From contig NZ_AP021901.1 in assembly GCF_018325905.1 (NCBI RefSeq), positions 4,588,001 to 4,652,000 of the forward strand: 64,000 nucleotides of DNA, in the 5' to 3' direction. The notes below the pieces were generated by a model. It searched no databases and was not told the origin of the DNA. It saw nothing but the letters and a program-made list of their open reading frames with translations. Made by a program: the position numbers and the translations under genes. The stretch comes from Pseudomonas sp. St316. GTDB lineage: Bacteria; Pseudomonadota; Gammaproteobacteria; Pseudomonadales; Pseudomonadaceae. Of this stretch, positions 1 through 64,000 are shown one piece after another (within the stretch, counting starts at the first letter, position 1; every line of letters starts with the position of its first letter).

Positions 1-437
1 AACGCAGCGCGCTCGGGGTCGCCTTCGAAGGAACGACTGCCGACGACGGCGCTGCGCTGGTAATCGAGGTCCAGCACCGGGGCGAAACTCAAGTCGAGAC
101 CAACCGCCAACACTTCGGTGGCCATGATCCAGCCGCACTGTTCGGCCAGGTATTCGGCATTCGGGTTGTCGGCTATCGCCCGCATCGCCGGTAACCGCAC
201 AAAACCCTGGCGCAGGCGCTGGACGCGGCCGCCTTCCTGGTCCACCGCCAAAAGAAGGTCGGGACGGATGGCGCGAATCGACGCACTCAGCTCGCGCACC
301 TGACGCGGATGCTCGATATTGCGGGCAAAGATGATCAGGCCGCCTACCTCGGGCTGGCGCAACAGGTGGCGATCTTCGGCCGTCAGCCAGGTACCGGCGA
401 CGTCCACCATCAACGAGCCTTGCAGGCCAGCAGTCAT
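1..437 (-). CDS. nagZ: Beta-N-acetylhexosaminidase NagZ (partial, 5' part)
   Basis: The first 145 codons of a glycoside hydrolase family 3 beta-N-acetylglucosaminidase; the rest lies beyond the left edge. The protein reads MTAGLQGSLMVDVAG and then contains GLIIFARNI, AVDQEGGRVQRL and FAPVLDLD, which are typical N-terminal NagZ blocks. NagZ removes GlcNAc from 1,6-anhydro-muropeptides in the cytoplasm during peptidoglycan recycling, and in pseudomonads its products influence AmpR/AmpC induction. The catalytic KHFPGHG region is not in view. The ATG at 437 is preceded by AAGGAATTGCT, an acceptable ribosome site. It lies downstream of psrA in the same direction, with a 171-bp gap. Confidence 0.93.
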   Translation of the reverse strand, partial: MTAGLQGSLMVDVAGTWLTAEDRHLLRQPEVGGLIIFARNIEHPRQVRELSASIRAIRPDLLLAVDQEGGRVQRLRQGFVRLPAMRAIADNPNAEYLAEQCGWIMATEVLAVGLDLSFAPVLDLDYQRSAVVGSRSFEGDPERAA

Positions 438-608
438 AGCAATTCCTTAATAACGATGAACCGGCAGGATGACACAGACACGGCCACGCCGCAGGGCCCA
501 GGGCCCGACAGGTCGCGGTCATGCAATGAATGATAGAGCGGGTTCGAAACGAGAGTCGGCATGGGCGGCTAGCTTAGCGGATGTAGGCAGTCGCGCCCAC
601 CCGTGCAC

Positions 609-1316
609 TTACGCCTTGGCCAGCGCCGGCGTCGATTTACTACGCGGACGCAATTGCGCGGCAGCCATGGCTTCATCGGTGACGCCACTTTCGGCACGCA
701 TGCCGGCTGCCAGGAACGGCACCATCAGGCGCATGACCTGTTCGATCGAGGTGTTCACGCCAAAATCGGTTTCAGCAATGGCGCGCAACGCCTTGATACC
801 GGACATGCTGAACGCCGCGGCGCCGAGCATGAAGTGCACCCGCCAGAACAACTCGATGGGCGGAATCCGCGGTGCGGCCTCATTGACCAGCAGCATGTAG
901 CGACGGAAAACCTTGCCGTACATGTCTTCCAGGTAGCGTCGCAGGTGGCCCTGGCTCTGACTGAATGCCAAGCCTAGCAAGCGCATGAAAATGGAAAGAT
1001 CGTTACCACTGCGTGGCTGTACGGCAAGCGCTTGCTCGACCAGCATTTCCAGCAGTTCTTCAAGAGTCGGCTTGACGTCAGGCTTGGCCTGCCGGCGCTC
1101 CAGCTCGCGATCGAGACTGAGGCAGAAAGGCCCGAGGAACCGCGAGAATACCGCCTGGATCAGGGCCTTTTTCGAGCCGAAATGATAGTTCACCGCCGCC
1201 AGGTTCACCCCGGCCTTGCTGGTGATCAGACGCAACGAGGTTTCAGCGAAACCTTTTTCCGCGAACAACTGCTCGGCAGCATCGAGAATGCGTTCAACGG
1301 TTTCCGACTGGGCCAT
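609..1316 (-). CDS. psrA: TetR-family fatty-acid-responsive regulator PsrA
   Basis: A 235-residue TetR repressor. The N-terminus MAQSETVERILDAAEQLF and the helix-turn-helix around residues 25-50 (LRLITSKAGVNLAAVNYHFGS) match PsrA, which represses fadBA and itself, responds to long-chain fatty acids and activates rpoS in Pseudomonas. An in-frame ATG exists 18 nt upstream, but the start at 1316 has GGAG at the right distance and matches the conserved N-terminus. Two PsrA-type operators lie immediately upstream, which implies autoregulation. It is divergent from lexA, the usual pseudomonad arrangement, and fadBA, a known PsrA target, is in the same window. Confidence 0.93.
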   Translation of the reverse strand: MAQSETVERILDAAEQLFAEKGFAETSLRLITSKAGVNLAAVNYHFGSKKALIQAVFSRFLGPFCLSLDRELERRQAKPDVKPTLEELLEMLVEQALAVQPRSGNDLSIFMRLLGLAFSQSQGHLRRYLEDMYGKVFRRYMLLVNEAAPRIPPIELFWRVHFMLGAAAFSMSGIKALRAIAETDFGVNTSIEQVMRLMVPFLAAGMRAESGVTDEAMAAAQLRPRSKSTPALAKA

Positions 1317-1331
1317 GGTTACTCCGCCTGA

Positions 1332-1345
1332 CAAACACTTGTTTG
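1332..1345. promoter_or_regulatory. PsrA-type operator 1
   Basis: CAAACACTTGTTTG fits the published PsrA motif (G/C)AAAC-N2-4-GTTT(G/C) with a 4-bp spacer. It begins 15 bp upstream of the psrA start codon, a position suited to autorepression. The assignment rests on motif match and context. Confidence 0.7.
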
Positions 1346-1358
1346 AAACATACGTTTC
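1345..1358. promoter_or_regulatory. PsrA-type operator 2
   Basis: GAAACATACGTTTC is a second match to (G/C)AAAC-N2-4-GTTT(G/C) with a 4-bp spacer. It shares one base with operator 1, so the two centres are 13 bp apart, close to one helical turn. Two dimers could therefore bind side by side. Confidence 0.68.
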
Positions 1359-1512
1359 AGCCCAGGGGTTGTCAAGCCTGCCGGGGCGTATTGCGAACGC
1401 CCGGTCACGTATTTAACCACACCTTTTCACGGGTGGTAGCCATGTCGAATCCAACAGCCCGACCGACCGTCCAGCGGCCGGTGAAAAAAGGAGGATTGCC
1501 AAGCGGCGTCCA

Positions 1513-1528
1513 CTGTATATAATCCCAG
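1513..1528. promoter_or_regulatory. LexA box 1 (SOS operator)
   Basis: CTGTATATAATCCCAG keeps the CTG-N10-CAG frame of the gammaproteobacterial SOS box but has a weaker right half. It lies 30 bp upstream of the lexA start codon, 19 bp (centre to centre) from the second box. Doubled boxes are common in front of lexA genes. Confidence 0.75.
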
Positions 1529-1531
1529 TCA

Positions 1532-1547
1532 CTGTATAAAAAGACAG
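1532..1547. promoter_or_regulatory. LexA box 2 (SOS operator)
   Basis: CTGTATAAAAAGACAG is a full CTGT-N8-ACAG match that ends 10 bp before the lexA ATG, so LexA bound here would block transcription or promoter escape directly. Confidence 0.85.
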
Positions 1548-1557
1548 AGCGATCAAT

Positions 1558-2166
1558 ATGCTAAAGCTGACGCCACGCCAAGCAGAGATTCTGGCCTTCA
1601 TCAAACGCTGCCTCGAAGACAACGGCTACCCGCCAACCCGCGCGGAAATCGCCCAGGAACTGGGTTTCAAGTCGCCCAACGCGGCTGAAGAACACCTCAA
1701 GGCGCTGGCGCGCAAGGGAGCTATCGAAATGACCCCGGGCGCATCCCGAGGCATTCGCATCCCCGGCTTCGAAGCCAAGGCCGACGAAACCACGCTGCCG
1801 ATCATCGGCCGGGTAGCGGCAGGCGCACCGATCCTGGCCCAGCAGCATGTCGAGGAGTCCTGCAACATCAATCCTTCGTTCTTCCATCCTCGCGCCGACT
1901 ACCTGCTTCGCGTACACGGCATGAGCATGAAGGACATTGGCATCTTCGACGGTGACCTCCTGGCCGTCCACACTACTCGCGAAGCCCGCAATGGCCAGAT
2001 CGTGGTGGCGCGAATCGGCGACGAAGTGACCGTCAAGCGCTTCAAGCGAGACGGCAGCAAGGTCTGGCTCATCGCCGAGAACCCGGAGTTCGCGCCCATC
2101 GAAGTGAACCTGAAAGATCAGGACCTGGTCATCGAAGGCTTGAGCGTCGGCGTCATTCGCCGCTAA
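1558..2166 (+). CDS. lexA: SOS repressor LexA
   Basis: A 202-residue SOS repressor and S24 autopeptidase, the usual length. The N-terminal winged helix ([26 protein letters not shown]) is followed by the Ala88-Gly89 self-cleavage bond in GRVAAGAP, nucleophile Ser123 in GMSMKD and general base Lys160 in VTVKRF. RecA filaments on single-stranded DNA trigger cleavage and release the SOS regulon. Two LexA boxes sit directly upstream. sulA follows after 10 bp and is almost certainly co-transcribed, the standard lexA-sulA operon of pseudomonads. Confidence 0.98.
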
Positions 2167-2176
2167 AGGAGGCTTT

Positions 2177-2650
2177 ATGCAGTTCCCTCACACACCACAA
2201 CACACACAACTTCCGCTGTTCGAGGCATTCATGGCCCAACCGCTGGCTCCAGTCCTGAAAGAGGTCATCGAGTCGCCCTGGGGCGTCGAGCCCGAGGCTT
2301 TCAGCGAACTGTCGTTACGTGGTGCAGCCGGAAACTGCCTGAACCTGCTGGCGCCGATTCTGCGAGAACTCAGCCAGGACCAGGATGCTCGCTGGCTGAC
2401 GCTGATCGCACCACCGGCCAGCGTCACCCAGGCTTGGCTGCGGGATGCCGGCCTGAACCGCGAACGCATCCTCTTGTTGCAGCCGCGGGGCACCCAAAGC
2501 GCTCAACAGTTGACCTGCGAGGCCTTGCGCCTGGGCCGTAGCCACACCGTGGTCAGTTGGCTCAATCCGCTGACCGCGACCGCACGGCAACAGTTGATCA
2601 GCGCCGCCCGTACCGGGGACGCACAAAGTCTGAATATTCGATTGGGCTAA
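2177..2650 (+). CDS. sulA: SOS cell-division inhibitor SulA
   Basis: A 157-residue SulA protein that binds FtsZ and blocks Z-ring assembly during SOS. The central part (LRGAAGNCLNLLAPIL, RWLTLIAPPA) and the segment around VVSWLNPLT resemble the RecA-like SulA fold. It starts 10 bp after the lexA stop behind a strong AAAGGAGG site, so it is expressed with lexA. Elsewhere its level is also controlled by Lon proteolysis. Confidence 0.93.
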   Translation: MQFPHTPQHTQLPLFEAFMAQPLAPVLKEVIESPWGVEPEAFSELSLRGAAGNCLNLLAPILRELSQDQDARWLTLIAPPASVTQAWLRDAGLNRERILLLQPRGTQSAQQLTCEALRLGRSHTVVSWLNPLTATARQQLISAARTGDAQSLNIRLG

Positions 2651-2661
2651 GACAAGCGCGG

Positions 2662-2684
2662 GGCTTCTCCAAGGCAGAGAAGCC
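2662..2684 (+). terminator. Possible hairpin terminator after lexA-sulA
   Basis: GGCTTCTC and GAGAAGCC form a perfect 8-bp stem with a 7-nt loop starting 12 nt after the sulA stop. There is no T tract, so it is a weak intrinsic terminator or an mRNA-stabilising hairpin. Confidence 0.4.
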
Positions 2685-2721
2685 GGCCCGTCACATTATC
2701 CAAAAAAGCCGATACACGGGA

Positions 2722-2958
2722 TCAATGAAGAACCCGTGGCCCCTCTTCTTCCTTGTTGAATTCGCCTTCAACCAGGCGACCTGCCATCTGAACGCCCACG
2801 CTCAGCATCGCCTTGGCGACTTCGACGTGTTGGCCCTGGAGGAATACCTTGGCATCTTCGGAGAAGTTCAGGGTAACCAGAGACCCCTCGTCCTCAGCCC
2901 TGCGCAGCTCGATGCGGCCATCAGGAAGTTCGACAATTTCTAGAAAGGACGTAGGCAT
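2722..2958 (-). CDS. Conserved hypothetical protein (78 aa)
   Basis: A small acidic protein beginning MPTSFLEIVELPDGRIELRR. It has no signal peptide or membrane segment and no catalytic motif I can recognise. A neighbour of this kind between sulA and topA is typical of Pseudomonas. The reading frame continues upstream to 3039, but MPTSFLEIVEL is the natural start: GGAG lies 11 nt before it, and a TATAAT hexamer on the minus strand lies in the upstream extension, which suggests the extension is promoter rather than coding. Function unknown. Confidence 0.75.
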   Translation of the reverse strand: MPTSFLEIVELPDGRIELRRAEDEGSLVTLNFSEDAKVFLQGQHVEVAKAMLSVGVQMAGRLVEGEFNKEEEGPRVLH

Positions 2959-3064
2959 AAAAGTCTGTTCTCCACGAAAGGCGAGGATTATATAGTCATC
3001 GGCCAGGCTCCGCTCGGGATCTTGACCAAGCGTCATCAACGAACGTAACAGGCCGAGGGAAAAC

Positions 3065-3589
3065 TCAGCACTCGTTCAAACCATCACGAAAACGTATCGC
3101 CAGGCTCTTGAGGTTTTGACGCCAGCTCTCCAACTCCTCCCGGCTCAACTCCTGCTCGGGTTCTTGTTCATCCAGATTGACCGCCACGATCAAAGGCTGG
3201 GTCACGTCCCCCTTGGGCTTGCGTGGGGCCCGCGGCGGCTCGAACAGCGCCGCATGGGCCGCCAATAGTTTCGCCAGCCAGGTTTGCGGGTTATGCGCCA
3301 GCTCGACCATTTCGGCCAATTCCGGGATAGCAATGGTTTCCAGCACTTCGCGGGTCAACAACAACTCGGCCCGCGGCGCATTCGCTTGCGGCAGGCGATA
3401 GTAACCGGCTATTTCATGGCACAACCCCAACAATGCACCGTACAGGTGAAACAGCGCGGATTCGCGCCCGGCCTGGAGCAACGCCGGGGAATTCATCGCA
3501 CGCCCGTCTTCGGCCCTGGTGAGCGCTTCGAGCGACAGACCGGCGAAATAGATTTTCTGATTGGTGCGGGTATAGAGTTCGTGGGCCAT
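3065..3589 (-). CDS. Conserved hypothetical protein, DUF6586-like (174 aa)
   Basis: A predicted cytoplasmic, mostly helical protein beginning MAHELYTRTNQKIYFAGLSLE and ending in a charged segment (DEQEPEQELSREELESWRQN). It resembles the DUF6586 family carried next to topA in pseudomonads; no biochemical role is known to me. The start at 3589 is supported by GGAG 8 nt upstream; a longer frame to 3658 lacks a ribosome site and conserved-looking sequence. It is transcribed in the same direction as topA and separated from it by a strong terminator, so it has its own promoter. Confidence 0.8.
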   Translation of the reverse strand: MAHELYTRTNQKIYFAGLSLEALTRAEDGRAMNSPALLQAGRESALFHLYGALLGLCHEIAGYYRLPQANAPRAELLLTREVLETIAIPELAEMVELAHNPQTWLAKLLAAHAALFEPPRAPRKPKGDVTQPLIVAVNLDEQEPEQELSREELESWRQNLKSLAIRFRDGLNEC

Positions 3590-3672
3590 GGCGGCATCTC
3601 CCCAACGAAATGAAAACGTCACGCAAGTGCGACAGTGTCGTGGATCAACCGAGGCCACTGCAAGCCAAAAAC

Positions 3673-3714
3673 AAAAGGCCGCATGAAAACCTATGGGTTG
3701 TCATGCGGCCTTTT
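3673..3714 (-). terminator. Intrinsic terminator of topA
   Basis: AAAAGGCCGCATGA pairs perfectly with TCATGCGGCCTTTT around a 14-nt loop. On the minus strand the stem is followed by TTTTGTTTTT, so it should terminate topA transcription before the DUF6586-like gene. Confidence 0.85.
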
Positions 3715-3762
3715 GTTCAGTCGGGCCCTGTTGGGACGGCTGCTTCCGAAACGTCGGACCGG

Positions 3763-3793
3763 TCCCGCGGGAGCAAGCTCCCTCGCCACAGGG
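3763..3793. repeat. Single REP element
   Basis: A short imperfect palindrome with GCGGGAGCAAGCTCCC at its core, a diverged member of the REP family found throughout this window. It lies between the topA stop and its terminator, so it is part of the topA 3' untranslated region. Confidence 0.65.
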
Positions 3794-3827
3794 AGCCTCC
3801 CTTGGCCTCTTAAACAGGCGCCATCAA

Positions 3828-6440
3828 TCAGCGCTTGTCTTCAACCGTCCACTTACCGCCGTCGTAGTACGCCTTCCAACCGGTCGGCTTGCCGTCGACT
3901 TCGGTCTGCACGTACTGCTCCTTGGTCTTGCGGCTGTAGCGAATGACCGCCGGGCGCCCTTCCGGATCCTTCTGCGGCGCTTCGCAGAGGAAATGGTACT
4001 TCGGATCGATTTCGTCCTTGTGCGGCACGATCTCCATCACCAACGGTGCACGGGTCTCGCGGTTTTTCGGGAACTGGCTGGCCGCCAGGAACAGGCCGGA
4101 AGCGCCATCGCGCAGGATGTAGGTGTCGTTGACCTTCTCGCACTTGAGCTCAGGCATCTTCACCGGGTCCATCTTCGGCGGTGCCGCGTCACCGCTCTTG
4201 AGCAGTTTGCGGGTGTTCTTGCAGGTCGGGTTGGTGCAACCGAAGAACTTGCCGAAACGACCGGTCTTGAGCTGCATCTCACTGCCGCACTTGTCGCACT
4301 CCAGGCTTGGACCTTCGTAGCCCTTGATGCGATAAGTGCCCTCTTCGATCTCGTAGCCGGCACAGTCCGGATTGTTACCGCAGATGTGCAGCTTGCGCTT
4401 TTCATCCAGCAGGTAGGCGTCCATCGCCGTACTGCAGATCGGGCAGCGATGCTTGCCGCGCAGCACCAGGGATTCCGATTCACCCTCGTCGTCCGCGGCA
4501 ATTTCGTCGCCCGGCACCAGGTTGACCGTCGCCTTGCAGCGCTCCTTGGGTGGCAGGCTGTAACCCGAGCAACCAAGGAACACGCCAGTCGAGGCGGTAC
4601 GGATTTGCATCGGGCGACCGCAGGTCAGGCACGGGATATCGGTCATGACCGGCTGGTTGGCGCGCATGCCGCTGTCAGGGCTTTCGGCCACTTCAAGCTT
4701 TTTCTTGAAGTCGCCGTAGAACTCGTCGAGAACGCTTTTCCAGTCGCGCTCGCCCTGGGCCACATCGTCGAGGTTCTCTTCCATACCGGCAGTGAAGCCG
4801 TAGTCCATCAGGTTCGAGAAGCTTTCGGACAAACGCTCGGTAACGATGTCACCCATCTTTTCCGAATAGAAACGACGGTTGTGCAGCGCCACATAGCCGC
4901 GGTCCTGGATGGTGGAGATGATCGCTGCGTAGGTCGAAGGACGACCGATGCCGCGCTTTTCCATTTCCTTGACCAGGCTGGCTTCGGAGTAACGGGCCGG
5001 TGGCTTGGTGAAGTGCTGGGTAGGATCAAGCTTGATCAGCTTCATCACGTCGCCCTGGGCCATGTCCGGCAGCACATCGTCATCCCCTGGCTTGGCGATT
5101 TGCGGCATGACGCGGGTGTAGCCGTCGAACTTCAGGATGCGGCCCTTGGCGCGCAGCTCGAAGTCGCCGGCACCGACGCTGACCGTGGTCGACAGGTATT
5201 GCGCCGGCAGCATCTGGCAGGCCAGGAACTGGCGCCAGATCAGCTCGTAGAGACGCTCAGCATCGCGCTCCATGCCCGACAGCTTGCTTGGCTCGGTATT
5301 GGCGTCGGATGGACGAATCGCTTCGTGAGCCTCCTGCGCGCCTTCCTTGCTGCTGTAGACGTTCGGCGTGTCCGGCAGGTACTTCTTGCCGAACTCGCCT
5401 TCTATATAAGTACGCGCCATCGCCACGGCATCGGCCGAAAGGTTGGTCGAGTCGGTACGCATGTAGGTGATGTAGCCGGCTTCGTAGAGACGCTGGGCCA
5501 TCATCATGGTTTTCTTCACGCCAAAGCCCAGGCGATTACTCGCGGCCTGCTGCAACGTGGAGGTGATGAACGGCGCCGACGGCTTGCTGCTGGTCGGCTT
5601 GTCTTCGCGCTTGACGATGCTGTAGCTGGAAGCCTTGAGTTTCTCCAGCGCAGCCATGGCCTGGGCTTCGTTGAGCGGCTTGAAGGCCTCGCCCTTCTCG
5701 CGGGCCACGTCGAAGCGCACGGTGGCGCCCTTGGCAGTGCCGAGGTCGGCGTGGACTTCCCAGTACTCTTCAGGGATGAACGCACGGATCTCCCGCTCGC
5801 GCTCCACCACCAGCTTCACGGCGACCGACTGCACACGACCGGCCGACAGTCCGCGGGCGATCTTGGCCCACAGCAGCGGCGAGACCATATAGCCCACCAC
5901 GCGGTCGAGGAAGCGACGCGCCTGTTGGGCGTTGACCCGATCGATGTCCAGCTCGCCCGGCTGGGAGAAGGCTTCCTGGATGGCCTTCTTGGTAATTTCG
6001 TTGAACACCACGCGCTTGTAGCGGCTGTCATCCCCACCAATGGCTTCGCGCAGGTGCCAGGCAATGGCTTCCCCTTCGCGGTCCAAGTCCGTCGCGAGAT
6101 AGATGGTGTCGGCATCCTTGGCGAGCCGGCGCAGCTCTTCAATGACTTTTTCCTTGCCCGGGAGGATCTCGTACTTGGCTTTCCAGCCGTGTTCCGGATC
6201 GACCCCCATGCGCGAGACCAGCTGCTTGCGCGCCTTGTCTTTGGGCGACAGCGCCGGCGCTTCACCGGCAGCAGCCTTGCCGCGCTTGGCGGCTGGCTCC
6301 TTGCTGGCGCTAGCCGAACCGCTGGTGGGCAGGTCTCGGATATGGCCGATACTCGACTTCACCACGTACTGGTTGCCCAGATACTTGTTGATGGTCTTGG
6401 CCTTAGCCGGGGATTCCACAATGACCAGCGATTTGCCCAT
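3828..6440 (-). CDS. topA: DNA topoisomerase I
   Basis: A type IA topoisomerase of 870 residues that relaxes negative supercoils. Residues 1-150 form the Toprim domain, with Glu9 in VESPAKAK and the metal-binding Asp118/Asp120 in ATDLDREGE. The catalytic tyrosine is Tyr326 in GYITYMRTD, equivalent to E. coli Tyr319. The C-terminal part, about residues 590-745, carries three four-cysteine zinc modules (CLTCG, CPICS and CDKCG starts) followed by a further DNA-binding region. An Ala/Lys-rich insertion near residues 42-65 is typical of Pseudomonas enzymes. Essential housekeeping gene, apparently intact and monocistronic. Confidence 0.98.
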
Positions 6441-6555
6441 GGATCAGAAAATTCCTGAATTCTAAAAAGTGAAAGGCGGTTGGCGCCTGACGCGGCACCG
6501 CTATATATAGTGGCTGCAAGGTGAGGTCAAGCGCAGGGTTGCCCGAATACCGGCC

Positions 6556-6792
6556 TCAAGGCTTGGAAAAAATGCTCTCCTCGGCCTGCACCAAAGCAAA
6601 GCGTGGCACCTGTTCGCCGTCAACCTCGACGGACTCCTGGAACATGCTCAAGGGACGCACCCAAAAGCCGTAATCGCCATACAGGGCTTGATAGAAGACC
6701 ACTTCTTCCTCGGTCTCGGAATGCCGCGCAATGCTGAATACGCGGTACTGCGGACCTTTGTAATGCTGGTAGAGCCCAGGTTGTATCGGCAT
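6556..6792 (-). CDS. DUF1653 domain protein (78 aa)
   Basis: A small protein beginning MPIQPGLYQHYKGPQYRVF, with the DUF1653 pattern (GLYxHYKGxxYxV, FYQALYGDYGFWVRPL). Members are small beta-rich cytoplasmic proteins of unknown function. The start at 6792 has GAGGG upstream; a frame extending to 6831 runs into the fadA terminator and is unlikely to be coding. It lies between fadA and topA on the same strand, beyond the fadA terminator. Confidence 0.85.
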   Translation of the reverse strand: MPIQPGLYQHYKGPQYRVFSIARHSETEEEVVFYQALYGDYGFWVRPLSMFQESVEVDGEQVPRFALVQAEESIFSKP

Positions 6793-6851
6793 GCTTTGGC
6801 CCTCGCTGAAATCTTTTAAAAATAAAAACAAAATCTTTTTTTACCAAGCCC

Positions 6852-6883
6852 GAAAAAACAAAAACCGGGGCACTTGGCCCCGG
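6852..6883 (-). terminator. Intrinsic terminator of fadBA
   Basis: On the minus strand CCGGGGC and GCCCCGG form a 7-bp GC stem with a 5-nt loop, followed by TTTTTGTTTTTT. It starts 19 bp after the fadA stop. Confidence 0.9.
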
Positions 6884-6901
6884 CTTCCATCGACGCAACG
6901 C

Positions 6902-8092
<1,191 letters not shown>

Positions 8093-8107
8093 CTAGTCGT
8101 TGGGCGC

Positions 8108-10255
8108 TTAACCGAAGAAGCGCTGGCCGTTCTTGGCCATTTCACGCAGCTTCGCGGTCGGGTGGTACAGCGCGCCCAAATCAGCGTACTGGTCAGCCAG
8201 GGCAACGAACTCGGCCACACCGATCGAGTCGATGTAGCGCAGCGCACCGCCACGGAATGGAGGGAAACCGATACCGTAGACCAGGCCCATGTCGGCTTCG
8301 GCGGCGGTTTCGACAATGCCGTCTTCCAGGCAACGCACGGTTTCGAGGCACAGCGGGATCATCATCCAGTTGATGATGTCCTCGTCGGTGACTTCGCGCT
8401 GCTCGTAGACGATCGGCTTGAGCACTTCCAGCACCGACGAATCGGCGACTTTCTTCTGCTTGCCGCGCTTGTCGGTCTCATAGGCGTAGAAGCCCTTGCC
8501 GTTCTTCTGGCCCAGGCGCTTGGCTTCGTAGAGCACGTCAACGGCCGAACGACGGTCGTCCTTCATGCGGTCCGGGAAGCCTTCAGCCATGACGTCGCGA
8601 CCGTGGTGGCCGGTGTCGATGCCGACCACGTCCATCAGGTACGCCGGGCCCATCGGCCAGCCGAATTTTTCCATGATCTTGTCGATGCGAACGAAGTCCA
8701 CGCCGGCGCTGACCAGCTTGGCGAAACCGCCAAAGTACGGGAACAGCACGCGATTGACCAGGAAGCCCGGGCAGTCGTTGACGACGATCGGGTTCTTGCC
8801 CATTTTCTTGGCGTAGGCCACGGTGGTGGCAACGGCATGTTCACTGGACTTCTCGCCACGGATCACTTCCACCAGCGGCATCATGTGCACCGGGTTGAAG
8901 AAGTGCATGCCGACGAAGTTTTCCGGACGCTTGAGGGCCTTGGCCAGCAGCGAAATGGAGATGGTCGAGGTGTTCGAGGCCAGGATGGTGTCCTCTTTGA
9001 CCTTGTCTTCGACTTCAGCCAGTACCGCCTGCTTGACCTTCGGGTTCTCGACAACGGCTTCGACCACCAGATCGACATGGCCGAAATCGCCGTAGGACAG
9101 GGTCGGACGAATGCCGTTGAGCACTTCGGCCATCTTCGCAGCGGTCATGCGACCTTTGTCGACTCGGCCGACCAGCAGCTTGGCGGCTTCGGCCAGGCCT
9201 TGCTCGAGACCGTGTTCGTTGATGTCCTTCATCAGGATCGGCGTGCCTTTGGACGCCGACTGGTAGGCGATACCGCCCCCCATGATGCCGGCGCCGAGCA
9301 CGGCGGCCTGCTTCACGTCACGGGCGATTTCGTCGTATGCCTTGGCCTTTTTCTTCAGTTCCTGGTCATTGAGAAACAGACCGATAAGGCTTTGCGCCGC
9401 CGAGGTCTTGGCCAGCTTGACGAAGCCGGCAGCCTCGACTTCCAGAGCCTTGTCGCGACCGAAGCTCGCGGCTTTCTGAATGGTCTTGATCGCTTCGACC
9501 GGCGCCGGGTAGTTCGGGCCTGCCTGGCCGGCGACGAAACCCTTGGCGGTTTCGAAGGCCATCATTTGTTCGATGGCGTTGAGCTTGAGCTTTTCCAGCT
9601 TCGGCTGGCGCTTGGCCTTGTAGTCGAACTCGCCGCTGATGGCGCGCTTGATCGTTTCAAGGGCCGCTTCCTGGAGCTTGCCAGGTTCGACCACGGCATC
9701 CACGGCACCGACCTTCAGCGCGTCTTCAGCACGGTTTTCCTTGCCGGCGGCAATCCACTCGATGGCGTTGTCGGCACCGATCAGGCGGGGCAGGCGCACG
9801 GTGCCGCCGAAGCCTGGGTAGATGCCCAGCTTGACTTCCGGCAGGCCAATCTTGGCCGTGGTGGACATGACGCGGTAATCCGCCGCCAGGCACATTTCCA
9901 GGCCGCCACCCAGGGCGATGCCGTTGATGGCCACGACGGTCGGTACGTTGAGGTCTTCGAAGTCGCTGAAAATACGGTTGGCTTCGAGGTTGCCAGCGAT
10001 CAGTTCGGCATCGGGCAGCTTGAAGTTGTCGACGAATTCGGTGATGTCGGCGCCGACGATGAACACGTCCTTGCCGCTGCTGACGATCACACCCTTGATC
10101 GAAGCATCTGCCTTGATAGTGTCCACGGCCTGACGCAATTCATTCAGGGTTAGACGGTTGAACTTGTTGACGGACTCACCCTTGAGGTCGAATTTCAATT
10201 CGACGATGCCACTTTCAAGAGCCTTAACCGTGATGGCTTTACCTTCGTAAATCAT
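8108..10255 (-). CDS. fadB: Multifunctional fatty-acid oxidation complex subunit alpha FadB
   Basis: A 715-residue enzyme that couples enoyl-CoA hydratase/isomerase and 3-hydroxyacyl-CoA dehydrogenase. Residues 1-190 form the crotonase fold ([26 protein letters not shown]). The Rossmann domain begins near residue 315 with [14 protein letters not shown], and the dehydrogenase signature [15 protein letters not shown] follows. The first two catalytic steps of beta-oxidation feed FadA in the same complex. The ATG at 10255 has GGAG 8 nt upstream; a TTG immediately before it is not needed. Confidence 0.98.
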
Positions 10256-10403
10256 CAACTGATCTCCACGATATGGAAGCTGAACAGTACACGTTGAACG
10301 CTGACCGCAGGTGTGGCATTGACGTTACCGTCGATGCTACGCCAATCCGCCAGGCACACCCGTCAACGCGATAGTCGGGGTCTGTAGGAGCATTCTGAAA
10401 ATA

Positions 10404-10430
10404 CAAACGCTCAATTCATACGCCCGTTTG
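10404..10430. promoter_or_regulatory. Inverted repeat upstream of fadB, possible PsrA half-sites
   Basis: CAAACG and CGTTTG are perfect 6-bp inverted arms separated by 15 bp, about 150 bp before the fadB start. The arms match the PsrA half-sites CAAAC/GTTTG, but the spacing is far from the N2-4 of the consensus. Binding by PsrA is a guess. Confidence 0.25.
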
Positions 10431-10559
10431 ATTTGGGTACGTCACCTTCACGGAATTTCCGACAATTGTCAATCGCCCTAAACACAGGCGTGAACGCGAC
10501 TTCACGGTCATTTCCGTACCGTACGGATCCGCAACACGGCGCCGCATGAGCAGCTATTC

Positions 10560-10736
10560 ATAGGATCAATAATTAGAAAAATCGCCCTAATTCCAGACAG
10601 ACCGGATCCAGCCGTCTACGCTGTCGGGACGCGATTGAAGATTGGAAGCAAAGGACGATACGAACGCACGCCCTGGCATGGGATTGATTACCGGCCTGCC
10701 TGGCCAACCCGCCCGATGAGACTGTCGGGCTTTTTT
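10560..10736 (+). ncRNA. Candidate small RNA ending at an orphan terminator
   Basis: A rightward intrinsic terminator at 10711-10736 has no plus-strand gene upstream for several kilobases, because fadB and fadA are on the other strand. The simplest explanation is a small RNA that starts somewhere between about 10400 and 10650. I could not place a convincing promoter, so the 5' end given is arbitrary. No known sRNA family was recognised. Confidence 0.3.
10711..10736 (+). terminator. Orphan intrinsic terminator (plus strand)
   Basis: GCCCGA and TCGGGC form a 6-bp stem with an 8-nt loop, followed directly by six T. On the minus strand there is no T tail, so it does not serve the neighbouring leftward gene. 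Confidence 0.75.
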
Positions 10737-10741
10737 ATGCC

Positions 10742-11179
10742 TCAGGCCAACGCCTTGAGCACATCGGTAATGGCCAGTAATACACTGGCCTCGCCTTTTT
10801 CGCCCCAGTACAAGGCGATCATTTGCTGATCGGCCTCGACCTTGTAGACATTAGCCGGCAATTTTTCGAAATGATTGAGCAGGGACTCATCCTGGCAGAC
10901 TTCCCGCCACTGATTGACCCAGACGCCCGGCGCCGTTTGCCAGTAGCTCCAACAGGCCGGCTGGCGGCCCCGCCGAGGCCGATGGTACTGGGCGCAGGGG
11001 TTTGGCGGCTGCTGGCCGAGCCAGTGCGGCCACTCCTGCGGCGCCAGCTGCATGGCCAAGCCCAGTCGTCGCGCCTCCATGCGCAGGGCCATGCGACCGC
11101 TCTGAACACGGGACGGCCGCAACCATGCCAGCGGACTTAACACCACCAACAGGATTGACACCACTATCCAGACCGTCAT
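10742..11179 (-). CDS. Conserved hypothetical membrane-anchored protein (145 aa)
   Basis: The protein starts MTVWIVVSILLVVLSPLAWL, a single N-terminal membrane segment, followed by a basic stretch (RMALRMEARRLGL) and a soluble domain with PQEWPHWLG and CWSYWQTAPGVWVNQW. The soluble part is rich in Trp, but I recognise no catalytic motif. The start at 11179 is chosen because GGGAG precedes it by 7 nt; an upstream ATG at 11209 lacks this. It is divergent from the universal stress protein gene. Function unknown. Confidence 0.75.
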   Translation of the reverse strand: MTVWIVVSILLVVLSPLAWLRPSRVQSGRMALRMEARRLGLAMQLAPQEWPHWLGQQPPNPCAQYHRPRRGRQPACWSYWQTAPGVWVNQWREVCQDESLLNHFEKLPANVYKVEADQQMIALYWGEKGEASVLLAITDVLKALA

Positions 11180-11281
11180 ATTCGTACTCCCGAATTCTGA
11201 TGAGTGCATTGACCCAGGTTGCCGTCAATGCGCTTGAAACCAGCCATACTTACCGTATCGCAATTCTCTGGAGTGCCTTCC

Positions 11282-11722
11282 ATGTACTACGAACACGTTC
11301 TGGTCGCCGTCGACCTCACTGAAGAATGCGATCCGGTCGTCAAACGCGCCCTCGCCCTTTGCGAAAGCCGGGACACCAAGCTGTCGCTGGTGCATATCGT
11401 CGAACCGATGGCCATGGCCTTCGGCGGCGACGTGCCCATGGACCTTTCCCAGTTGCAGCAGCAGCAATTCGACCAGGCCAAGGAACGCCTTGATCGACTG
11501 ATCGTGAAATACCCTGCCCTGAAGAAGGAGTTCAGCCACCTGACCTACGGCCAGCCGCGCCAGGAAATCCATCACCTGGCCAAGGAACAGGGTTGCGACC
11601 TGATTGTGGTCGGCAGCCATGGTCGCCACGGCTTGGCACTGTTGCTGGGCTCGACCGCCAACGACGTGCTGCATGGCGCGCCTTGCGATGTGCTGGCAGT
11701 GCACCTGGTCAAGCGCACCTAA
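11282..11722 (+). CDS. Universal stress protein, UspA family
   Basis: A 146-residue single-domain Usp protein. It opens YEHVLVAVDLTEECDPVVKRAL and has the nucleotide-binding signature VVGSHGRHGLALLLGSTANDVL near the C-terminus, corresponding to G-x2-G-x9-G(S/T), so it probably binds ATP. Such proteins accumulate in stationary phase, under oxygen limitation and under other stress. The start at 11282 has GGAG 8 nt upstream; the frame extends to 11219 without a ribosome site. It ends before a REPIN and a shared bidirectional terminator. Confidence 0.93.
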   Translation: MYYEHVLVAVDLTEECDPVVKRALALCESRDTKLSLVHIVEPMAMAFGGDVPMDLSQLQQQQFDQAKERLDRLIVKYPALKKEFSHLTYGQPRQEIHHLAKEQGCDLIVVGSHGRHGLALLLGSTANDVLHGAPCDVLAVHLVKRT

Positions 11723-11730
11723 AACCTGGA

Positions 11731-11823
11731 CTGTGGGAGCGAGCTTGCTCGCGATAGCGGTGTGACAGTCAGCATCAATGCTGCTGATCTACCGCTATCG
11801 CGAGCAAGCTCGCTTCCACAGGG
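11731..11823. repeat. REPIN (inverted REP pair)
   Basis: Two REP palindromes in opposite orientation: CTGTGGGAGCGAGCTTGCTC on the left and its near complement on the right, flanking about 45 bp. Such doublets are mobilised by RAYT transposases. It lies between the usp gene and uup. Its inner segment resembles that of the REPIN at 53611-53706, so both belong to one subfamily. Confidence 0.9.
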
Positions 11824-11840
11824 GATGGTATTTCAAATAA

Positions 11841-11878
11841 AAATCCCGGCGTTCATTGCTGAACTCCGGGATTTTTTT
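11841..11878. terminator. Bidirectional intrinsic terminator between usp and uup
   Basis: AAATCCCGG and CCGGGATTT form a 9-bp stem. Rightward it continues into seven T; leftward into TTTTTATTTG. It therefore serves both convergent genes. Confidence 0.85.
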
Positions 11879-11888
11879 CAACAGCGGA

Positions 11889-13805
11889 TCAAGCGTCCAG
11901 CTCAGCCCAGCGCTCGACCAGGGCATCCAGCTCGGCCTGCAACTGCTCCAGGCGCGCAATGACCTTCGCGGTTTCAGCCGCAGGTCGCTGGTAGAAGCCG
12001 GCGTCAGCCATCTCGGCCTCCACGGCGGCGATCTGCTGCTCCTTCGCATCGATCTCCCCCGGCAGGGCTTCCAGCTCGCGCTGCAGCTTGTAGCTGAGCT
12101 TTTTCTTCGCCGGAGCCGCAGCCGCTGCGGCAACTGGCGCGGCCTCGGCCTTGACCACCGCCGAATTCAGGTCGGCCTTGCCGGACTTGCTCTCGGTCAC
12201 GCCCAGAAGACGCGGCGAGCCGCCCTGGCGCAGCCAGTCCTGATAACCACCGACGTATTCGCGAACCAGGCCTTCGCCTTCGAACACCAGGGTGCTGGTG
12301 ACCACGTTGTCGAGGAATGCCCGGTCGTGGCTGACCATCAGCACCGTGCCGTTGAAGGTCAGCAACACCTCTTCCAGCAATTCCAGGGTTTCCACGTCCA
12401 GGTCGTTGGTCGGTTCGTCGAGCACCAACAGGTTCGCCGGCTTGCTGAACAACTTGGCCAGCAACAGACGGGCACGCTCGCCACCCGACAGCGCCTTGAC
12501 CGGCGTGCGGGCACGCTGGGGACTGAACAGGAAATCGCCGAGGTAGCTCAGCACATGGCGGCTCTGGCCATCGATGTCGATGAAATCGCGACCTTCGGCG
12601 ACGTTGTCGATCACGGTCTTTTCCAGGTCCAACTGATGGCGCAACTGGTCAAAGTAGGCGACGTCGATCTTCGTGCCCTCCTCCACCTTGCCATTGGTCG
12701 GCACCAGGCCGCCGAGCATCAGCTTGAGCAAGGTGGTCTTGCCGGTGCCGTTGGCACCCAACAGACCGATGCGATCGCCACGTTGCAGGACCATGGAGAA
12801 GTCCTTGATCAGGAACGGGCCGCCCGGATGCGCGAAACTCACGTTCTCAAGGACCATCACCTGTTTGCCGGACTTGTCGGCGGTATCCAACTGAATGTTG
12901 GCCTTGCCGGTACGCTCGCGACGTTCACTGCGCTCCATGCGCAAGGCCTTGAGCGCCCGCACACGGCCTTCGTTGCGGGTGCGACGCGCCTTGATGCCCT
13001 GGCGAATCCAGACTTCTTCCTGGGCCAGTTTCTTATCGAACAATGCGTTAGCGGTTTCTTCCGCTGCCAGCGCCGCTTCCTTGTGCACCAGGAAGCTGGC
13101 GTAGTCGCCATTCCAGTCGATCAGGCCGCCACGGTCCAGTTCAAGGATGCGGGTCGCCAGGTTTTGCAGGAAGGAACGGTCGTGGGTGATGAACAGCACC
13201 GCCCCCTGGAAGTCCTTCAAGGCTTCTTCAAGCCAGGCGATGGCGCCGATGTCCAGGTGGTTGGTCGGTTCGTCGAGCAGCAGCAGGTCCGGCTCGGAGA
13301 CCAGGGCCTGGGCCAGCAGGACGCGGCGACGCCAACCACCGGACAACTCGGCCAGGGTCTTGTCGGCCGGCAATTGCAGGCGGCTCAGGGTGCTATCGAC
13401 CAGTTGCTGCAGACGCCAGCCGTCACGGGCTTCAAGGTCGTGCTGCACGTGCATCAACTTGTCCAGGTCGGCATCGGTGACGATGTTCTGGCTCAGGTGG
13501 TGATACTCGGCCAACAGCGCGCCGACACCGTCCAGGCCTTCGGCGACCACGTCGAATACGGTCCGCTCGTCGGCCACCGGCAGTTCCTGGGGCAACTCGC
13601 CGATTTTCAGGCCGGGCGCGCGCCAGACCGAGCCGTCATCGGGCTTTTGATCGCCCTTGACCAGCTTCATCATGCTGGACTTGCCAGTGCCGTTGCGGCC
13701 GATGATGCACACCCGCTCACCACGGGCGATCTGCCAGGACACCTTGTCCAACAACGGCATAGCGCCGAAAGCAAGGGACACATCGCTGAATTTGAGCAGG
13801 GTCAT
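11889..13805 (-). CDS. uup: ABC-F family ATPase Uup
   Basis: A soluble tandem-ATPase protein of 638 residues with no membrane domain. Walker A motifs are GRNGTGKS (residues 36-43) and, in the second half, GANGTGKT; signatures are LSGGWRRR and LSGGERAR, with Walker B LLLLDEPTNHLD and LLVLDEPTNDLD. After an Ala-rich linker (about residues 545-570) comes a C-terminal coiled coil, which distinguishes Uup from EttA. ABC-F proteins act on the ribosome; Uup is also tied to replication and precise transposon excision in E. coli. GGAG lies 6 nt before the ATG at 13805. Confidence 0.92.
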   Translation of the reverse strand: MTLLKFSDVSLAFGAMPLLDKVSWQIARGERVCIIGRNGTGKSSMMKLVKGDQKPDDGSVWRAPGLKIGELPQELPVADERTVFDVVAEGLDGVGALLAEYHHLSQNIVTDADLDKLMHVQHDLEARDGWRLQQLVDSTLSRLQLPADKTLAELSGGWRRRVLLAQALVSEPDLLLLDEPTNHLDIGAIAWLEEALKDFQGAVLFITHDRSFLQNLATRILELDRGGLIDWNGDYASFLVHKEAALAAEETANALFDKKLAQEEVWIRQGIKARRTRNEGRVRALKALRMERSERRERTGKANIQLDTADKSGKQVMVLENVSFAHPGGPFLIKDFSMVLQRGDRIGLLGANGTGKTTLLKLMLGGLVPTNGKVEEGTKIDVAYFDQLRHQLDLEKTVIDNVAEGRDFIDIDGQSRHVLSYLGDFLFSPQRARTPVKALSGGERARLLLAKLFSKPANLLVLDEPTNDLDVETLELLEEVLLTFNGTVLMVSHDRAFLDNVVTSTLVFEGEGLVREYVGGYQDWLRQGGSPRLLGVTESKSGKADLNSAVVKAEAAPVAAAAAAPAKKKLSYKLQRELEALPGEIDAKEQQIAAVEAEMADAGFYQRPAAETAKVIARLEQLQAELDALVERWAELDA

Positions 13806-14018
13806 GAGCTTCTCCAAAAACCGGGCGCGCATTCTACCTGAGATGAGGCCTCAGGGGTCCGCCAATTTCGCCACCGAAGCACTCTGCATAACAAATGTTG
13901 CGAACTTGCACCGACGGCCCTGCAAAGCTTTCGCCCGCTGCTGGCAAAAGGCTAAGCTACAGACAGTTTCCCTGGGTTACCCCTTGGGCTTGTCATGTTT
14001 TTTATGCCCGGACGTCTC

Positions 14019-15947
14019 ATGCGCAGTCGCCTTTTCAGTGTTTTATCGTGTCTTTTTGTATGTGCCACTGCCGTTCAATCCGCGCAGGCGGTGGATATCT
14101 CCACTCAACGCCAATATTACGACGAGGCCAAGCGCGCCTTGGCCAAGGGTGATTCCGGCCCTTACTTTCGCTACAGCCAGGCCCTGCGTGATTATCCGCT
14201 GGAGCCCTACCTGGCCTACGACGAATTGACCGCTCGCCTCAAGAGCGCCAGCAACGCCGAAATCGAGAAGTTCCTCGCCGAACACGGTGACTTGCCACAG
14301 GCCAACTGGATGAAGTTGCGCTGGCTGCGTTGGCTGACCGAGCGCGGCGACTGGGAGACCTTCGTCAAGTATTACGACCCCAAGCTCAACTTCACCGAAC
14401 TGGACTGCCTTAACGCCCAGTACCAGCTCAGCCATGGCTTGAAGGCCGAAGGCTATGCCAATACCGAAAAGCTGTGGCTCTCCGGCAAAACCCAGCCCCA
14501 GGCGTGCGATACATTGTTCGGCCTATGGGCCTCCCAGGGCCAGTTGACCGAACAGAAACGCTGGGAACGCACAAAACTGGCGGCCCAGGCCCGCAACTAC
14601 CCGCTGGCCAACAGCCTGGTCAGCGGCCTGACCACCCTCGCCCCCCGCGGCAAGTTGCTGGTGGACGTGGCGCAAAAGCCCGAGTTGCTCAACCAGCCCT
14701 CGCGCTTCACCCCGGCCGATGAACCGATGTCCGATATCGTCAGCCTCGGCCTGCGTCGCCTGGCCCGCCAGGATCCGGAAAAAGCCATGGCGCTGTTGGA
14801 TGACTACGCCAGCACCATGCATTTTTCCCGCGATGAAAAAGTCGCGATTGCCCGGGAAATCGGCCTGACCCTGGCCAAGCGCTTCGACAGCCGGGCCTTG
14901 GATGTGATGACGAAATACGACCCGGAACTGCGCGATGACACCGTTTCGGAATGGCGCTTGCGCCTGCTGCTGCGCCTGGCCCGCTGGGACGATGCCTACC
15001 AGCTGACCCGTCGCCTGCCCGAGTCGCTGTCCAGCACCAATCGCTGGCGATACTGGCAAGCCCGTACGCTGGAACTGGCGCAACCGCAGAACCCCGAGGC
15101 GCTGGTGCTCTACAAGCACTTGGCCCGTGAACGGGATTTCTATGGTTTCCTGGCTGCCGACCGTTCCCAGTCGCCGTACTCGCTCATCAACAAGCCGCTG
15201 GTGATGAGCCAGGCGCTGATCAACAAAGTGCGCAACACCCCCGGCGTGCGTCGGGCGCTGGAATTTCATGCCCGCGGGGACATCGTCGACGGACGCCGCG
15301 AGTGGTATCACGTCAGCCGCCATTTCAACCGGGACGAAATGGTCGCCCAGGCCAAACTGGCTTATGACCTCAAGTGGTATTTCCCGGCCATTCGCACCAT
15401 CAGCCAGGCCAAGTATTGGGACGACCTGGACATCCGCTTCCCGATGGCCCACCGCGATACCCTGGTGCGCGAAGCCAAGATCCGCGGCCTGCATCCAAGC
15501 TGGGCATTCGCCATTACCCGCCAGGAAAGTGCCTTCATGGACGATGCCCGCTCCGGCGTCGGTGCCGCCGGCCTGATGCAACTGATGCCGGGCACCGCCA
15601 AGGAAACCGCACGCAAGTTCAGCATTCCCCTGGCGTCACCACAGCAAGTGCTGAACCCGGACAAGAACATCCAGTTGGGCGCGGCCTACCTGAGCCAGGT
15701 TCACAGCCAGTTCAACGGCAACCGCGTCCTGGCCTCGGCGGCCTACAACGCCGGCCCCGGTCGCGTGCGCCAGTGGCTGCGCGGCGCCGACCACTTGAGC
15801 TTCGACGTCTGGGTCGAAAGCATTCCTTTCGACGAAACCCGCCAATACGTGCAGAACGTGTTGTCGTACTCGGTGATCTACGGCCAGAAACTCAACTCGC
15901 CGCAACCGCTGGTGGATTGGCATGAGCGGTATTTCGATGATCAGTGA
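14019..15947 (+). CDS. slt: Soluble lytic murein transglycosylase Slt
   Basis: A periplasmic 642-residue family 1A lytic transglycosylase that cleaves MurNAc-GlcNAc bonds to give 1,6-anhydro products, the later substrates of NagZ-dependent recycling. The signal peptide is MRSRLFSVLSCLFVCATAVQSA. An alpha-helical superhelix follows to about residue 450, and then the catalytic SLT domain with the essential Glu in AITRQESAFMDD, GAAGLMQLMPGTA and the AYNAGPGRVRQWL motif. A start at 13995 is possible in frame, but neither has a strong ribosome site and 14019 gives the cleaner signal peptide. Confidence 0.95.
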   Translation: MRSRLFSVLSCLFVCATAVQSAQAVDISTQRQYYDEAKRALAKGDSGPYFRYSQALRDYPLEPYLAYDELTARLKSASNAEIEKFLAEHGDLPQANWMKLRWLRWLTERGDWETFVKYYDPKLNFTELDCLNAQYQLSHGLKAEGYANTEKLWLSGKTQPQACDTLFGLWASQGQLTEQKRWERTKLAAQARNYPLANSLVSGLTTLAPRGKLLVDVAQKPELLNQPSRFTPADEPMSDIVSLGLRRLARQDPEKAMALLDDYASTMHFSRDEKVAIAREIGLTLAKRFDSRALDVMTKYDPELRDDTVSEWRLRLLLRLARWDDAYQLTRRLPESLSSTNRWRYWQARTLELAQPQNPEALVLYKHLARERDFYGFLAADRSQSPYSLINKPLVMSQALINKVRNTPGVRRALEFHARGDIVDGRREWYHVSRHFNRDEMVAQAKLAYDLKWYFPAIRTISQAKYWDDLDIRFPMAHRDTLVREAKIRGLHPSWAFAITRQESAFMDDARSGVGAAGLMQLMPGTAKETARKFSIPLASPQQVLNPDKNIQLGAAYLSQVHSQFNGNRVLASAAYNAGPGRVRQWLRGADHLSFDVWVESIPFDETRQYVQNVLSYSVIYGQKLNSPQPLVDWHERYFDDQ

Positions 15948-15961
15948 GTAAAAGATGCTTA

Positions 15962-15985
15962 TGTGGGAGCACGTTAGCGCCACAT
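15962..15985. repeat. Degenerate single REP
   Basis: TGTGGGAGCACGTTAGCGCC is a diverged REP half between slt and the fic gene; the inner palindrome is imperfect. Confidence 0.5.
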
Positions 15986-16006
15986 TGTTTTGTGTACGGA
16001 CAAGCC

Positions 16007-17023
16007 TCAGCGAGGCTGCACCAGTGCTTGTTTACCTTGCGAGGTGAGACGATACCGCTGCACCGGGCTATTGGGCGATTGGGGGTTGGTCATTTCGATC
16101 AATCCGGCCACCAATGCCGGCTTGAGGTAATTAGCCCGGAACGTCGCTCTATGAGCCGATCCCAACTGAACCATCAGTTCATTGACCTTTAACGAATGGC
16201 CATCACGTAGCGCCTGAAGCAGTCTTGCTACTTGGTCGGTTACTTGGTCGGTAGCCGGCTCGTTACGGATCGCCTCGCCAAGTGCGATGCTCAGCGACTG
16301 CAACATGAACTCGACAAAAGGTGTCGCCTCAGCCAACCGGTCGGCCGCTGATAATGCAGCGTAATAGGCATCCTGCTGATCACGTATGACGGCCTCGACT
16401 GGCAGATAGGCCAGTACAGGTCGCCATCGACTGAGGATCAAGGTTTGCCACAGACGCCCCATTCGCCCATTGCCGCCCGCAAAGGGATGGATAAATTCAA
16501 ATTCGTAATGAAAAACACAGCTGATGATCAAAGGGTGCCAATCACACGTTCCGGCCCACTCCAACAAATCGTCAATCAAATCCGTCACCCGACTGGGCGG
16601 CGGCGCCATATGTACCAGCTGATCACAGCGATAAATGCCCACGCCGGCACGGCGTAACTGCCCGGCATCGTCAATCAGGCCGTGCATCAATAGTTCATGC
16701 CCCTCAAGCAGGTCGATACGGCTATCAGGCTGCCAGCCAGGCATGGCTTCGTAGGCGGCAAAGGCATTGCGCACCTCCTGGATTTCACGGGGCAACCCTA
16801 GTACTCGTTGCCCAGCAAGAACCGCAGTTACCTGTTCGACACTCAAGGTATTGTTTTCGATTGCCAGGGAAGCATGAATCGTGCGAATCCGATTTCCTCG
16901 GCGCAGTTGCGGGGTCTGCTGATTATCACTTACAGCCGAAAGCTGGCCGATCTGCTCGCTGATGTCAGCGATCAATCCCAGCATTCGGGTTGTCAGGGTT
17001 AACGGTGGCGAATAACGACTCAT
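16007..17023 (-). CDS. Fic domain AMP-transferase, self-inhibited class
   Basis: A 338-residue Fic enzyme. The active loop HPFAGGNGRMGR (His179 onward) is a complete HPFx(D/A)GNGRxxR motif, so AMPylation or de-AMPylation is possible. An N-terminal SLAIEN (Ser52-Asn57) matches the inhibitory (S/T)xxxE(G/N) helix, whose glutamate blocks productive ATP binding; being N-terminal it is class II. The C-terminus (from about residue 265) looks like a winged helix (SLKVNELMVQLG, PALVAGLIEMTNP). The start at 17023 follows GAGGG closely; the frame extends to 17152 into the upstream ABC gene. It lies 58 bp after the ABC exporter gene and is probably co-transcribed. Target unknown. Confidence 0.88.
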   Translation of the reverse strand: MSRYSPPLTLTTRMLGLIADISEQIGQLSAVSDNQQTPQLRRGNRIRTIHASLAIENNTLSVEQVTAVLAGQRVLGLPREIQEVRNAFAAYEAMPGWQPDSRIDLLEGHELLMHGLIDDAGQLRRAGVGIYRCDQLVHMAPPPSRVTDLIDDLLEWAGTCDWHPLIISCVFHYEFEFIHPFAGGNGRMGRLWQTLILSRWRPVLAYLPVEAVIRDQQDAYYAALSAADRLAEATPFVEFMLQSLSIALGEAIRNEPATDQVTDQVARLLQALRDGHSLKVNELMVQLGSAHRATFRANYLKPALVAGLIEMTNPQSPNSPVQRYRLTSQGKQALVQPR

Positions 17024-17081
17024 TCCCTCATTTCTACCAGAGGCTGGCCGACATAATGCCCCAACGTGCTGGCGCCAACAC

Positions 17082-18860
17082 TCATCGAACATCCTGGCCA
17101 TGCTGATTGAACTGCAACGCCGCCAACCGCGCGTACAACGCATTGCTGGCAACCAGTTCCTGATGCGTACCCACGGCCACCACCTTACCCTGATCCATCA
17201 CCGCGATCCGGTCAGCGTTTTTCACCGTGGCCAGGCGGTGAGCGATGACCAGGGTCGTGCGGTTTTTCATCAGGTTGGGCAGGGCCTGCTGGATCAGGTG
17301 TTCGCTTTGCGCATCGAGGGCACTGGTGGCTTCGTCCAGCAGCAGGATCGGCGCGTCCACCAGCAACGCCCGGGCGATGGCCAGGCGTTGGCGTTGGCCG
17401 CCGGACAGGCCCAGGCCACCGTCGCCCAGGTGGGTCTGGTAGCCGTCGGGCATTTTTTCGATGAAGTCGTGGGCGTGGGCAATCTGCGCAGCCTCACGCA
17501 CCTGCTCGGACGTTGCGCCAGGGTTGCCATAGCGGATGTTCTCTTCGACCGTGCCGAAAAACAGTGCCGGGTTTTGTGAAACCAGGGCGAAGTGACGGCG
17601 CAGGTCCAGCGGATCGAGTCGAGTCAACGGCACATCGTCGATCAGGATCTGCCCTTGCACCGGATCGTAGAAGCGCAGCAGCAGGTCGTAGACCGTCGAC
17701 TTGCCCGCACCGGAAGGCCCGACCAGGGCCAGGGTCTCGCCGGCCTTGATGCTCAGGTCGAGGCCGTCGACTGCGTAACTGTCCGGTCGGGACGGATAGG
17801 AAAACCGCACGCCTTCGAGACGCAAATCGCCCCGGACCCGCTCCGGCAAGGTGACAAGGCCAGAAGCCGGCGGCTGGATGATATTCTGCGAACGCAGTAG
17901 CTCGGCAATGCGCTCTGCCGCACCCGCCGCCCGTTGCAACTCGCCGATCACTTCGCTCAACGTGCCGAAGGCACTGCCGACGATCAGGCTGTAGAACACG
18001 AACGCTGCCAGCTCACCGCCGGAAATCCGCCCGGCGATCACATCCATGCCGCCGACCCAGAGCATCACCCCCACCGCGCCCAATACCAGCACGATGACCA
18101 GGGTGATCAGCCAGGCCCGCTGGGCGATGCGCTTGCGAGCAGTGTCGAAAGCCTGCTCTACCGTCACGGAGAATCGTTGTTCGTCCTGGACCTGGTGGTT
18201 GTAGGCCTGCACGGTCTTGATCTGGCCAAGGGTTTCGGAGACGTAGCTGCCGACGTCGGCAATACGGTCCTGGCTCTGGCGCGACAAACTGCGCACCCGG
18301 CGACCAAAGACCAGGATCGGTGCCAAGACCAGCGGCAGGGCAATCACCACGATGCTGGTCAACTTGGGATTGGTGATGAACAGCAGCACGATGCCGCCCA
18401 CCACCATCAAGGCGTTGCGCAAAAACAACGACAGCGACGAGCCGATCACCGATTGCAGCAAGGTCGTATCGGCCGTGAGCCGCGACTGGATTTCCGAACT
18501 GCGGTTGTTTTCGTAGAAACCCGGGTGCAAGTACACCAGATGGTTGAAGACCTGCCGCCGGATATCGGCCACCACCCGCTCGCCGATCCAGGACACCAGG
18601 TAGAAACGTGAAAACGTACCAATCGCCAGCCCCACCACCAGCACCATGAACAGGCCGATGGATTGATTGAGCAGGTGCGGCGAGCGAGTCATGAAGCCCT
18701 GGTCCACCAGCAACCGGATGCCTTGCCCCATGGACAAGGTAATACCGGCGGTGACAATCAGGGCCAGCAAAGCGCCGGCGACCTGTTTGCGGTAAGGGGC
18801 GATGAAGCCGCTGGCCAGGCGTATGGCACGGCGATGTCGGGAAGAAAGCATCAAGGGCAT
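17082..18860 (-). CDS. ABC exporter, MsbA/ABCB type half-transporter
   Basis: A 592-residue fused membrane-ATPase protein. Six membrane helices occupy about residues 1-310 (for example QVAGALLALIVTAGITL and SIVVIALPLVLAPILVF). The ATPase domain has Walker A GPSGAGKST, signature LSGGQRQRLAIARALL, Walker B ILLLDEATSALD and the H-loop IAHRLATV, so it should act as a homodimeric exporter. Sequence alone does not give the substrate; lipid or drug export are the usual roles. An alternative start lies three codons in, at 18851. The fic gene follows 58 bp downstream. Confidence 0.9.
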   Translation of the reverse strand: MPLMLSSRHRRAIRLASGFIAPYRKQVAGALLALIVTAGITLSMGQGIRLLVDQGFMTRSPHLLNQSIGLFMVLVVGLAIGTFSRFYLVSWIGERVVADIRRQVFNHLVYLHPGFYENNRSSEIQSRLTADTTLLQSVIGSSLSLFLRNALMVVGGIVLLFITNPKLTSIVVIALPLVLAPILVFGRRVRSLSRQSQDRIADVGSYVSETLGQIKTVQAYNHQVQDEQRFSVTVEQAFDTARKRIAQRAWLITLVIVLVLGAVGVMLWVGGMDVIAGRISGGELAAFVFYSLIVGSAFGTLSEVIGELQRAAGAAERIAELLRSQNIIQPPASGLVTLPERVRGDLRLEGVRFSYPSRPDSYAVDGLDLSIKAGETLALVGPSGAGKSTVYDLLLRFYDPVQGQILIDDVPLTRLDPLDLRRHFALVSQNPALFFGTVEENIRYGNPGATSEQVREAAQIAHAHDFIEKMPDGYQTHLGDGGLGLSGGQRQRLAIARALLVDAPILLLDEATSALDAQSEHLIQQALPNLMKNRTTLVIAHRLATVKNADRIAVMDQGKVVAVGTHQELVASNALYARLAALQFNQHGQDVR

Positions 18861-19031
18861 CCGTTAATGCAGCAGGGAAAAGACCGGCCAGCGCCGCCAA
18901 AGCGTAGCGGAACCAAATTGAATCAGAATGAGTCAGGTTAAATATGACCACAACGACTAGGGGCTAGATGTTATCGGTCTAAAGTCTGGCTGGAAACGCA
19001 ACTGTGTTTCTGATTGAGTGGAGGTGTCGCC

Positions 19032-19082
19032 ATGAACCTACAAGGAGTGTCATGGCTCGGTCACCTGGCGACATTAAAGTAG
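19032..19082 (+). CDS. Possible 16-residue leader peptide
   Basis: ATG at 19032 opens a 16-codon frame (MNLQGVSWLGHLATLK) behind GGAGG with a 7-nt spacer, a better ribosome site than most genes here have. It ends 27 bp before the next gene. No attenuator-like structure or codon bias is evident. It may be a real small protein, a translational leader or chance. Confidence 0.3.
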   Translation: MNLQGVSWLGHLATLK

Positions 19083-19109
19083 GCACACAACCTGATGAGG
19101 AGACAGGCA

Positions 19110-19289
19110 ATGTCCTTGCAACACAGCAGCGACGACAAGATTCAAGTAATCCGCACGCAACCGGACCAGTCCCTGGGCTGCTCGTTCATCGATGCCCAAG
19201 GGCGCGAAGTACCGATCACCGAAGACATGATCCAGAAAGCCTGCAGCGAGCTGGAAAAACGACTGGTCAAGCCTGCCGAACAAAAGTGA
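19110..19289 (+). CDS. Conserved small hypothetical protein (59 aa)
   Basis: A short acidic-basic protein starting MSLQHSSDDKIQVIRTQPDQ and ending LEKRLVKPAEQK. It has no membrane segment and no recognised motif; the centre (GREVPITEDMIQKACSELEK) should be helical. GAGGAG is placed 7 nt before the ATG, and a clean intrinsic terminator follows 18 nt after the stop, so this is a genuine transcription unit. Function unknown. Confidence 0.8.
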   Translation: MSLQHSSDDKIQVIRTQPDQSLGCSFIDAQGREVPITEDMIQKACSELEKRLVKPAEQK

Positions 19290-19307
19290 TACAGCCCGTC
19301 TCGATTG

Positions 19308-19333
19308 AACCCGACCTTGATGTCGGGTTTTTT
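19308..19333 (+). terminator. Intrinsic terminator after the 59-residue gene
   Basis: AACCCGAC and GTCGGGTT form an 8-bp stem with a 6-nt loop, followed by TTTTTT overlap with the stem end. Confidence 0.85.
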
Positions 19334-19389
19334 ATGCCTGCAAGAGCAAGGCTGCCGCTGATCCCCTCGCCACAGCACAAAGGCGGCGG

Positions 19390-20532
19390 CTAGATTGCGG
19401 TGGCGCCCAGCGCGGTCACGAGCTGTTGCAAAGCCGCCGACTGTCCTTCGATACGAACTTTCAGGCTGTCGATTTCCCGCCGTGGCGGATAATGCTTGCG
19501 CAAGGCGTCGAACGCGCTGCGTTGCTCGCCGATCGTGCCCACCAGGCTGCGGCGAAAGCTCGCATCGTCGCCACGCGGGTCGTACACGCTTCGGCACAAC
19601 GCCGCCAAGGCCCAGGCCGGGTCGGTTTCGGCATCCAGGGTGATGCCACCCAGCCAGGGCCGAGGCAACAGGTCGCTGAGGCTGACTTCAACCGGCTGTT
19701 CCAGGAAAGCGCACAAGGCCTGGTAGATCTGGGCAGTGCCACGTTGGCGGCCATCGAGACTGTAACCGGCTATATGCGGGGTGGCGATCACGCACAAATC
19801 GGCCAGGTCCACATCCACGGTGGGCTCCTGCTCCCAGACATCCAGCACCGCTTGCAGGTCTTCGCGCTCCAGCAACACTTCGCGTAGCGCGGTGTTGTCG
19901 ATCACCGGGCCGCGGGCCGCGTTGATCAGCCAGGTCCCGGGCTTGAGTTGGTTCAGCCGTGCTTCGTCGAACAGGTGCCACGTCGGTTGCTCACCGTCGC
20001 GGGTCAACGGTGTGTGCAGGCTGATCACATCGCACTGCTCGATGATCTGCTCCAGGCTCACATAGTCGCCCCCCTCCGCGGCCTGACGTGGCGGATCGCA
20101 GACCTTCACGGCCCAGCCAAGCCCCTTGAGCACCTCGATCAACCGCCCACCCACCTGGCCCGCACCGACCACGCCGAAGGTCCGCTGCTCAAGCTGCGCG
20201 CCTTCGATTTCTGCCAGGGTCATCAGGCTGCCCAGCACATAGTCCACCACGCCACGGGCATTGCAGCCCGGCGCGCTGGCCCAGCGGATACCCGCCTCGG
20301 CAAGATAGTCCAGGTCCAGGTGATCGGTGCCGATGGTGCACGTGCCGACGAAGCGCACCTTGCTGCCCTCCAGCAGGGCCCGATTGACCTGGCTGACCGA
20401 ACGCACCAGCAGCACATCGGCTTGCTCGACCATCGTCCGGTCGATCCCCCGGCCCGGTACTCGGCGGATTTCGCCGAATCCTTGGAAAAATGCATCAAGC
20501 AGGGGGATGTTTTCGTCGGCGACGATCAGCAT
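19390..20532 (-). CDS. pdxB: Erythronate-4-phosphate dehydrogenase PdxB
   Basis: A 380-residue D-2-hydroxyacid dehydrogenase that oxidises 4-phosphoerythronate in the DXP-dependent pyridoxal phosphate pathway. The NAD-binding motif is [11 protein letters not shown] near residue 120. The conserved [11 protein letters not shown] and the [13 protein letters not shown] segment with the catalytic His follow, and a C-terminal PdxB dimerisation domain distinguishes it from SerA. GGAG is 8 nt before the ATG. It is convergent with the 59-residue gene. Confidence 0.96.
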
Positions 20533-20624
20533 GGCAGAGCTCCTTTGGCGGGGATGGGCAGTGTAGGTGTTCCGAGGGTTCTGCGCATTAATAGGAGCGA
20601 ATGACGTTGTGGCGAGGGGATTTA

Positions 20625-20713
20625 TGTGGGAGCAAAGCTTGCTCGCGATGCAGGCACCTCGGTTCCTAGGGAGACCGCATCATCTTCATCGCGGGCAAGC
20701 CTTGCTCCCACAG
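20625..20713. repeat. REPIN (inverted REP pair)
   Basis: TGTGGGAGCAAAGCTTGCTC on the left and GCGGGCAAGCCTTGCTCCCA on the right face each other, with about 50 bp between. It lies in the pdxB-MATE intergenic region and can be read through as a false N-terminal extension of the MATE gene. Confidence 0.9.
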
Positions 20714-20826
20714 GTGCTCGAAAATTGAAAAAGCGCTTACAAATCCCCAACACAGGTTTTTTCCTGACCACTGTGTCAAGGCGTAGAATGCGCCGCCTTG
20801 CGCTTAATCTTTCGGACGCTTGCCCT

Positions 20827-22230
20827 GTGAACCCTGTAACCGCTACCCCCACCACCCTCTCCCGCCCGGCCCGCGTTCGCCTTGAACTCAGGACCTTGCT
20901 GGCCCTGGCCTTGCCGATCATGGTGGCGCAACTGGCAACCACCGCCATGGGGTTTGTCGATGCGGTGATGGCCGGGCGCGTCGGCCCGCGGGACCTGGCA
21001 GCCGTGGCCCTGGGCAACTCGATCTGGGTGCCGGTGTTCCTGTTGATGACCGGCACGCTGTTGGCGACCACGCCGAAAGTTGCCCAGCGCTTCGGTGCCG
21101 GCACGTTCGACGAGATCGGGCCGCTGGTGCGCCAGGCGCTGTGGCTGGCCTTGGTGGTGGGGTTGATCGCCACACTGGTGCTGTTCAGCGCCGAACCGAT
21201 CCTGCACATCATGAAGGTCGACCCTGAACTGATTGGCCCATGCATGGAATACCTGCGGGGCATCGGCACGGGCCTGCCGGCCGTGGCGCTGTATCACGTA
21301 CTGCGCTGCTTCAGCGACGGCCTGGGGCGCACGAGGCCGGCGATGGTGCTGGGGCTGTGCGGGTTGGCGCTGAACATTCCGCTCAATTACATCTTCATCT
21401 ATGGACACCTCGGCGTGCCTGCCATGGGCGGCGTCGGTTGTGGCTGGGCCACGGCCATCGTGATGTGGGTCATGGCCCTGGGCATGGCCGGTTGGGCCCG
21501 CTGGGCACCGGCCTATCAGTCGAGCCGATTGTTCAGCCGTTTCGACTGGCCGCAATGGGCGGTCATCAAGCGCCTGCTGGGCATCGGTTTGCCGATTGGC
21601 ATAGCGGTGTTCGCCGAATCGAGCATTTTCGCGGTGATCGCGCTGCTGATCGGCAGCCTCGGCGCCACAGTGGTGGCCGGGCACCAGATCGCGCTGAACT
21701 TCAGCTCCCTGGTGTTCATGATCCCCTACTCCCTGGGCATGGCCGTCACGGTGCGGGTCGGCCAGGCCCTGGGCCGCCGTCAGCCTCGCGAAGCGCGCTT
21801 CGCTGCCGGGGTGGGCATGGGCACGGCCCTGGCGTACGCCTGCCTGTCGGCGAGCCTGATGTTCGCGCTGCGCGGGCCTATCGCGGCGATCTATACCGCC
21901 GATCCGGTGGTGATCGAGGTGGCCTCGATGCTGATCGTCTACGCGGCGCTGTTCCAGTTTTCCGATGCGATCCAGGTCACGGCGGCAGGCGCGTTACGAG
22001 GCTTGCAGGACACCCGGGTAACGATGATCCTGACCCTGTTCGCCTATTGGGGCATCGGCCTGCCGGTGGGTTACGCCCTGGGCCTGACCGACTGGCTCGG
22101 TGCCGCCAGCGGCCCGAGCGGGTTATGGCAAGGCCTGATCGTGGGCTTGAGCTGCGCGGCGCTGATGCTGTCGATCCGCCTGGCACGCAGCGCGCGCAAA
22201 CAGATCCGCCTCAGCCGCTCGACGGATTAA
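20827..22230 (+). CDS. norM: MATE-family multidrug efflux pump (NorM/PmpM-like)
   Basis: A 467-residue membrane antiporter with about 12 helices. The first helices read [42 protein letters not shown], the typical NorM pattern with the AGR and LG motifs. It is expected to export cationic drugs and fluoroquinolones using H+ or Na+, and it is closest to what I know of P. aeruginosa PmpM. The GTG at 20827 is the likely start; ATG at 20788 is possible but overlaps a TAGAAT promoter-like hexamer, and the frame beyond is REPIN sequence. Its stop overlaps the stop of convergent tusA. Confidence 0.88.
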
Positions 22231-22478
22231 GCGAGTTTCTTGCGGATCCAGTAGAAGTAAGTGCCCGCTTCCTCTTGCTGGGCCACCAGTTCGTGGTCCA
22301 GGAACACGCAAAACTTGGGGATGTCGCGGCGAGTCGAGGGATCGGTGGCGATCACTTTCAGCAGCCCTCCGGGAACCAGGTCGCGGATGTGCTGGTGCAG
22401 CATCATCACCGGTTCCGGGCAATTGAGACCCGAGGCATCCAGCGTGCCGTCCACCGGCGTATCGTTCATTTCACTCAT
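22227..22478 (-). CDS. tusA: Sulfur carrier protein TusA
   Basis: An 83-residue sulfur-transfer protein with the TusA signature [16 protein letters not shown]; the cysteine in NCPEP carries the persulfide. TusA relays sulfur from IscS toward 2-thiouridine in tRNA and also affects molybdenum cofactor and iron-sulfur partitioning. GGAG with a 6-nt spacer supports the ATG at 22478. It is convergent with the MATE gene, and the two stop codons overlap. Confidence 0.96.
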
Positions 22479-22563
22479 GTTCTACTCCTGAAACTGGCCG
22501 GCATTGTCGCGCAATGTCGGTCCTGAGCAAAGCCTGTGGGGTAGCAAACATGTGAGAGCAAGA

Positions 22564-22650
22564 CTGTGGGAGCAAGGCTTGCCCGCGATGCAGGCACCTC
22601 GGTCTCCTGACCGCGTCATCGTTCATCGCGAGCAAGCTTTGCTCCCACGG
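22564..22650. repeat. REPIN overlapping the 3' end of rlmM
   Basis: CTGTGGGAGCAAGGCTTGCC and GCGAGCAAGCTTTGCTCCCA form an inverted REP pair. Its right arm lies inside the rlmM reading frame: the last codons of rlmM (RGSKACSR and stop) are REP sequence. Confidence 0.9.
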
Positions 22651-23710
22651 GGCTTTTTGGTGTCCAGCCGGCGCAAATGGCAGGTCACTTCCTCGCGGTC
22701 GTGGTACAGCTGCTTGCAACCGATCTCGACCTTGATCCCCCGAGCCTTGAAACCCTCGGCGATGCGTTCGAGCAGGCGCTTGACCTCGGCATAACGCTGT
22801 TTCATCGGCAGCTTGAGATTGACCACCGCCTCGCGACAGTGCCCTTCGCCAATCCACTCTTCGAGCATCGCCGCATTGCGCGCCGGTTTCTCGACGATGT
22901 CGCAGACCATCCAGTCCACCGGCTGCTTGGGCTTGAACGTAAAACCGTCCGCCATCAGGTGCTGAACCAGGCCGGTATCCATCAGACTTTCAGCCATCGG
23001 GCCGTTGTCGATAGCGGTCACCAGCATGCCGCGGTTGACCAACTGCCAGGTCCAGCCGCCCGGCGCGGCGCCGAGGTCCACGCCGGTCATGTCGCTGTGC
23101 AGGCGCTCGTCCCACTGGTCCCGGGGATGAAATGGTGCCAGGCCTCTTCAAGCTTGAGGGTGGAACGGCTCGGGGCTTCCCGGGGAAACTTCAGGCGGGG
23201 AATGCCCATGGGCCACATCGCCGAGTTATCGGATTCGGCCAGGCCCAGGAACACTTCGCGGCCACTCTTGAAGGTCAGCAGCAGGCGCGGCTTGTGCGGG
23301 TCGTCCACCAGCTTGCCGGCGCCGACCAGTGCCTTGCGCAAGGGGCCTTCGAACTTTTTGCAGAAGTTCGACAGTTCCTTGCCGTCGTTGGTATCCACCA
23401 CTTCCAGCCACAGGCTGCCACAGGTCGGGAAAGCGGCCATGTGAGCCAGGATGACGCTGATGCGATCGGTTTCCGGCAAATCGATGAAGGTGCCGCGCGC
23501 CCACTGGCGCGGAAAAATCAGTTCGGCGAAACGCTGGCCGCCCATCAGCCGCTCGGCGCCGTCGTCTTCAGTGCAGACAAATTCAGCGCAGGCACTGGCC
23601 GGTTTGGCCTTGGCGTAGCCGGCCACGTTGAGCCGGGCCGCGTGTTCGGCGATCTCGGAACAGACCTCGCCTTCGAAGCCCGGCCGGCAGTGCATGAAAA
23701 GCGTGTTCAT
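22623..23710 (-). pseudogene. rlmM: 23S rRNA 2'-O-ribose methyltransferase RlmM, frameshifted
   Basis: RlmM methylates C2498 of 23S rRNA using SAM. The N-terminal part (from MNTLFMHCRPGFEGEVC at 23710) reads to EEAWHHFIPG and then leaves frame, stopping at 23087. The C-terminal part, including the SAM motif DLGAAPGGWTWQL and catalytic-type KLPMK, is in the next frame (to 22623). On the coding strand the junction reads ATCCCCGGGACCAG; one more C gives HFIPRDQWDERL, the sequence expected. So a single base is missing in a C/G run at 23120-23126. This may be a sequencing error. Corrected length would be about 362 residues. GGAG precedes the start by 5 nt. Confidence 0.9.
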
Positions 23711-23846
23711 TGAAACTCCGTAGCAAAGCCTGTCACGAAAACCGCCGCATGATAGCGGACTTCGGAACCGCGAACCTGCCCATAGAGTCCAGTGATTAGT
23801 CATACGCTCAAAACAGGGCTAGGTTAAAGGCTCTGTCCGTCCCGTC

Positions 23847-23866
23847 AGTCCGTAGCCGTGCGGACT
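23847..23866 (+). promoter_or_regulatory. 5' UTR hairpin in front of acnA
   Basis: AGTCCG and CGGACT form a 6-bp stem with an 8-nt loop, ending 4 bp before the GGAG ribosome site of acnA. It could modulate translation or mRNA stability; there is no direct evidence. Confidence 0.3.
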
Positions 23867-23882
23867 CAAAGGAGTCATTTCA

Positions 23883-26624
23883 ATGCCGTCCCTCGATAGC
23901 CTGAAAACCCTTAAAACACTGCAAGTCGACGCCAGGACCTACCATTACTTCAGCCTGCCGGATGCCGCCCGAAGCCTGGGCGACCTGGACAAGCTGCCCA
24001 TGTCGTTGAAGGTACTGCTGGAAAACCTGCTGCGCTGGGAAGATGAAAAAACCGTCACCGGCACCGACCTCAAGGCCCTGGCCGGGTGGCTCAAGGAGCG
24101 CCGCTCCGACCGCGAGATCCAATACCGCCCCGCTCGGGTGTTGATGCAAGACTTCACCGGCGTCCCCGCCGTGGTCGACCTGGCCGCCATGCGCGCCGCC
24201 GTGGAAAAGGCCGGCGGCGATCCCCAGCGAATCAACCCGCTGTCGCCGGTGGACCTGGTGATCGACCACTCGGTGATGGTGGACAAATTCGCCAGCAGCC
24301 AGGCGTTCGAGCAGAACGTCGACATCGAAATGCAACGCAACGGTGAACGCTACGCCTTCCTGCGCTGGGGCCAGAGCGCCTTCGACAACTTCAGCGTGGT
24401 GCCACCGGGCACCGGCATCTGCCATCAGGTCAACCTTGAGTACCTGGGCCGCACCGTGTGGACTAAAGAAGAAGACGGCCGCACCTACGCGTTCCCGGAC
24501 ACCCTGGTGGGCACCGACTCCCACACCACCATGATCAACGGCCTCGGCGTACTGGGCTGGGGCGTCGGCGGGATCGAGGCGGAAGCCGCCATGCTCGGCC
24601 AACCGGTGTCGATGCTGATTCCCGAGGTCATCGGCTTCAAACTCATCGGCAAGCTGCGCGAAGGCATCACCGCCACCGACCTGGTGCTGACCGTCACGCA
24701 GATGCTGCGCAAGAAAGGTGTGGTGGGCAAATTTGTCGAATTCTATGGCGATGGCCTTGCCGACCTGCCCCTGGCCGACCGCGCCACCATCGCCAACATG
24801 GCCCCGGAATACGGCGCCACCTGCGGTTTCTTCCCGGTGGACGATGTGACCCTGGACTACCTGCGCTTGTCCGGGCGTCCGGCAGAAACCGTGAAGCTGG
24901 TCGAGGCTTACTGCAAGGCCCAGGGCCTGTGGCGCCTGCCCGGCCAGGAACCGGTGTTCAGCGACACCCTGGAGCTGGACATGGGCAGCGTCGAGGCCAG
25001 TCTCGCCGGACCGAAACGCCCGCAGGATCGGGTTTCGCTGCCGAATGTCGGCCAGGCTTTCAGCGATTTCCTGGGATTGCAGGTCAAACCCACCAGCAAA
25101 GAAGAAGGTCGCCTGGAAAGTGAAGGTGGCGGTGGCGTCGCGGTGGGCAATGCCGATCAGGTGGGTGAAGCCGAATACGAATTCGAAGGCCACACCCATC
25201 GCCTGAAAAACGGCGCGGTGGTGATTGCCGCGATCACCTCGTGCACCAACACCTCCAACCCCAGCGTAATGATGGCCGCCGGGCTGCTGGCAAAAAAAGC
25301 CGTGGAAAAAGGCCTGGTCCGCAAGCCTTGGGTCAAGAGTTCCCTGGCGCCGGGTTCCAAGGTCGTCACCGACTACTACAAGGCGGCCGGCCTGACCGAG
25401 TACCTGGATAAACTCGGTTTCGACCTGGTGGGCTATGGTTGCACCACCTGCATCGGCAACTCCGGGCCGTTGCCGGAGCCCATCGAAAAAGCCATCCAGA
25501 AAGCCGACCTGACCGTGGCCTCGGTATTGTCGGGCAACCGCAACTTCGAAGGCCGGGTGCACCCACTGGTGAAGACCAACTGGCTGGCCTCACCGCCGTT
25601 GGTGGTCGCCTATGCCCTGGCCGGCACGGTGCGCATCGACATCAGCAGCGAGCCGCTGGGCAACGACCGGGACGGCAAGCCGGTGTACCTGCGGGACATC
25701 TGGCCCAGCAGCCAGGAAGTGGCCGCAGCGGTGGCCCAGGTCAACACCAGCATGTTCCACAAGGAATACGCCGCCGTGTTTGCCGGTGACGAGCAATGGC
25801 AGGCCATTGAAGTGCCGCAAGCGGCGACCTATGTCTGGCAGGACGATTCGACCTATATCCAGCACCCACCTTTCTTCGATGGCATTGGCGGGCCGCCACC
25901 GGTCATCAAGAACGTCGAAGGCGCCCGGGTCCTGGCGCTGCTCGGCGATTCGGTCACCACCGACCACATCTCCCCGGCCGGCAACATCAAGACCGACAGC
26001 CCGGCCGGTCGCTATCTGCGCGAACAGGGCGTGGAACCACGGGACTTCAACTCCTACGGTTCAAGGCGCGGCAACCACCAGGTGATGATGCGCGGCACTT
26101 TCGCCAACATCCGCATTCGCAACGAGATGCTCGATGGCGAGGAAGGCGGCAACACGATCTACATCCCCAGCGGCGAGAAAATGCCGATCTACGATGCCGC
26201 CATGCTCTACCAAACCACGGGGACACCCCTGGTGGTGATCGCCGGCCAGGAATATGGCACCGGATCGAGCCGTGACTGGGCGGCCAAAGGCACCAACCTG
26301 CTGGGGGTCAAGGCGGTGATCGCCGAAAGCTTCGAGCGCATCCACCGCTCCAACCTGGTAGGCATGGGCGTGCTGCCGTTGCAGTTCAAGCTCGACCAGA
26401 ACCGCAAGAGCCTGAACCTCACGGGCAAGGAAACCTTGGATATCCTCGGACTGGATGGCGTCGAGCTGACCCCGCGGATGAACCTGCCCCTGGTGATTAC
26501 CCGCGAGGACGGGCGCCAGGAGCGGATCGAGGTGTTGTGCCGGATCGATACGCTCAATGAAGTGGAATACTTCAAGGCGGGCGGGATCCTGCACTACGTC
26601 CTGCGGCAGTTGATTGCCGGATAA
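23883..26624 (+). CDS. acnA: Aconitate hydratase A
   Basis: A 913-residue aconitase of the AcnA/IRP1 type that interconverts citrate and isocitrate in the TCA and glyoxylate cycles. The 4Fe-4S cluster ligands sit in [11 protein letters not shown] and [12 protein letters not shown]. The swivel domain contains [16 protein letters not shown] sequence ([16 protein letters not shown]) and [16 protein letters not shown] stands 8 nt before the ATG at 23883. AcnA enzymes are usually the stress-stable aconitase, induced by iron or oxidative stress. Confidence 0.98.
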
Positions 26625-26937
26625 ACGCAATCCCGTGGGAGTGGGCCTGTCCGCGAATACCATCGGTCACTCATGAAGGGTTGACGGATAAACAGCATTC
26701 GCGAACAGGCTCCACGCACCAGCCTGTCCTTGAAGGACGGTATCCATCACCGTTTTTGTATCAGCCTGCCTATAATCCCCTCCCACTGACGCTCAAGGAA
26801 CGGCGTCAGCCCGCGAAGTGCCCACCCCTGCCCATGAGTCGGCGTGGACACAAATTGTGCTCTTTGCGCGACATGCCAGCGTCGTAGACCCGGCGGCCAC
26901 GTTCGCCCAAAGCTCCACCGCCTAATAAGGATGTTGT
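26625..26937. other. Intergenic region with a diverged REPIN
   Basis: No gene is visible. The left part holds a variant REP pair at 26633-26718. The remainder contains the ribosome site AAGGA of the CPBP gene and probably its promoter, but I cannot place a convincing -35/-10 pair. Confidence 0.6.
26633..26718. repeat. Variant REPIN
   Basis: CGTGGGAGTGGGCCTGTCCGCG on one side and CGCGAACAGGCTCCACG on the other are inverted and related to the REP family but differ from the common type, suggesting another REP subfamily or an old copy. Confidence 0.65.
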
Positions 26938-27726
26938 ATGCCTGCTCTCCCCTGGCCGTACCTGGCCCTCCTCTCCCTTGGCTATGCCTTGGCCCTGGCC
27001 TACGGGCAACTGGCTTGGACGGCCGCCATTACGGTTGCCTTGCTGCTGTTCGCCGGTTATGCCGTGCGCCAGCAACCGATGCCGATCGGCCGGTTTCTCG
27101 GCCACGCCCTGTTCGTGGTGATGGCCCTGGCATTGGCGATGCATTGGATGCCCGGCTTTTTCAACGGGCGGGCGATCCCGCCACAGCGCCTGACCGACGA
27201 TGCCGCGCGATTCGCCATGTACCTGAACCAGGACAAACCCTTGATCGGCTTCTGGCTGCTCCTGGCCTGCCCCTGGATCGTCGGCCGCCGCTCGTTTCGC
27301 CTGTCGGTCTATGCCACGGTCCTGGGCCTGGCGCTGAGCGCGGTGCTGGCCCTCGGCGGGGCGATGCTGCTAGGCATGATCCACTGGGCACCAAAATGGC
27401 CAGATCACGCCTGGTTGTGGGCCCTGAATAATCTTTTATTGGTGACCCTGGTAGAGGAAGCGCTGTTTCGTGGCTACATTCAAGGAGGCCTGAGCCGGCG
27501 CTTCAAACAGTTGTCCTACGGCGACAATCTCGCCCTGCTCCTGGCCTCGCTGCTGTTCGGCCTGGTACACGCCGGCGCGGGGTGGCAATGGGTACTGCTA
27601 TCGGGCCTGGCGGGGATCGGTTATGGCCTGGCATATCGTTTTGGCGGCCTGAGCGCAGCGATTGCCACCCATTTTGGCCTCAACCTGCTTCATTTCGCCC
27701 TATTTACCTACCCGATGCTGGCGTGA
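26938..27726 (+). CDS. CPBP-family intramembrane metalloprotease
   Basis: A 262-residue membrane protein with about seven helices. The three CPBP (Abi/Rce1-like) motifs are all present: EEALFRGYI (EExxxR), FGLVHAG (FxxxH) and HFGLN (HxxxN), which coordinate the catalytic water or zinc inside the membrane. Bacterial members process or degrade membrane substrates and sometimes confer peptide immunity; the substrate here is unknown. It begins after AAGGA 7 nt before the ATG and lies between acnA and aer in the same direction. Confidence 0.88.
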   Translation: MPALPWPYLALLSLGYALALAYGQLAWTAAITVALLLFAGYAVRQQPMPIGRFLGHALFVVMALALAMHWMPGFFNGRAIPPQRLTDDAARFAMYLNQDKPLIGFWLLLACPWIVGRRSFRLSVYATVLGLALSAVLALGGAMLLGMIHWAPKWPDHAWLWALNNLLLVTLVEEALFRGYIQGGLSRRFKQLSYGDNLALLLASLLFGLVHAGAGWQWVLLSGLAGIGYGLAYRFGGLSAAIATHFGLNLLHFALFTYPMLA

Positions 27727-27803
27727 TAGCGACAGGCAAAAATAACCTCAATTAAAACCTGACACCGCCGACAACCTTTCAAAGCCTTGCGGATCTAGAC
27801 ACC

Positions 27804-29369
27804 ATGCGTAACAACCAACCCGTCACACAACGCGAAAGGACCTTCCCGGCCCAGCAACGACTGATTTCTACCACCGACGCCAAGGGCGTAATCACCTACT
27901 GCAACGACGCTTTCGTTGAGATCAGCGGGTACTCGAAGGAAGAACTGATCCGTTCGCCGCACAACCTGGTGCGCCATCCCGATGTCCCCTCAGCCGTGTT
28001 CGCGCACATGTGGGGCACGCTCAAACAAGGCTTGCCATGGATGGGCATCGTCAAGAACCGCAGCAAGAACGGTGACCATTACTGGGTCAACGCCTATGTC
28101 ACGCCCGTGTTCGAAGGCAATCAGGTGGTCGGCTACGAATCAGTGCGGGTCAAACCTTCCGCCGAGCAGATCAGCCGCGCCGAAGCGCTTTACCAACGCA
28201 TCAACCAAGGCAAGTCCGCGGTGCCGGGCAGCGACAAATGGCTACCAATGCTGCAGGACTGGCTGCCGTTTATCCTGGTCAGCCAACTGAGCTTCGTCGT
28301 GGGCGCATTCCTCAACTCCCACTGGGGCTTTGCCCTGGCGGCGGTGCTGTCGGTGCCCTTGGGCCTGATGGGACTGCAATGGCAGCAACGCGGGATCAAG
28401 CGCCTGCTGCGCCTGGCCGAGCAAACCACCTCTGACCCGCTGATTGCCCGGATGTACACCGACAGCCGCGGCGTCCAGGCACGCCTGGAGATGTCGATCC
28501 TCAGCCAGGAGGCGCGCCTGAAGACCTGCCTGACCCGTCTGCAGGACACCGCCGAGCACCTTAACGAACAGGCTCGCCAATCCAACACCCTGGCCCATGA
28601 CAGTTCCAGTGGCCTGGAGCGCCAGCGGGTGGAAACCGAACAGGTCGCCACAGCCGTCAACCAGATGGCAGCAACGACCCAGGAAGTCGCCAGCCACGTA
28701 CAGCGCACCGCCGATGCCACCCAGGAAGCCAACCGTCTGACCAGCCGCGGCCGCGACATCGCCGGCGAAACCCGAGACGCCATCGAGCGCCTGTCGGTGG
28801 TGGTCGGCGAGACCGGCCAGACCGTGACCCAGTTGGCCAAGGACAGCGACGAGATCGGCGGCGTGGTGGACGTGATCAAGGGCATCGCCGACCAGACCAA
28901 CCTGCTGGCCCTGAACGCCGCCATCGAAGCGGCCCGTGCTGGTGAGATGGGCCGCGGCTTTGCCGTGGTGGCCGACGAAGTGCGGCAATTGGCACAACGC
29001 ACCAGCGAATCCACCGGGCAGATCCACGCCCTGATCGCCAAGCTCCAGCAGACCGCCACCAACGCCGTGCACACCATGGACGCCGGCCATCGCCAGGCCG
29101 AAGAAGGCGTGGCACGGGTCATGGAGGCCGACCAGGCGCTGGTGGGGATCAGCGAAGCGGTGGCCCACATCACCGACATGACCACCCAGATCGCCGCCGC
29201 CACCGAGGAACAAAGCTCGGTCGCCGAGGAGATCAGCCGCAACATCAGCAACATCTCGGAGCTGGCCGACCAGACCTCGGGACAGGCCCACAGCTCGGCG
29301 CTGCTGAGCGAAGAACTGACCCGCACGGCCAATTCGCAGTATTCGTTGGTGGAGCGCTTCAACCGCTGA
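27804..29369 (+). CDS. aer: Aerotaxis receptor Aer
   Basis: A 521-residue energy taxis transducer. The PAS domain (about residues 20-110, [24 protein letters not shown]) binds FAD in Aer proteins and senses redox state. A membrane region follows at about 150-195 ([37 protein letters not shown]). The cytoplasmic signalling domain carries the invariant hairpin tip [32 protein letters not shown], which contacts CheA/CheW. Its position near the cbb3 operons fits a role in steering cells to suitable oxygen levels. Confidence 0.95.
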
Positions 29370-29385
29370 CTTCAATTGGCAAACC

Positions 29386-29419
29386 AAAAACCCGGACAGT
29401 GAAAGCTCCCGGGTTTTTT
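29386..29419. terminator. Intrinsic terminator after aer
   Basis: AAAAACCCGG pairs with CCGGGTTTTT around a 13-nt loop and is followed by T. Both directions have a T-rich tail, so it can also serve the convergent hydrolase gene. Confidence 0.85.
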
Positions 29420-29433
29420 ATTGCCTGACAGGC

Positions 29434-29502
29434 CGCTATCGCGAGCAAGCTCGCCCACATTGGAATGCGCGCCCCTGTGGGAGCGAGCTTGCTCGCGATG
29501 AG
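29434..29502. repeat. REPIN (inverted REP pair)
   Basis: GCTATCGCGAGCAAGCTCGCCCAC and CTGTGGGAGCGAGCTTGCTC form a tail-to-tail pair with a short (about 20 bp) centre, between the aer terminator and the hydrolase stop codon. Confidence 0.9.
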
Positions 29503-29518
29503 GCCGGCACAGCCCCCC

Positions 29519-30211
29519 TTACCTCTGAACAAGAAACCCGGCAACTTTTTGCGCCGCGGCCTCCAGATGCTGCTCATGGCTGAACCCCGAAGCCTTCAGC
29601 GGCTTGAGGTCATGATCCCCCGCCACCAACCACGACACCTCGATGCTGGGTGACAAGCTATAGCCCTGCACCGCCTGCCGATTGCCCAGCGCGTCCCGCT
29701 CACCCTGGACGATCAAGGTCCGGGTCTTCAATGCCGCCAGGTGCTCGACCCGCGGTTTCTCCGGCTTGCCCACCGCATAGAAGGGATACCCCAGGCACAC
29801 CAGCGCATCCGCGCCCAATTCATCGGCGAGCAGACTCGCCATGCGCCCGCCCATGGACTTGCCGCCAATGGCCAGCCTTCCAGCGACATAAGGCCGCACC
29901 GTGGCATACACCTCGCGCCAGCACTCCAGTAGCTTCGGTGCGGGGTTGGGTGGGCGCTTGCCCCCGTCCACCCGCCGCTGGGCCATGTAGGGAAACTCGA
30001 AACGCAACACGTTGACGCCCCGTGCGGCAAGGCGCGCGGCCATTTCCTCCATGAAGCCGCTGTCCATCGGCGCACCGGCGCCGTGGGCCAGGATCAAGGT
30101 CGCAGGCGTGGCTTCGACGCCCGGTTGCGCGGCCGTCCACAGCCAGCCATGTTGAGCCACGCACCGCGCCCATTGATCCCCGTCAATACTGGCCTTGTGC
30201 TGTTTGTCCAT
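29519..30211 (-). CDS. Alpha/beta hydrolase of the KANL3/TEX30-like family
   Basis: A 230-residue cytoplasmic alpha/beta hydrolase. The nucleophile elbow is [11 protein letters not shown] (Ser in GKSMGG), the acid is in QGERDALG and the base in GDHDLKP, so the triad is complete; the N-terminal [15 protein letters not shown] forms the oxyanion region. Substrate unknown. The start at 30211 has GAGG 5 nt upstream; a longer frame to 30256 does not. It is divergent from ccoN2, and its first codons overlap the Anr-like site at 30173-30186. Confidence 0.85.
30173..30186. promoter_or_regulatory. Anr box upstream of ccoN2
   Basis: TTGATCCCCGTCAA matches TTGAT-N4-ATCAA at 9 of 10 defined positions. 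A -10-like CATGCT begins 29.5 bp downstream of its centre, exactly as at the hemN promoter, giving a predicted start near 30221 and an 87-nt leader. It overlaps the first codons of the divergent hydrolase gene. In P. aeruginosa the cco2 operon is Anr-activated. Confidence 0.6.
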
Positions 30212-30307
30212 GCTTGCCTCGCTTTTAGTCTGCCTATAACTCCAGGCGAAGAACACCGCCCTGCCTTACGCAGGCGCTCACTTCGGCTGAACCGTGGATG
30301 GGGAACC

Positions 30308-31732
30308 ATGAACACTTCTATCAGTACCGCCTACAACTACAAGGTGGTCCGCCAATTCGCCATTATGACGGTGGTGTGGGGCATCGTCGGCATGGGGCTC
30401 GGGGTTTTTCTCGCCGCCCAATTGGTCTGGCCGCAGCTCAACTTCGATTTGCCCTGGACCAGCTTCGGCCGCCTGCGCCCGCTGCACACCAACGCAGTAA
30501 TCTTCGCTTTCGGCGGCTGCGCCCTGTTCGCCAGTTCGTTCTACTCGGTGCAACGTACCTGCCAGACTCAGTTGTTCGCGCCGAAAATCGCCGCGTTCTG
30601 CTTCTGGGGCTGGCAACTGGTGATCCTGCTGGCGGCCATCAGCCTGCCACTGGGCTACACCAGTTCCAAGGAATACGCCGAGCTGGAATGGCCGATCGAC
30701 ATCCTGATCACCATCGTCTGGGTTGCCTACGCCATCGTGTTCTTCGGCACCGTGGCCAAGCGCAACACCAAGCACATCTACGTCGGTAACTGGTTCTTCG
30801 GCGGGTTCATCCTGACCGTGGCGATCCTGCACATCGTCAACAACCTGGAACTGCCGGTGAGCTTCACCAAATCCTACTCGGTGTACGCCGGGGCTACCGA
30901 TGCGATGGTGCAATGGTGGTACGGCCACAACGCCGTAGGCTTTTTCCTCACCGCAGGCTTTTTGGGGATGATGTACTACTTCGTGCCGAAACAGGCCGAG
31001 CGTCCGGTGTATTCCTATCGCTTGTCCATCGTGCACTTCTGGGCGCTGATCACCCTGTACATCTGGGCCGGCCCTCACCACCTGCACTACACCGCGCTGC
31101 CGGACTGGGCACAATCCCTGGGCATGGTGATGTCGCTGATCCTGTTGGCACCGAGCTGGGGCGGCATGATCAACGGCATGATGACCCTCTCGGGTGCCTG
31201 GCATAAGTTGCGCAGCGACCCGATCCTGCGGTTCCTGGTGGTATCCCTGGCGTTCTACGGCATGTCGACCTTCGAAGGCCCGATGATGGCCATCAAGACC
31301 GTCAACGCCCTCTCCCACTACACCGACTGGACCATCGGCCACGTCCATGCCGGCGCGCTCGGCTGGGTGGCGATGATTTCCATCGGCGCGCTGTACCACA
31401 TGATCCCGAAAGTCTTCGGCCGGCCACAGATGCACAGCATCGGCCTGATCAACGCGCACTTCTGGCTCGCGACCATCGGCACCGTGCTCTACATCGCCTC
31501 GATGTGGGTCAACGGCATCGCCCAGGGCCTGATGTGGCGTGCAGTGAACGAGGACGGCACGCTCACCTACTCCTTCGTCGAAACCCTGGTGGCCAGCCAT
31601 CCGGGCTTCGTCGTGCGGCTGGTGGGCGGGGCAGTCTTCCTCACCGGCATGCTGCTGATGGCCTACAACACCTGGCGCACCGTGCGGGCCTACCAGCCTG
31701 CCGAAGCCGCCGCTGCCGCGCAGATGGCTTGA
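30308..31732 (+). CDS. ccoN2: cbb3 cytochrome c oxidase subunit I, first copy
   Basis: The catalytic haem-copper subunit of a cbb3 oxidase, 474 residues and about 12 membrane helices. It reduces oxygen at high affinity and pumps protons. Histidine ligands for the low-spin haem, haem b3 and CuB are visible in [26 protein letters not shown] and [10 protein letters not shown]. The ATG at 30308 follows GGGGAA; the frame extends upstream without support. The name ccoN2 follows the P. aeruginosa order, where the operon distal to ccoG is cco2. Genes ccoO2, Q2 and P2 follow. Confidence 0.96.
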
Positions 31733-31742
31733 GGAGTCCGCC

Positions 31743-32351
31743 ATGAAACACGAAACAATCGAAAAAAACGTCGGCCTGCTGATGCTGCTGATGGTCCTGG
31801 CCGTGAGCATTGGCGGCCTGACCCAGATCGTGCCGCTGTTCTTCCAGGATGTGACCAATAAACCGGTGGACGGCATGAAGCCCTACACCGCCCTGCAATT
31901 GGAAGGCCGTGACATCTACATCCGTGAAGGCTGTGTCGGCTGCCACTCGCAGATGATCCGTCCGTTCCGCGCCGAGACCGAGCGCTACGGCCACTACTCC
32001 GTCGCTGGCGAAAGCGTCTGGGACCACCCATTCCTGTGGGGCTCCAAGCGTACCGGGCCGGACCTGGCACGGGTCGGCGCGCGCTACTCCGATGATTGGC
32101 ACCGCGCCCACTTGTACAACCCGCGCAACGTCGTGCCGGAGTCGAAAATGCCGGCCTACCCGTGGCTGGTGACCCAAGCGGTGGACAGCAGCCATACCGA
32201 AGGCAAGCTGCGCGCCATGCGCACCCTCGGCGTGCCATACACCGACGACGACATCGCAGGCGCGACGGCATCGCTCAAGGGCAAGACCGAAATGGACGCA
32301 CTGGTGGCCTACCTGCAAGTGCTCGGCACTGCCATCAAGAGCAAGAGGTGA
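31743..32351 (+). CDS. ccoO2: cbb3 oxidase mono-haem cytochrome c subunit, first copy
   Basis: A 202-residue membrane-anchored c-type cytochrome of the first cbb3 oxidase. One helix ([23 protein letters not shown]) anchors it, and the haem site is [11 protein letters not shown], with a methionine ligand likely in ESKMPAYPW. It passes electrons to CcoN. GGAG is 6 nt before the ATG, 10 bp after ccoN2. Confidence 0.96.
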
Positions 32352-32354
32352 GCC

Positions 32355-32558
32355 ATGGTTCTTGAAATGAGTACTGGAATGATCCGCGGCCTGGGCACGG
32401 TCGTGGTGTTCATCGCCTTCATCGGCCTGACCCTGTGGGTATTCAGCAGCAAGCGTCGTCCAGAGTTCGCCGAAGCGCGCCTGCTGCCGTTCGCCGACGA
32501 GCCGTCTGCCGACATCGTCACCCCCCAAGACCCTGCAACAAGGAGTACCCGGCCATGA
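32355..32558 (+). CDS. ccoQ2: cbb3 oxidase small subunit CcoQ, first copy
   Basis: A 67-residue single-helix protein ([24 protein letters not shown]) that stabilises cbb3 oxidase. It starts 3 bp after ccoO2, and its last codon overlaps the ccoP2 start as ATGA, so the two are translationally coupled. ATG at 32379 (MSTGM) is an alternative start close to the form used in the second copy. Confidence 0.9.
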
Positions 32559-33508
32559 CCACCTTCTGGAGTACGTGGATCTGCGTACTGACCATCGGCA
32601 GCCTCATCGGCCTGACGTGGCTGCTGATCGGCACCCGCAAGGGCGAGACCAAGGGTAGCGTCGACCAGACCATGGGCCACAGCTTCGACGGCATCGAGGA
32701 GTATGACAACCCGCTGCCGCAGTGGTGGTTCCTGTTGTTTGCCGGCACCCTGGTGTTTTCCGTCGGCTACCTGGTGCTCTATCCGGGCCTGGGCAACTGG
32801 AAAGGCATCCTGCCCGGCTACGAGAACGGCTGGACCGGTGCCCATGAATGGGAGAAGGAGATGGCCAAGGCCGACGCCAAGTTCGGGCCGATCTTCGCCA
32901 AATTCGCCGCCATGCCCGTGGAAGAAGTCGCCAAGGACCCACAAGCCTTGAAGATGGGTGGCCGTTTGTTCGCCTCCAACTGCTCGGTCTGCCACGGCTC
33001 GGACGCCAAGGGCGCCTTCGGCTTCCCGAACCTGGCCGACAGCAACTGGCGCTGGGGCGGCGCGGCCGACACCATCAAGACCACCATCATGGGCGGCCGC
33101 ATGGCGGCAATGCCGGCCTGGGGCGAAATCCTCGGGGAAACCGGGGTCAAGAACGTGGCCGCGTATGTTCGCCACGACCTGGCCGGCCTGCCGCTGCCAG
33201 CGGACAGCGGTGCCGACCTGCAAGCGGGCCAGCAAACATTCAGCACCACCTGTGTCGCCTGCCACGGCGCCAACGGCCAGGGGACCGAAGCCATGGGCGC
33301 GCCGAACCTGACGCAACCGGCCGGCTTCATCTACGGCACCAGCCTGGCACAACTGCAACAGACCATTCGCCATGGTCGCCAGGGCCATATGCCGGCCCAG
33401 AGCGAACTGCTCGGCAATGACAAGGTGCAACTGCTTGCCGCCTACGTTTACAGCCTGTCCCACACCGCCGGTGCAGAGCGCCTGCAAGCCGAACACAAAA
33501 GCGAATAA
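32555..33508 (+). CDS. ccoP2: cbb3 oxidase di-haem cytochrome c subunit, first copy
   Basis: A 317-residue di-haem cytochrome c that is the entry point for electrons from soluble cytochromes. It has an N-terminal helix pair ([21 protein letters not shown] and [20 protein letters not shown]) and two CxxCH sites, [10 protein letters not shown] and [10 protein letters not shown]. The true start is the ATG at 32555 after AAGGAG, overlapping ccoQ2 by 4 nt. A hairpin follows the stop. Confidence 0.95.
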
Positions 33509-33524
33509 ATCTTGACCGCGTGAA

Positions 33525-33556
33525 CAGCCGCATCCATCTGGATGCGGCTGCTTTGT
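33525..33556 (+). terminator. Probable terminator of the first cco operon
   Basis: CAGCCGCATCC and GGATGCGGCTG form an 11-bp perfect stem with a 4-nt loop, followed by CTTTGT. The T tail is short, but the stem is strong and sits 17 nt after the ccoP2 stop. Confidence 0.65.
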
Positions 33557-33890
33557 GTCCCTGCGCGACGCATTGTCGCACCCTTCCATAGTCTTCCTTT
33601 CGGTTCCCCGCAATCGGGTCTAAGCTTGCCTTTGCGTGCGCTGGCGACTGCCGGTTTCAGGTCGACCCGACCCGATGCGTTCGACAATCGTTCGTCAAAA
33701 AGGCCGCAAAGGCCGGTGAATACCGGCTGTTGCGACAGTTGCCTGGCATCACCCGAACGCTGCGTTTGAACACACCCCGTTACAACCGACCTGCCCCCTC
33801 GCCTCGTTCCTTCGTAGCGACATTTTGCCGTGGGCCATTTTTGCCCCTACACAGAACATGGAAAGGCCGCAGAATCAGCTTTGGAAAGCA

Positions 33891-33904
33891 TTGACCCAGG
33901 TCAT
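33891..33904. promoter_or_regulatory. Weak Anr-like site upstream of ccoN1
   Basis: TTGACCCAGGTCAT keeps seven of ten Anr consensus positions. Its centre is about 49 bp from the start predicted by the nearby TTGCAA/CATACT pair, not at -41.5. Weak or no Anr control would fit cco1 of P. aeruginosa, which is expressed at all oxygen levels. Confidence 0.3.
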
Positions 33905-33988
33905 GGCGCGTTGCAATGACCCCCCGCTTTCTCCATACTTGCGACCGATTTTTATCCTAATAAAACACCCAAACCGTGGAACCTTAGA

Positions 33989-35431
33989 ATGAGCACAGCA
34001 ATCAGTCCGACTGCTTATAACTATAAGGTAGTCCGCCAGTTCGCCATCATGACGGTGGTCTGGGGGATCCTTGGCATGGGGCTCGGTGTCTTCATCGCCT
34101 CGCAACTGGTCTGGCCGGAGTTGAACTTCGATCTGCCATGGACGACATTTGGACGCCTGCGCCCGCTGCACACCAACCTGGTGATCTTCGCCTTCGGTGG
34201 TTGTGCATTGTTTGCCACTTCTTACTACGTCGTGCAGCGAACCTGCCAAACGCGACTGATTTCCGACAGCCTCGCCGCCTTCACCTTCTGGGGCTGGCAA
34301 GCGGTCATCGTCGGTGCGATCGTGACCCTGCCACTGGGTTACACCACCACCAAGGAATACGCTGAGCTGGAATGGCCCCTGGCTATTCTGCTGGCCATCG
34401 TCTGGGTGACCTACGGTCTGGTGTTCTTCGGCACCATCGTCAAACGCAAGACCAAGCACATCTACGTCGGTAACTGGTTCTACGGTGCGTTCATCGTCGT
34501 GACAGCCATGCTGCACATCGTCAACCACGCCTCCCTGCCGGTCAGCTTCTTCAAGTCGTACTCGGCCTACTCGGGCGCGACGGATGCGATGATCCAGTGG
34601 TGGTACGGCCACAACGCCGTAGGCTTCTTCCTGACCACGGGCTTTCTGGGGATGATGTACTACTTCGTGCCGAAACAGGCCGAGCGTCCGATCTACTCCT
34701 ATCGCCTGTCCATCGTGCACTTCTGGGCGCTGATCACCCTGTACATCTGGGCCGGTCCCCACCACCTGCACTACACCGCACTGCCAGACTGGGCGCAGTC
34801 CCTGGGCATGGCGATGTCGATCATCCTGCTGGCGCCAAGCTGGGGCGGCATGATCAACGGCATGATGACCCTGTCGGGCGCCTGGCATAAGCTGCGCACC
34901 GACCCGATCCTGCGGTTTTTGGTGGTGTCGCTGGCGTTCTACGGCATGTCGACCTTCGAAGGCCCGATGATGGCCATCAAGACCGTCAACTCCCTGAGCC
35001 ACTACACAGACTGGACCATCGGCCACGTACACGCCGGTGCACTCGGCTGGGTTGCGATGATTTCCATCGGCGCCATCTACCACATGATCCCGAAACTGTT
35101 CGGTCGTGCGCAGATGCACAGCACCGGCCTGATCAACACGCACTTCTGGCTCGCGACCATCGGCACCGTGCTCTACATCGCCTCGATGTGGGTCAACGGC
35201 ATCACCCAAGGCCTGATGTGGCGTGCGATCAACGACGACGGCACCCTGACCTACTCGTTCGTCGAAGCCCTGCAAGCCAGCCACCCGGGTTATATCGTCC
35301 GTGCCCTGGGCGGCGCGTTCTTCGCCAGCGGCATGCTGTTCATGGCCTACAACGTGTACCGCACCGTTCGTGCCTCTGACCCGGCTGAAGCTGAAGCCGC
35401 CGCCAAGATCGCCGTAGTTGGAGCTCACTGA
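33989..35431 (+). CDS. ccoN1: cbb3 cytochrome c oxidase subunit I, second copy
   Basis: The 480-residue catalytic subunit of the second cbb3 oxidase, with the same haem/CuB ligand blocks as the first copy ([36 protein letters not shown]). It differs mainly in the N-terminal helices, the third to sixth helices and a longer C-terminus. Large parts are identical at DNA level, including a 60-nt and a 65-nt exact run. Its stop codon shares one base with the ccoO1 start. Named ccoN1 because it is the operon nearer ccoG. Confidence 0.96.
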
Positions 35432-36039
35432 TGAAGCACGAAGCAGTAGAGAAGAATATCGGCCTGCTGGCCTTCTTCATGGTCATCGCCGTGAGCATCG
35501 GCGGCCTGACCCAGATCGTTCCGCTGTTCTTCCAGGACGTGACCAACAAGCCGGTCGAAGGCATGAAGCCACGTACCGCCCTTGAACTGGAAGGCCGTGA
35601 CATCTATATCGCCAACGGTTGTGTCGGCTGCCACTCGCAGATGATCCGTCCGTTCCGCGCCGAAACCGAACGCTACGGCCACTATTCGGTCGCGGGTGAA
35701 AGCGTCTGGGACCACCCGTTCCTGTGGGGTTCCAAGCGTACCGGTCCGGACCTGGCCCGCGTTGGCGGCCGCTACTCCGATGACTGGCACCGTGCGCACT
35801 TGTACAACCCGCGCAACGTGGTGCCGGAGTCGAAAATGCCGGCCTACCCGTTCCTCGTAGAAAACAAGCTCGACGGCAAAGACACCGCCAAGAAAATGGA
35901 AGTCCTGCGCACCCTGGGCGTGCCTTACACCGACGAAGACATCGCCGGTGCCAAGGATGCCGTCAAGGGCAAGACTGAAATGGACGCGCTGGTGGCCTAT
36001 CTGCAAGGCCTGGGCACCATCATCAAAAGCAAACGGTGA
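35431..36039 (+). CDS. ccoO1: cbb3 oxidase mono-haem cytochrome c subunit, second copy
   Basis: A 202-residue membrane-anchored cytochrome c, the same length as ccoO2. The anchor is [23 protein letters not shown] and the haem site is [11 protein letters not shown]. Start and ccoN1 stop overlap (TGATG), with GGAG in the end of ccoN1. It mediates electron transfer from CcoP to CcoN. Confidence 0.96.
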
Positions 36040-36045
36040 TTCTTT

Positions 36046-36231
36046 ATGGATATCGGGATGATTCGCGGCCTGGGCACCGTCGTCGTGATGGTGGCCTTCA
36101 TCGGTCTGGCCCTGTGGGTGTTCAGCCCCAAGCGCAAGTCGGAGTTTGACGACGCGACCTTGCTGCCGTTCGCGGATGATCCCGAAGCCATCAAGCACGT
36201 CGAGCAAGCTTCTAGGAGTAACAAAGAATGA
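36046..36231 (+). CDS. ccoQ1: cbb3 oxidase small subunit CcoQ, second copy
   Basis: A 61-residue protein with one helix ([24 protein letters not shown]) and an acidic C-terminal tail. It lies 6 bp after ccoO1, and its stop overlaps the ccoP1 start as ATGA. It has the same role as CcoQ in the first copy. Confidence 0.9.
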
Positions 36232-37211
36232 CTACATTCTGGAGTCTGTACGTCACAGTCCTCAGCCTGGGAACGATCTTCTCCCTGACCTGGCTGCTGC
36301 TGTCGACCCGCAAGGGCCAGCGCGCCGAGCAGACGGACGAGACCGTCGGCCACTCGTTCGACGGGATCGAGGAGTACGACAACCCGCTGCCGAAATGGTG
36401 GTTCATGCTGTTCGTGGGCACCATCGTGTTCGCCCTCGGTTACCTGGTGCTCTACCCTGGCCTGGGCAACTGGAAAGGCCTGCTGCCCGGCTATAACTAC
36501 CTGGACACAGAAAAGCAGACCGCCTTCGCCAACGGCCAGACCGGCTGGACAGGCGTTCACGAGTGGGAAAAGGAAATGGCTCGCTCGGACGCCAAGTTCG
36601 GTCCGATCTTCGCCAAGTTCGCCTCCATGCCGATTGAAGAAGTCGCCAAGGACCCGCAAGCCCTGAAGATGGGTGGCCGCCTGTTCGCCTCCAACTGCTC
36701 GGTCTGCCACGGTTCCGACGCCAAGGGTGCCTATGGCTTCCCCAACCTGACCGACGCCGACTGGCGCTGGGGCGGCGAGCCGGAAACCATCAAGACCACC
36801 ATCATGGGCGGCCGTCACGCCGTGATGCCGGGTTGGGCTGCCGTGGTGGGCGAACAAGGCGTGGCCGACGTGGCTTCCTACCTGGTGACCAGCCTGCACG
36901 GCCGCAAGTTGCCGGAAGGCGCCAAGGCCGACCCGGCCAACGGCCAGAAACTGTTCGCGGCCAACTGCGTGGCCTGCCACGGTCCGGCCGGCAAGGGCAC
37001 CCCTGCCATGGGCGCACCTGACCTGACCCACCCTGCTGCGTTCATCTACGGTTCGAGCTTCGCCCAACTGCAACAGACCATCCGCTACGGTCGCCAGGGC
37101 CAGATGCCGGCCCAGGCCGACCTGCAAGGCAACGACAAGGTCCACCTGCTGGCGGCCTATGTCTACAGCCTGTCCCACGGCGAAAAGGCTCCGGCCGCTG
37201 ACGCCCAGTAA
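36228..37211 (+). CDS. ccoP1: cbb3 oxidase di-haem cytochrome c subunit, second copy
   Basis: A 327-residue di-haem cytochrome c with CxxCH sites in [10 protein letters not shown] and [10 protein letters not shown]. It resembles the first copy but carries an extra segment ([12 protein letters not shown]) between the membrane helices and the first haem domain. AGGAG stands before the ATG at 36228, which overlaps ccoQ1 by 4 nt. A strong terminator follows, ending the operon before the accessory block. Confidence 0.95.
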
Positions 37212-37228
37212 GGCAGCAGCCGAGACAC

Positions 37229-37264
37229 AAAAGGCCCCGCCAATCTGATTGGCGGGGCCTTTTT
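37229..37264 (+). terminator. Intrinsic terminator of the second cco operon
   Basis: AAAAGGCCCCGCCAAT and ATTGGCGGGGCCTTTT pair over 16 bp with a 3-nt loop, followed by TTTGTT. It is symmetric enough to work on both strands. Confidence 0.93.
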
Positions 37265-37361
37265 GTTGCCGACCGAAAAACTGGGGTAAATCTGTTCCGC
37301 TTGCCGGCCACCCACCCAAGTAGTAACGTGCCTACATTAAAGCTCATACGAGGACGCCTTC

Positions 37362-37616
37362 ATGTCCATCACCACCATCTCCAGCCGCGAATTCAACCAC
37401 GACACAAGTGGTGCCAAAAAAGCCACTCGTGAAGGGCCGGTGATCATCACCGACCGTGGCAAGCCGGCCCATGTACTGCTAAGCATTGAGGAGTACCAAA
37501 AACTGACCGGCATTGGCACCAGCATTGTCGAATTGCTGGTCATGCCCGATGCGCCGGATATCGACTTCGATCCCGAGCGTGCCGTCATCGCCCCCCGCTC
37601 GGTGGACCTGTCCTGA
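37362..37616 (+). CDS. Phd/YefM-family antitoxin
   Basis: An 84-residue antitoxin beginning MSITTISSREFNHDTSGAKK, with the Phd/YefM pattern (REFN, VIITDRGKPAHVLLSIEEYQKL). The N-terminal half dimerises and binds the operator, and the acidic C-terminal tail (MPDAPDIDFDPERA) wraps the toxin. Its stop codon directly abuts the toxin ATG, so the pair is coupled. It follows the ccoP1 terminator by about 100 bp and should have its own autoregulated promoter. GGAC gives a modest ribosome site. Confidence 0.9.
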   Translation: MSITTISSREFNHDTSGAKKATREGPVIITDRGKPAHVLLSIEEYQKLTGIGTSIVELLVMPDAPDIDFDPERAVIAPRSVDLS

Positions 37617-38027
37617 ATGTATTTACTCGATACCAATGTCATCTCGGAGCTGCGCAAGCCCCAGGCAGACAAAAACGTCCAAGCCTGGGCACGCAGCATC
37701 CCTGCTCCCAGCCTGTATGTCTCGGCGATCACCGTCCTGGAACTGGAAACCGGTGTGTTGCGCTTTGAACGCAAGGACCCGACGCAGGGCAGTCACCTGC
37801 GGGCCTGGCTGGATAATCACGTGATGCCTGCCTTTGCCGGCAGGGTCCTGGCCGTGGACCGTGCCGTCGCACTGCGTTGCGCTCGCCTGCATGTGCCTGA
37901 CCGCAGCAATGAATGCGATGCGCTGATTGCCGCCACCGCACTGGTCCATGGCCTGACCGTGGTCACCCGCAACGTCGCGGACTTCGAGGCCAGCGGGGTT
38001 ACGCTGCTCAACCCGTGGGTCGCCTGA
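37617..38027 (+). CDS. VapC/FitB-type PIN-domain toxin
   Basis: A 136-residue PIN ribonuclease. The metal-binding acidic residues are all present: Asp5 in LLDTNVISE, Glu42 in TVLELETG, Asp101 in NECDALIAA and Asp122 in NVADFEA. VapC toxins usually cut tRNA or rRNA and are neutralised by their partner antitoxin. It is the second gene of a two-gene operon with zero spacing. The Phd-type antitoxin plus VapC-type toxin is a known mixed pairing. Confidence 0.92.
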   Translation: MYLLDTNVISELRKPQADKNVQAWARSIPAPSLYVSAITVLELETGVLRFERKDPTQGSHLRAWLDNHVMPAFAGRVLAVDRAVALRCARLHVPDRSNECDALIAATALVHGLTVVTRNVADFEASGVTLLNPWVA

Positions 38028-38147
38028 CACGGCGCGGCTACGTCTGCCCAGAATGATTGACCGAGCGATTGCCTGATGCGTCGCAAGCTGGTCCAATGCC
38101 CGCTCGAACGGATACGCAAGCCACAATTGCCAAGGAGACAAGGCGCA

Positions 38148-38219
38148 ATGGAAGGCATCAAATTGCTTGAACCCACGGCCCCCAGTCACTCTGCCAGCCT
38201 GAGCACCCTGCATGTCTGA
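38148..38219 (+). CDS. Possible 23-residue coupled ORF ahead of rhs
   Basis: ATG at 38148 follows AAGGAG (with an 8-nt spacer) and opens MEGIKLLEPTAPSHSASLSTLHV, ending in TGA at 38217-38219, eight bases into the rhs gene. The rhs start at 38212 has no clear ribosome site of its own, so this frame may drive it by translational coupling. It may instead be a remnant of a larger upstream gene. Confidence 0.35.
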   Translation: MEGIKLLEPTAPSHSASLSTLHV

Positions 38220-41200
38220 CGCGCTCTGGGCCGCTCGGCTGGGCGATGCACTGAACCACACCTCGATGATGGCCGACATCCTTGGCGGCGTATTGGAGGT
38301 GGCGGCCAACATTGCGATCACCGCCCTGGCGACCGCCGCCGTGGTCGCGGCCACGGGCATCACCGTCGTCACCGGCGGCCTGGGCTGCTTCGTCCTCGGC
38401 CTGGTGGTGGGCACCGTCGTCGGCCTGGCGATGAGCAAGACCGGGGCCGACAAAGGCCTGAGCAATTTATGCGAGGGCATCGGCAACGCCCTCTTTCCGC
38501 CCACGGTGCAGGCCAACATCCTCACCGGCTCCAAGGACACCCTCACCAACAACATCCCCGCGGCCCGCGCCGCCGGGGCGATTGAATCCCACGTTGCCCC
38601 GGCCGGCACCGAGCTGGAGGCACCCACGCCTGAAGAAGAACCCAGCTACCTGGACATGGCCGGGAATTTTTTCTCGCAGATGTGGCGCCCCACCGTCGCC
38701 GTGCCCGCCCCTGGCGCCGTGCCCAAGCCGGAAGACCTGGTGATCTGCACCAAGCATCCACCGATGCCACCGCAGTTCATGGCCGAAGGTTCGGACAAAG
38801 TCACCATCAACGGCCAGCCCGCCGTACGCAGCGGCGACCGCAGCACCTGCGATGCGACGGTGGTGTCGGCCGGGCTGATCTCCCCCAACGTGACCATTGG
38901 CGGCGGCTCGGTGGTGGTGCGCGAGATCCGCAGCGGCAAGACCCCAGGCGTCGGCCTGGCGGTCACCGCACTGCTGATGCTCAAGGGTGGCAAGGGCAAG
39001 TTCTTCAGCAAGTTGCCGTGCATGCTGGTGGGCGGCGCGGTGTCCATGGCCGCCAGCAGCGCGGCGAACGCGGCCGCCAACGCCGCCATGGGTTCGTCGA
39101 ACCCGGTGCATGCCGCCACGGGCGCCAAGGTACTGGGCGGTGACGAGGACCTGGATTTCGTTTTGCCCGGCCTCCTGCCGATTGACTGGCAGCGCGTGTA
39201 CAACAGCCGCGACGAACGCCGCGACACTTTGTTCGGCGCCGGCTGGAGCGTGGCCTACGAAGTCTGCGTCGAGATCCTGCCCCACCCGGAGGGCGGCGAA
39301 ACCCTGGTCTACACCGACGAACAGGGCCGGCCCATCGACATGGGTTCCATCCCCTTGGGCGGCGCGGTGTTCAGCGCCGGCGAAGGTTTGGCCGTGCGCC
39401 GCCATGTGAGCGGGCAATTGCTGATCGAGAGCGACGACGGCCTGTACCGTTTGTTCGAACCGTCGCCCGCCAACCCATCACACCTGCGCCTGAGCCAACT
39501 GGGTGACCGCAACGACAACCGCATCCACCTCGACTACGACGACGCCGGACGCCTGGTGCGGCTGCGCGACACGTTCTATCTGGTGCAGGTCGAGCTGGTG
39601 CGCGAACAGGGACGCGTCACCCAGATCGAACGCCTCTACCCCGACCAATCCCGGGAAGTGCTGGTCAGCTACACCTACGACGCGGCGAATACCCTCGCCG
39701 AAGTACGCGACGCCACCGGCCAGGTGCAACGGCGCTTCCGCTATGACGCCGGGCAAAGGATGGTCGAGCACCAGTTGCCCACCGGCCTGCACTGCTTCTA
39801 CGAATGGGCCTTGATCGACGACCAGGAATGGCGCGTGGTGCGGCATTGGACCGACGAAGGCGACGCCTACCAGTTCGACTATGACCTCACCGCCGGCACC
39901 ACCCGCATCACTGACAGCCTGCAGCGGGTCAGCACCCGGCAGTGGAACAGCCAACACCAGATCACCCAATTCAGCGACAACCTCGGCCAGACGTGGCTGT
40001 TCCAGTGGAACGATGAGCGCCAGTTGCTCAGTGCCACCGATCCACAGGGCGGCCAGTACCAGTTCAGCTACGACGAAACCGGCAACCTCATCAGCGAAAC
40101 CGACCCGTTGGGCCGCAGCGAAACCACCCTCTGGCTCGAACACTGGGCCCTGCCGCTGGCGGACACCGACGCCGCCGGCAACAGTTGGAAGTACCGCTAC
40201 GATCAGCGCGGCAACTGCATCGCCGAAACCGACCCGCTGGGGCATGTCACCCGCTACCGCTACGACGCCCACGGCCAGGTCGTAGAAATCATCGACGCCA
40301 CCGGCAAGAGCAAAAAACTGCGCTGGAACCCGTTCGGCCAATTGGTGGAACACGTCGATTGCTCGGGTTACCCGACGCGCTTCAGCTATGACACGCGCGG
40401 TTACCTGCACACCATCACCGACGCCCTCGGCGAGCGCACCCAGTTCAGCTACGACGCCCAAGGGCGCTTGCTCGGCAGCCAATTGCCGGACGGCCGCACC
40501 GAGCACTACCAGCGCGACATCGCCGGCCAGTTGACCGGTTACACCGACCCGGCCGGACACACCACGCTCTACCAACACAACCGCCGCGGTCAGGTCCGCC
40601 AACGCACCGACGCCCAGGGCCGGCAGGTGCAATTCGCCTACGACAGCTTTGGCAGGCTGCAAACGCTGGTCAACGAGAATGGCGAAAGCTACCGGTTTGC
40701 CTGGGATGCCGGGGATCGGTTGACTGAACAACAAAACCTGGATGGCAGCGCCAAAGGCTATACGTACGACGCCCTCAACAACGTAAAACGAGTCGAAACC
40801 GTCGCAGCGCCGCGAGGTGATCATCAGCCCAGTGAAAAGACCATTGTTCATCATCTGGAACGTGATGCCATTGGCCGGCTGACCACCCGAATTACACCTG
40901 ATGGACAGTCCCGGTATAGCTATAGCCCGTTGAATCAGCTAATCGAAGCCACCGTCATCGATAACGACGGCAACGAACAACGACTGGGCTTTGCTTATGA
41001 CGCGCTGGGTTATCTGATTGAGGAGCAGAGTTCAGCAGGCGTTCTGAAGCATCACTACGACGAACTCGGCAACCTGATCCAGACCCAACTGCACGATGGT
41101 CGTTGGATCAACCGCCTGTACTACGGCAGTGGTCATCTGCACCAAATCAACCTCGACGGCCACGTCATCAGCGACTTCGAACGCGATCGGCTGCATCGAG

Positions 41201-42609
41201 AGGTGCTGCGCACCCAAGGCCAAATCAGCACACGGAGTGAGTATGACCGTAGCGGGCGCTTACGCAGCCGCCACCGTCGGCACACCAGCCAGCCGTCGTT
41301 GATGCCTGCCGCAGATCAAACCCATTTTGAGTTTGATCCTGGCGACCATTTGGTGGGGCGTCTTGAACGGCTGCCACAGGGCCAACAACGCCAATTGCTG
41401 CACTACGATGTGACAGGTCGGGTCCTGGCAAGCCAGGGAACTCGACAAGGCCAGAATGAAACATTTTCCTTCGATGCCGCAGCCAATCTCCTCGACAGTT
41501 CACCCGGTACGGGTGGGCGGGTTACGCACAACCAACTCAAGCGCTATCAGGATAAGCACTACCGCTACGATGGCTTTGGCCGAATGATTGAAAAGCGCAG
41601 CAGGCGGCATGGCCTGCAGCGCTTCAGTTACGACTCGGATCATCGGCTGGTTGAAGTTCGAACGCACAAATCCGACGGTGAAAACATTGTCAGGATGCGC
41701 TATGACCCTTTGGGCCGAAGAATTGAAAAAACCCAACATGACCACAACGGGCGGCTCATCGCCTGCACGCGTTTCGACTGGGACGGCCTGCAATTACTCA
41801 AGGAACATAAAAATAGCCTGACCAGCCTGTACCTCTACATTGGCGACAGTCACGAACCCTTGGCCCGGGTCGACGGCATCGGTGAGCATCAACGCATCCG
41901 CTATTACCACAACGACTCCAATGGTCTACCACAAGTCTTGACGGAAAGTGACGGCCACCCGCTATGGCATGCTCACTATCAGGTATGGGGCAACAGCCTT
42001 GATGAAGTCCGTGAACCGTACTACATCGAAGAACAGAACCTGCGCTTTCAGGGACAATACCTGGACCGGGAAACAGGCCTGCACTACAACACCTTCCGCT
42101 TCTACGATCCCGACATAGGCCGCTTTACCACACCCGACCCGTTGGGCCTGGCCGCAAGCCTGAATCTTTATCGCTACGCACCGAATCCATTTACCTGGAT
42201 CGACCCGCTGGGGCTCAAAGAGAATGAGATTATCCGCTACATGGGCGAGAGCGAAACGGTCTCATCCAAGGCTGCCAACGGAGGCAAAGGCGGTTTGGTT
42301 CCGAATATCAGGGGAGAAAAAGCAGTCTGGGTCAATCAGGACAGCAATCCTGGATTCAACCCAGGCAATGAAAAGTATCGGGTAGTGGCCACCGTCAATA
42401 ACGAAGGGGTCAGCATGCTCAATAACCACAAGGACATCTCTACCGTTGACTATAAAGAGACAGGTCTGAAAGATGGCGTGCTGTCCAAGACGAATGAGCC
42501 CAAGGCCAGAGGCATCGGTTTCCGATTATTGGATAAATTCAATAAAACCATTACGTCATTTCGGGTCGAGAAGAAAGGCCCGAACGGAAAATGGAAGACC
42601 TGCGGATAA
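38212..42609 (+). CDS. PAAR-Rhs polymorphic toxin (T6SS effector type)
   Basis: A 1465-residue Rhs protein. A prePAAR motif (AARLGDALNH, residues 7-16) precedes two hydrophobic helices (about 26-74) and a PAAR domain (to about 235), the tip that sits on VgrG of type VI secretion systems. RHS/YD repeats (for example YDAAGRL, RYDAHGQV) fill about residues 330-1290. The conserved core end is GRFTTPDPLGL and then WIDPLGL. The last 130 residues (KENEIIRYMGESE to GKWKTCG) form a distinct C-terminal domain, the presumed toxin. GC falls to 46% over 42421-42600 against about 67% near 39000, typical of a swapped tip. No VgrG or chaperone gene is adjacent. Confidence 0.93.
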   Translation: MSDALWAARLGDALNHTSMMADILGGVLEVAANIAITALATAAVVAATGITVVTGGLGCFVLGLVVGTVVGLAMSKTGADKGLSNLCEGIGNALFPPTVQANILTGSKDTLTNNIPAARAAGAIESHVAPAGTELEAPTPEEEPSYLDMAGNFFSQMWRPTVAVPAPGAVPKPEDLVICTKHPPMPPQFMAEGSDKVTINGQPAVRSGDRSTCDATVVSAGLISPNVTIGGGSVVVREIRSGKTPGVGLAVTALLMLKGGKGKFFSKLPCMLVGGAVSMAASSAANAAANAAMGSSNPVHAATGAKVLGGDEDLDFVLPGLLPIDWQRVYNSRDERRDTLFGAGWSVAYEVCVEILPHPEGGETLVYTDEQGRPIDMGSIPLGGAVFSAGEGLAVRRHVSGQLLIESDDGLYRLFEPSPANPSHLRLSQLGDRNDNRIHLDYDDAGRLVRLRDTFYLVQVELVREQGRVTQIERLYPDQSREVLVSYTYDAANTLAEVRDATGQVQRRFRYDAGQRMVEHQLPTGLHCFYEWALIDDQEWRVVRHWTDEGDAYQFDYDLTAGTTRITDSLQRVSTRQWNSQHQITQFSDNLGQTWLFQWNDERQLLSATDPQGGQYQFSYDETGNLISETDPLGRSETTLWLEHWALPLADTDAAGNSWKYRYDQRGNCIAETDPLGHVTRYRYDAHGQVVEIIDATGKSKKLRWNPFGQLVEHVDCSGYPTRFSYDTRGYLHTITDALGERTQFSYDAQGRLLGSQLPDGRTEHYQRDIAGQLTGYTDPAGHTTLYQHNRRGQVRQRTDAQGRQVQFAYDSFGRLQTLVNENGESYRFAWDAGDRLTEQQNLDGSAKGYTYDALNNVKRVETVAAPRGDHQPSEKTIVHHLERDAIGRLTTRITPDGQSRYSYSPLNQLIEATVIDNDGNEQRLGFAYDALGYLIEEQSSAGVLKHHYDELGNLIQTQLHDGRWINRLYYGSGHLHQINLDGHVISDFERDRLHREVLRTQGQISTRSEYDRSGRLRSRHRRHTSQPSLMPAADQTHFEFDPGDHLVGRLERLPQGQQRQLLHYDVTGRVLASQGTRQGQNETFSFDAAANLLDSSPGTGGRVTHNQLKRYQDKHYRYDGFGRMIEKRSRRHGLQRFSYDSDHRLVEVRTHKSDGENIVRMRYDPLGRRIEKTQHDHNGRLIACTRFDWDGLQLLKEHKNSLTSLYLYIGDSHEPLARVDGIGEHQRIRYYHNDSNGLPQVLTESDGHPLWHAHYQVWGNSLDEVREPYYIEEQNLRFQGQYLDRETGLHYNTFRFYDPDIGRFTTPDPLGLAASLNLYRYAPNPFTWIDPLGLKENEIIRYMGESETVSSKAANGGKGGLVPNIRGEKAVWVNQDSNPGFNPGNEKYRVVATVNNEGVSMLNNHKDISTVDYKETGLKDGVLSKTNEPKARGIGFRLLDKFNKTITSFRVEKKGPNGKWKTCG

Positions 42610-42615
42610 AACCAG

Positions 42616-43626
42616 ATGGACATATTCGATCTTCTCTCATACAAGCTTGAAAACTTCCTGAACGCCCGGCCCTGTCCGAAGGCGTTGGAGGCTGTTTTTT
42701 ACAAAGAAGAGGAGCCTTCGCTGCTAAGCGTTGTCGCCAGAAAACACAATGGCACCCCCTTCAGCGTTAGCCGCTGGCATGATTTGTTTTCCGTCGGCGC
42801 TTTCGAAAAATCCATGTTGAAAAATGGCTTCACGGAACCCGACTGCTACGCCCTCGTCCTGGTCCTGTCGCGCTTTGGCTATCTGCTGGAAATCGACAAC
42901 CGTCAAAGAACCAACAAGGAATACTTTATTTTCTTCTATCTGATCCAACTGATCAGCTTGAAGAACAGCACTGAGGATGCGGATGCGCAACTCAGGAACT
43001 ACATGCTCAGGTTCCTGCTCTTCGAATTGAGTATTGATGACGAGGCGTATCGTCGGTTCAGCATAGAGGGCAACCAGCTGATGATGACTACCGATGAATC
43101 AGGGGTCGTGACTTTTCTGGATGTGATTGATCTGGTCTACCAAACGATCAAGGCAGACACCCGGAAAGAGCATGAACTGTTCGGTACGTTGAAAACGTTT
43201 CAAACAAACACAGTCAGATTACTCACCGAGCCCGACGATACCCCTTACCGTTTCGCAATCAATGATCGTCACAGCGAACTCATGTACCCCGACGTATTTC
43301 TGCTCGCGTATGCTCAGGCCCCCGAAAAAATATTTAATGCGTTGATCGACGCGGTCAATCCGCTTCAGTCCACGGCAAATCTGTTCGTTTCCAATATGAT
43401 TGTGATGAATTACGCCTTTCACATCCTGAAAGACAAGCCTCGCGAAATCCTGAAACTGAAAAAACACGTCCGTGATGAAACGTTGTTCGGACAATTGCTG
43501 GAGGTGATCCTCAAGCGTCGGATGGCGGTCAGCAAGGCACTTTTCAAAAAAGTCCCAACGGGTCACGATCTCTCCTCGATCGAGGATGGGCAAACCACGT
43601 TCTACAACATCTTGTACAGCCAGTAG
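42616..43626 (+). CDS. Hypothetical protein, probable Rhs immunity protein (336 aa)
   Basis: This starts 7 bp after the rhs stop and is co-directional, the position of immunity genes in Rhs loci. The 336-residue product begins MDIFDLLSYKLENFLNARPC, appears largely helical (LIQLISLKNST, LRNYMLRFLLFELSI) and has no signal peptide, so it should act in the cytoplasm. I recognise no family. It is larger than most immunity proteins, so another role is possible. The immunity call is inference from position only. Confidence 0.6.
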   Translation: MDIFDLLSYKLENFLNARPCPKALEAVFYKEEEPSLLSVVARKHNGTPFSVSRWHDLFSVGAFEKSMLKNGFTEPDCYALVLVLSRFGYLLEIDNRQRTNKEYFIFFYLIQLISLKNSTEDADAQLRNYMLRFLLFELSIDDEAYRRFSIEGNQLMMTTDESGVVTFLDVIDLVYQTIKADTRKEHELFGTLKTFQTNTVRLLTEPDDTPYRFAINDRHSELMYPDVFLLAYAQAPEKIFNALIDAVNPLQSTANLFVSNMIVMNYAFHILKDKPREILKLKKHVRDETLFGQLLEVILKRRMAVSKALFKKVPTGHDLSSIEDGQTTFYNILYSQ

Positions 43627-43660
43627 AACTTGGCCTGAATTCGCATGAGTTCAAAGAAAC

Positions 43661-43686
43661 CGTGGCGAGGGAGCGTGCTCCCGCAA
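43661..43686. repeat. Single REP element
   Basis: GTGGCGAGGGAGCGTGCTCCCGC is a diverged REP palindrome of the same type as at 3763-3793, located 35 bp after the putative immunity gene. Confidence 0.6.
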
Positions 43687-43840
43687 GGATGGCGGTGGGT
43701 ATCTGGTTTTTGAGGCTCATCCCGCGCTCACCGACACAAACACTATCAATGCAATCGCGACCCGCTCTGGCGGGCGCAAGTGCACCTCGCTAGAGTCACC
43801 CCAGGAACAAAACACTCATTATTCATAGAAAAGGATTTCC

Positions 43841-44838
43841 ATGAAAAAACTGACCTGCTTGAAACTTCTATCTGCCCTGTTGCTTGGTTGCAGCGTGCCC
43901 CTCACGCACTCATTGGCGGCAGACATACCACCAAGCCACATTGTATTGGCCGCCAGCCCGAAGTATCCCTCCAGTGAAAAATCCGAAAACAGCGAGACCG
44001 AATCAACTGGCGACACGGCATCTCGCTCGCGCTGGCTGATCGAGGCCCAGTACGCCAGCATCGCCGAATTCCGTGCGCAGTCGGGGGGCCGGCCGCAGTG
44101 CCCGTCATGATCAACGGCAACCTGACACGATCAGGCCACGCCAGTGAGCGTGCCTATATCAAGGCTGTCTTGCAGAACAAACTGAACAATCTCTATGACT
44201 ACGGCCTCGGCCGTCATGACTACGACTTCAACGTCGACAGTTGCGCCAGTTGCGCGGCCGGCAGTATTGACGACCTCAAGGAACGGTACTGGGGAAAGGT
44301 CCGGAACATGGACTTGTCGGCCCGGGCCGCGGGCCTGACGAAAACCTGGTATGGCAGCCTGGCCTATGCCCGGGACTTTGGCGATGTCCACCTGGTCCAG
44401 GTGCATAACCAACCCACCTACTCGGTGAATTTTTCCACCCACGCCGTTTTCAACACCACCGCCTATGAAATCACGACATCCCTCGACTGGCTGGAGCGCG
44501 ACCTGCAACAAGCGCGCTCCCAAGGCAAGATCATTCTGCTGAACCTGCACCAGCCATTTCATTGGCCGGTCCGGGAAACGGAAATCGCGCGTTTCAAGCA
44601 ACTGATCGAGGACCATGGCGTCACCGCCGTGTTTTCCGCCGATGCAAACAGCAAGCCTGGGCTGTACCCGCCCAACTACACCTACGGCGACGTGCCGTTG
44701 TTCACCAGTGGCTCGGCCGCCCGGAAAACCTGGCTGTACGCCAAGGTCTCCGACGACCGGAAACACCTGACCGTCAACGTCATTGCCAACAACGATTGGC
44801 GCAACCCGGTCGCCAGCCACACCGTCGTCGTCCGATAG
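43841..44838 (+). pseudogene. Secreted metallophosphoesterase-like protein, frameshifted and degenerate
   Basis: A signal peptide (MKKLTCLKLLSALLLGCSVP) and the segment to AEFRAQSGG are in one frame, which stops at 44110. The rest (AAVPVMINGNLTRSGHASE to SHTVVVR) continues in another frame. The junction has six G at 44083-44088 where seven would restore SGGPAAVPVM. Calcineurin-like motifs are altered: the usual D-P-Q-Y-P reads SPKYP, GD-L-T reads GNLT and GNHD reads GRHDYD, so metal ligands appear lost even if the frameshift is a sequencing error. Restored length is about 332 residues. It lies at the end of the accessory block before ccoG. Confidence 0.7.
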
Positions 44839-44913
44839 ACCTTCAAGTGGCGCCAATGGAGGTTCCCATTGGCGCCGTCCGCGACGACTGGACGGCTATA
44901 CTCGACAAGTCAA

Positions 44914-44927
44914 TTGATCTGGGTCAT
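44914..44927. promoter_or_regulatory. Weak Anr-like site upstream of ccoG
   Basis: TTGATCTGGGTCAT matches eight of ten Anr consensus positions, about 170 bp before ccoG. No good -10 lies at the offset seen for hemN. ccoG clusters are oxygen-regulated in other bacteria, so it is worth noting but unproven. Confidence 0.35.
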
Positions 44928-45095
44928 GACTTGTTACATCCGCTACACCATTCGACCCCTGCACCCAACGCGACCAAAGGTCGCACCCTTGAGCTAGAGC
45001 GACAAGCGTATCATTGCGCCACTGCAACACCCTTTGTGACCGTGGTCGGCACGTACTGGCCTTGGCACTTTTCCACTGCCGTGGGATGCATTTTG

Positions 45096-46511
45096 ATGAG
45101 CAACCAGATTCCGGTACATGACGTTACCCCGCCAGCCAAGGACGCGAACAAAAGCGTCGACTTGTATGCCTCTCGGGAAAAAATCTACACCCGCGCCTTC
45201 ACCGGCCTGTTCCGCAACCTGCGGATGCTCGGTGGTGCGTTCTTGTTCCTGTTGTATTTCGGTACCGTCTGGTTGAACTGGGGCGGCCACCAGGCCGTCT
45301 GGTGGAACCTGCCGGAGCGCAAGTTCTTCATCTTTGGCGCCACCTTCTGGCCCCAGGATTTCATCCTGCTGTCCGGGATGTTGATCATTGCCGCCTTCGG
45401 CCTGTTTTTCATCACGGTCTATGCCGGACGAGTGTGGTGTGGCTACACCTGCCCACAGAGTGTGTGGACCTGGATCTTCATGTGGTGCGAGAAGGTCACC
45501 GAAGGCGACCGCAACCAGCGCATCAAGCTCGACAAGGCCCCCTTGGGCGCCAACAAATTCCTGCGCAAGTTTGCCAAGCACAGCCTGTGGCTGCTGATCG
45601 GTTTCGTCACCGGCATGACCTTTGTCGGTTACTTCACGCCCATCCGCGAGCTGGTGTTCGAGTTCTTTACCGGCCAGGCCGATGGCTGGTCGTATTTCTG
45701 GGTGGGCTTCTTCACCCTCGCCACCTACGGCAACGCTGGCTGGCTGCGTGAGCAAGTGTGCATCTACATGTGCCCTTACGCACGCTTCCAGAGCGTGATG
45801 TTCGACAAGGACACCCTGATCGTTTCCTACGACCCGCGTCGCGGCGAAAGCCGTGGCCCGCGCAAGAAGGGCGTTGACTACAAAGCCCTGGGCCTTGGGG
45901 ATTGCATCGACTGCACCATGTGCGTCCAGGTCTGCCCTACCGGCATCGACATCCGCGATGGCCTGCAGATCGAGTGCATCGGCTGCGCAGCCTGCATCGA
46001 TGCCTGCGACAACATCATGGACAAAATGGATTATCCACGCGGCCTGATCAGCTACACCACCGAACACAACCTTTCGGGGCAGAAAACCCATAAACTGCGC
46101 CCGCGCCTGATCGGTTATGCCTTGGTGCTGCTGGCCATGATGAGCCTGTTGGCGGCGGCGTTCTTCATGCGCTCGCTGGTGGGTTTCGACGTCAGCAAGG
46201 ACCGCGTGCTCTACCGCGAAAACGCCGAAGGCCGGATCGAGAACGTCTACAGCCTGAAGATCATGAACAAGGACCAGCGCGACCATACGTACGTCCTGGA
46301 AGCCGCCGGCCTGCCGGACCTCAAGCTGCAAGGCCGTCGGGAAATCAAGGTCGCGGCCGGCGAGATCTACAGCCAGCCGGTCGAACTGTCCAGCGCACCG
46401 GAACAACTGCCATCGAGCACCAACGAGGTGACCTTCATCCTCAAGGACGCCGATGACGAAAACGTACATGTCGAAGCCAAGAGCCGGTTCATCGGCCCCC
46501 AAACTCGTTGA
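45096..46511 (+). CDS. ccoG: cbb3 oxidase maturation protein CcoG (RdxA/FixG)
   Basis: A 471-residue membrane protein with about five helices and two ferredoxin-type 4Fe-4S motifs (CIDCTMCVQVCPTG and CIGCAACIDACDN). CcoG reduces Cu(II) to Cu(I) for CuB insertion into CcoN. A CxxxCP motif (WCGYTCPQSVWTW) lies in the N-terminal membrane part, and the C-terminal periplasmic domain has an immunoglobulin-like fold (FixG_C). The start at 45096 is preceded by GGGA; the frame extends to 44562 without support. It is first of ccoGHIS, normally next to ccoP but here separated by the accessory block. Confidence 0.95.
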   Translation: MSNQIPVHDVTPPAKDANKSVDLYASREKIYTRAFTGLFRNLRMLGGAFLFLLYFGTVWLNWGGHQAVWWNLPERKFFIFGATFWPQDFILLSGMLIIAAFGLFFITVYAGRVWCGYTCPQSVWTWIFMWCEKVTEGDRNQRIKLDKAPLGANKFLRKFAKHSLWLLIGFVTGMTFVGYFTPIRELVFEFFTGQADGWSYFWVGFFTLATYGNAGWLREQVCIYMCPYARFQSVMFDKDTLIVSYDPRRGESRGPRKKGVDYKALGLGDCIDCTMCVQVCPTGIDIRDGLQIECIGCAACIDACDNIMDKMDYPRGLISYTTEHNLSGQKTHKLRPRLIGYALVLLAMMSLLAAAFFMRSLVGFDVSKDRVLYRENAEGRIENVYSLKIMNKDQRDHTYVLEAAGLPDLKLQGRREIKVAAGEIYSQPVELSSAPEQLPSSTNEVTFILKDADDENVHVEAKSRFIGPQTR

Positions 46512-46522
46512 GAGAACTGAAC

Positions 46523-47062
46523 ATGCCTGCAGCAACCGCCACCAGCCCTTGGTACAAGCACCTCTGGCCGTGGATCATTATCGCGATCCTGACCTGTTCG
46601 GTGACACTGAGCCTGACGATGGTGACCATTGCGGTGAAGAACCCGGATAACCTGGTCAACGACAACTATTACGAAGCCGGCAAGGGTATCAACCGCTCGC
46701 TGGAGCGCGAATTGCTGGCCCAGACCCTGCAATTGCGTGCCAACGTGCAACTGGACGAGCTCACCGGTGAAGTGAACCTGCGCCTGAACGGCAACAGCCG
46801 TCCCCAGACCCTGGAACTGAGCCTGATCTCGCCGACCCAGCCGGAAAAGGACCGCAAGATCGTCCTGACTCGCAACGACAGCGAACCGGGGCGCTACGTT
46901 GGCCAGTTGACAGACAAGATCGAAGGCCGGCGCTTTGTCGAATTGCTGGGGGTGGAAAACGACAAGACCTGGCGCCTGTTCGAAGAAGAACAGATCAATC
47001 ACGGCCAGGACCTCTTGCTGGGCGATGAACCGCTGCAAGGCGCTGAAGACCTGAAAAAATAA
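46523..47062 (+). CDS. ccoH: cbb3 oxidase assembly protein CcoH (FixH)
   Basis: A 179-residue FixH-family protein with one N-terminal helix (LWPWIIIAILTCSVTLSLTMVTIAV) and a periplasmic domain, containing the conserved DNYYEAGKGIN segment. CcoH interacts with CcoN during oxidase assembly. The start MPAATATSPWYKHL at 46523 is preferred over an in-frame TTG at 46508 that overlaps the ccoG stop. A REPIN follows. Confidence 0.9.
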   Translation: MPAATATSPWYKHLWPWIIIAILTCSVTLSLTMVTIAVKNPDNLVNDNYYEAGKGINRSLERELLAQTLQLRANVQLDELTGEVNLRLNGNSRPQTLELSLISPTQPEKDRKIVLTRNDSEPGRYVGQLTDKIEGRRFVELLGVENDKTWRLFEEEQINHGQDLLLGDEPLQGAEDLKK

Positions 47063-47079
47063 ATGACTGCGCTTCGCGC

Positions 47080-47163
47080 AATCGCGAGCAAGCTCGCTCC
47101 CACAGTGGGTCGCGGATGGCCATGCCTGCGCAATCTCCTGTGGGAGCGAGCCTGCTCGCGAAG
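47080..47163. repeat. REPIN between ccoH and ccoI
   Basis: ATCGCGAGCAAGCTCGCTCC and CTGTGGGAGCGAGCCTGCTC form an inverted REP pair inside the ccoGHIS cluster. It may stabilise the upstream mRNA or reduce read-through. Confidence 0.9.
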
Positions 47164-47203
47164 AGATTTCAGACACCCAGAAAGCTGCGATACGTGAATA
47201 CCC

Positions 47204-49654
47204 ATGACCACTCCACAGCCCTGCTACCACTGCGCCCTGCCCGTCCCCCCCGGCAGCCGCTTCACCGCCGTTGTCCTCGGTGAAACCCGTGAGCTGTGCT
47301 GCCCGGGCTGCCAGGCGGTGGCCGAGGCCATTGTCGCCGGTGGCCTGGAAAGTTATTACCAGCATCGCAGCGAAGCCTCGGCCAACCCCGAATCCCTGCC
47401 CGTCCAGTTGACCGATGAGCTGGCGCTCTACGATCGCCCTGACGTGCAGCAATCATTCGTACGCCATGAAGGCGAACTGGCCGAAACCACCCTGTTGATG
47501 GAAGGCATCAGTTGCGCCGCCTGCGGCTGGTTGATTGAAAAACAATTACGCAGCCTGCCGGCCGTGGCCGAGGCGCGATTGAACCTGTCCAATCATCGCC
47601 TGCATGTACGTTGGGCCGACGCTCAACTGCCGCTGAGCACGCTGCTCGCCGAGTTGCGCCAGATCGGCTACGTTGCCCACCCGTACCAGGCCGACCAGGC
47701 CTGCGAACAACTCGCCGCACAAAACCGCCTGGCCCTGCGCCAATTGGGTGTGGCCGGGCTGCTTTGGTTCCAGGCGATGATGGCGACCATGGCCACCTGG
47801 CCGGAATTCAACATCGACCTGAGCCCCGAGATGCACACCATCCTGCGCTGGGTCGCGCTGTTCCTCACCACCCCCATCGTCTTCTACAGCTGCGCGCCAT
47901 TCTTCAAAGGCGCAATGCGCGACCTGCGCACCCGTCATCTGACCATGGACGTTTCGGTGTCCCTGGCCATCGGCAGTGCCTACGTTGCCGGGATCTGGAC
48001 GTCGATTACCGGCGTCGGCGAGTTGTACTTCGATGCCGTGGGCATGTTCGCCTTGTTCCTGCTGGCCGGCCGTTACCTGGAGCGCCGGGCCCGGGAGCGC
48101 ACGGCTGCCGCCACCGCCCAACTGGTCAATCTGTTGCCGGCCTCATGCCTGCGCCTGGAGGATAACGGTCAGAGTGAACGCATCCTGCTCAGCGAATTGC
48201 GCACCGGCGACCGGGTGCTGGTGCATCCCGGGTCGGTCCTGCCGGCCGATGGCAGGATCCTGGATGGGCAATCCAGCATCGACGAATCGCTGCTGACCGG
48301 TGAATACCTGCCACAACCTCGCCAGGTAGGCGACGCGGTCACCGCCGGCACGCTGAACGTCGAAGGGGCGTTGACGGTCGAGGTGCTGGCTCTCGGGCAA
48401 GACACCCGGTTGTCGGCCATCGTGCGGCTGCTGGAACGGGCCCAGGCCGAGAAGCCGCGACTGGCGGAAATCGCCGACCGCGCCGCCCAATGGTTCTTGC
48501 TGTTCTCCTTGATCGCCGCTGCCGTCATCGGGCTGGTGTGGTGGCAACTGGACGCTTCGCGCGCGTTCTGGATCGTCCTGGCGATGCTGGTCGCCACCTG
48601 CCCTTGCGCGTTGTCCCTCGCCACGCCGACCGCCCTCACCGCCGCTACTGGCACCTTGCACAAGCTCGGCCTGCTGCTGACGCGCGGTCATGTGCTCGAA
48701 GGCCTGAACCAGATCGACACGGTGATTTTCGACAAGACCGGTACCCTCACCGAAGGCCGCCTGGCGTTGCGCGCCATTCGGCCATTGGCGGCTCTGGACA
48801 GTGATCAATGCCTGGGCTTGGCCGCCGCCCTGGAAAACCGCTCGGAACACCCCATCGCCCGCGCCTTCGGCCGCGCGCCATTGGCCGCCGAACAGGTGCA
48901 AAGCACCCCGGGGCTGGGGCTCGAAGGCTTGGTGGCCGAACAGCGCCTGCGCATCGGCCAGCCCGGTTTTGTCTGCCAACTGAGTGGCGCCGCCGTACCG
49001 CAAATGCCGGACGAACCCGGGCAATGGCTATTGCTGGGCGATGAGATCGGGCCATTGGCCTGGTTCGTCCTCGATGACCGCTTGCGCGCCGATGCCCCGG
49101 CGCTGCTGGCGGCTTGCAAGGCACGGGGCTGGCGGACACTGCTGTTGTCGGGTGACAGCTCGCCCATGGTTGCCAGCGTCGCCGCCGAACTGGGCATCGA
49201 TGAGGCTCGCGGCGGCCTACGCCCGGACGACAAATTGGCCGCGTTGCAACAGCTACACCAACAGGGCCGCAAGGTGCTGATGCTCGGCGATGGGGTGAAC
49301 GACGTGCCCGTGCTGGCGGCGGCGGACATCAGTGTCGCCATGGGCTCGGCCACCGACCTGGCCAAGACCAGCGCCGACGCGGTGCTGCTGTCCAACCGCC
49401 TCGACGCCCTGATCCACGCCTTCAGCCTGGCCCGACGCACCCGCCGGGTGATCATTGAAAACCTGGTGTGGGCAGGGCTGTACAATGGCCTCATGTTGCC
49501 GTTCGCCGCCCTCGGCTGGATTACGCCAGTGTGGGCGGCGGTCGGCATGTCCATCAGTTCGTTGACCGTGGTGTTGAATGCGCTGAGGCTGACCCGTCAG
49601 CCCAAGACGCAGGTTTTCGACGCCACGCCCGATACCCGCCCGCTGCCGGCCTGA
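47204..49654 (+). CDS. ccoI: Copper-transporting P1B-type ATPase CcoI (FixI)
   Basis: An 816-residue heavy-metal P-type ATPase that supplies copper for cbb3 oxidase. The cysteine-rich N-terminus (CYHCALPVPPG, LCCPGCQA) and the metal-binding loop GISCAACGWLIEKQL are followed by eight membrane helices with CPCAL. The phosphorylation site is FDKTGTLTEG, then ALENRSEHPIA for nucleotide binding and MLGDGVNDVPVL. No clear ribosome site precedes the ATG at 47204, so it may rely on an unusual site or coupling. Confidence 0.96.
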   Translation: MTTPQPCYHCALPVPPGSRFTAVVLGETRELCCPGCQAVAEAIVAGGLESYYQHRSEASANPESLPVQLTDELALYDRPDVQQSFVRHEGELAETTLLMEGISCAACGWLIEKQLRSLPAVAEARLNLSNHRLHVRWADAQLPLSTLLAELRQIGYVAHPYQADQACEQLAAQNRLALRQLGVAGLLWFQAMMATMATWPEFNIDLSPEMHTILRWVALFLTTPIVFYSCAPFFKGAMRDLRTRHLTMDVSVSLAIGSAYVAGIWTSITGVGELYFDAVGMFALFLLAGRYLERRARERTAAATAQLVNLLPASCLRLEDNGQSERILLSELRTGDRVLVHPGSVLPADGRILDGQSSIDESLLTGEYLPQPRQVGDAVTAGTLNVEGALTVEVLALGQDTRLSAIVRLLERAQAEKPRLAEIADRAAQWFLLFSLIAAAVIGLVWWQLDASRAFWIVLAMLVATCPCALSLATPTALTAATGTLHKLGLLLTRGHVLEGLNQIDTVIFDKTGTLTEGRLALRAIRPLAALDSDQCLGLAAALENRSEHPIARAFGRAPLAAEQVQSTPGLGLEGLVAEQRLRIGQPGFVCQLSGAAVPQMPDEPGQWLLLGDEIGPLAWFVLDDRLRADAPALLAACKARGWRTLLLSGDSSPMVASVAAELGIDEARGGLRPDDKLAALQQLHQQGRKVLMLGDGVNDVPVLAAADISVAMGSATDLAKTSADAVLLSNRLDALIHAFSLARRTRRVIIENLVWAGLYNGLMLPFAALGWITPVWAAVGMSISSLTVVLNALRLTRQPKTQVFDATPDTRPLPA

Positions 49655-49678
49655 GCCGCGCGGGCATGGAGTTCCGAC

Positions 49679-49897
49679 ATGCCAGCTCTTTACGTGATGA
49701 TTCCGGCCGCGCTGCTGATCGTGGCCATCGCCGTGTACATTTTCTTCTGGGCCGTGGACAGCGGCCAGTACGACGACCTCGACGGTCCGGCCCACAGCAT
49801 TCTGTTCGACGATCAGGACCCGAACCACACGGCGGCGGTGGACGAAGCCAGTGGCGAAGCCCGCAAGCCGGACGACAAGGCCCCGCCCCATGCTTGA
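49679..49897 (+). CDS. ccoS: cbb3 oxidase maturation protein CcoS
   Basis: A 72-residue membrane protein with one N-terminal helix (LYVMIPAALLIVAIAVYIFFWAV) followed by SGQYDDLDGPAHSILFDD, the standard CcoS signature. CcoS is needed for cofactor insertion into CcoN. GGAG precedes the ATG by 7 nt. Its stop overlaps the next gene by 8 nt. Confidence 0.93.
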   Translation: MPALYVMIPAALLIVAIAVYIFFWAVDSGQYDDLDGPAHSILFDDQDPNHTAAVDEASGEARKPDDKAPPHA

Positions 49898-50573
49898 CCT
49901 GGCGCCCCTGTTGGTTTCGGCGGTCATCCTTGGCCTGCTCGGTGGCGGACACTGTCTGGGCATGTGCGGCGGCCTGATGGGTGCCCTGACCCTGGCGATT
50001 CCCAAGGAACAGCGCAGCCGGCGCTTTCGGTTGCTGCTGGCGTACAACCTGGGGCGGATCCTGAGCTACGCCACCGCCGGGTTGCTGATCGGCCTGGCCG
50101 GTTGGGCCGTGTCCAACAGCCCGGCGGCGATGATCATGCGGGTGCTGGCCGGCCTGCTGTTGATTGCCATGGGCCTTTACCTGGCGGGCTGGTGGAGCGG
50201 CCTGACCCGCATCGAAAGTGTGGGACGTGGCTTGTGGCGACACATCCAGCCCGTCGCCAACCGTTTGCTGCCGGTGTCGAGCCTGCCTCGGGCCTTGCTG
50301 CTCGGCGCGCTATGGGGCTGGCTGCCGTGCGGCCTGGTCTACAGCACCCTGTTATGGTCCGCCAGCCAGGGCAATGCCCTGGACAGCGCGCTGCTGATGC
50401 TCGCCTTCGGCCTCGGCACCTGGCCGGTGCTCCTCGCCACGGGCCTGGCCGCCGAGCGCATCACCGCCCTGCTGCGCAAACGCAGCGTGCGCATGGCCGG
50501 TGGGCTGCTGGTGATTGTTTTCGGGATCTGGACACTGCCGGGGCCGCATCAGCATTGGCTCATGGGGCATTGA
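49890..50573 (+). CDS. TauE/SafE-like membrane protein with GHCxGMCGG motif
   Basis: A 227-residue, six-helix membrane protein of the COG2836 type. The first helix contains GGGHCLGMCGGLMGAL and the middle WGWLPCGLVYSTL, two conserved cysteine motifs suited to thiol or metal transfer. Proteins of this class accompany cbb3 maturation genes and may handle copper or reducing equivalents; the exact role is unknown. The ATG at 49890 overlaps the end of ccoS, which implies co-translation. Confidence 0.85.
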   Translation: MLDLAPLLVSAVILGLLGGGHCLGMCGGLMGALTLAIPKEQRSRRFRLLLAYNLGRILSYATAGLLIGLAGWAVSNSPAAMIMRVLAGLLLIAMGLYLAGWWSGLTRIESVGRGLWRHIQPVANRLLPVSSLPRALLLGALWGWLPCGLVYSTLLWSASQGNALDSALLMLAFGLGTWPVLLATGLAAERITALLRKRSVRMAGGLLVIVFGIWTLPGPHQHWLMGH

Positions 50574-50586
50574 CCGAGTCGCCCCC

Positions 50587-50652
50587 AATCGCGAGCAAAG
50601 TCGCTCCCACATGGAGGGTGCCCTGTGGGAGCGAGCCTGCTCGCGATGAGGC
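50587..50652. repeat. REPIN upstream of hemN
   Basis: AATCGCGAGCAAAGTCGCTCC and CTGTGGGAGCGAGCCTGCTC form an inverted REP pair between the membrane protein and the hemN Anr site. Confidence 0.9.
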
Positions 50653-50678
50653 CAGCATCGACAACTCCCGATGCCCCG

Positions 50679-50692
50679 TTGACGCAAATCAA
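50679..50692 (+). promoter_or_regulatory. Anr box of the hemN promoter
   Basis: TTGACGCAAATCAA matches TTGAT-N4-ATCAA at nine of ten positions. A -10-like TAGACT (50715-50720) puts the transcription start near 50727, exactly 41.5 bp from the box centre, the class II position for FNR-family activators. hemN is a known Anr target in Pseudomonas. Confidence 0.8.
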
Positions 50693-50714
50693 AACGGCCA
50701 CACCCACGCGCCCC

Positions 50715-50720
50715 TAGACT
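50715..50720 (+). promoter_or_regulatory. -10 element of the hemN promoter
   Basis: TAGACT shares four of six bases with TATAAT and lies where a class II Anr-dependent promoter needs it; no good -35 is present, as expected for an activator-dependent promoter. Confidence 0.6.
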
Positions 50721-50753
50721 CGCCCCATGCCAGTCTATCCGGGGAATGCCCGC

Positions 50754-52136
50754 ATGTTCGACACCCTTTGCTGGGACTCAGATCTCATCCGCCGTTACGA
50801 CCTGGCGGGACCACGCTACACTTCGTACCCCACCGCCGCTCAGTTCGCCAGCCAGGTGGGCACCTTCGACCTGCTCCACGCCCTGCGTGACAGCCGCAAA
50901 GCCCTGCGGCCGCTGTCGCTGTACGTGCACATACCGTTCTGCGCGAACATTTGCTACTACTGCGCCTGCAACAAGGTCATCACCAAGGACCGCGGCCGCG
51001 CCCACGCCTATCTGCAGCGCCTGGAACAGGAAATCCAACTGATCGGCTGCCACTTGAACCCCACCCAGCGCGTAGAACAGTTGCACTTTGGCGGTGGCAC
51101 CCCGACGTTCCTCAGTCACGACGAACTGCGCCAACTGATGGCCAAGCTGCGCCAGCACCTGAACCTGCTGGACGACGATTCCGGCGACTACGGTATCGAA
51201 ATCGACCCTAGGGAAGCCGACTGGTCGACCATGGGTCTGTTGCGCGAACTGGGTTTCAACCGGGTCAGTATCGGCCTGCAAGACCTTGACCCGTCGGTGC
51301 AGCGGGCCGTCAATCGCCTGCAAAGCCTGGAAGAAACCCGTGCCGTGATCGAAGCCGCCCGGACCTTGCAGTTCCGCTCGATCAACATCGACCTGATCTA
51401 TGGGTTGCCCAAGCAGACGCCGGAAAATTTCGCCCGCACCGTCCAGGAAGTCATCCACCTGCAACCGGACCGGCTCTCGGTGTTCAACTACGCCCACCTG
51501 CCGGAACGCTTCATGCCCCAGCGGCGTATCAACAGCCAGGACTTGCCGAACCCGGAGCAGAAACTGGCGATGCTGCAAGGCACCATCGAACAACTGGCCG
51601 CCGCCGGCTACCGCTATGTCGGCATGGACCACTTCGCCCTGCCCGACGACGAACTGGCAATCGCCCAGGAAGAGGCCACATTGCAGCGCAATTTCCAGGG
51701 CTACACCACCCATGGCCATTGCGACCTGATCGGCCTTGGCGTGTCAGCCATCAGCCAGATCGGCGATTTGTACTGCCAGAACAGCAGTGACCTGAACCAT
51801 TACCAGAACACCCTCGCCGACGGGCAACTGGCGACCAGTCGCGGGCTGATCTGCAACGCTGACGACCGGCTGCGGCGCGCGGTGATCCAGCAGTTGATCT
51901 GTCATTTCCACCTGCCTTTCGCCGAGATCGAGCAAACCTTCAACATCGATTTTCGCGGTTACTTCGCGTCGCAGTGGCCGCAATTGCAGGCCATGGCCGC
52001 GGATGGGCTGATCGAGCTGGATGACACCCACATCCGGGTACTGCCCGCCGGACGCCTGCTGGTGCGATCCGTGTGCATGGTGTTCGATGCCTACTTGGAC
52101 CAGCACAATCGACAGCGCTTCTCCCGAGTCATTTGA
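50754..52136 (+). CDS. hemN: Oxygen-independent coproporphyrinogen III oxidase HemN
   Basis: A 460-residue radical SAM enzyme that decarboxylates coproporphyrinogen III without oxygen, needed for haem supply under low oxygen. The cluster motif is CANICYYCACNK (Cx3Cx2C), followed by LHFGGGTPTFLS and GLPKQTPE. The start MFDTLCWDSDLIRRYDLAGPR at 50754 fits the family and has GGGGAA upstream; an upstream in-frame ATG at 50727 coincides with the predicted transcription start and is therefore unlikely. Anr regulation is indicated. Confidence 0.95.
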   Translation: MFDTLCWDSDLIRRYDLAGPRYTSYPTAAQFASQVGTFDLLHALRDSRKALRPLSLYVHIPFCANICYYCACNKVITKDRGRAHAYLQRLEQEIQLIGCHLNPTQRVEQLHFGGGTPTFLSHDELRQLMAKLRQHLNLLDDDSGDYGIEIDPREADWSTMGLLRELGFNRVSIGLQDLDPSVQRAVNRLQSLEETRAVIEAARTLQFRSINIDLIYGLPKQTPENFARTVQEVIHLQPDRLSVFNYAHLPERFMPQRRINSQDLPNPEQKLAMLQGTIEQLAAAGYRYVGMDHFALPDDELAIAQEEATLQRNFQGYTTHGHCDLIGLGVSAISQIGDLYCQNSSDLNHYQNTLADGQLATSRGLICNADDRLRRAVIQQLICHFHLPFAEIEQTFNIDFRGYFASQWPQLQAMAADGLIELDDTHIRVLPAGRLLVRSVCMVFDAYLDQHNRQRFSRVI

Positions 52137-52230
52137 GCGCGACAATTTGACGACGAAACCGCACTGGCCGGAGTGCCGTCTCTGGGGTACCCTTACGTCT
52201 TATGCGTGATTTCCCACAAGGATTTAAGAA

Positions 52231-52965
52231 ATGTCCGAGCCAGTCAAACTGCGCGCCCACAACCAGGCCCATTGCAAGGATTGCAGCCTGGCCCCCCTCT
52301 GCCTACCACTTTCGCTGAACCTGGAGGACATGGACGCGCTGGATGACATCGTTAAACGGGGCCGCCCGTTGAAAAAAGGTGAATTCCTCTTTCGTCAGGG
52401 CGACACCTTCGATTCCGTCTATGCGGTGCGCTCGGGCGCCTTGAAAACCTTCAACCTGAGTGACGGTGGCGAAGAGCAGCTCACCGGCTTCCACCTGCCC
52501 AGCGAACTGGTGGGCCTGTCCGGCATGGACACCGAGTCGCATCCGGTCTCCGCCCAGGCGCTGGAAACCACTTCGGTGTGCGAAATTCCCTTCGATCGCC
52601 TGGACGAGCTGTCCATACAGCTGCCGCAACTGCGCCGCCAGTTGATGCGGGTCATGAGCCGGGAAATCCGTGACGATCAGCAAATGATGCTGCTGCTCTC
52701 GAAAAAAACCGCCGACGAGCGTATCGCCACGTTCCTGGTCAACCTCTCGGCACGCTTCCGCGCCCGCGGGTTCTCGGCCAACCAGTTCCGCCTGAGCATG
52801 TCGCGCAACGAAATTGGCAACTACCTGGGCCTGGCGGTGGAAACCGTGTCCAGGGTATTCACCCGCTTCCAGCAGAACGAGTTGATTGCCGCCGAAGGCA
52901 AGGAAATTCACATTCTCGACCCGATCCAGCTCTGCGCCCTGGCCGGCGGCTCGATCGACGGCTGA
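52231..52965 (+). CDS. anr: Anaerobic regulator Anr (FNR family)
   Basis: A 244-residue FNR-type oxygen sensor. Cys15, Cys18, Cys24 and Cys117 are the expected 4Fe-4S ligands, so the protein is active only without oxygen. The cyclic-nucleotide-like fold spans about residues 30-150, and the recognition helix is [17 protein letters not shown], with the E-x2-S-R type contacts for TTGAT half-sites. AAGGA precedes the ATG. It follows hemN, its likely target, and the window contains other candidate Anr sites at the oxidase operons. Confidence 0.97.
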
Positions 52966-53001
52966 TGGGCTCGCGCGGCTGAGGGATTTGCCTCGCCGCG
53001 C

Positions 53002-53007
53002 TATACT
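53002..53007 (+). promoter_or_regulatory. -10 element upstream of apt
   Basis: TATACT, five of six to consensus, lies 35 bp before the apt start; a clear -35 is lacking. Confidence 0.4.
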
Positions 53008-53041
53008 GCCGCGTTTGTAGCCCTGCCAGGACACCTCCACG

Positions 53042-53590
53042 ATGGTCTTTGACTCCTTCGACATCAAATCCCTGATCCGCCCCGTGATCGACTTCCCCAA
53101 GCCCGGCGTGATCTTTCGCGACATTACCCCACTCTTCCAATCCCCGACCGCCCTGCGGCTGGTCATGGACAGTTTCGCCCACCGATATGTCGAGGCCGAG
53201 TTCACTCATATCGGCGCGATGGATGCTCGGGGTTTCCTGATTGGCTCAATCCTGGCCTATCAGTTGAACAAGCCGCTGATCTTGTTCCGCAAGCAAGGCA
53301 AGCTGCCGGCCGATGTGCTGGCCGAGGGTTACCAGACCGAATACGGCGAAGCCTTCCTTGAAGTGCACGCCGATAGCTTGTGCGAGGGTGATTCGGTGGT
53401 GATGTTCGATGACCTGATCGCCACGGGTGGCACGCTGATCGCCGCTGCCAACCTGATCCGCCGCATGGGCGCCAAGGTCCATGAAGCCGCGGCCATCATC
53501 GACCTGCCGGAGCTGCTCGGCTCCCAGCGCCTGGAAGACATGGGGATCCCCACGTTCTGCCTGACGCAGTTCTCGCTCAGCGAAAAATAA
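53042..53590 (+). CDS. apt: Adenine phosphoribosyltransferase
   Basis: A 182-residue purine salvage enzyme that makes AMP from adenine and PRPP. The PRPP-binding loop is [16 protein letters not shown], the N-terminal [15 protein letters not shown] and the [12 protein letters not shown] segment are typical of Apt. It is separate from anr (76-bp gap), with its own TATACT -10. No regulation is visible. Confidence 0.97.
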
Positions 53591-53610
53591 CGGGCAAATA
53601 ACAACCGAAC

Positions 53611-53706
53611 CTGTGGGAGCGAGCTTGCTCGCGATGGCGGTGTGTGTCAGTCAACGTGAATATTGGCTGATCTACCGCTATCGCGAGCAAGCTCGCTCCC
53701 ACAGGG
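53611..53706. repeat. REPIN between apt and recR
   Basis: CTGTGGGAGCGAGCTTGCTC and GCGAGCAAGCTCGCTCCCAC face each other with about 45 bp between. It lies between convergent genes with no other terminator evident, so it may serve as a transcript boundary. Confidence 0.9.
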
Positions 53707-53719
53707 TTTTGGGTGGCCG

Positions 53720-54322
53720 TTACAAGGCGATCGGCTTGCGCCCCGCAAACGAATGCGCCAGCGTCCCGCCATCCACCAACTCAAGCTCCCCACCCAGCGG
53801 CACGCCATGGGCGATGCGGGAGGCAATCAGGCCTTTGTTGTTGAGCAGTTGGGCAATGTAGTGGGCGGTGGCTTCGCCTTCGACCGTCGGGTTCGTAGCC
53901 AGGATGACTTCCGTGAACGTACCCGCCTCTTCGATTCGCGCGATCAACTGTGGAATGCCGATGGCTTCAGGCCCCAAGCCGTCGAGCGGTGACAAGTGGC
54001 CCTTGAGCACGAAATAACGGCCACGAAAACCGGTCTGCTCTACCGCATACACATCCATCGGCCCTTCCACCACACAGAGCAGGCTGTCGTCCCGACGCGG
54101 GTCGGCACATTGTGGGCAGAGGTCGTCTTCGGTGAGGGTGCGGCACAAACGGCAATGCCCTACCCCTTCCATGGCCTGGCTCAGGGCCTGGGCAAGGCGC
54201 GAACCGCCGCTGCGATCACGCTCGAGCAATTGCAACGCCATGCGCTGGGCAGTTTTCTGACCTACACCCGGCAACGTTCGCAGGGCATCGATCAGTTGGC
54301 GAATCAAAGGGCTGAAGCTCAT
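53720..54322 (-). CDS. recR: Recombination mediator RecR
   Basis: A 200-residue RecR that with RecO/RecF loads RecA at gaps. The N-terminal helix-hairpin-helix ([14 protein letters not shown]), zinc finger ([16 protein letters not shown]) and Toprim domain ([16 protein letters not shown]) are all visible. The start [19 protein letters not shown] at 54322 fits the family; the frame reaches 54340 but neither start has a good ribosome site. recR usually follows ybaB; here an oxidoreductase gene intervenes. Confidence 0.96.
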
Positions 54323-54388
54323 GGAGGAAATGTCCGACATAACAACGAGACGCGGTTTATACCCGCGCCTCCGATTAGCGTCAAATAC

Positions 54389-55423
54389 TCAATCCCGCGC
54401 GACCCGCACCACCAACTTGCCGAAGTTGCGCCCTTCCAGCAACCCGATAAACGCCTCTGGCGCATTTTCCAGGCCATCAACCACATCCTCGCGGAACTTG
54501 ACCTTGCCATCGCGCACCCAAGGGGCCATGGCACTGATGAATTCCGGCTGACGGTCACCGTAGTCATCAAACACAATAAACCCCTGGATCCGCACGCGCT
54601 TGGTCAGCAAGGTGCGCTGCAGTTGTGGCAAGCGGTCCGGGCCACTCGGCGCCTGGTGATCGTTGTAGGACGCGATCAGGCCACAGAGGGGGATCCGCGC
54701 CTTGGCGTTGAGCAGCGGCACGACGGCATCGAAAACCTTGCCACCGACGTTTTCGTAATAGATGTCGATGCCCTTGTCGCAAGCCTGCGCCAGTTCCTCG
54801 GCAAAGCGCTCGCTGTGGTGATCGACGCAAGCGTCGAAGCCGAGTTCGTCGACCACGTACTTGCATTTTTCGCTGCCGCCCGCGACGCCGACGACACGCA
54901 GCCCCTTGATCTTCGCCACCTGGCCGACCACCGAGCCCACCGCACCCGAGGCCGCCGCGACCACCAGGGTTTCCCCGGCCTTGGGTTGGCCAATGTCCAT
55001 CAGCCCCATGTAAGCGGTCATGCCCGGCATGCCCAGCACGCCCAGGGCCATCGACGGGCTGGGTAGCCCGGACGGAACGGGGATCACGTTGCGCCCGTCG
55101 CTGATGCTGTGGCTCTGCCAACCGGTCGCCCCCACCACCAGATCACCCTCCTGGAATTTCGGGTGCATCGAGCGTTCCACGCGGCTGACGGCGCCGCCGG
55201 TCATCACCTCGTCGATTTTTACCGGAGCAGCGTAGGAAGGCGCGTCGCTCATTCGTCCGCGCATGTAGGGGTCCAGGGACAGGAACAGCGTCTTGAGCAG
55301 GATCTGTCCGTCCGCCAGGTCAGGCAGTGTCACTTGCTCAAGGCGAAAATTCTCCGCCGTGGGAGCGCCCTTGGGGCGGGACACGAGGACGATGCGCTGG
55401 TTGGAGGTCGATGCTTGTGACAT
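54389..55423 (-). CDS. Zinc-free medium-chain dehydrogenase, NADP-dependent (CurA/LTB4DH-like)
   Basis: A 344-residue medium-chain dehydrogenase/reductase. It shows the LTB4DH-class features: LSLDPYMRGRMSD near residue 50, the NADP-binding turn AASGAVGSVVGQVAKIKG near residue 155, and YYENVGGKVFDAV. Family members reduce alkenals, curcumin or related enones with NADPH; the substrate here is not known. GGAG is 9 nt before the ATG at 55423; the open frame upstream is REPIN sequence. Confidence 0.9.
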   Translation of the reverse strand: MSQASTSNQRIVLVSRPKGAPTAENFRLEQVTLPDLADGQILLKTLFLSLDPYMRGRMSDAPSYAAPVKIDEVMTGGAVSRVERSMHPKFQEGDLVVGATGWQSHSISDGRNVIPVPSGLPSPSMALGVLGMPGMTAYMGLMDIGQPKAGETLVVAAASGAVGSVVGQVAKIKGLRVVGVAGGSEKCKYVVDELGFDACVDHHSERFAEELAQACDKGIDIYYENVGGKVFDAVVPLLNAKARIPLCGLIASYNDHQAPSGPDRLPQLQRTLLTKRVRIQGFIVFDDYGDRQPEFISAMAPWVRDGKVKFREDVVDGLENAPEAFIGLLEGRNFGKLVVRVARD

Positions 55424-55511
55424 GGAAACGTTCTCCTTGATCGTTGAGTGGCACGTATAGGGAGCAGACCATTGCCGAGGCGGCGGCGTTCGATGTTTGT
55501 TCAGTGGGTGC

Positions 55512-55618
55512 TTGTGGGAGCAAGGCTTGCCCGCGATGAACGATGGCGCGCAGTTCCGACAAACCGAGGCGTCTGCATCGCGGGCAAGCCTTGCTCCCAC
55601 AGAGCCTTGCTCCCACGG
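55512..55618. repeat. REPIN with an extra half-repeat
   Basis: CTTGTGGGAGCAAGGCTTGC and GCGGGCAAGCCTTGCTCCCAC form an inverted pair; the final GCCTTGCTCCCAC block is repeated once more immediately after, a partial tandem duplication. Confidence 0.85.
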
Positions 55619-55651
55619 ATAAGATTTCCGCCAGCGCTCGCTCCTATGGCA

Positions 55652-55683
55652 CAAACAAAAATGCCAGGCGCGATGCCTGGCAT
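55652..55683 (-). terminator. Intrinsic terminator of dnaX-ybaB
   Basis: ATGCCAGGC and GCCTGGCAT form a 9-bp stem with a 5-nt loop; on the minus strand TTTTTGTTTG follows. It starts 33 bp after the ybaB stop. Confidence 0.85.
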
Positions 55684-55715
55684 TGTGTGTAGCCCATCCC
55701 GACCGGGATGGCGAA

Positions 55716-56054
55716 TCAGAACGGCAGCTTCATGCCCGGCGGCAGTTGCATGCCGGCCGTCATGCCAGACATCTTGTCCTGGCTGTTGGCTTCAATCTTG
55801 CGCACCGCGTCGTTGACGGCGGCAGCGAACAGGGCTTCGAGCATTTCCTTGTCGTCTTCGCTCAGGCCTTCGACCACGCTAGGGTCGATGCTGACGCGCT
55901 TGATGTCGTGGCGACCAGTCATGACCACGGTCACCATGTCGCCGCCGGACTTGCCGGTGACTTCGGCGTTGGCCAGTTCTTCCTGCATCTTGGCCATTTT
56001 TTCCTGCATCTGCTGCGCCTGCTTCATCAGGCCGGCCATGCCACCTTTCATCAT
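55716..56054 (-). CDS. ybaB: Nucleoid-associated protein, YbaB/EbfC family
   Basis: A 112-residue DNA-binding protein starting [24 protein letters not shown], the amphipathic first helix of YbaB. Members form tweezer-like dimers that bind DNA. The GAGGTGA ribosome site fits the ATG at 56054; the GTG at 56063 is part of that site. It is 64 bp downstream of dnaX, the conserved dnaX-ybaB pair, and is followed by a terminator. Confidence 0.95.
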
Positions 56055-56118
56055 GGGAATCACCTCGAAAGTACTTGGATAAACAACGCGCCCGGCCCGT
56101 CAGGCCCGGCGCCTTCAG

Positions 56119-58194
56119 TTATGAGCCCTGGGTGACCGGGGCCTCGACAGGTTCGATAGTATCGTGACGGACCACGGCGCCGAACTGTTGCATCATCTGC
56201 TGGATGAATGGATCACCGTGGATCGACTCCTCGGCTTCGCGCTGACGGTCCGCACGGCGCCGGGACGCAGCCTGGGCCGGGGTCTCCTGCTCGGGCTTGA
56301 TCAGCTCGATGGTCAGCGTCAGGGTGCGCTCGTGATACTGGTTCAGCGCATCGTTGAGGCGACGTTGCTGGGTCGCATTGAACAGTGCGCTATGGGCCGG
56401 GTCCAGGTGCAGCAGCCAGTGGTCGCCCTCCACGGCCATCAGCGTGCAGTTAGCGGCGATGCTGCCGGTCATGCCGCTGATCGGCAGTTTAGGGAACAGT
56501 TCCAGCCATTGCAGGGCCAGCCCGGTGGCTGGCATCGCCGCAGGTTCCGGCTCGGGCTCGGGGGCCGGCTCAGCGGCGTGCTCACTGGCCAGGTCGTCCA
56601 GGTAGCTGTAGGCCGAGTCCATGTCTGGCTCGATGTAATCCTCGTCCAGCGGCGGTTCGTCGTCCTGGTCGAGGCCCGGCGTGGCAACATCGACGTCGGC
56701 CACTGTCGGTTCGGGCACCGGCGCGGCGACCCACTCCGGCGCATCGGGCACCACGCTGTCGGGCGTCGGCAAAGGCATCGGCGGCAATTCTGGCTGCTCG
56801 GCGATGGTCTCCAGAACCGGCTCCACGGCAGGTTGCTGGATAACCTCGGGCTCGATCGGATCGTTCCAGGGCAGGTCAACGACGGCTTCGACGACCGGTT
56901 CGGGCAGCGCCTCGACGACCGGTTCAGGTTCTGGCTCAGGGGCCGCGACAATGGGTGTCGGGGTCGGCGGTGCCACAGGTGCCGGCGCTACCGGAGCCGA
57001 AGCCACTGCCGGCGCAACGACGGGCGCGGCAGCCACTGGCTTGGCGGAATCAGCTGTGGCCTGGCTGATCCCCACTGGCTTTAGCCCTTGCCTCGGAGCG
57101 TCCACCGTGTCGGCTGGCCGGAACGCCAGCATTCGCAGCAGGACCATTTCGAAACCGCCGCGCGGATCCGGTGCCAGGGGCAGGTCGCGACGGCCGATCA
57201 GGCCCATCTGGTAATAGAACTGCACGTCTTCGGCCGGCAGCGCCTGGGCCAGGGCCAGTACTCGATCACGGTCGCCGTGGCCGTTGTCGACGCCCTCGGG
57301 CAAGGCCTGGGCGATGGCGACACGGTGCAGCACATTAAGGATTTCCGAGAGCACGCCATTCCAGTCCGGGCCCTGCTCGGCCAGGTGACGCACCGCTTCG
57401 AGCAACGCCTTCGCGTCGCCTTCGATCAGCGCATGCAAAACGTCATAGACCTGGCCGTGATCGAGGGTGCCGAGCATGGCCCGGACATCCGCGGTCATGA
57501 CCTTGCCTTCACCGAAAGCGATGGCCTGGTCGGTCAGGCTCATGGCGTCGCGCATCGAACCATCGGCGGCGCGGCCCAGCAGCCACAGCGCATCGTCCTC
57601 GAAGGGCACGTTCTCGACGCCCAGTACATGCGTCAGGTGCTCGACGACCCGTTCCGGCGTCATATTCTTGAGGGAGAACTGCAGGCACCGCGACAAAATC
57701 GTTGCAGGAAGTTTCTGCGGATCGGTGGTCGCCAGGATGAACTTGACGTAGGGCGGCGGCTCCTCAAGGGTCTTGAGCAGGGCATTGAAGGAATGGCTGG
57801 AGAGCATGTGCACTTCGTCGATCAGGTAGACCTTGAAGCGCCCACGGCTCGGCGCGTACTGCACGTTGTCGAGCAGTTCACGGGTGTCTTCGACCTTGGT
57901 GCGGCTGGCGGCGTCGATCTCGATCAGGTCGACGAAACGGCCCTCGTCGATTTCCCGGCAGACCGAGCATTCGCCGCAAGGCGTGGAGGTGATGCCGGTT
58001 TCACAGTTCAGGCACTTGGCGATGATCCGCGCGATGGTGGTCTTGCCCACGCCGCGAGTACCCGTAAACAGGTAAGCATGGTGCAGCCGCTGGCTGTCCA
58101 AGGCATTGATCAGGGCCTTGAGCACATGGGTCTGGCCGACCATTTCGCGGAACGAGCGCGGACGCCATTTACGTGCAAGAACCTGATAACTCAT
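56119..58194 (-). CDS. dnaX: DNA polymerase III subunits gamma and tau
   Basis: The clamp-loader ATPase, 691 residues. Walker A GTRGVGKT (45-52) is followed by a zinc module with Cys64, Cys73, Cys76 and Cys79, then DEVH and the SRC motif (ILSRCLQF). A Pro/Ala/Glu-rich linker at about 365-565 precedes the C-terminal tau domain that binds the polymerase alpha subunit. In E. coli a ribosomal frameshift gives the shorter gamma; I see no A-AAA-AAG-type slippery run here, so only tau may be made. MSYQVLARKWRP at 58194 is the family start. Confidence 0.96.
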   Translation of the reverse strand: MSYQVLARKWRPRSFREMVGQTHVLKALINALDSQRLHHAYLFTGTRGVGKTTIARIIAKCLNCETGITSTPCGECSVCREIDEGRFVDLIEIDAASRTKVEDTRELLDNVQYAPSRGRFKVYLIDEVHMLSSHSFNALLKTLEEPPPYVKFILATTDPQKLPATILSRCLQFSLKNMTPERVVEHLTHVLGVENVPFEDDALWLLGRAADGSMRDAMSLTDQAIAFGEGKVMTADVRAMLGTLDHGQVYDVLHALIEGDAKALLEAVRHLAEQGPDWNGVLSEILNVLHRVAIAQALPEGVDNGHGDRDRVLALAQALPAEDVQFYYQMGLIGRRDLPLAPDPRGGFEMVLLRMLAFRPADTVDAPRQGLKPVGISQATADSAKPVAAAPVVAPAVASAPVAPAPVAPPTPTPIVAAPEPEPEPVVEALPEPVVEAVVDLPWNDPIEPEVIQQPAVEPVLETIAEQPELPPMPLPTPDSVVPDAPEWVAAPVPEPTVADVDVATPGLDQDDEPPLDEDYIEPDMDSAYSYLDDLASEHAAEPAPEPEPEPAAMPATGLALQWLELFPKLPISGMTGSIAANCTLMAVEGDHWLLHLDPAHSALFNATQQRRLNDALNQYHERTLTLTIELIKPEQETPAQAASRRRADRQREAEESIHGDPFIQQMMQQFGAVVRHDTIEPVEAPVTQGS

Positions 58195-58337
58195 CGAAAA
58201 CCGTCGCATCGAAGGAACATAAGCGGCTAATGCTAGCGGAGCAGGGGCGAAATTGCATCCGGTGTGGTCGTCTAATCTGACTAAGATTGGGTCTGGGACT
58301 CGGTTGTCGACACGGTTTTGTACAGTCAGGAGAGTTT

Positions 58338-59108
58338 ATGCGCTCAGCCATGGGGGCTTTGCTGTTGTTGGGTAGCAGTTGCTTTGCCGAGGAAGGCCCC
58401 TTGCGCGTCGCCATTACCGACGGCTGGGCGATGCCCATGGTGCAGATCGAACGGGGGCGCCCGACCCAGGGCATCCTTCCCGATATAATGACCAGCCTGG
58501 CGACCCAGGTGGGACTGCCGGCGCAATTCCATGTCCTGTCCCGCGCCCGACTGGACGACGCCATGAAACACGGCGAGATCGACCTGCGTTGCTACGTCAG
58601 CCCCGACTGGGTAAAGAATAGTGGTGATTACCTGTGGAGCATCCCGTTGTTTTTCCAGCGCGACCTGCTCGTCGCCACGGCAAGCCCCCCTGCGGCGGTA
58701 ACACCCGCAACATTGCCGGAACAAGCCATCGGCACGGTGCTCGGCTATACCTACCCAACCTTGCAACCCTTGTTCGACAGCGGCCAACTGCGCCGCGACG
58801 ATGCCCGCAGCCAGGAACAAGTGCTGGCGAAACTGCTGGCCGGGCGTTATCGCTACGGGATCAGTAACCAATGGGCGCTGGACTGGTTCAATCAACGCCA
58901 TACCGCTGATCGACAACTTAATGAAGTGGCCGTGCTCCAGGAACAGCAGTTGAGCTGTTACGTGCGCAACGATCCGAACATTCCAGCGCAACGCATCCTG
59001 AGAACCTTGCTGAACATGAAGACGTCCGGGGAGATCGACGCAATCATCCAGCTTTACACCGGCCGCAGTGACGTATCGCAGGCCAGGAGCGAGGCACCCT
59101 CCCCCTGA
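58338..59108 (+). CDS. Periplasmic solute-binding protein, SBP_bac_3 type
   Basis: A 256-residue secreted protein with signal peptide MRSAMGALLLLGSSCFA and the two-lobed amino-acid-binding fold (LRVAITDGWAMPMV, GILPDIMTSLATQVG, MKHGEIDLRC, IGTVLGYTYPTLQPLF). No permease genes are adjacent, so it is an orphan or acts as a sensor-type binding protein. AGGAG precedes the ATG at 58338. Its 3' end overlaps the convergent GGDEF/EAL gene by 55 bp. Ligand unknown. Confidence 0.82.
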   Translation: MRSAMGALLLLGSSCFAEEGPLRVAITDGWAMPMVQIERGRPTQGILPDIMTSLATQVGLPAQFHVLSRARLDDAMKHGEIDLRCYVSPDWVKNSGDYLWSIPLFFQRDLLVATASPPAAVTPATLPEQAIGTVLGYTYPTLQPLFDSGQLRRDDARSQEQVLAKLLAGRYRYGISNQWALDWFNQRHTADRQLNEVAVLQEQQLSCYVRNDPNIPAQRILRTLLNMKTSGEIDAIIQLYTGRSDVSQARSEAPSP

Positions 59109-60814
59109 TCACTTGGCCGCTGCTGCCATTGCGACGGCGGGATGAACCCCCGCACCCAGCCGGGTATCTGTTCGGGCGGCATGGGCCGGGCGATGAAATA
59201 ACCTTGTGCCACCTCGCAGCCCAGGTTCAACAGCAGTTGGCCGTGCTCAAGGCTGTCCAAGCCCTCGGCGACCACCTCGCGGCCAAACGCCCGGGCCAGG
59301 CCGATCACCGCTTCGGTCAGTGCCAGGTCGTCGCGGTCGTGGAGAATGTCGCGGACAAAGGTCTTGTCGATCTTGATGGTTTGCGTGCGCAGGTGCTTGA
59401 GGTCATTGAGCGAGCAGTAGCCCGTGCCGAAACCACCCAGCGAAAACCCCACGCCCAAGGCATGGCAAGCCTGGAGGCAGGCGCTGACGTGGGCAAGGTT
59501 CTCCACCGCGACGGATTCGACAATCTGCAGATCCAACAGGCGCGGCGGTACCGCCGGATGCCGTTCCAATACCTGTCGCAGCCGTTCGACAAAATCCGCC
59601 CGCTGGAAATGCCGCGCCGAGATATTGATGCTCACCGGCCAGCCCTGTCCCGCGTGCTGCCATTGCTGCAACTGGGTCAATACCTGCTCCATGACCCACT
59701 CGCCGATCTCGACGATCAGGTCGGTCTCTTCCACCAGCGGCAGGAACTCCCGAGGCGGCACCAGGCCACGTTGCGGATGCTTCCAGCGCAGCAGCGCCTC
59801 CAGGCCGACCACGGTGCCATGACGCATATTGACCTTGGGCTGGAAATGCAGCCGCAACTCGTTGCCGGCCAGTGCCTGGCGGACCCGCTCGACGGTCTGG
59901 TAAGTAGCTCGCACTTCCTTGTCCCGGGACACATCGAACAAGTGGAAACGATTGCGACCGCTTTGCTTGGCCACGTACATCGCCTGGTCAGCGTGGCGCA
60001 ACAAGGTCTCGGCGTCTTCGTTGTCCCACGGGAACAGCGTGACGCCAATGCTGGCGAAGACCTTGATGTCCTTGCCGTCAATGCCATACGGCATGGAAAC
60101 GGCGATCAAGACCCGATTCAACGCAGCATGCAACTCATCCATCCCACGCACATGGCGCAGCACCAGCACGAACTCGTCCCCGCCCAGCCGCGCCACCACA
60201 TCCTCGCCACGCACGATACTGCGCAGGCGCCTGGCGACCTCCACCAGCAGCCGATCACCACTGGCATGACCGTAACCGTCATTGACCGCCTTGAAGCCAT
60301 CGAGGTCGAGCATGCACACCGCCAGGGGCAAGTTTTCCGCACGGGAAAACTCCAGGGCCTGGTCCAGCAGATCGGACAGATAAGTGCGGTTGGGCAACCC
60401 GGTCAGCACATCGTGACCGACTCGCCATTGCAGGGAATGCAGCAGGCGGCGTTTTTCGCTGACGTCGAAGCGAATCGCCAGGTAGCGTTCGATTTGCCCC
60501 GTCTCGTCGTCGGTGACCGGCACCAGTGTGGTGTCGACCCAGTGCAGCGAACCGTCCCTGGCCCGGTTGCAGATCTCTCCTTTCCAGACCTGCCCCAGGG
60601 CAATAGTGCGCCACATGGCGCTGAAGAACTCGTCAGGGTGTTGGCCGGAATTGAGCAGGCGATGATTCACGCCCAGCAACTCATCGCGCCGGTAACCAAA
60701 AAGGTTGCAAAATTGATCGTTGACGTAGGTGATGCGCCCGCTCAGATCGGTTTCGGAAAAAATCGCGGCGGCGTCAACGGCTCTGCGGTACTTCTTATCC
60801 ATCGAAGCAGTCAT
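59054..60814 (-). CDS. PAS-GGDEF-EAL protein; GGDEF intact, EAL degenerate
   Basis: A 586-residue cytoplasmic cyclic-di-GMP protein. The PAS domain (about 10-120; SGRITYVNDQFCNLFGY) precedes the diguanylate cyclase domain with the active site RLGGDEFV and an inhibitory RxxD site (RGED) five residues before it. In the EAL domain EALLRW is kept, but the metal-binding DDFGTG reads GGFGTG and the usual E-I-T-E-S reads QIVES. Phosphodiesterase activity is therefore unlikely, and the domain may only bind c-di-GMP or be regulatory. No clear ribosome site; ATG at 60802 is an alternative. Confidence 0.9.
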   Translation of the reverse strand: MTASMDKKYRRAVDAAAIFSETDLSGRITYVNDQFCNLFGYRRDELLGVNHRLLNSGQHPDEFFSAMWRTIALGQVWKGEICNRARDGSLHWVDTTLVPVTDDETGQIERYLAIRFDVSEKRRLLHSLQWRVGHDVLTGLPNRTYLSDLLDQALEFSRAENLPLAVCMLDLDGFKAVNDGYGHASGDRLLVEVARRLRSIVRGEDVVARLGGDEFVLVLRHVRGMDELHAALNRVLIAVSMPYGIDGKDIKVFASIGVTLFPWDNEDAETLLRHADQAMYVAKQSGRNRFHLFDVSRDKEVRATYQTVERVRQALAGNELRLHFQPKVNMRHGTVVGLEALLRWKHPQRGLVPPREFLPLVEETDLIVEIGEWVMEQVLTQLQQWQHAGQGWPVSINISARHFQRADFVERLRQVLERHPAVPPRLLDLQIVESVAVENLAHVSACLQACHALGVGFSLGGFGTGYCSLNDLKHLRTQTIKIDKTFVRDILHDRDDLALTEAVIGLARAFGREVVAEGLDSLEHGQLLLNLGCEVAQGYFIARPMPPEQIPGWVRGFIPPSQWQQRPSDQGEGASLLACDTSLRPV

Positions 60815-61140
60815 CCATGAGTCAGGCTCATTTGTCGCGCGCGGTTGCACCGCCTTCAAGACAGGCGAAAATCAACTAGGCTCAAACACTTTGAGAAAAG
60901 CTGGAGCGCGGGCCCTGGCGGTGCTAAGGGAGAGCTTCAGCCCTTGCCTAGTATTGCGGCAAGAAACACAAGGCCCGGTCTCTGTACGCACCCCGGCTTC
61001 TGAAGCAGGTCACCAAATACCCGTGCCAAAGGCCGATTCTACGAAACACATCACACTTTGCAAAGCAAGGTGATGGATCACGCGGTTGCCTAATGCGAAA
61101 ATCTATCGTTAAGTTCTTGATTCTAAATGGGAATTAAGCG
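60815..61140. other. 326-bp region upstream of the HTH gene
   Basis: Divergent promoters for the GGDEF/EAL gene and the HTH gene must lie here, but no clear elements can be assigned. A 6-bp inverted repeat CTTGCC/GGCAAG is at 60943-60963. Nothing else was noted. Confidence 0.5.
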
Positions 61141-61455
61141 ATGCAAATTTCAAGTTTGGGTCCAGCCATCAGACGCTACCGCAAAGTAGCGGGGCTTACT
61201 CAGGCTGAACTTGGCGAAAAAACCGGTTTTGACCCCAAAACCATCAGCCGCTTCGAAACCGGCACCTACACCCCCAGCGTCGAAGCCTTGTTCCTGCTTG
61301 CCAATGTGCTAGGCGTACAACTGAAAGCCTTTTTTGCCGACATGGGCGATGAGGACGAACAGCGGGCGTATCTGTTCGGTGTCATACACAAAGCCACCTC
61401 CAAGGACCTGGGAAAGTTGATCGCAGCGGTCGACCAGGCCTTGTCCAAGCCTTGA
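61141..61455 (+). CDS. Small XRE-family HTH regulator (104 aa)
   Basis: A 104-residue protein with an N-terminal helix-turn-helix of the Xre/Cro type (IRRYRKVAGLTQAELGEKTGFDPKTISRFETG, residues 10-41) and a short acidic C-terminal part (ADMGDEDEQRAYLFGVIHK). It has no partner toxin or peptidase domain. GGAATTAAGCG precedes the ATG. It lies alone between the GGDEF/EAL gene and ffs. Target genes unknown. Confidence 0.88.
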   Translation: MQISSLGPAIRRYRKVAGLTQAELGEKTGFDPKTISRFETGTYTPSVEALFLLANVLGVQLKAFFADMGDEDEQRAYLFGVIHKATSKDLGKLIAAVDQALSKP

Positions 61456-61640
61456 TGCAGATGTGAAGGAGAAGCCTGGCCGGTCGATGCTGGACGGGCC
61501 GCACCTCTGCTTCAGCGCTGGCTTGCCCTGCCCGCAACAAAATCCGGACAGCAGAAGGCACCAATCGATATCGATCAGCAAAAAAAAGGAATTTTTGATT
61601 TGGCAAACCTTGCGAACGAAGGCCTGGGCGTTATGGAGGC

Positions 61641-61744
61641 AACCCCACCAGCCACACCCCGGCACACAATGTTCCCGCTGTGGCTGCTTCCTTCCGGATC
61701 TGACCAGGTTCACGGGTAATCGTTGCGGGGGGACCGATGGGGTC
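61641..61744 (-). ncRNA. ffs: 4.5S RNA of the signal recognition particle
   Basis: The minus strand contains the SRP RNA apical domain: CCAGGTCAG, CCGGAAGGAAGCAGCC and the GGTGTGGCTGGTGGGG 3' arm, pairing with GACCCCATCGGTCC at the 5' arm. It binds Ffh and targets membrane proteins to the translocon. The 5' and 3' ends are estimated from the terminal helix. The flanks GGCGTCGTTATGG and CCATAACGCC extend the helix in the precursor. dnaX, a frequent neighbour of ffs, is 3.5 kb away. Confidence 0.93.
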
Positions 61745-61779
61745 ACCATAACGACGCCCGCCTGACGGCGAGCCGCGCC

Positions 61780-61807
61780 ATTGTACCTATCTGGCAAGAA
61801 GTTACAA
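61780..61807 (-). promoter_or_regulatory. Promoter of ffs
   Basis: On the minus strand TTGTAA (61807-61802), a 16-bp spacer and TACAAT (61785-61780) form a good sigma70 promoter. The following GGCGCGGCTCG is a GC-rich discriminator, a feature of growth-rate-controlled stable RNA promoters. Predicted start near 61773, leaving a short 5' leader to be trimmed, probably by RNase P. Confidence 0.75.
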
Positions 61808-61850
61808 CCGTTCGTGCCGGATAAAAAAACTTAAGGTGTTCAAGTACTTG

Positions 61851-61944
61851 CTGTGGGAGCAAAGCGTGCTCGCGATGGCTTCGGCACATTCGACATGGAT
61901 GCAAGCCAACCTGCCGCTATCGCGAGCAGGCTCGCTCACATGAG
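61851..61944. repeat. REPIN upstream of ffs
   Basis: CTGTGGGAGCAAAGCGTGCTC and GCTATCGCGAGCAGGCTCGCT form an inverted REP pair just beyond the ffs promoter. Confidence 0.85.
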
Positions 61945-61983
61945 TCACTGATGTTCATAAATCCACTGTTCGTCCCAGATCCC

Positions 61984-62071
61984 TTGTGAGAGCGAGCTTG
62001 CTCGCGATGCCGCAGGCGCATTCAACATCATTGCAACCTGATACACCGCCATCGCGAGCAGGCTCACCTAC
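61984..62071. repeat. REPIN, diverged
   Basis: TTGTGAGAGCGAGCTTGCTC and GCCATCGCGAGCAGGCTCACC form a second inverted pair 40 bp further on, so two REPINs lie in tandem here. Confidence 0.85.
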
Positions 62072-62104
62072 GAACCTACATCAGTGTCGATATTAGATGG
62101 CCAC

Positions 62105-62455
62105 TCAAGACGAGGTATTACAAACTACCACTGGGCAGAACGGCCCATATTCGCCATTGAGCGCCTGAGCGCGAACTTGAACATTGAAATAGACAGGTCG
62201 GGATCCCCCACTGACGCCAATCTCATGTCGGTACCAGCCACGCCCGTCCGGCCTCACTTGGGTTGCAGGAACAAACTGCGCCTGTCCAGTGGCTACCGCG
62301 GTTACTTTAAACGTGTGAGCCGCAACCTGATCGGGCCGGACATTATCTGAGATTTGCCAGGCCAATATAATGGTGTACTGGCTTTGACCGGCTTGGGAAA
62401 GTCTGCGAGGCGCATTGGGAATAATTGTCGCTTTATCCATCTCATCAAGTTTCAT
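62105..62455 (-). CDS. 116-residue protein of unknown function, copy A (FN3-like fold)
   Basis: A predicted small beta-rich protein (MKLDEMDKATIIPNAPRRLSQ, YTIILAWQISDNV, FNVQVRAQALNGEYGPFCP). The spacing of W, Y and the final YGPFCP strand looks like a fibronectin type III domain. No signal peptide. It is about two-thirds identical to copy B (79 of 116 positions by eye, no gaps), a tandem duplication. GGAAG precedes the ATG at 62455, which aligns with the start of copy B; an upstream ATG at 62485 does not. Surroundings are AT-rich (about 42% over 62401-62460), suggesting transfer. Confidence 0.7.
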   Translation of the reverse strand: MKLDEMDKATIIPNAPRRLSQAGQSQYTIILAWQISDNVRPDQVAAHTFKVTAVATGQAQFVPATQVRPDGRGWYRHEIGVSGGSRPVYFNVQVRAQALNGEYGPFCPVVVCNTSS

Positions 62456-62650
62456 AGTATCTTCCATAATAAATATAGCCATCATCCATGGCGGTTTTCA
62501 TGCTAACGGAAAACATGAATGGCAGACACAATAAAAACAAATGGTATCACTTAACTTTGAGACCCAGCACAGCCCTGTCGCCGCCACTGCATTGAACAAT
62601 ACGAACAGACCAGAAAACCTAATGCGGTCTTTACAACCTATTAACGATCA

Positions 62651-63001
62651 TTATGCCGAGGTGCTACAGACCAACACCGGACAGAATGGCCCATGTTCGG
62701 CATTGAGGGCCATAGCCCGAACCTGAACATTGTAAAAAACCGGTCGTGTGCTCCCATCGACACCTATTTCATGCCGATACCAGCCACGTTCGTCAGGCTG
62801 CACTTGGGTTCCAGGGACAGGTAGCGATTGCCCACCCTCCACCTTAGTCACTCTGAACGTATGCCCGGCGACCTGATGGGGCTCGACATTATCCGAGATT
62901 TGCCAAAACAATATAATCGAGTATGTGGTCTGTCCAACCTGAGAAAGGTTTCGAGGCTCATTGGGAATGACCACCGACTTATCCGCATTATCAGTCTTCA
63001 C
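62651..63001 (-). CDS. 116-residue protein of unknown function, copy B (FN3-like fold)
   Basis: The upstream member of the tandem pair (MKTDNADKSVVIPNEPRNLSQ, YSIILFWQISDNVEP, FYNVQVRAMALNAEHGPFCP). It starts at a GTG behind GAGGG. The N-terminal 15 residues and several loop positions differ most between the copies, while RGWYRHEIGV and GPFCPV are kept, so both are probably under selection. 195 bp separate the copies. Function unknown; secretion or surface display is not indicated by the sequence. Confidence 0.7.
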   Translation of the reverse strand: MKTDNADKSVVIPNEPRNLSQVGQTTYSIILFWQISDNVEPHQVAGHTFRVTKVEGGQSLPVPGTQVQPDERGWYRHEIGVDGSTRPVFYNVQVRAMALNAEHGPFCPVLVCSTSA

Positions 63002-63126
63002 AGTATTTTCCCTCTACAAAATAGAGCGCTCATTCATGACTATTTTAGAGTAGAAAAAAATTTGAGTGAATGGAACTATCAGAACAGATAGTGTTAATTC
63101 AGCACCACCTGACACTTTATCAGATG

Positions 63127-64000
63127 CTACAACAGCACCTCATCCGCCCGCCCCCCCTCTTCCTGGATCACCAGGTGAATGAAATGCAACTTGGTAATAA
63201 CGGCGGCCGGTACGACGAACGGGTAGAAATCCGGCTGCCCCATGCTGCGGGAGAGTTCGTTGAGCATGCCAGCCAACTCGATCCAGGCGTTGACGAACGA
63301 CAGGAACGCCGTGCCGCCTGCGTGCTCAGAATCGTACAAGGTCTCGGACGGGAACGGCTGGTAGTCGAAATCCATCTCCCGGGCGCTCATGCCAAAACCC
63401 AAAGCGGTGTCCACCGCGTCCATCATGTGCAGGTAATGGGCCCAGGTTTCAGCCCAGTCTTCCCAGGGGTGCATAGTGGCGTAAGCGCTGACGTAATGGG
63501 CTTGCCAGCCCAGCGGCGCGCCTTGCTGATAATGCCGCTCCAGGGCTTCGTCGTAGCTGGCGCGCTCGTCCCCGAACAGCTCGCGAAAAGCCTCCAGCCA
63601 GTGGCTGTTGGCAATCAGCCGATCCCAGTAATAGTGCCCCACCTCATGACGAAAGTGCCCGAGCAAGGTGCGATACGGCTCGCGCATCTGCTGGCGCACG
63701 TGTTCACGATGGGCATCGTCCGCTTCCTTGATGTCGAGGGTGATCAGCCCGCTGGCATGACCGGTCATCGGCGGTTTGCCATCGGGATCGACGCCGATGA
63801 AGTCAAATGCCAAGCCGGTGTTTTCGTCGATGGTTTTCGGGATCACCGGCAAGCCGAGAGTGATCAGTTGCGCCACCAGCCGACGCTTGGCGGTTTCGAC
63901 CTTGCACCAGCGCTCGGGGTTTTCCGGAATCGACAAATCGGGAATGGTGCGGTTCAGGCTGCAGGCAATGCACAAGGCATCGTGTCCGTTGGCCGGCAAC
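63127..64000 (-). CDS. Zinc-binding metallopeptidase-like protein (partial)
   Basis: The last 290 or so codons of a gene whose start lies beyond the right edge. HEVGHYYWDRL is an HExxH zinc motif, and the preceding CIACSLNRTIPDLS plus ERWCKVETAKRRLV fits the putative zinc-binding metallopeptidase family that carries an N-terminal zinc ribbon, here out of view. A third ligand may be in the WAETWAHYLHMMD segment. No signal peptide can be assessed. Substrate unknown. The first visible residues are LPANGHD; no true start is in view. Confidence 0.82.
   Translation of the reverse strand, partial: LPANGHDALCIACSLNRTIPDLSIPENPERWCKVETAKRRLVAQLITLGLPVIPKTIDENTGLAFDFIGVDPDGKPPMTGHASGLITLDIKEADDAHREHVRQQMREPYRTLLGHFRHEVGHYYWDRLIANSHWLEAFRELFGDERASYDEALERHYQQGAPLGWQAHYVSAYATMHPWEDWAETWAHYLHMMDAVDTALGFGMSAREMDFDYQPFPSETLYDSEHAGGTAFLSFVNAWIELAGMLNELSRSMGQPDFYPFVVPAAVITKLHFIHLVIQEEGGRADEVLL

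Follow-up and report, generated by a model that had tools for sequence, protein, structure and literature searches.

An Rhs protein of Pseudomonas sp. St316 with a predicted ADP-ribosyltransferase tip and a putative 336-residue immunity partner

In the window analysed here (64,000 nucleotides of the Pseudomonas sp. St316 genome), an Rhs gene ends in a 130-residue tip and is followed by a gene of 336 residues, an arrangement that the original prediction had described and that the reading frames (38212-42609 and 42616-43626, both on the forward strand) bear out. With a probability of about 0.72, the Rhs protein is an antibacterial effector of the T6SS kind with an exchangeable tip, in which a tip of ADP-ribosyltransferase (ART) fold is paired with the 336-residue protein as its immunity partner. 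The paired immunity family is large and has neither a family model nor a matched fold, and its orphan genes, several of them behind toxin remnants, make it possible to read how tips were replaced while protection was kept. Moreover, because the toxin is conserved and the immunity protein changes faster, both their interface and how far cross-protection extends are open to direct tests.

Architecture of the Rhs gene and its terminal module

The Rhs gene (38212..42609, forward strand) encodes a protein of 1465 residues that comprises a PAAR motif, a DUF6531 domain, RHS repeats, an Rhs-associated core and the toxin tip. The PAAR motif, which serves T6SS spike mounting, occupies residues 175-219 (38734..38868, forward strand) and matches PF05488 at 44.3 bits against a cut-off of 27. 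In profile searches, the RHS/YD repeats scored 255.7 bits (PF05593) and the Rhs-associated core 90.6 bits (TIGR03696, cut-off 32.5); the prePAAR_I model PF25799 gave 7.7 bits, under its cut-off of 25. The sequence PVHAATG stands at residue 298, and DPLGL starts at residues 1309 and 1331, forming the DPLGL-X17-DPLGL cleavage motif ahead of the tip (residues 1309-1335; 42136..42216, forward strand). Both motifs (PVHAATG and DPhGL-X17-DPhGL) are cleavage sites of Rhs cages as described in PMC13285283. Three T6SS sheath genes are present in the genome, and no VgrG or EagR gene was seen adjoining the Rhs gene of the window. Matches to the DcrB/EagR family number two in the genome, one of which precedes an Rhs paralogue and neither of which lies beside the window's Rhs gene. 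The protein would consequently need a spike and a chaperone from elsewhere.

The tip (130 residues; 42217..42606, forward strand) begins directly after the second DPLGL; its frame opens at 42217, one base beyond the start at 42216 given originally, and 6 bases rather than 7 separate the stop codon (42607-42609) from the ATG of the following gene. Counting the window's own, three DUF6531-containing Rhs genes occur in the genome. One of the others (L052:4852-9183) shares 79.6% identity with the window's protein across residues 1-1334, beyond which its tip is a different one. The junction is therefore real, in agreement with the proposal of a recombined tip. This paralogue is preceded by a DcrB/EagR-family gene of 144 residues and a gene of 643 residues, which we take to be VgrG. 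The expected fall in GC content is real as well, although it does not reach the 46% first stated: the tip has 49.0% (48.5% over its final 130 bases) and the 336-residue gene 48.8%, as against 55.5% for the final 1500 bases of the Rhs core and 60.9% for the whole window. Ranked by GC content among the window's 390-base stretches, the tip is in the lowest 2.2%, and the 336-residue gene, ranked among stretches as long as itself, is in the lowest 1.0%.

Between the window and the related locus L007, the tip differs by 46 synonymous and 0 non-synonymous changes, which marks it as a protein under constraint rather than a frame open by chance; the immunity proteins of the two are 74% identical. Across eight sequences with intact tips (the window and seven relatives), dN/dS, obtained by a plain count (Nei-Gojobori) in which several pairs are near saturation, had a median of 0.008 for the tip (28 pairs, maximum 0.055), 0.095 for the core's final 1500 bases (27 in-range pairs) and 0.153 for the immunity gene beside an intact tip (25 in-range pairs).

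Directly 5' of the Rhs gene lie a Phd/YefM-type antitoxin gene (PF02604) and a PIN-domain toxin gene (PF01850) at 37362-38027, and a similar PIN gene stands ahead of a truncated Rhs gene at locus L004. The Rhs island (31743-49654, with the Phd/PIN pair before it) presumably sits between ccoNOP-type cytochrome cbb3 oxidase genes, apparently two sets reaching up to 37211, and genes that we take to be ccoG/ccoH/ccoI-like (from 44562 or later to 49654). The ccoNOP and ccoG/ccoH/ccoI genes usually adjoin each other. On the 3' side of the immunity gene, two overlapping frames were observed, 43841-44110 with a signal-peptide-like start and 44098-44838 (246 residues), neither having a Pfam match; the 246-residue frame resembles the remainder of the signal-peptide-like frame's protein, so the two are perhaps one broken gene.

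Predicted fold and candidate active site of the tip

As originally proposed, the tip is an uncharacterised domain: no model in the family libraries covers it and no known toxin family was matched by profile searches, and the 336-residue protein likewise belongs to no known family. Matches of the tips to PF13665 (Tox-PAAR-like; 12.9, 16.1 and 14.1 bits, cut-off 31) are taken as chance, and PDB sequence searches with the tip and the immunity protein gave matches at chance level only. Overlaps of the tip start with 7q97 and Tre23 (7pq5), the latter extending to tip residue 36 at E 0.0012, are attributed to a cage alignment running on, as shown for 7q97. The suggested weak resemblance to ART-type Rhs toxins finds no backing in these sequence searches, but it holds at the level of predicted fold. 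In structure prediction, the tip adopts an ADP-ribosyltransferase fold closest to that of RhsP2, which scores 3.3 Z higher than TreTu. The model was built on 13 rows in five versions (pLDDT 71.9 to 87.2), and Foldseek alone returned no match for it at E<=0.001. The RhsP2 entry 7rt7 was absent among tip-profile matches to PDB sequences up to E 10.

A search with the tip region retrieved 9 Rhs proteins, including ones from Pseudomonas, Photorhabdus and Serratia, and a search with the alignment retrieved 21 short or partial proteins, including those of Phytobacter, Xenorhabdus, Enterobacter and Serratia. The resulting alignment has 33 rows, some near-identical, and its column counts exclude the chimeric rows P0079-P0081. 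E81, K91, N93 and E94 are invariant in 28 of 28 covering rows; W38, N40 and P49 are kept in 25 of 25, Y54 in 24 of 25 and Y8 in 21 of 21. R7 is kept in 19 of 21; P0074 has K instead, and the partial P0072 has C. It is proposed that R7 (42235..42237, forward strand), located in model strand 4-9, is the NAD+-binding arginine, and alignment and model together suggest E94, which begins strand 94-100, as the catalytic glutamate within K91-T92-N93-E94 (42487..42498, forward strand). R7, E94 and an aromatic residue (W38 or Y54) would then be candidates for an R-Y-E triad. As for a lysine near E94, position 92, two residues before, is a threonine that varies, and the invariant K91 stands three before. 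The tips are basic, with pI values of 9.3-9.9 in all six examined.

The tip was found in 2 of 95 relatives, the source genome counted, and in 1 of 369 class-level genomes, this being the source genome alone. Relatives of the tip were seen neither in phages nor in viral contigs, and none of the immunity protein in viral contigs. Both genes occur together in 1 of 72,556 plasmid records, the DNA of that pair (from Phytobacter) was not found in E. coli genomes, and 2 of 274 enterobacterial genomes gave weak sub-threshold matches with no usable locus among them.

Linkage of the 336-residue gene to the tip and its orphan copies

The 336-residue gene (42616..43626, forward strand) is linked to the tip across genera, and it is intact in several genomes in which the tip is broken or was not found. 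A survey of 398 genomes of the genus found the tip, complete or partial, in 8 and the immunity gene, complete or partial, in 14. Every genome with the tip also has the gene, which lies directly 3' of it. The gene is full length in 12 of the 14, standing behind an intact tip in six (G000, G035, G527, G670, G708, G742), behind tip remnants in three (G485, G697 and G756, the last remnant being detected only by a more sensitive scan) and with no tip within 1.5 kb upstream in three (G669, G575, G585). In G585 an additional copy, reduced to a fragment, follows a tip remnant, and only fragments occur in G675 (residues 263-336) and G635 (residues 297-335). A scan of named genomes yielded 19 loci, overlapping with the former set (L008=G035, L006=G485, L011=G575, L021=G675). 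Here, an intact tip lies upstream in 3 (L003, L007, L008), remnants directly upstream in 4 (L004, L005, L006, L014) and a remnant 4.3 kb upstream in 1 (L018), and the tip was not found in the examined stretch of the other 11 (L009-L013, L015-L017, L019-L021), of which L021 retains the immunity gene as a fragment only. The comparison of neighbouring genes covers tips other than P0058, P0059, P0064 and P0065 (Photorhabdus, Serratia and Xenorhabdus loci).

Remnants of the same tip stand directly ahead of the immunity gene at L004, L005, L006, L014, L027 and L039, and the gene or a fragment of it follows Rhs genes with other tips at L005, L009, L010, L011, L014 and L021, which is the trace expected when a new tip is inserted ahead of an old pair. 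The other tip at L014 resembles that on the source genome's second Rhs. Orphan immunity and Rhs effector exchange are known in Serratia (PMC10539506). At L004 (4983-7005), a 267-residue Rhs start lacking its cage is followed by a tip remnant (profile positions 53-130) and then an intact immunity gene, and at L018 the remnant (1610-1744) is separated from the immunity gene by other genes.

Outside Pseudomonas, one intact pair was seen, on a Phytobacter plasmid. Its tip is 65% identical, and the gene that comes next, overlapping it by 1 base, encodes a protein 32% identical to the 336-residue protein; the pair occurs in a different bacterial family and outside a full Rhs gene. On this plasmid (L022, 310-7403), the tip pair stands in line with genes for an AHH protein, Imm43 and a TNT-related protein, an array of toxin and immunity genes that adjoins an IS5-family transposase. 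At the Lysobacter, Xanthomonas and Janthinobacterium loci, no Rhs gene was seen in the open frames up to 3.5 kb away. In Paenibacillus, the immunity gene of L020 is split across two frames, and other homologues, about 50% identical, have a length of 350 residues. A cysteine-rich CPCC-motif protein, possibly encoded by another immunity gene, is found directly ahead of the lone immunity gene in Lysobacter (L019, 5468-5968). Paired copies, copies behind remnants and copies lacking a tip are intermixed in a tree built from 28 immunity proteins, in which well-supported branches force at least three changes of the paired state; no direction is claimed, because bootstrap support is unsettled and L022 has a very long branch.

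Where no intact tip is present, the immunity gene (thirteen Pseudomonas sequences) gave a dN/dS of 0.132 (71 of 78 pairs), indicating that these copies too are under purifying selection. Linkage to the tip, orphan copies behind tip remnants and selection all argue that the 336-residue gene is likely the immunity gene for the tip, the role assigned to it in the original prediction. The structure predicted for its protein (pLDDT 79.9, pTM 0.82) consists largely of helices, contains a few short strands and has low confidence in three stretches; it found no convincing fold match among solved or viral structures. In the fold matches listed, 6drh_E was the sole ART toxin/immunity entry and showed no similarity (TM 0.17), and RhsI2 was absent, although such a search can miss a fold. 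A match to DUF1229 (16.9 bits, cut-off 25) was rejected. The family has many invariant polar residues, and a conserved IDNRQR-like stretch (residues 93-98) in a low-confidence loop is a candidate contact site.

Proposed action and comparison with known systems

It is proposed that the tip is released inside a rival cell, where R7 would bind NAD+ and, together with E94, allow nicotinamide to be split off and ADP-ribose to be transferred to a cytoplasmic target. Structured RNA would be the most likely target, although at somewhat under even odds, and failing that a protein, such as a component of the translation machinery. RNA is the first guess because RhsP2 gives the better fold score, because RhsP2 and RhsF, the R-Y-E Rhs ARTs, both modify RNA (PMC12340436, PMC13324451), and because the tips are basic. 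Modification of a protein, as with TreTu and its target EF-Tu, is a lesser and rather unlikely reading, against which the higher score of RhsP2 and the RNA activity described for RhsP2 and RhsF both speak, neither deciding the target. An ART-fold tip might also do no more than destroy NAD(P)+ as a glycohydrolase; Tne5 provides a precedent for such activity in an Rhs tip (PMC13285283), but that tip has 174 residues and a streptococcal NAD+ glycohydrolase as its nearest solved structure, compared with RhsP2 here, and this reading is considered improbable. That the tip is no ART, the fold match reflecting a common arrangement, appears more improbable still.

In the producing cell, the 336-residue protein would bind the basic tip and block its active site, and orphan copies would protect toxin-less cells. 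The gene also follows other Rhs tips and occurs at a distance from all observed Rhs genes, which might suggest an unrelated passenger of Rhs 3' ends, but its position directly downstream in all 8 tip genomes of the 398, the Phytobacter pair and the same-tip remnants directly ahead of it at six loci make this highly implausible. An enzymatic immunity that removes ADP-ribose or alters the target would suit a protein that is large for the role, as the original prediction had remarked, and rich in invariant polar residues. The immunity protein Tri1, whose cognate toxin is an ART, is reportedly bifunctional, which also counts in favour of this route. PARG-type hydrolases can furthermore protect against RhsP2 (PMC11833690). 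Conversely, no hydrolase fold was matched (Foldseek can miss folds), 6drh_E is dissimilar, and RhsI2 occludes the toxin's site (PMC11833690), as RhsFi also acts by occlusion (PMC13324451), so that this alternative to site blocking is regarded as quite unlikely. An equally speculative extension, in which a new immunity fold neutralises an RNA-directed ART beyond plugging its site (by ADP-ribose removal or target shielding), would explain the size of the protein, the intact orphan copies in other bacteria and the drift of immunity against a frozen toxin.

No description of the tip-immunity pair was recognised in the open-access literature, subscription papers lying mostly outside its scope. The nearest fold to the tip is that of RhsP2, the RNA-targeting ART toxin of the RhsP2/RhsI2 system of Pseudomonas aeruginosa (PDB 7rt7), to which it has no detectable sequence similarity. 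The RhsP2 triad is described as R1490, Y1524 and E1576, of which E1576 opens strand 5, with K1574 needed for RNA binding (PMC12340436). Its spacing of 34 and 52 is resembled by that of R7-W38-E94 (31, 56), whereas its essential lysine stands two residues before the catalytic glutamate and the conserved lysine of the tip three before. RhsI2 derives from a 435-bp ORF (PMC4067218), in contrast to 1011 bp here, and the 336-residue protein has no fold match. TreTu/TriTu of Salmonella (PDB 7zhl, 7zhm) is a weaker fold match to the tip, without a family match and with an immunity protein that is likewise unmatched. RhsF/RhsFi of Chromobacterium violaceum combines an Rhs tip with an R-Y-E ART, as proposed here, and its spacing of 53 and 41 resembles that of R7-Y54-E94 (47, 40), a likeness of spacing; RhsF carries FIX in place of the N-terminus of the window's Rhs protein (PMC13324451). 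Tne5 of Pluralibacter gergoviae shares the Rhs cage with PVHAATG and DPhGL-X17-DPhGL and an ART-fold tip, and is set apart by its description as a 174-residue NADase tip with a small immunity gene, compared with the 130-residue tip here (PMC13285283). Together, the tip and the 336-residue gene are predicted to represent a toxin-immunity family that is new, though of a known type; the modelled fold of its toxin points to NAD+ chemistry, and it adds an unannotated family to the few ART-fold Rhs tips described.
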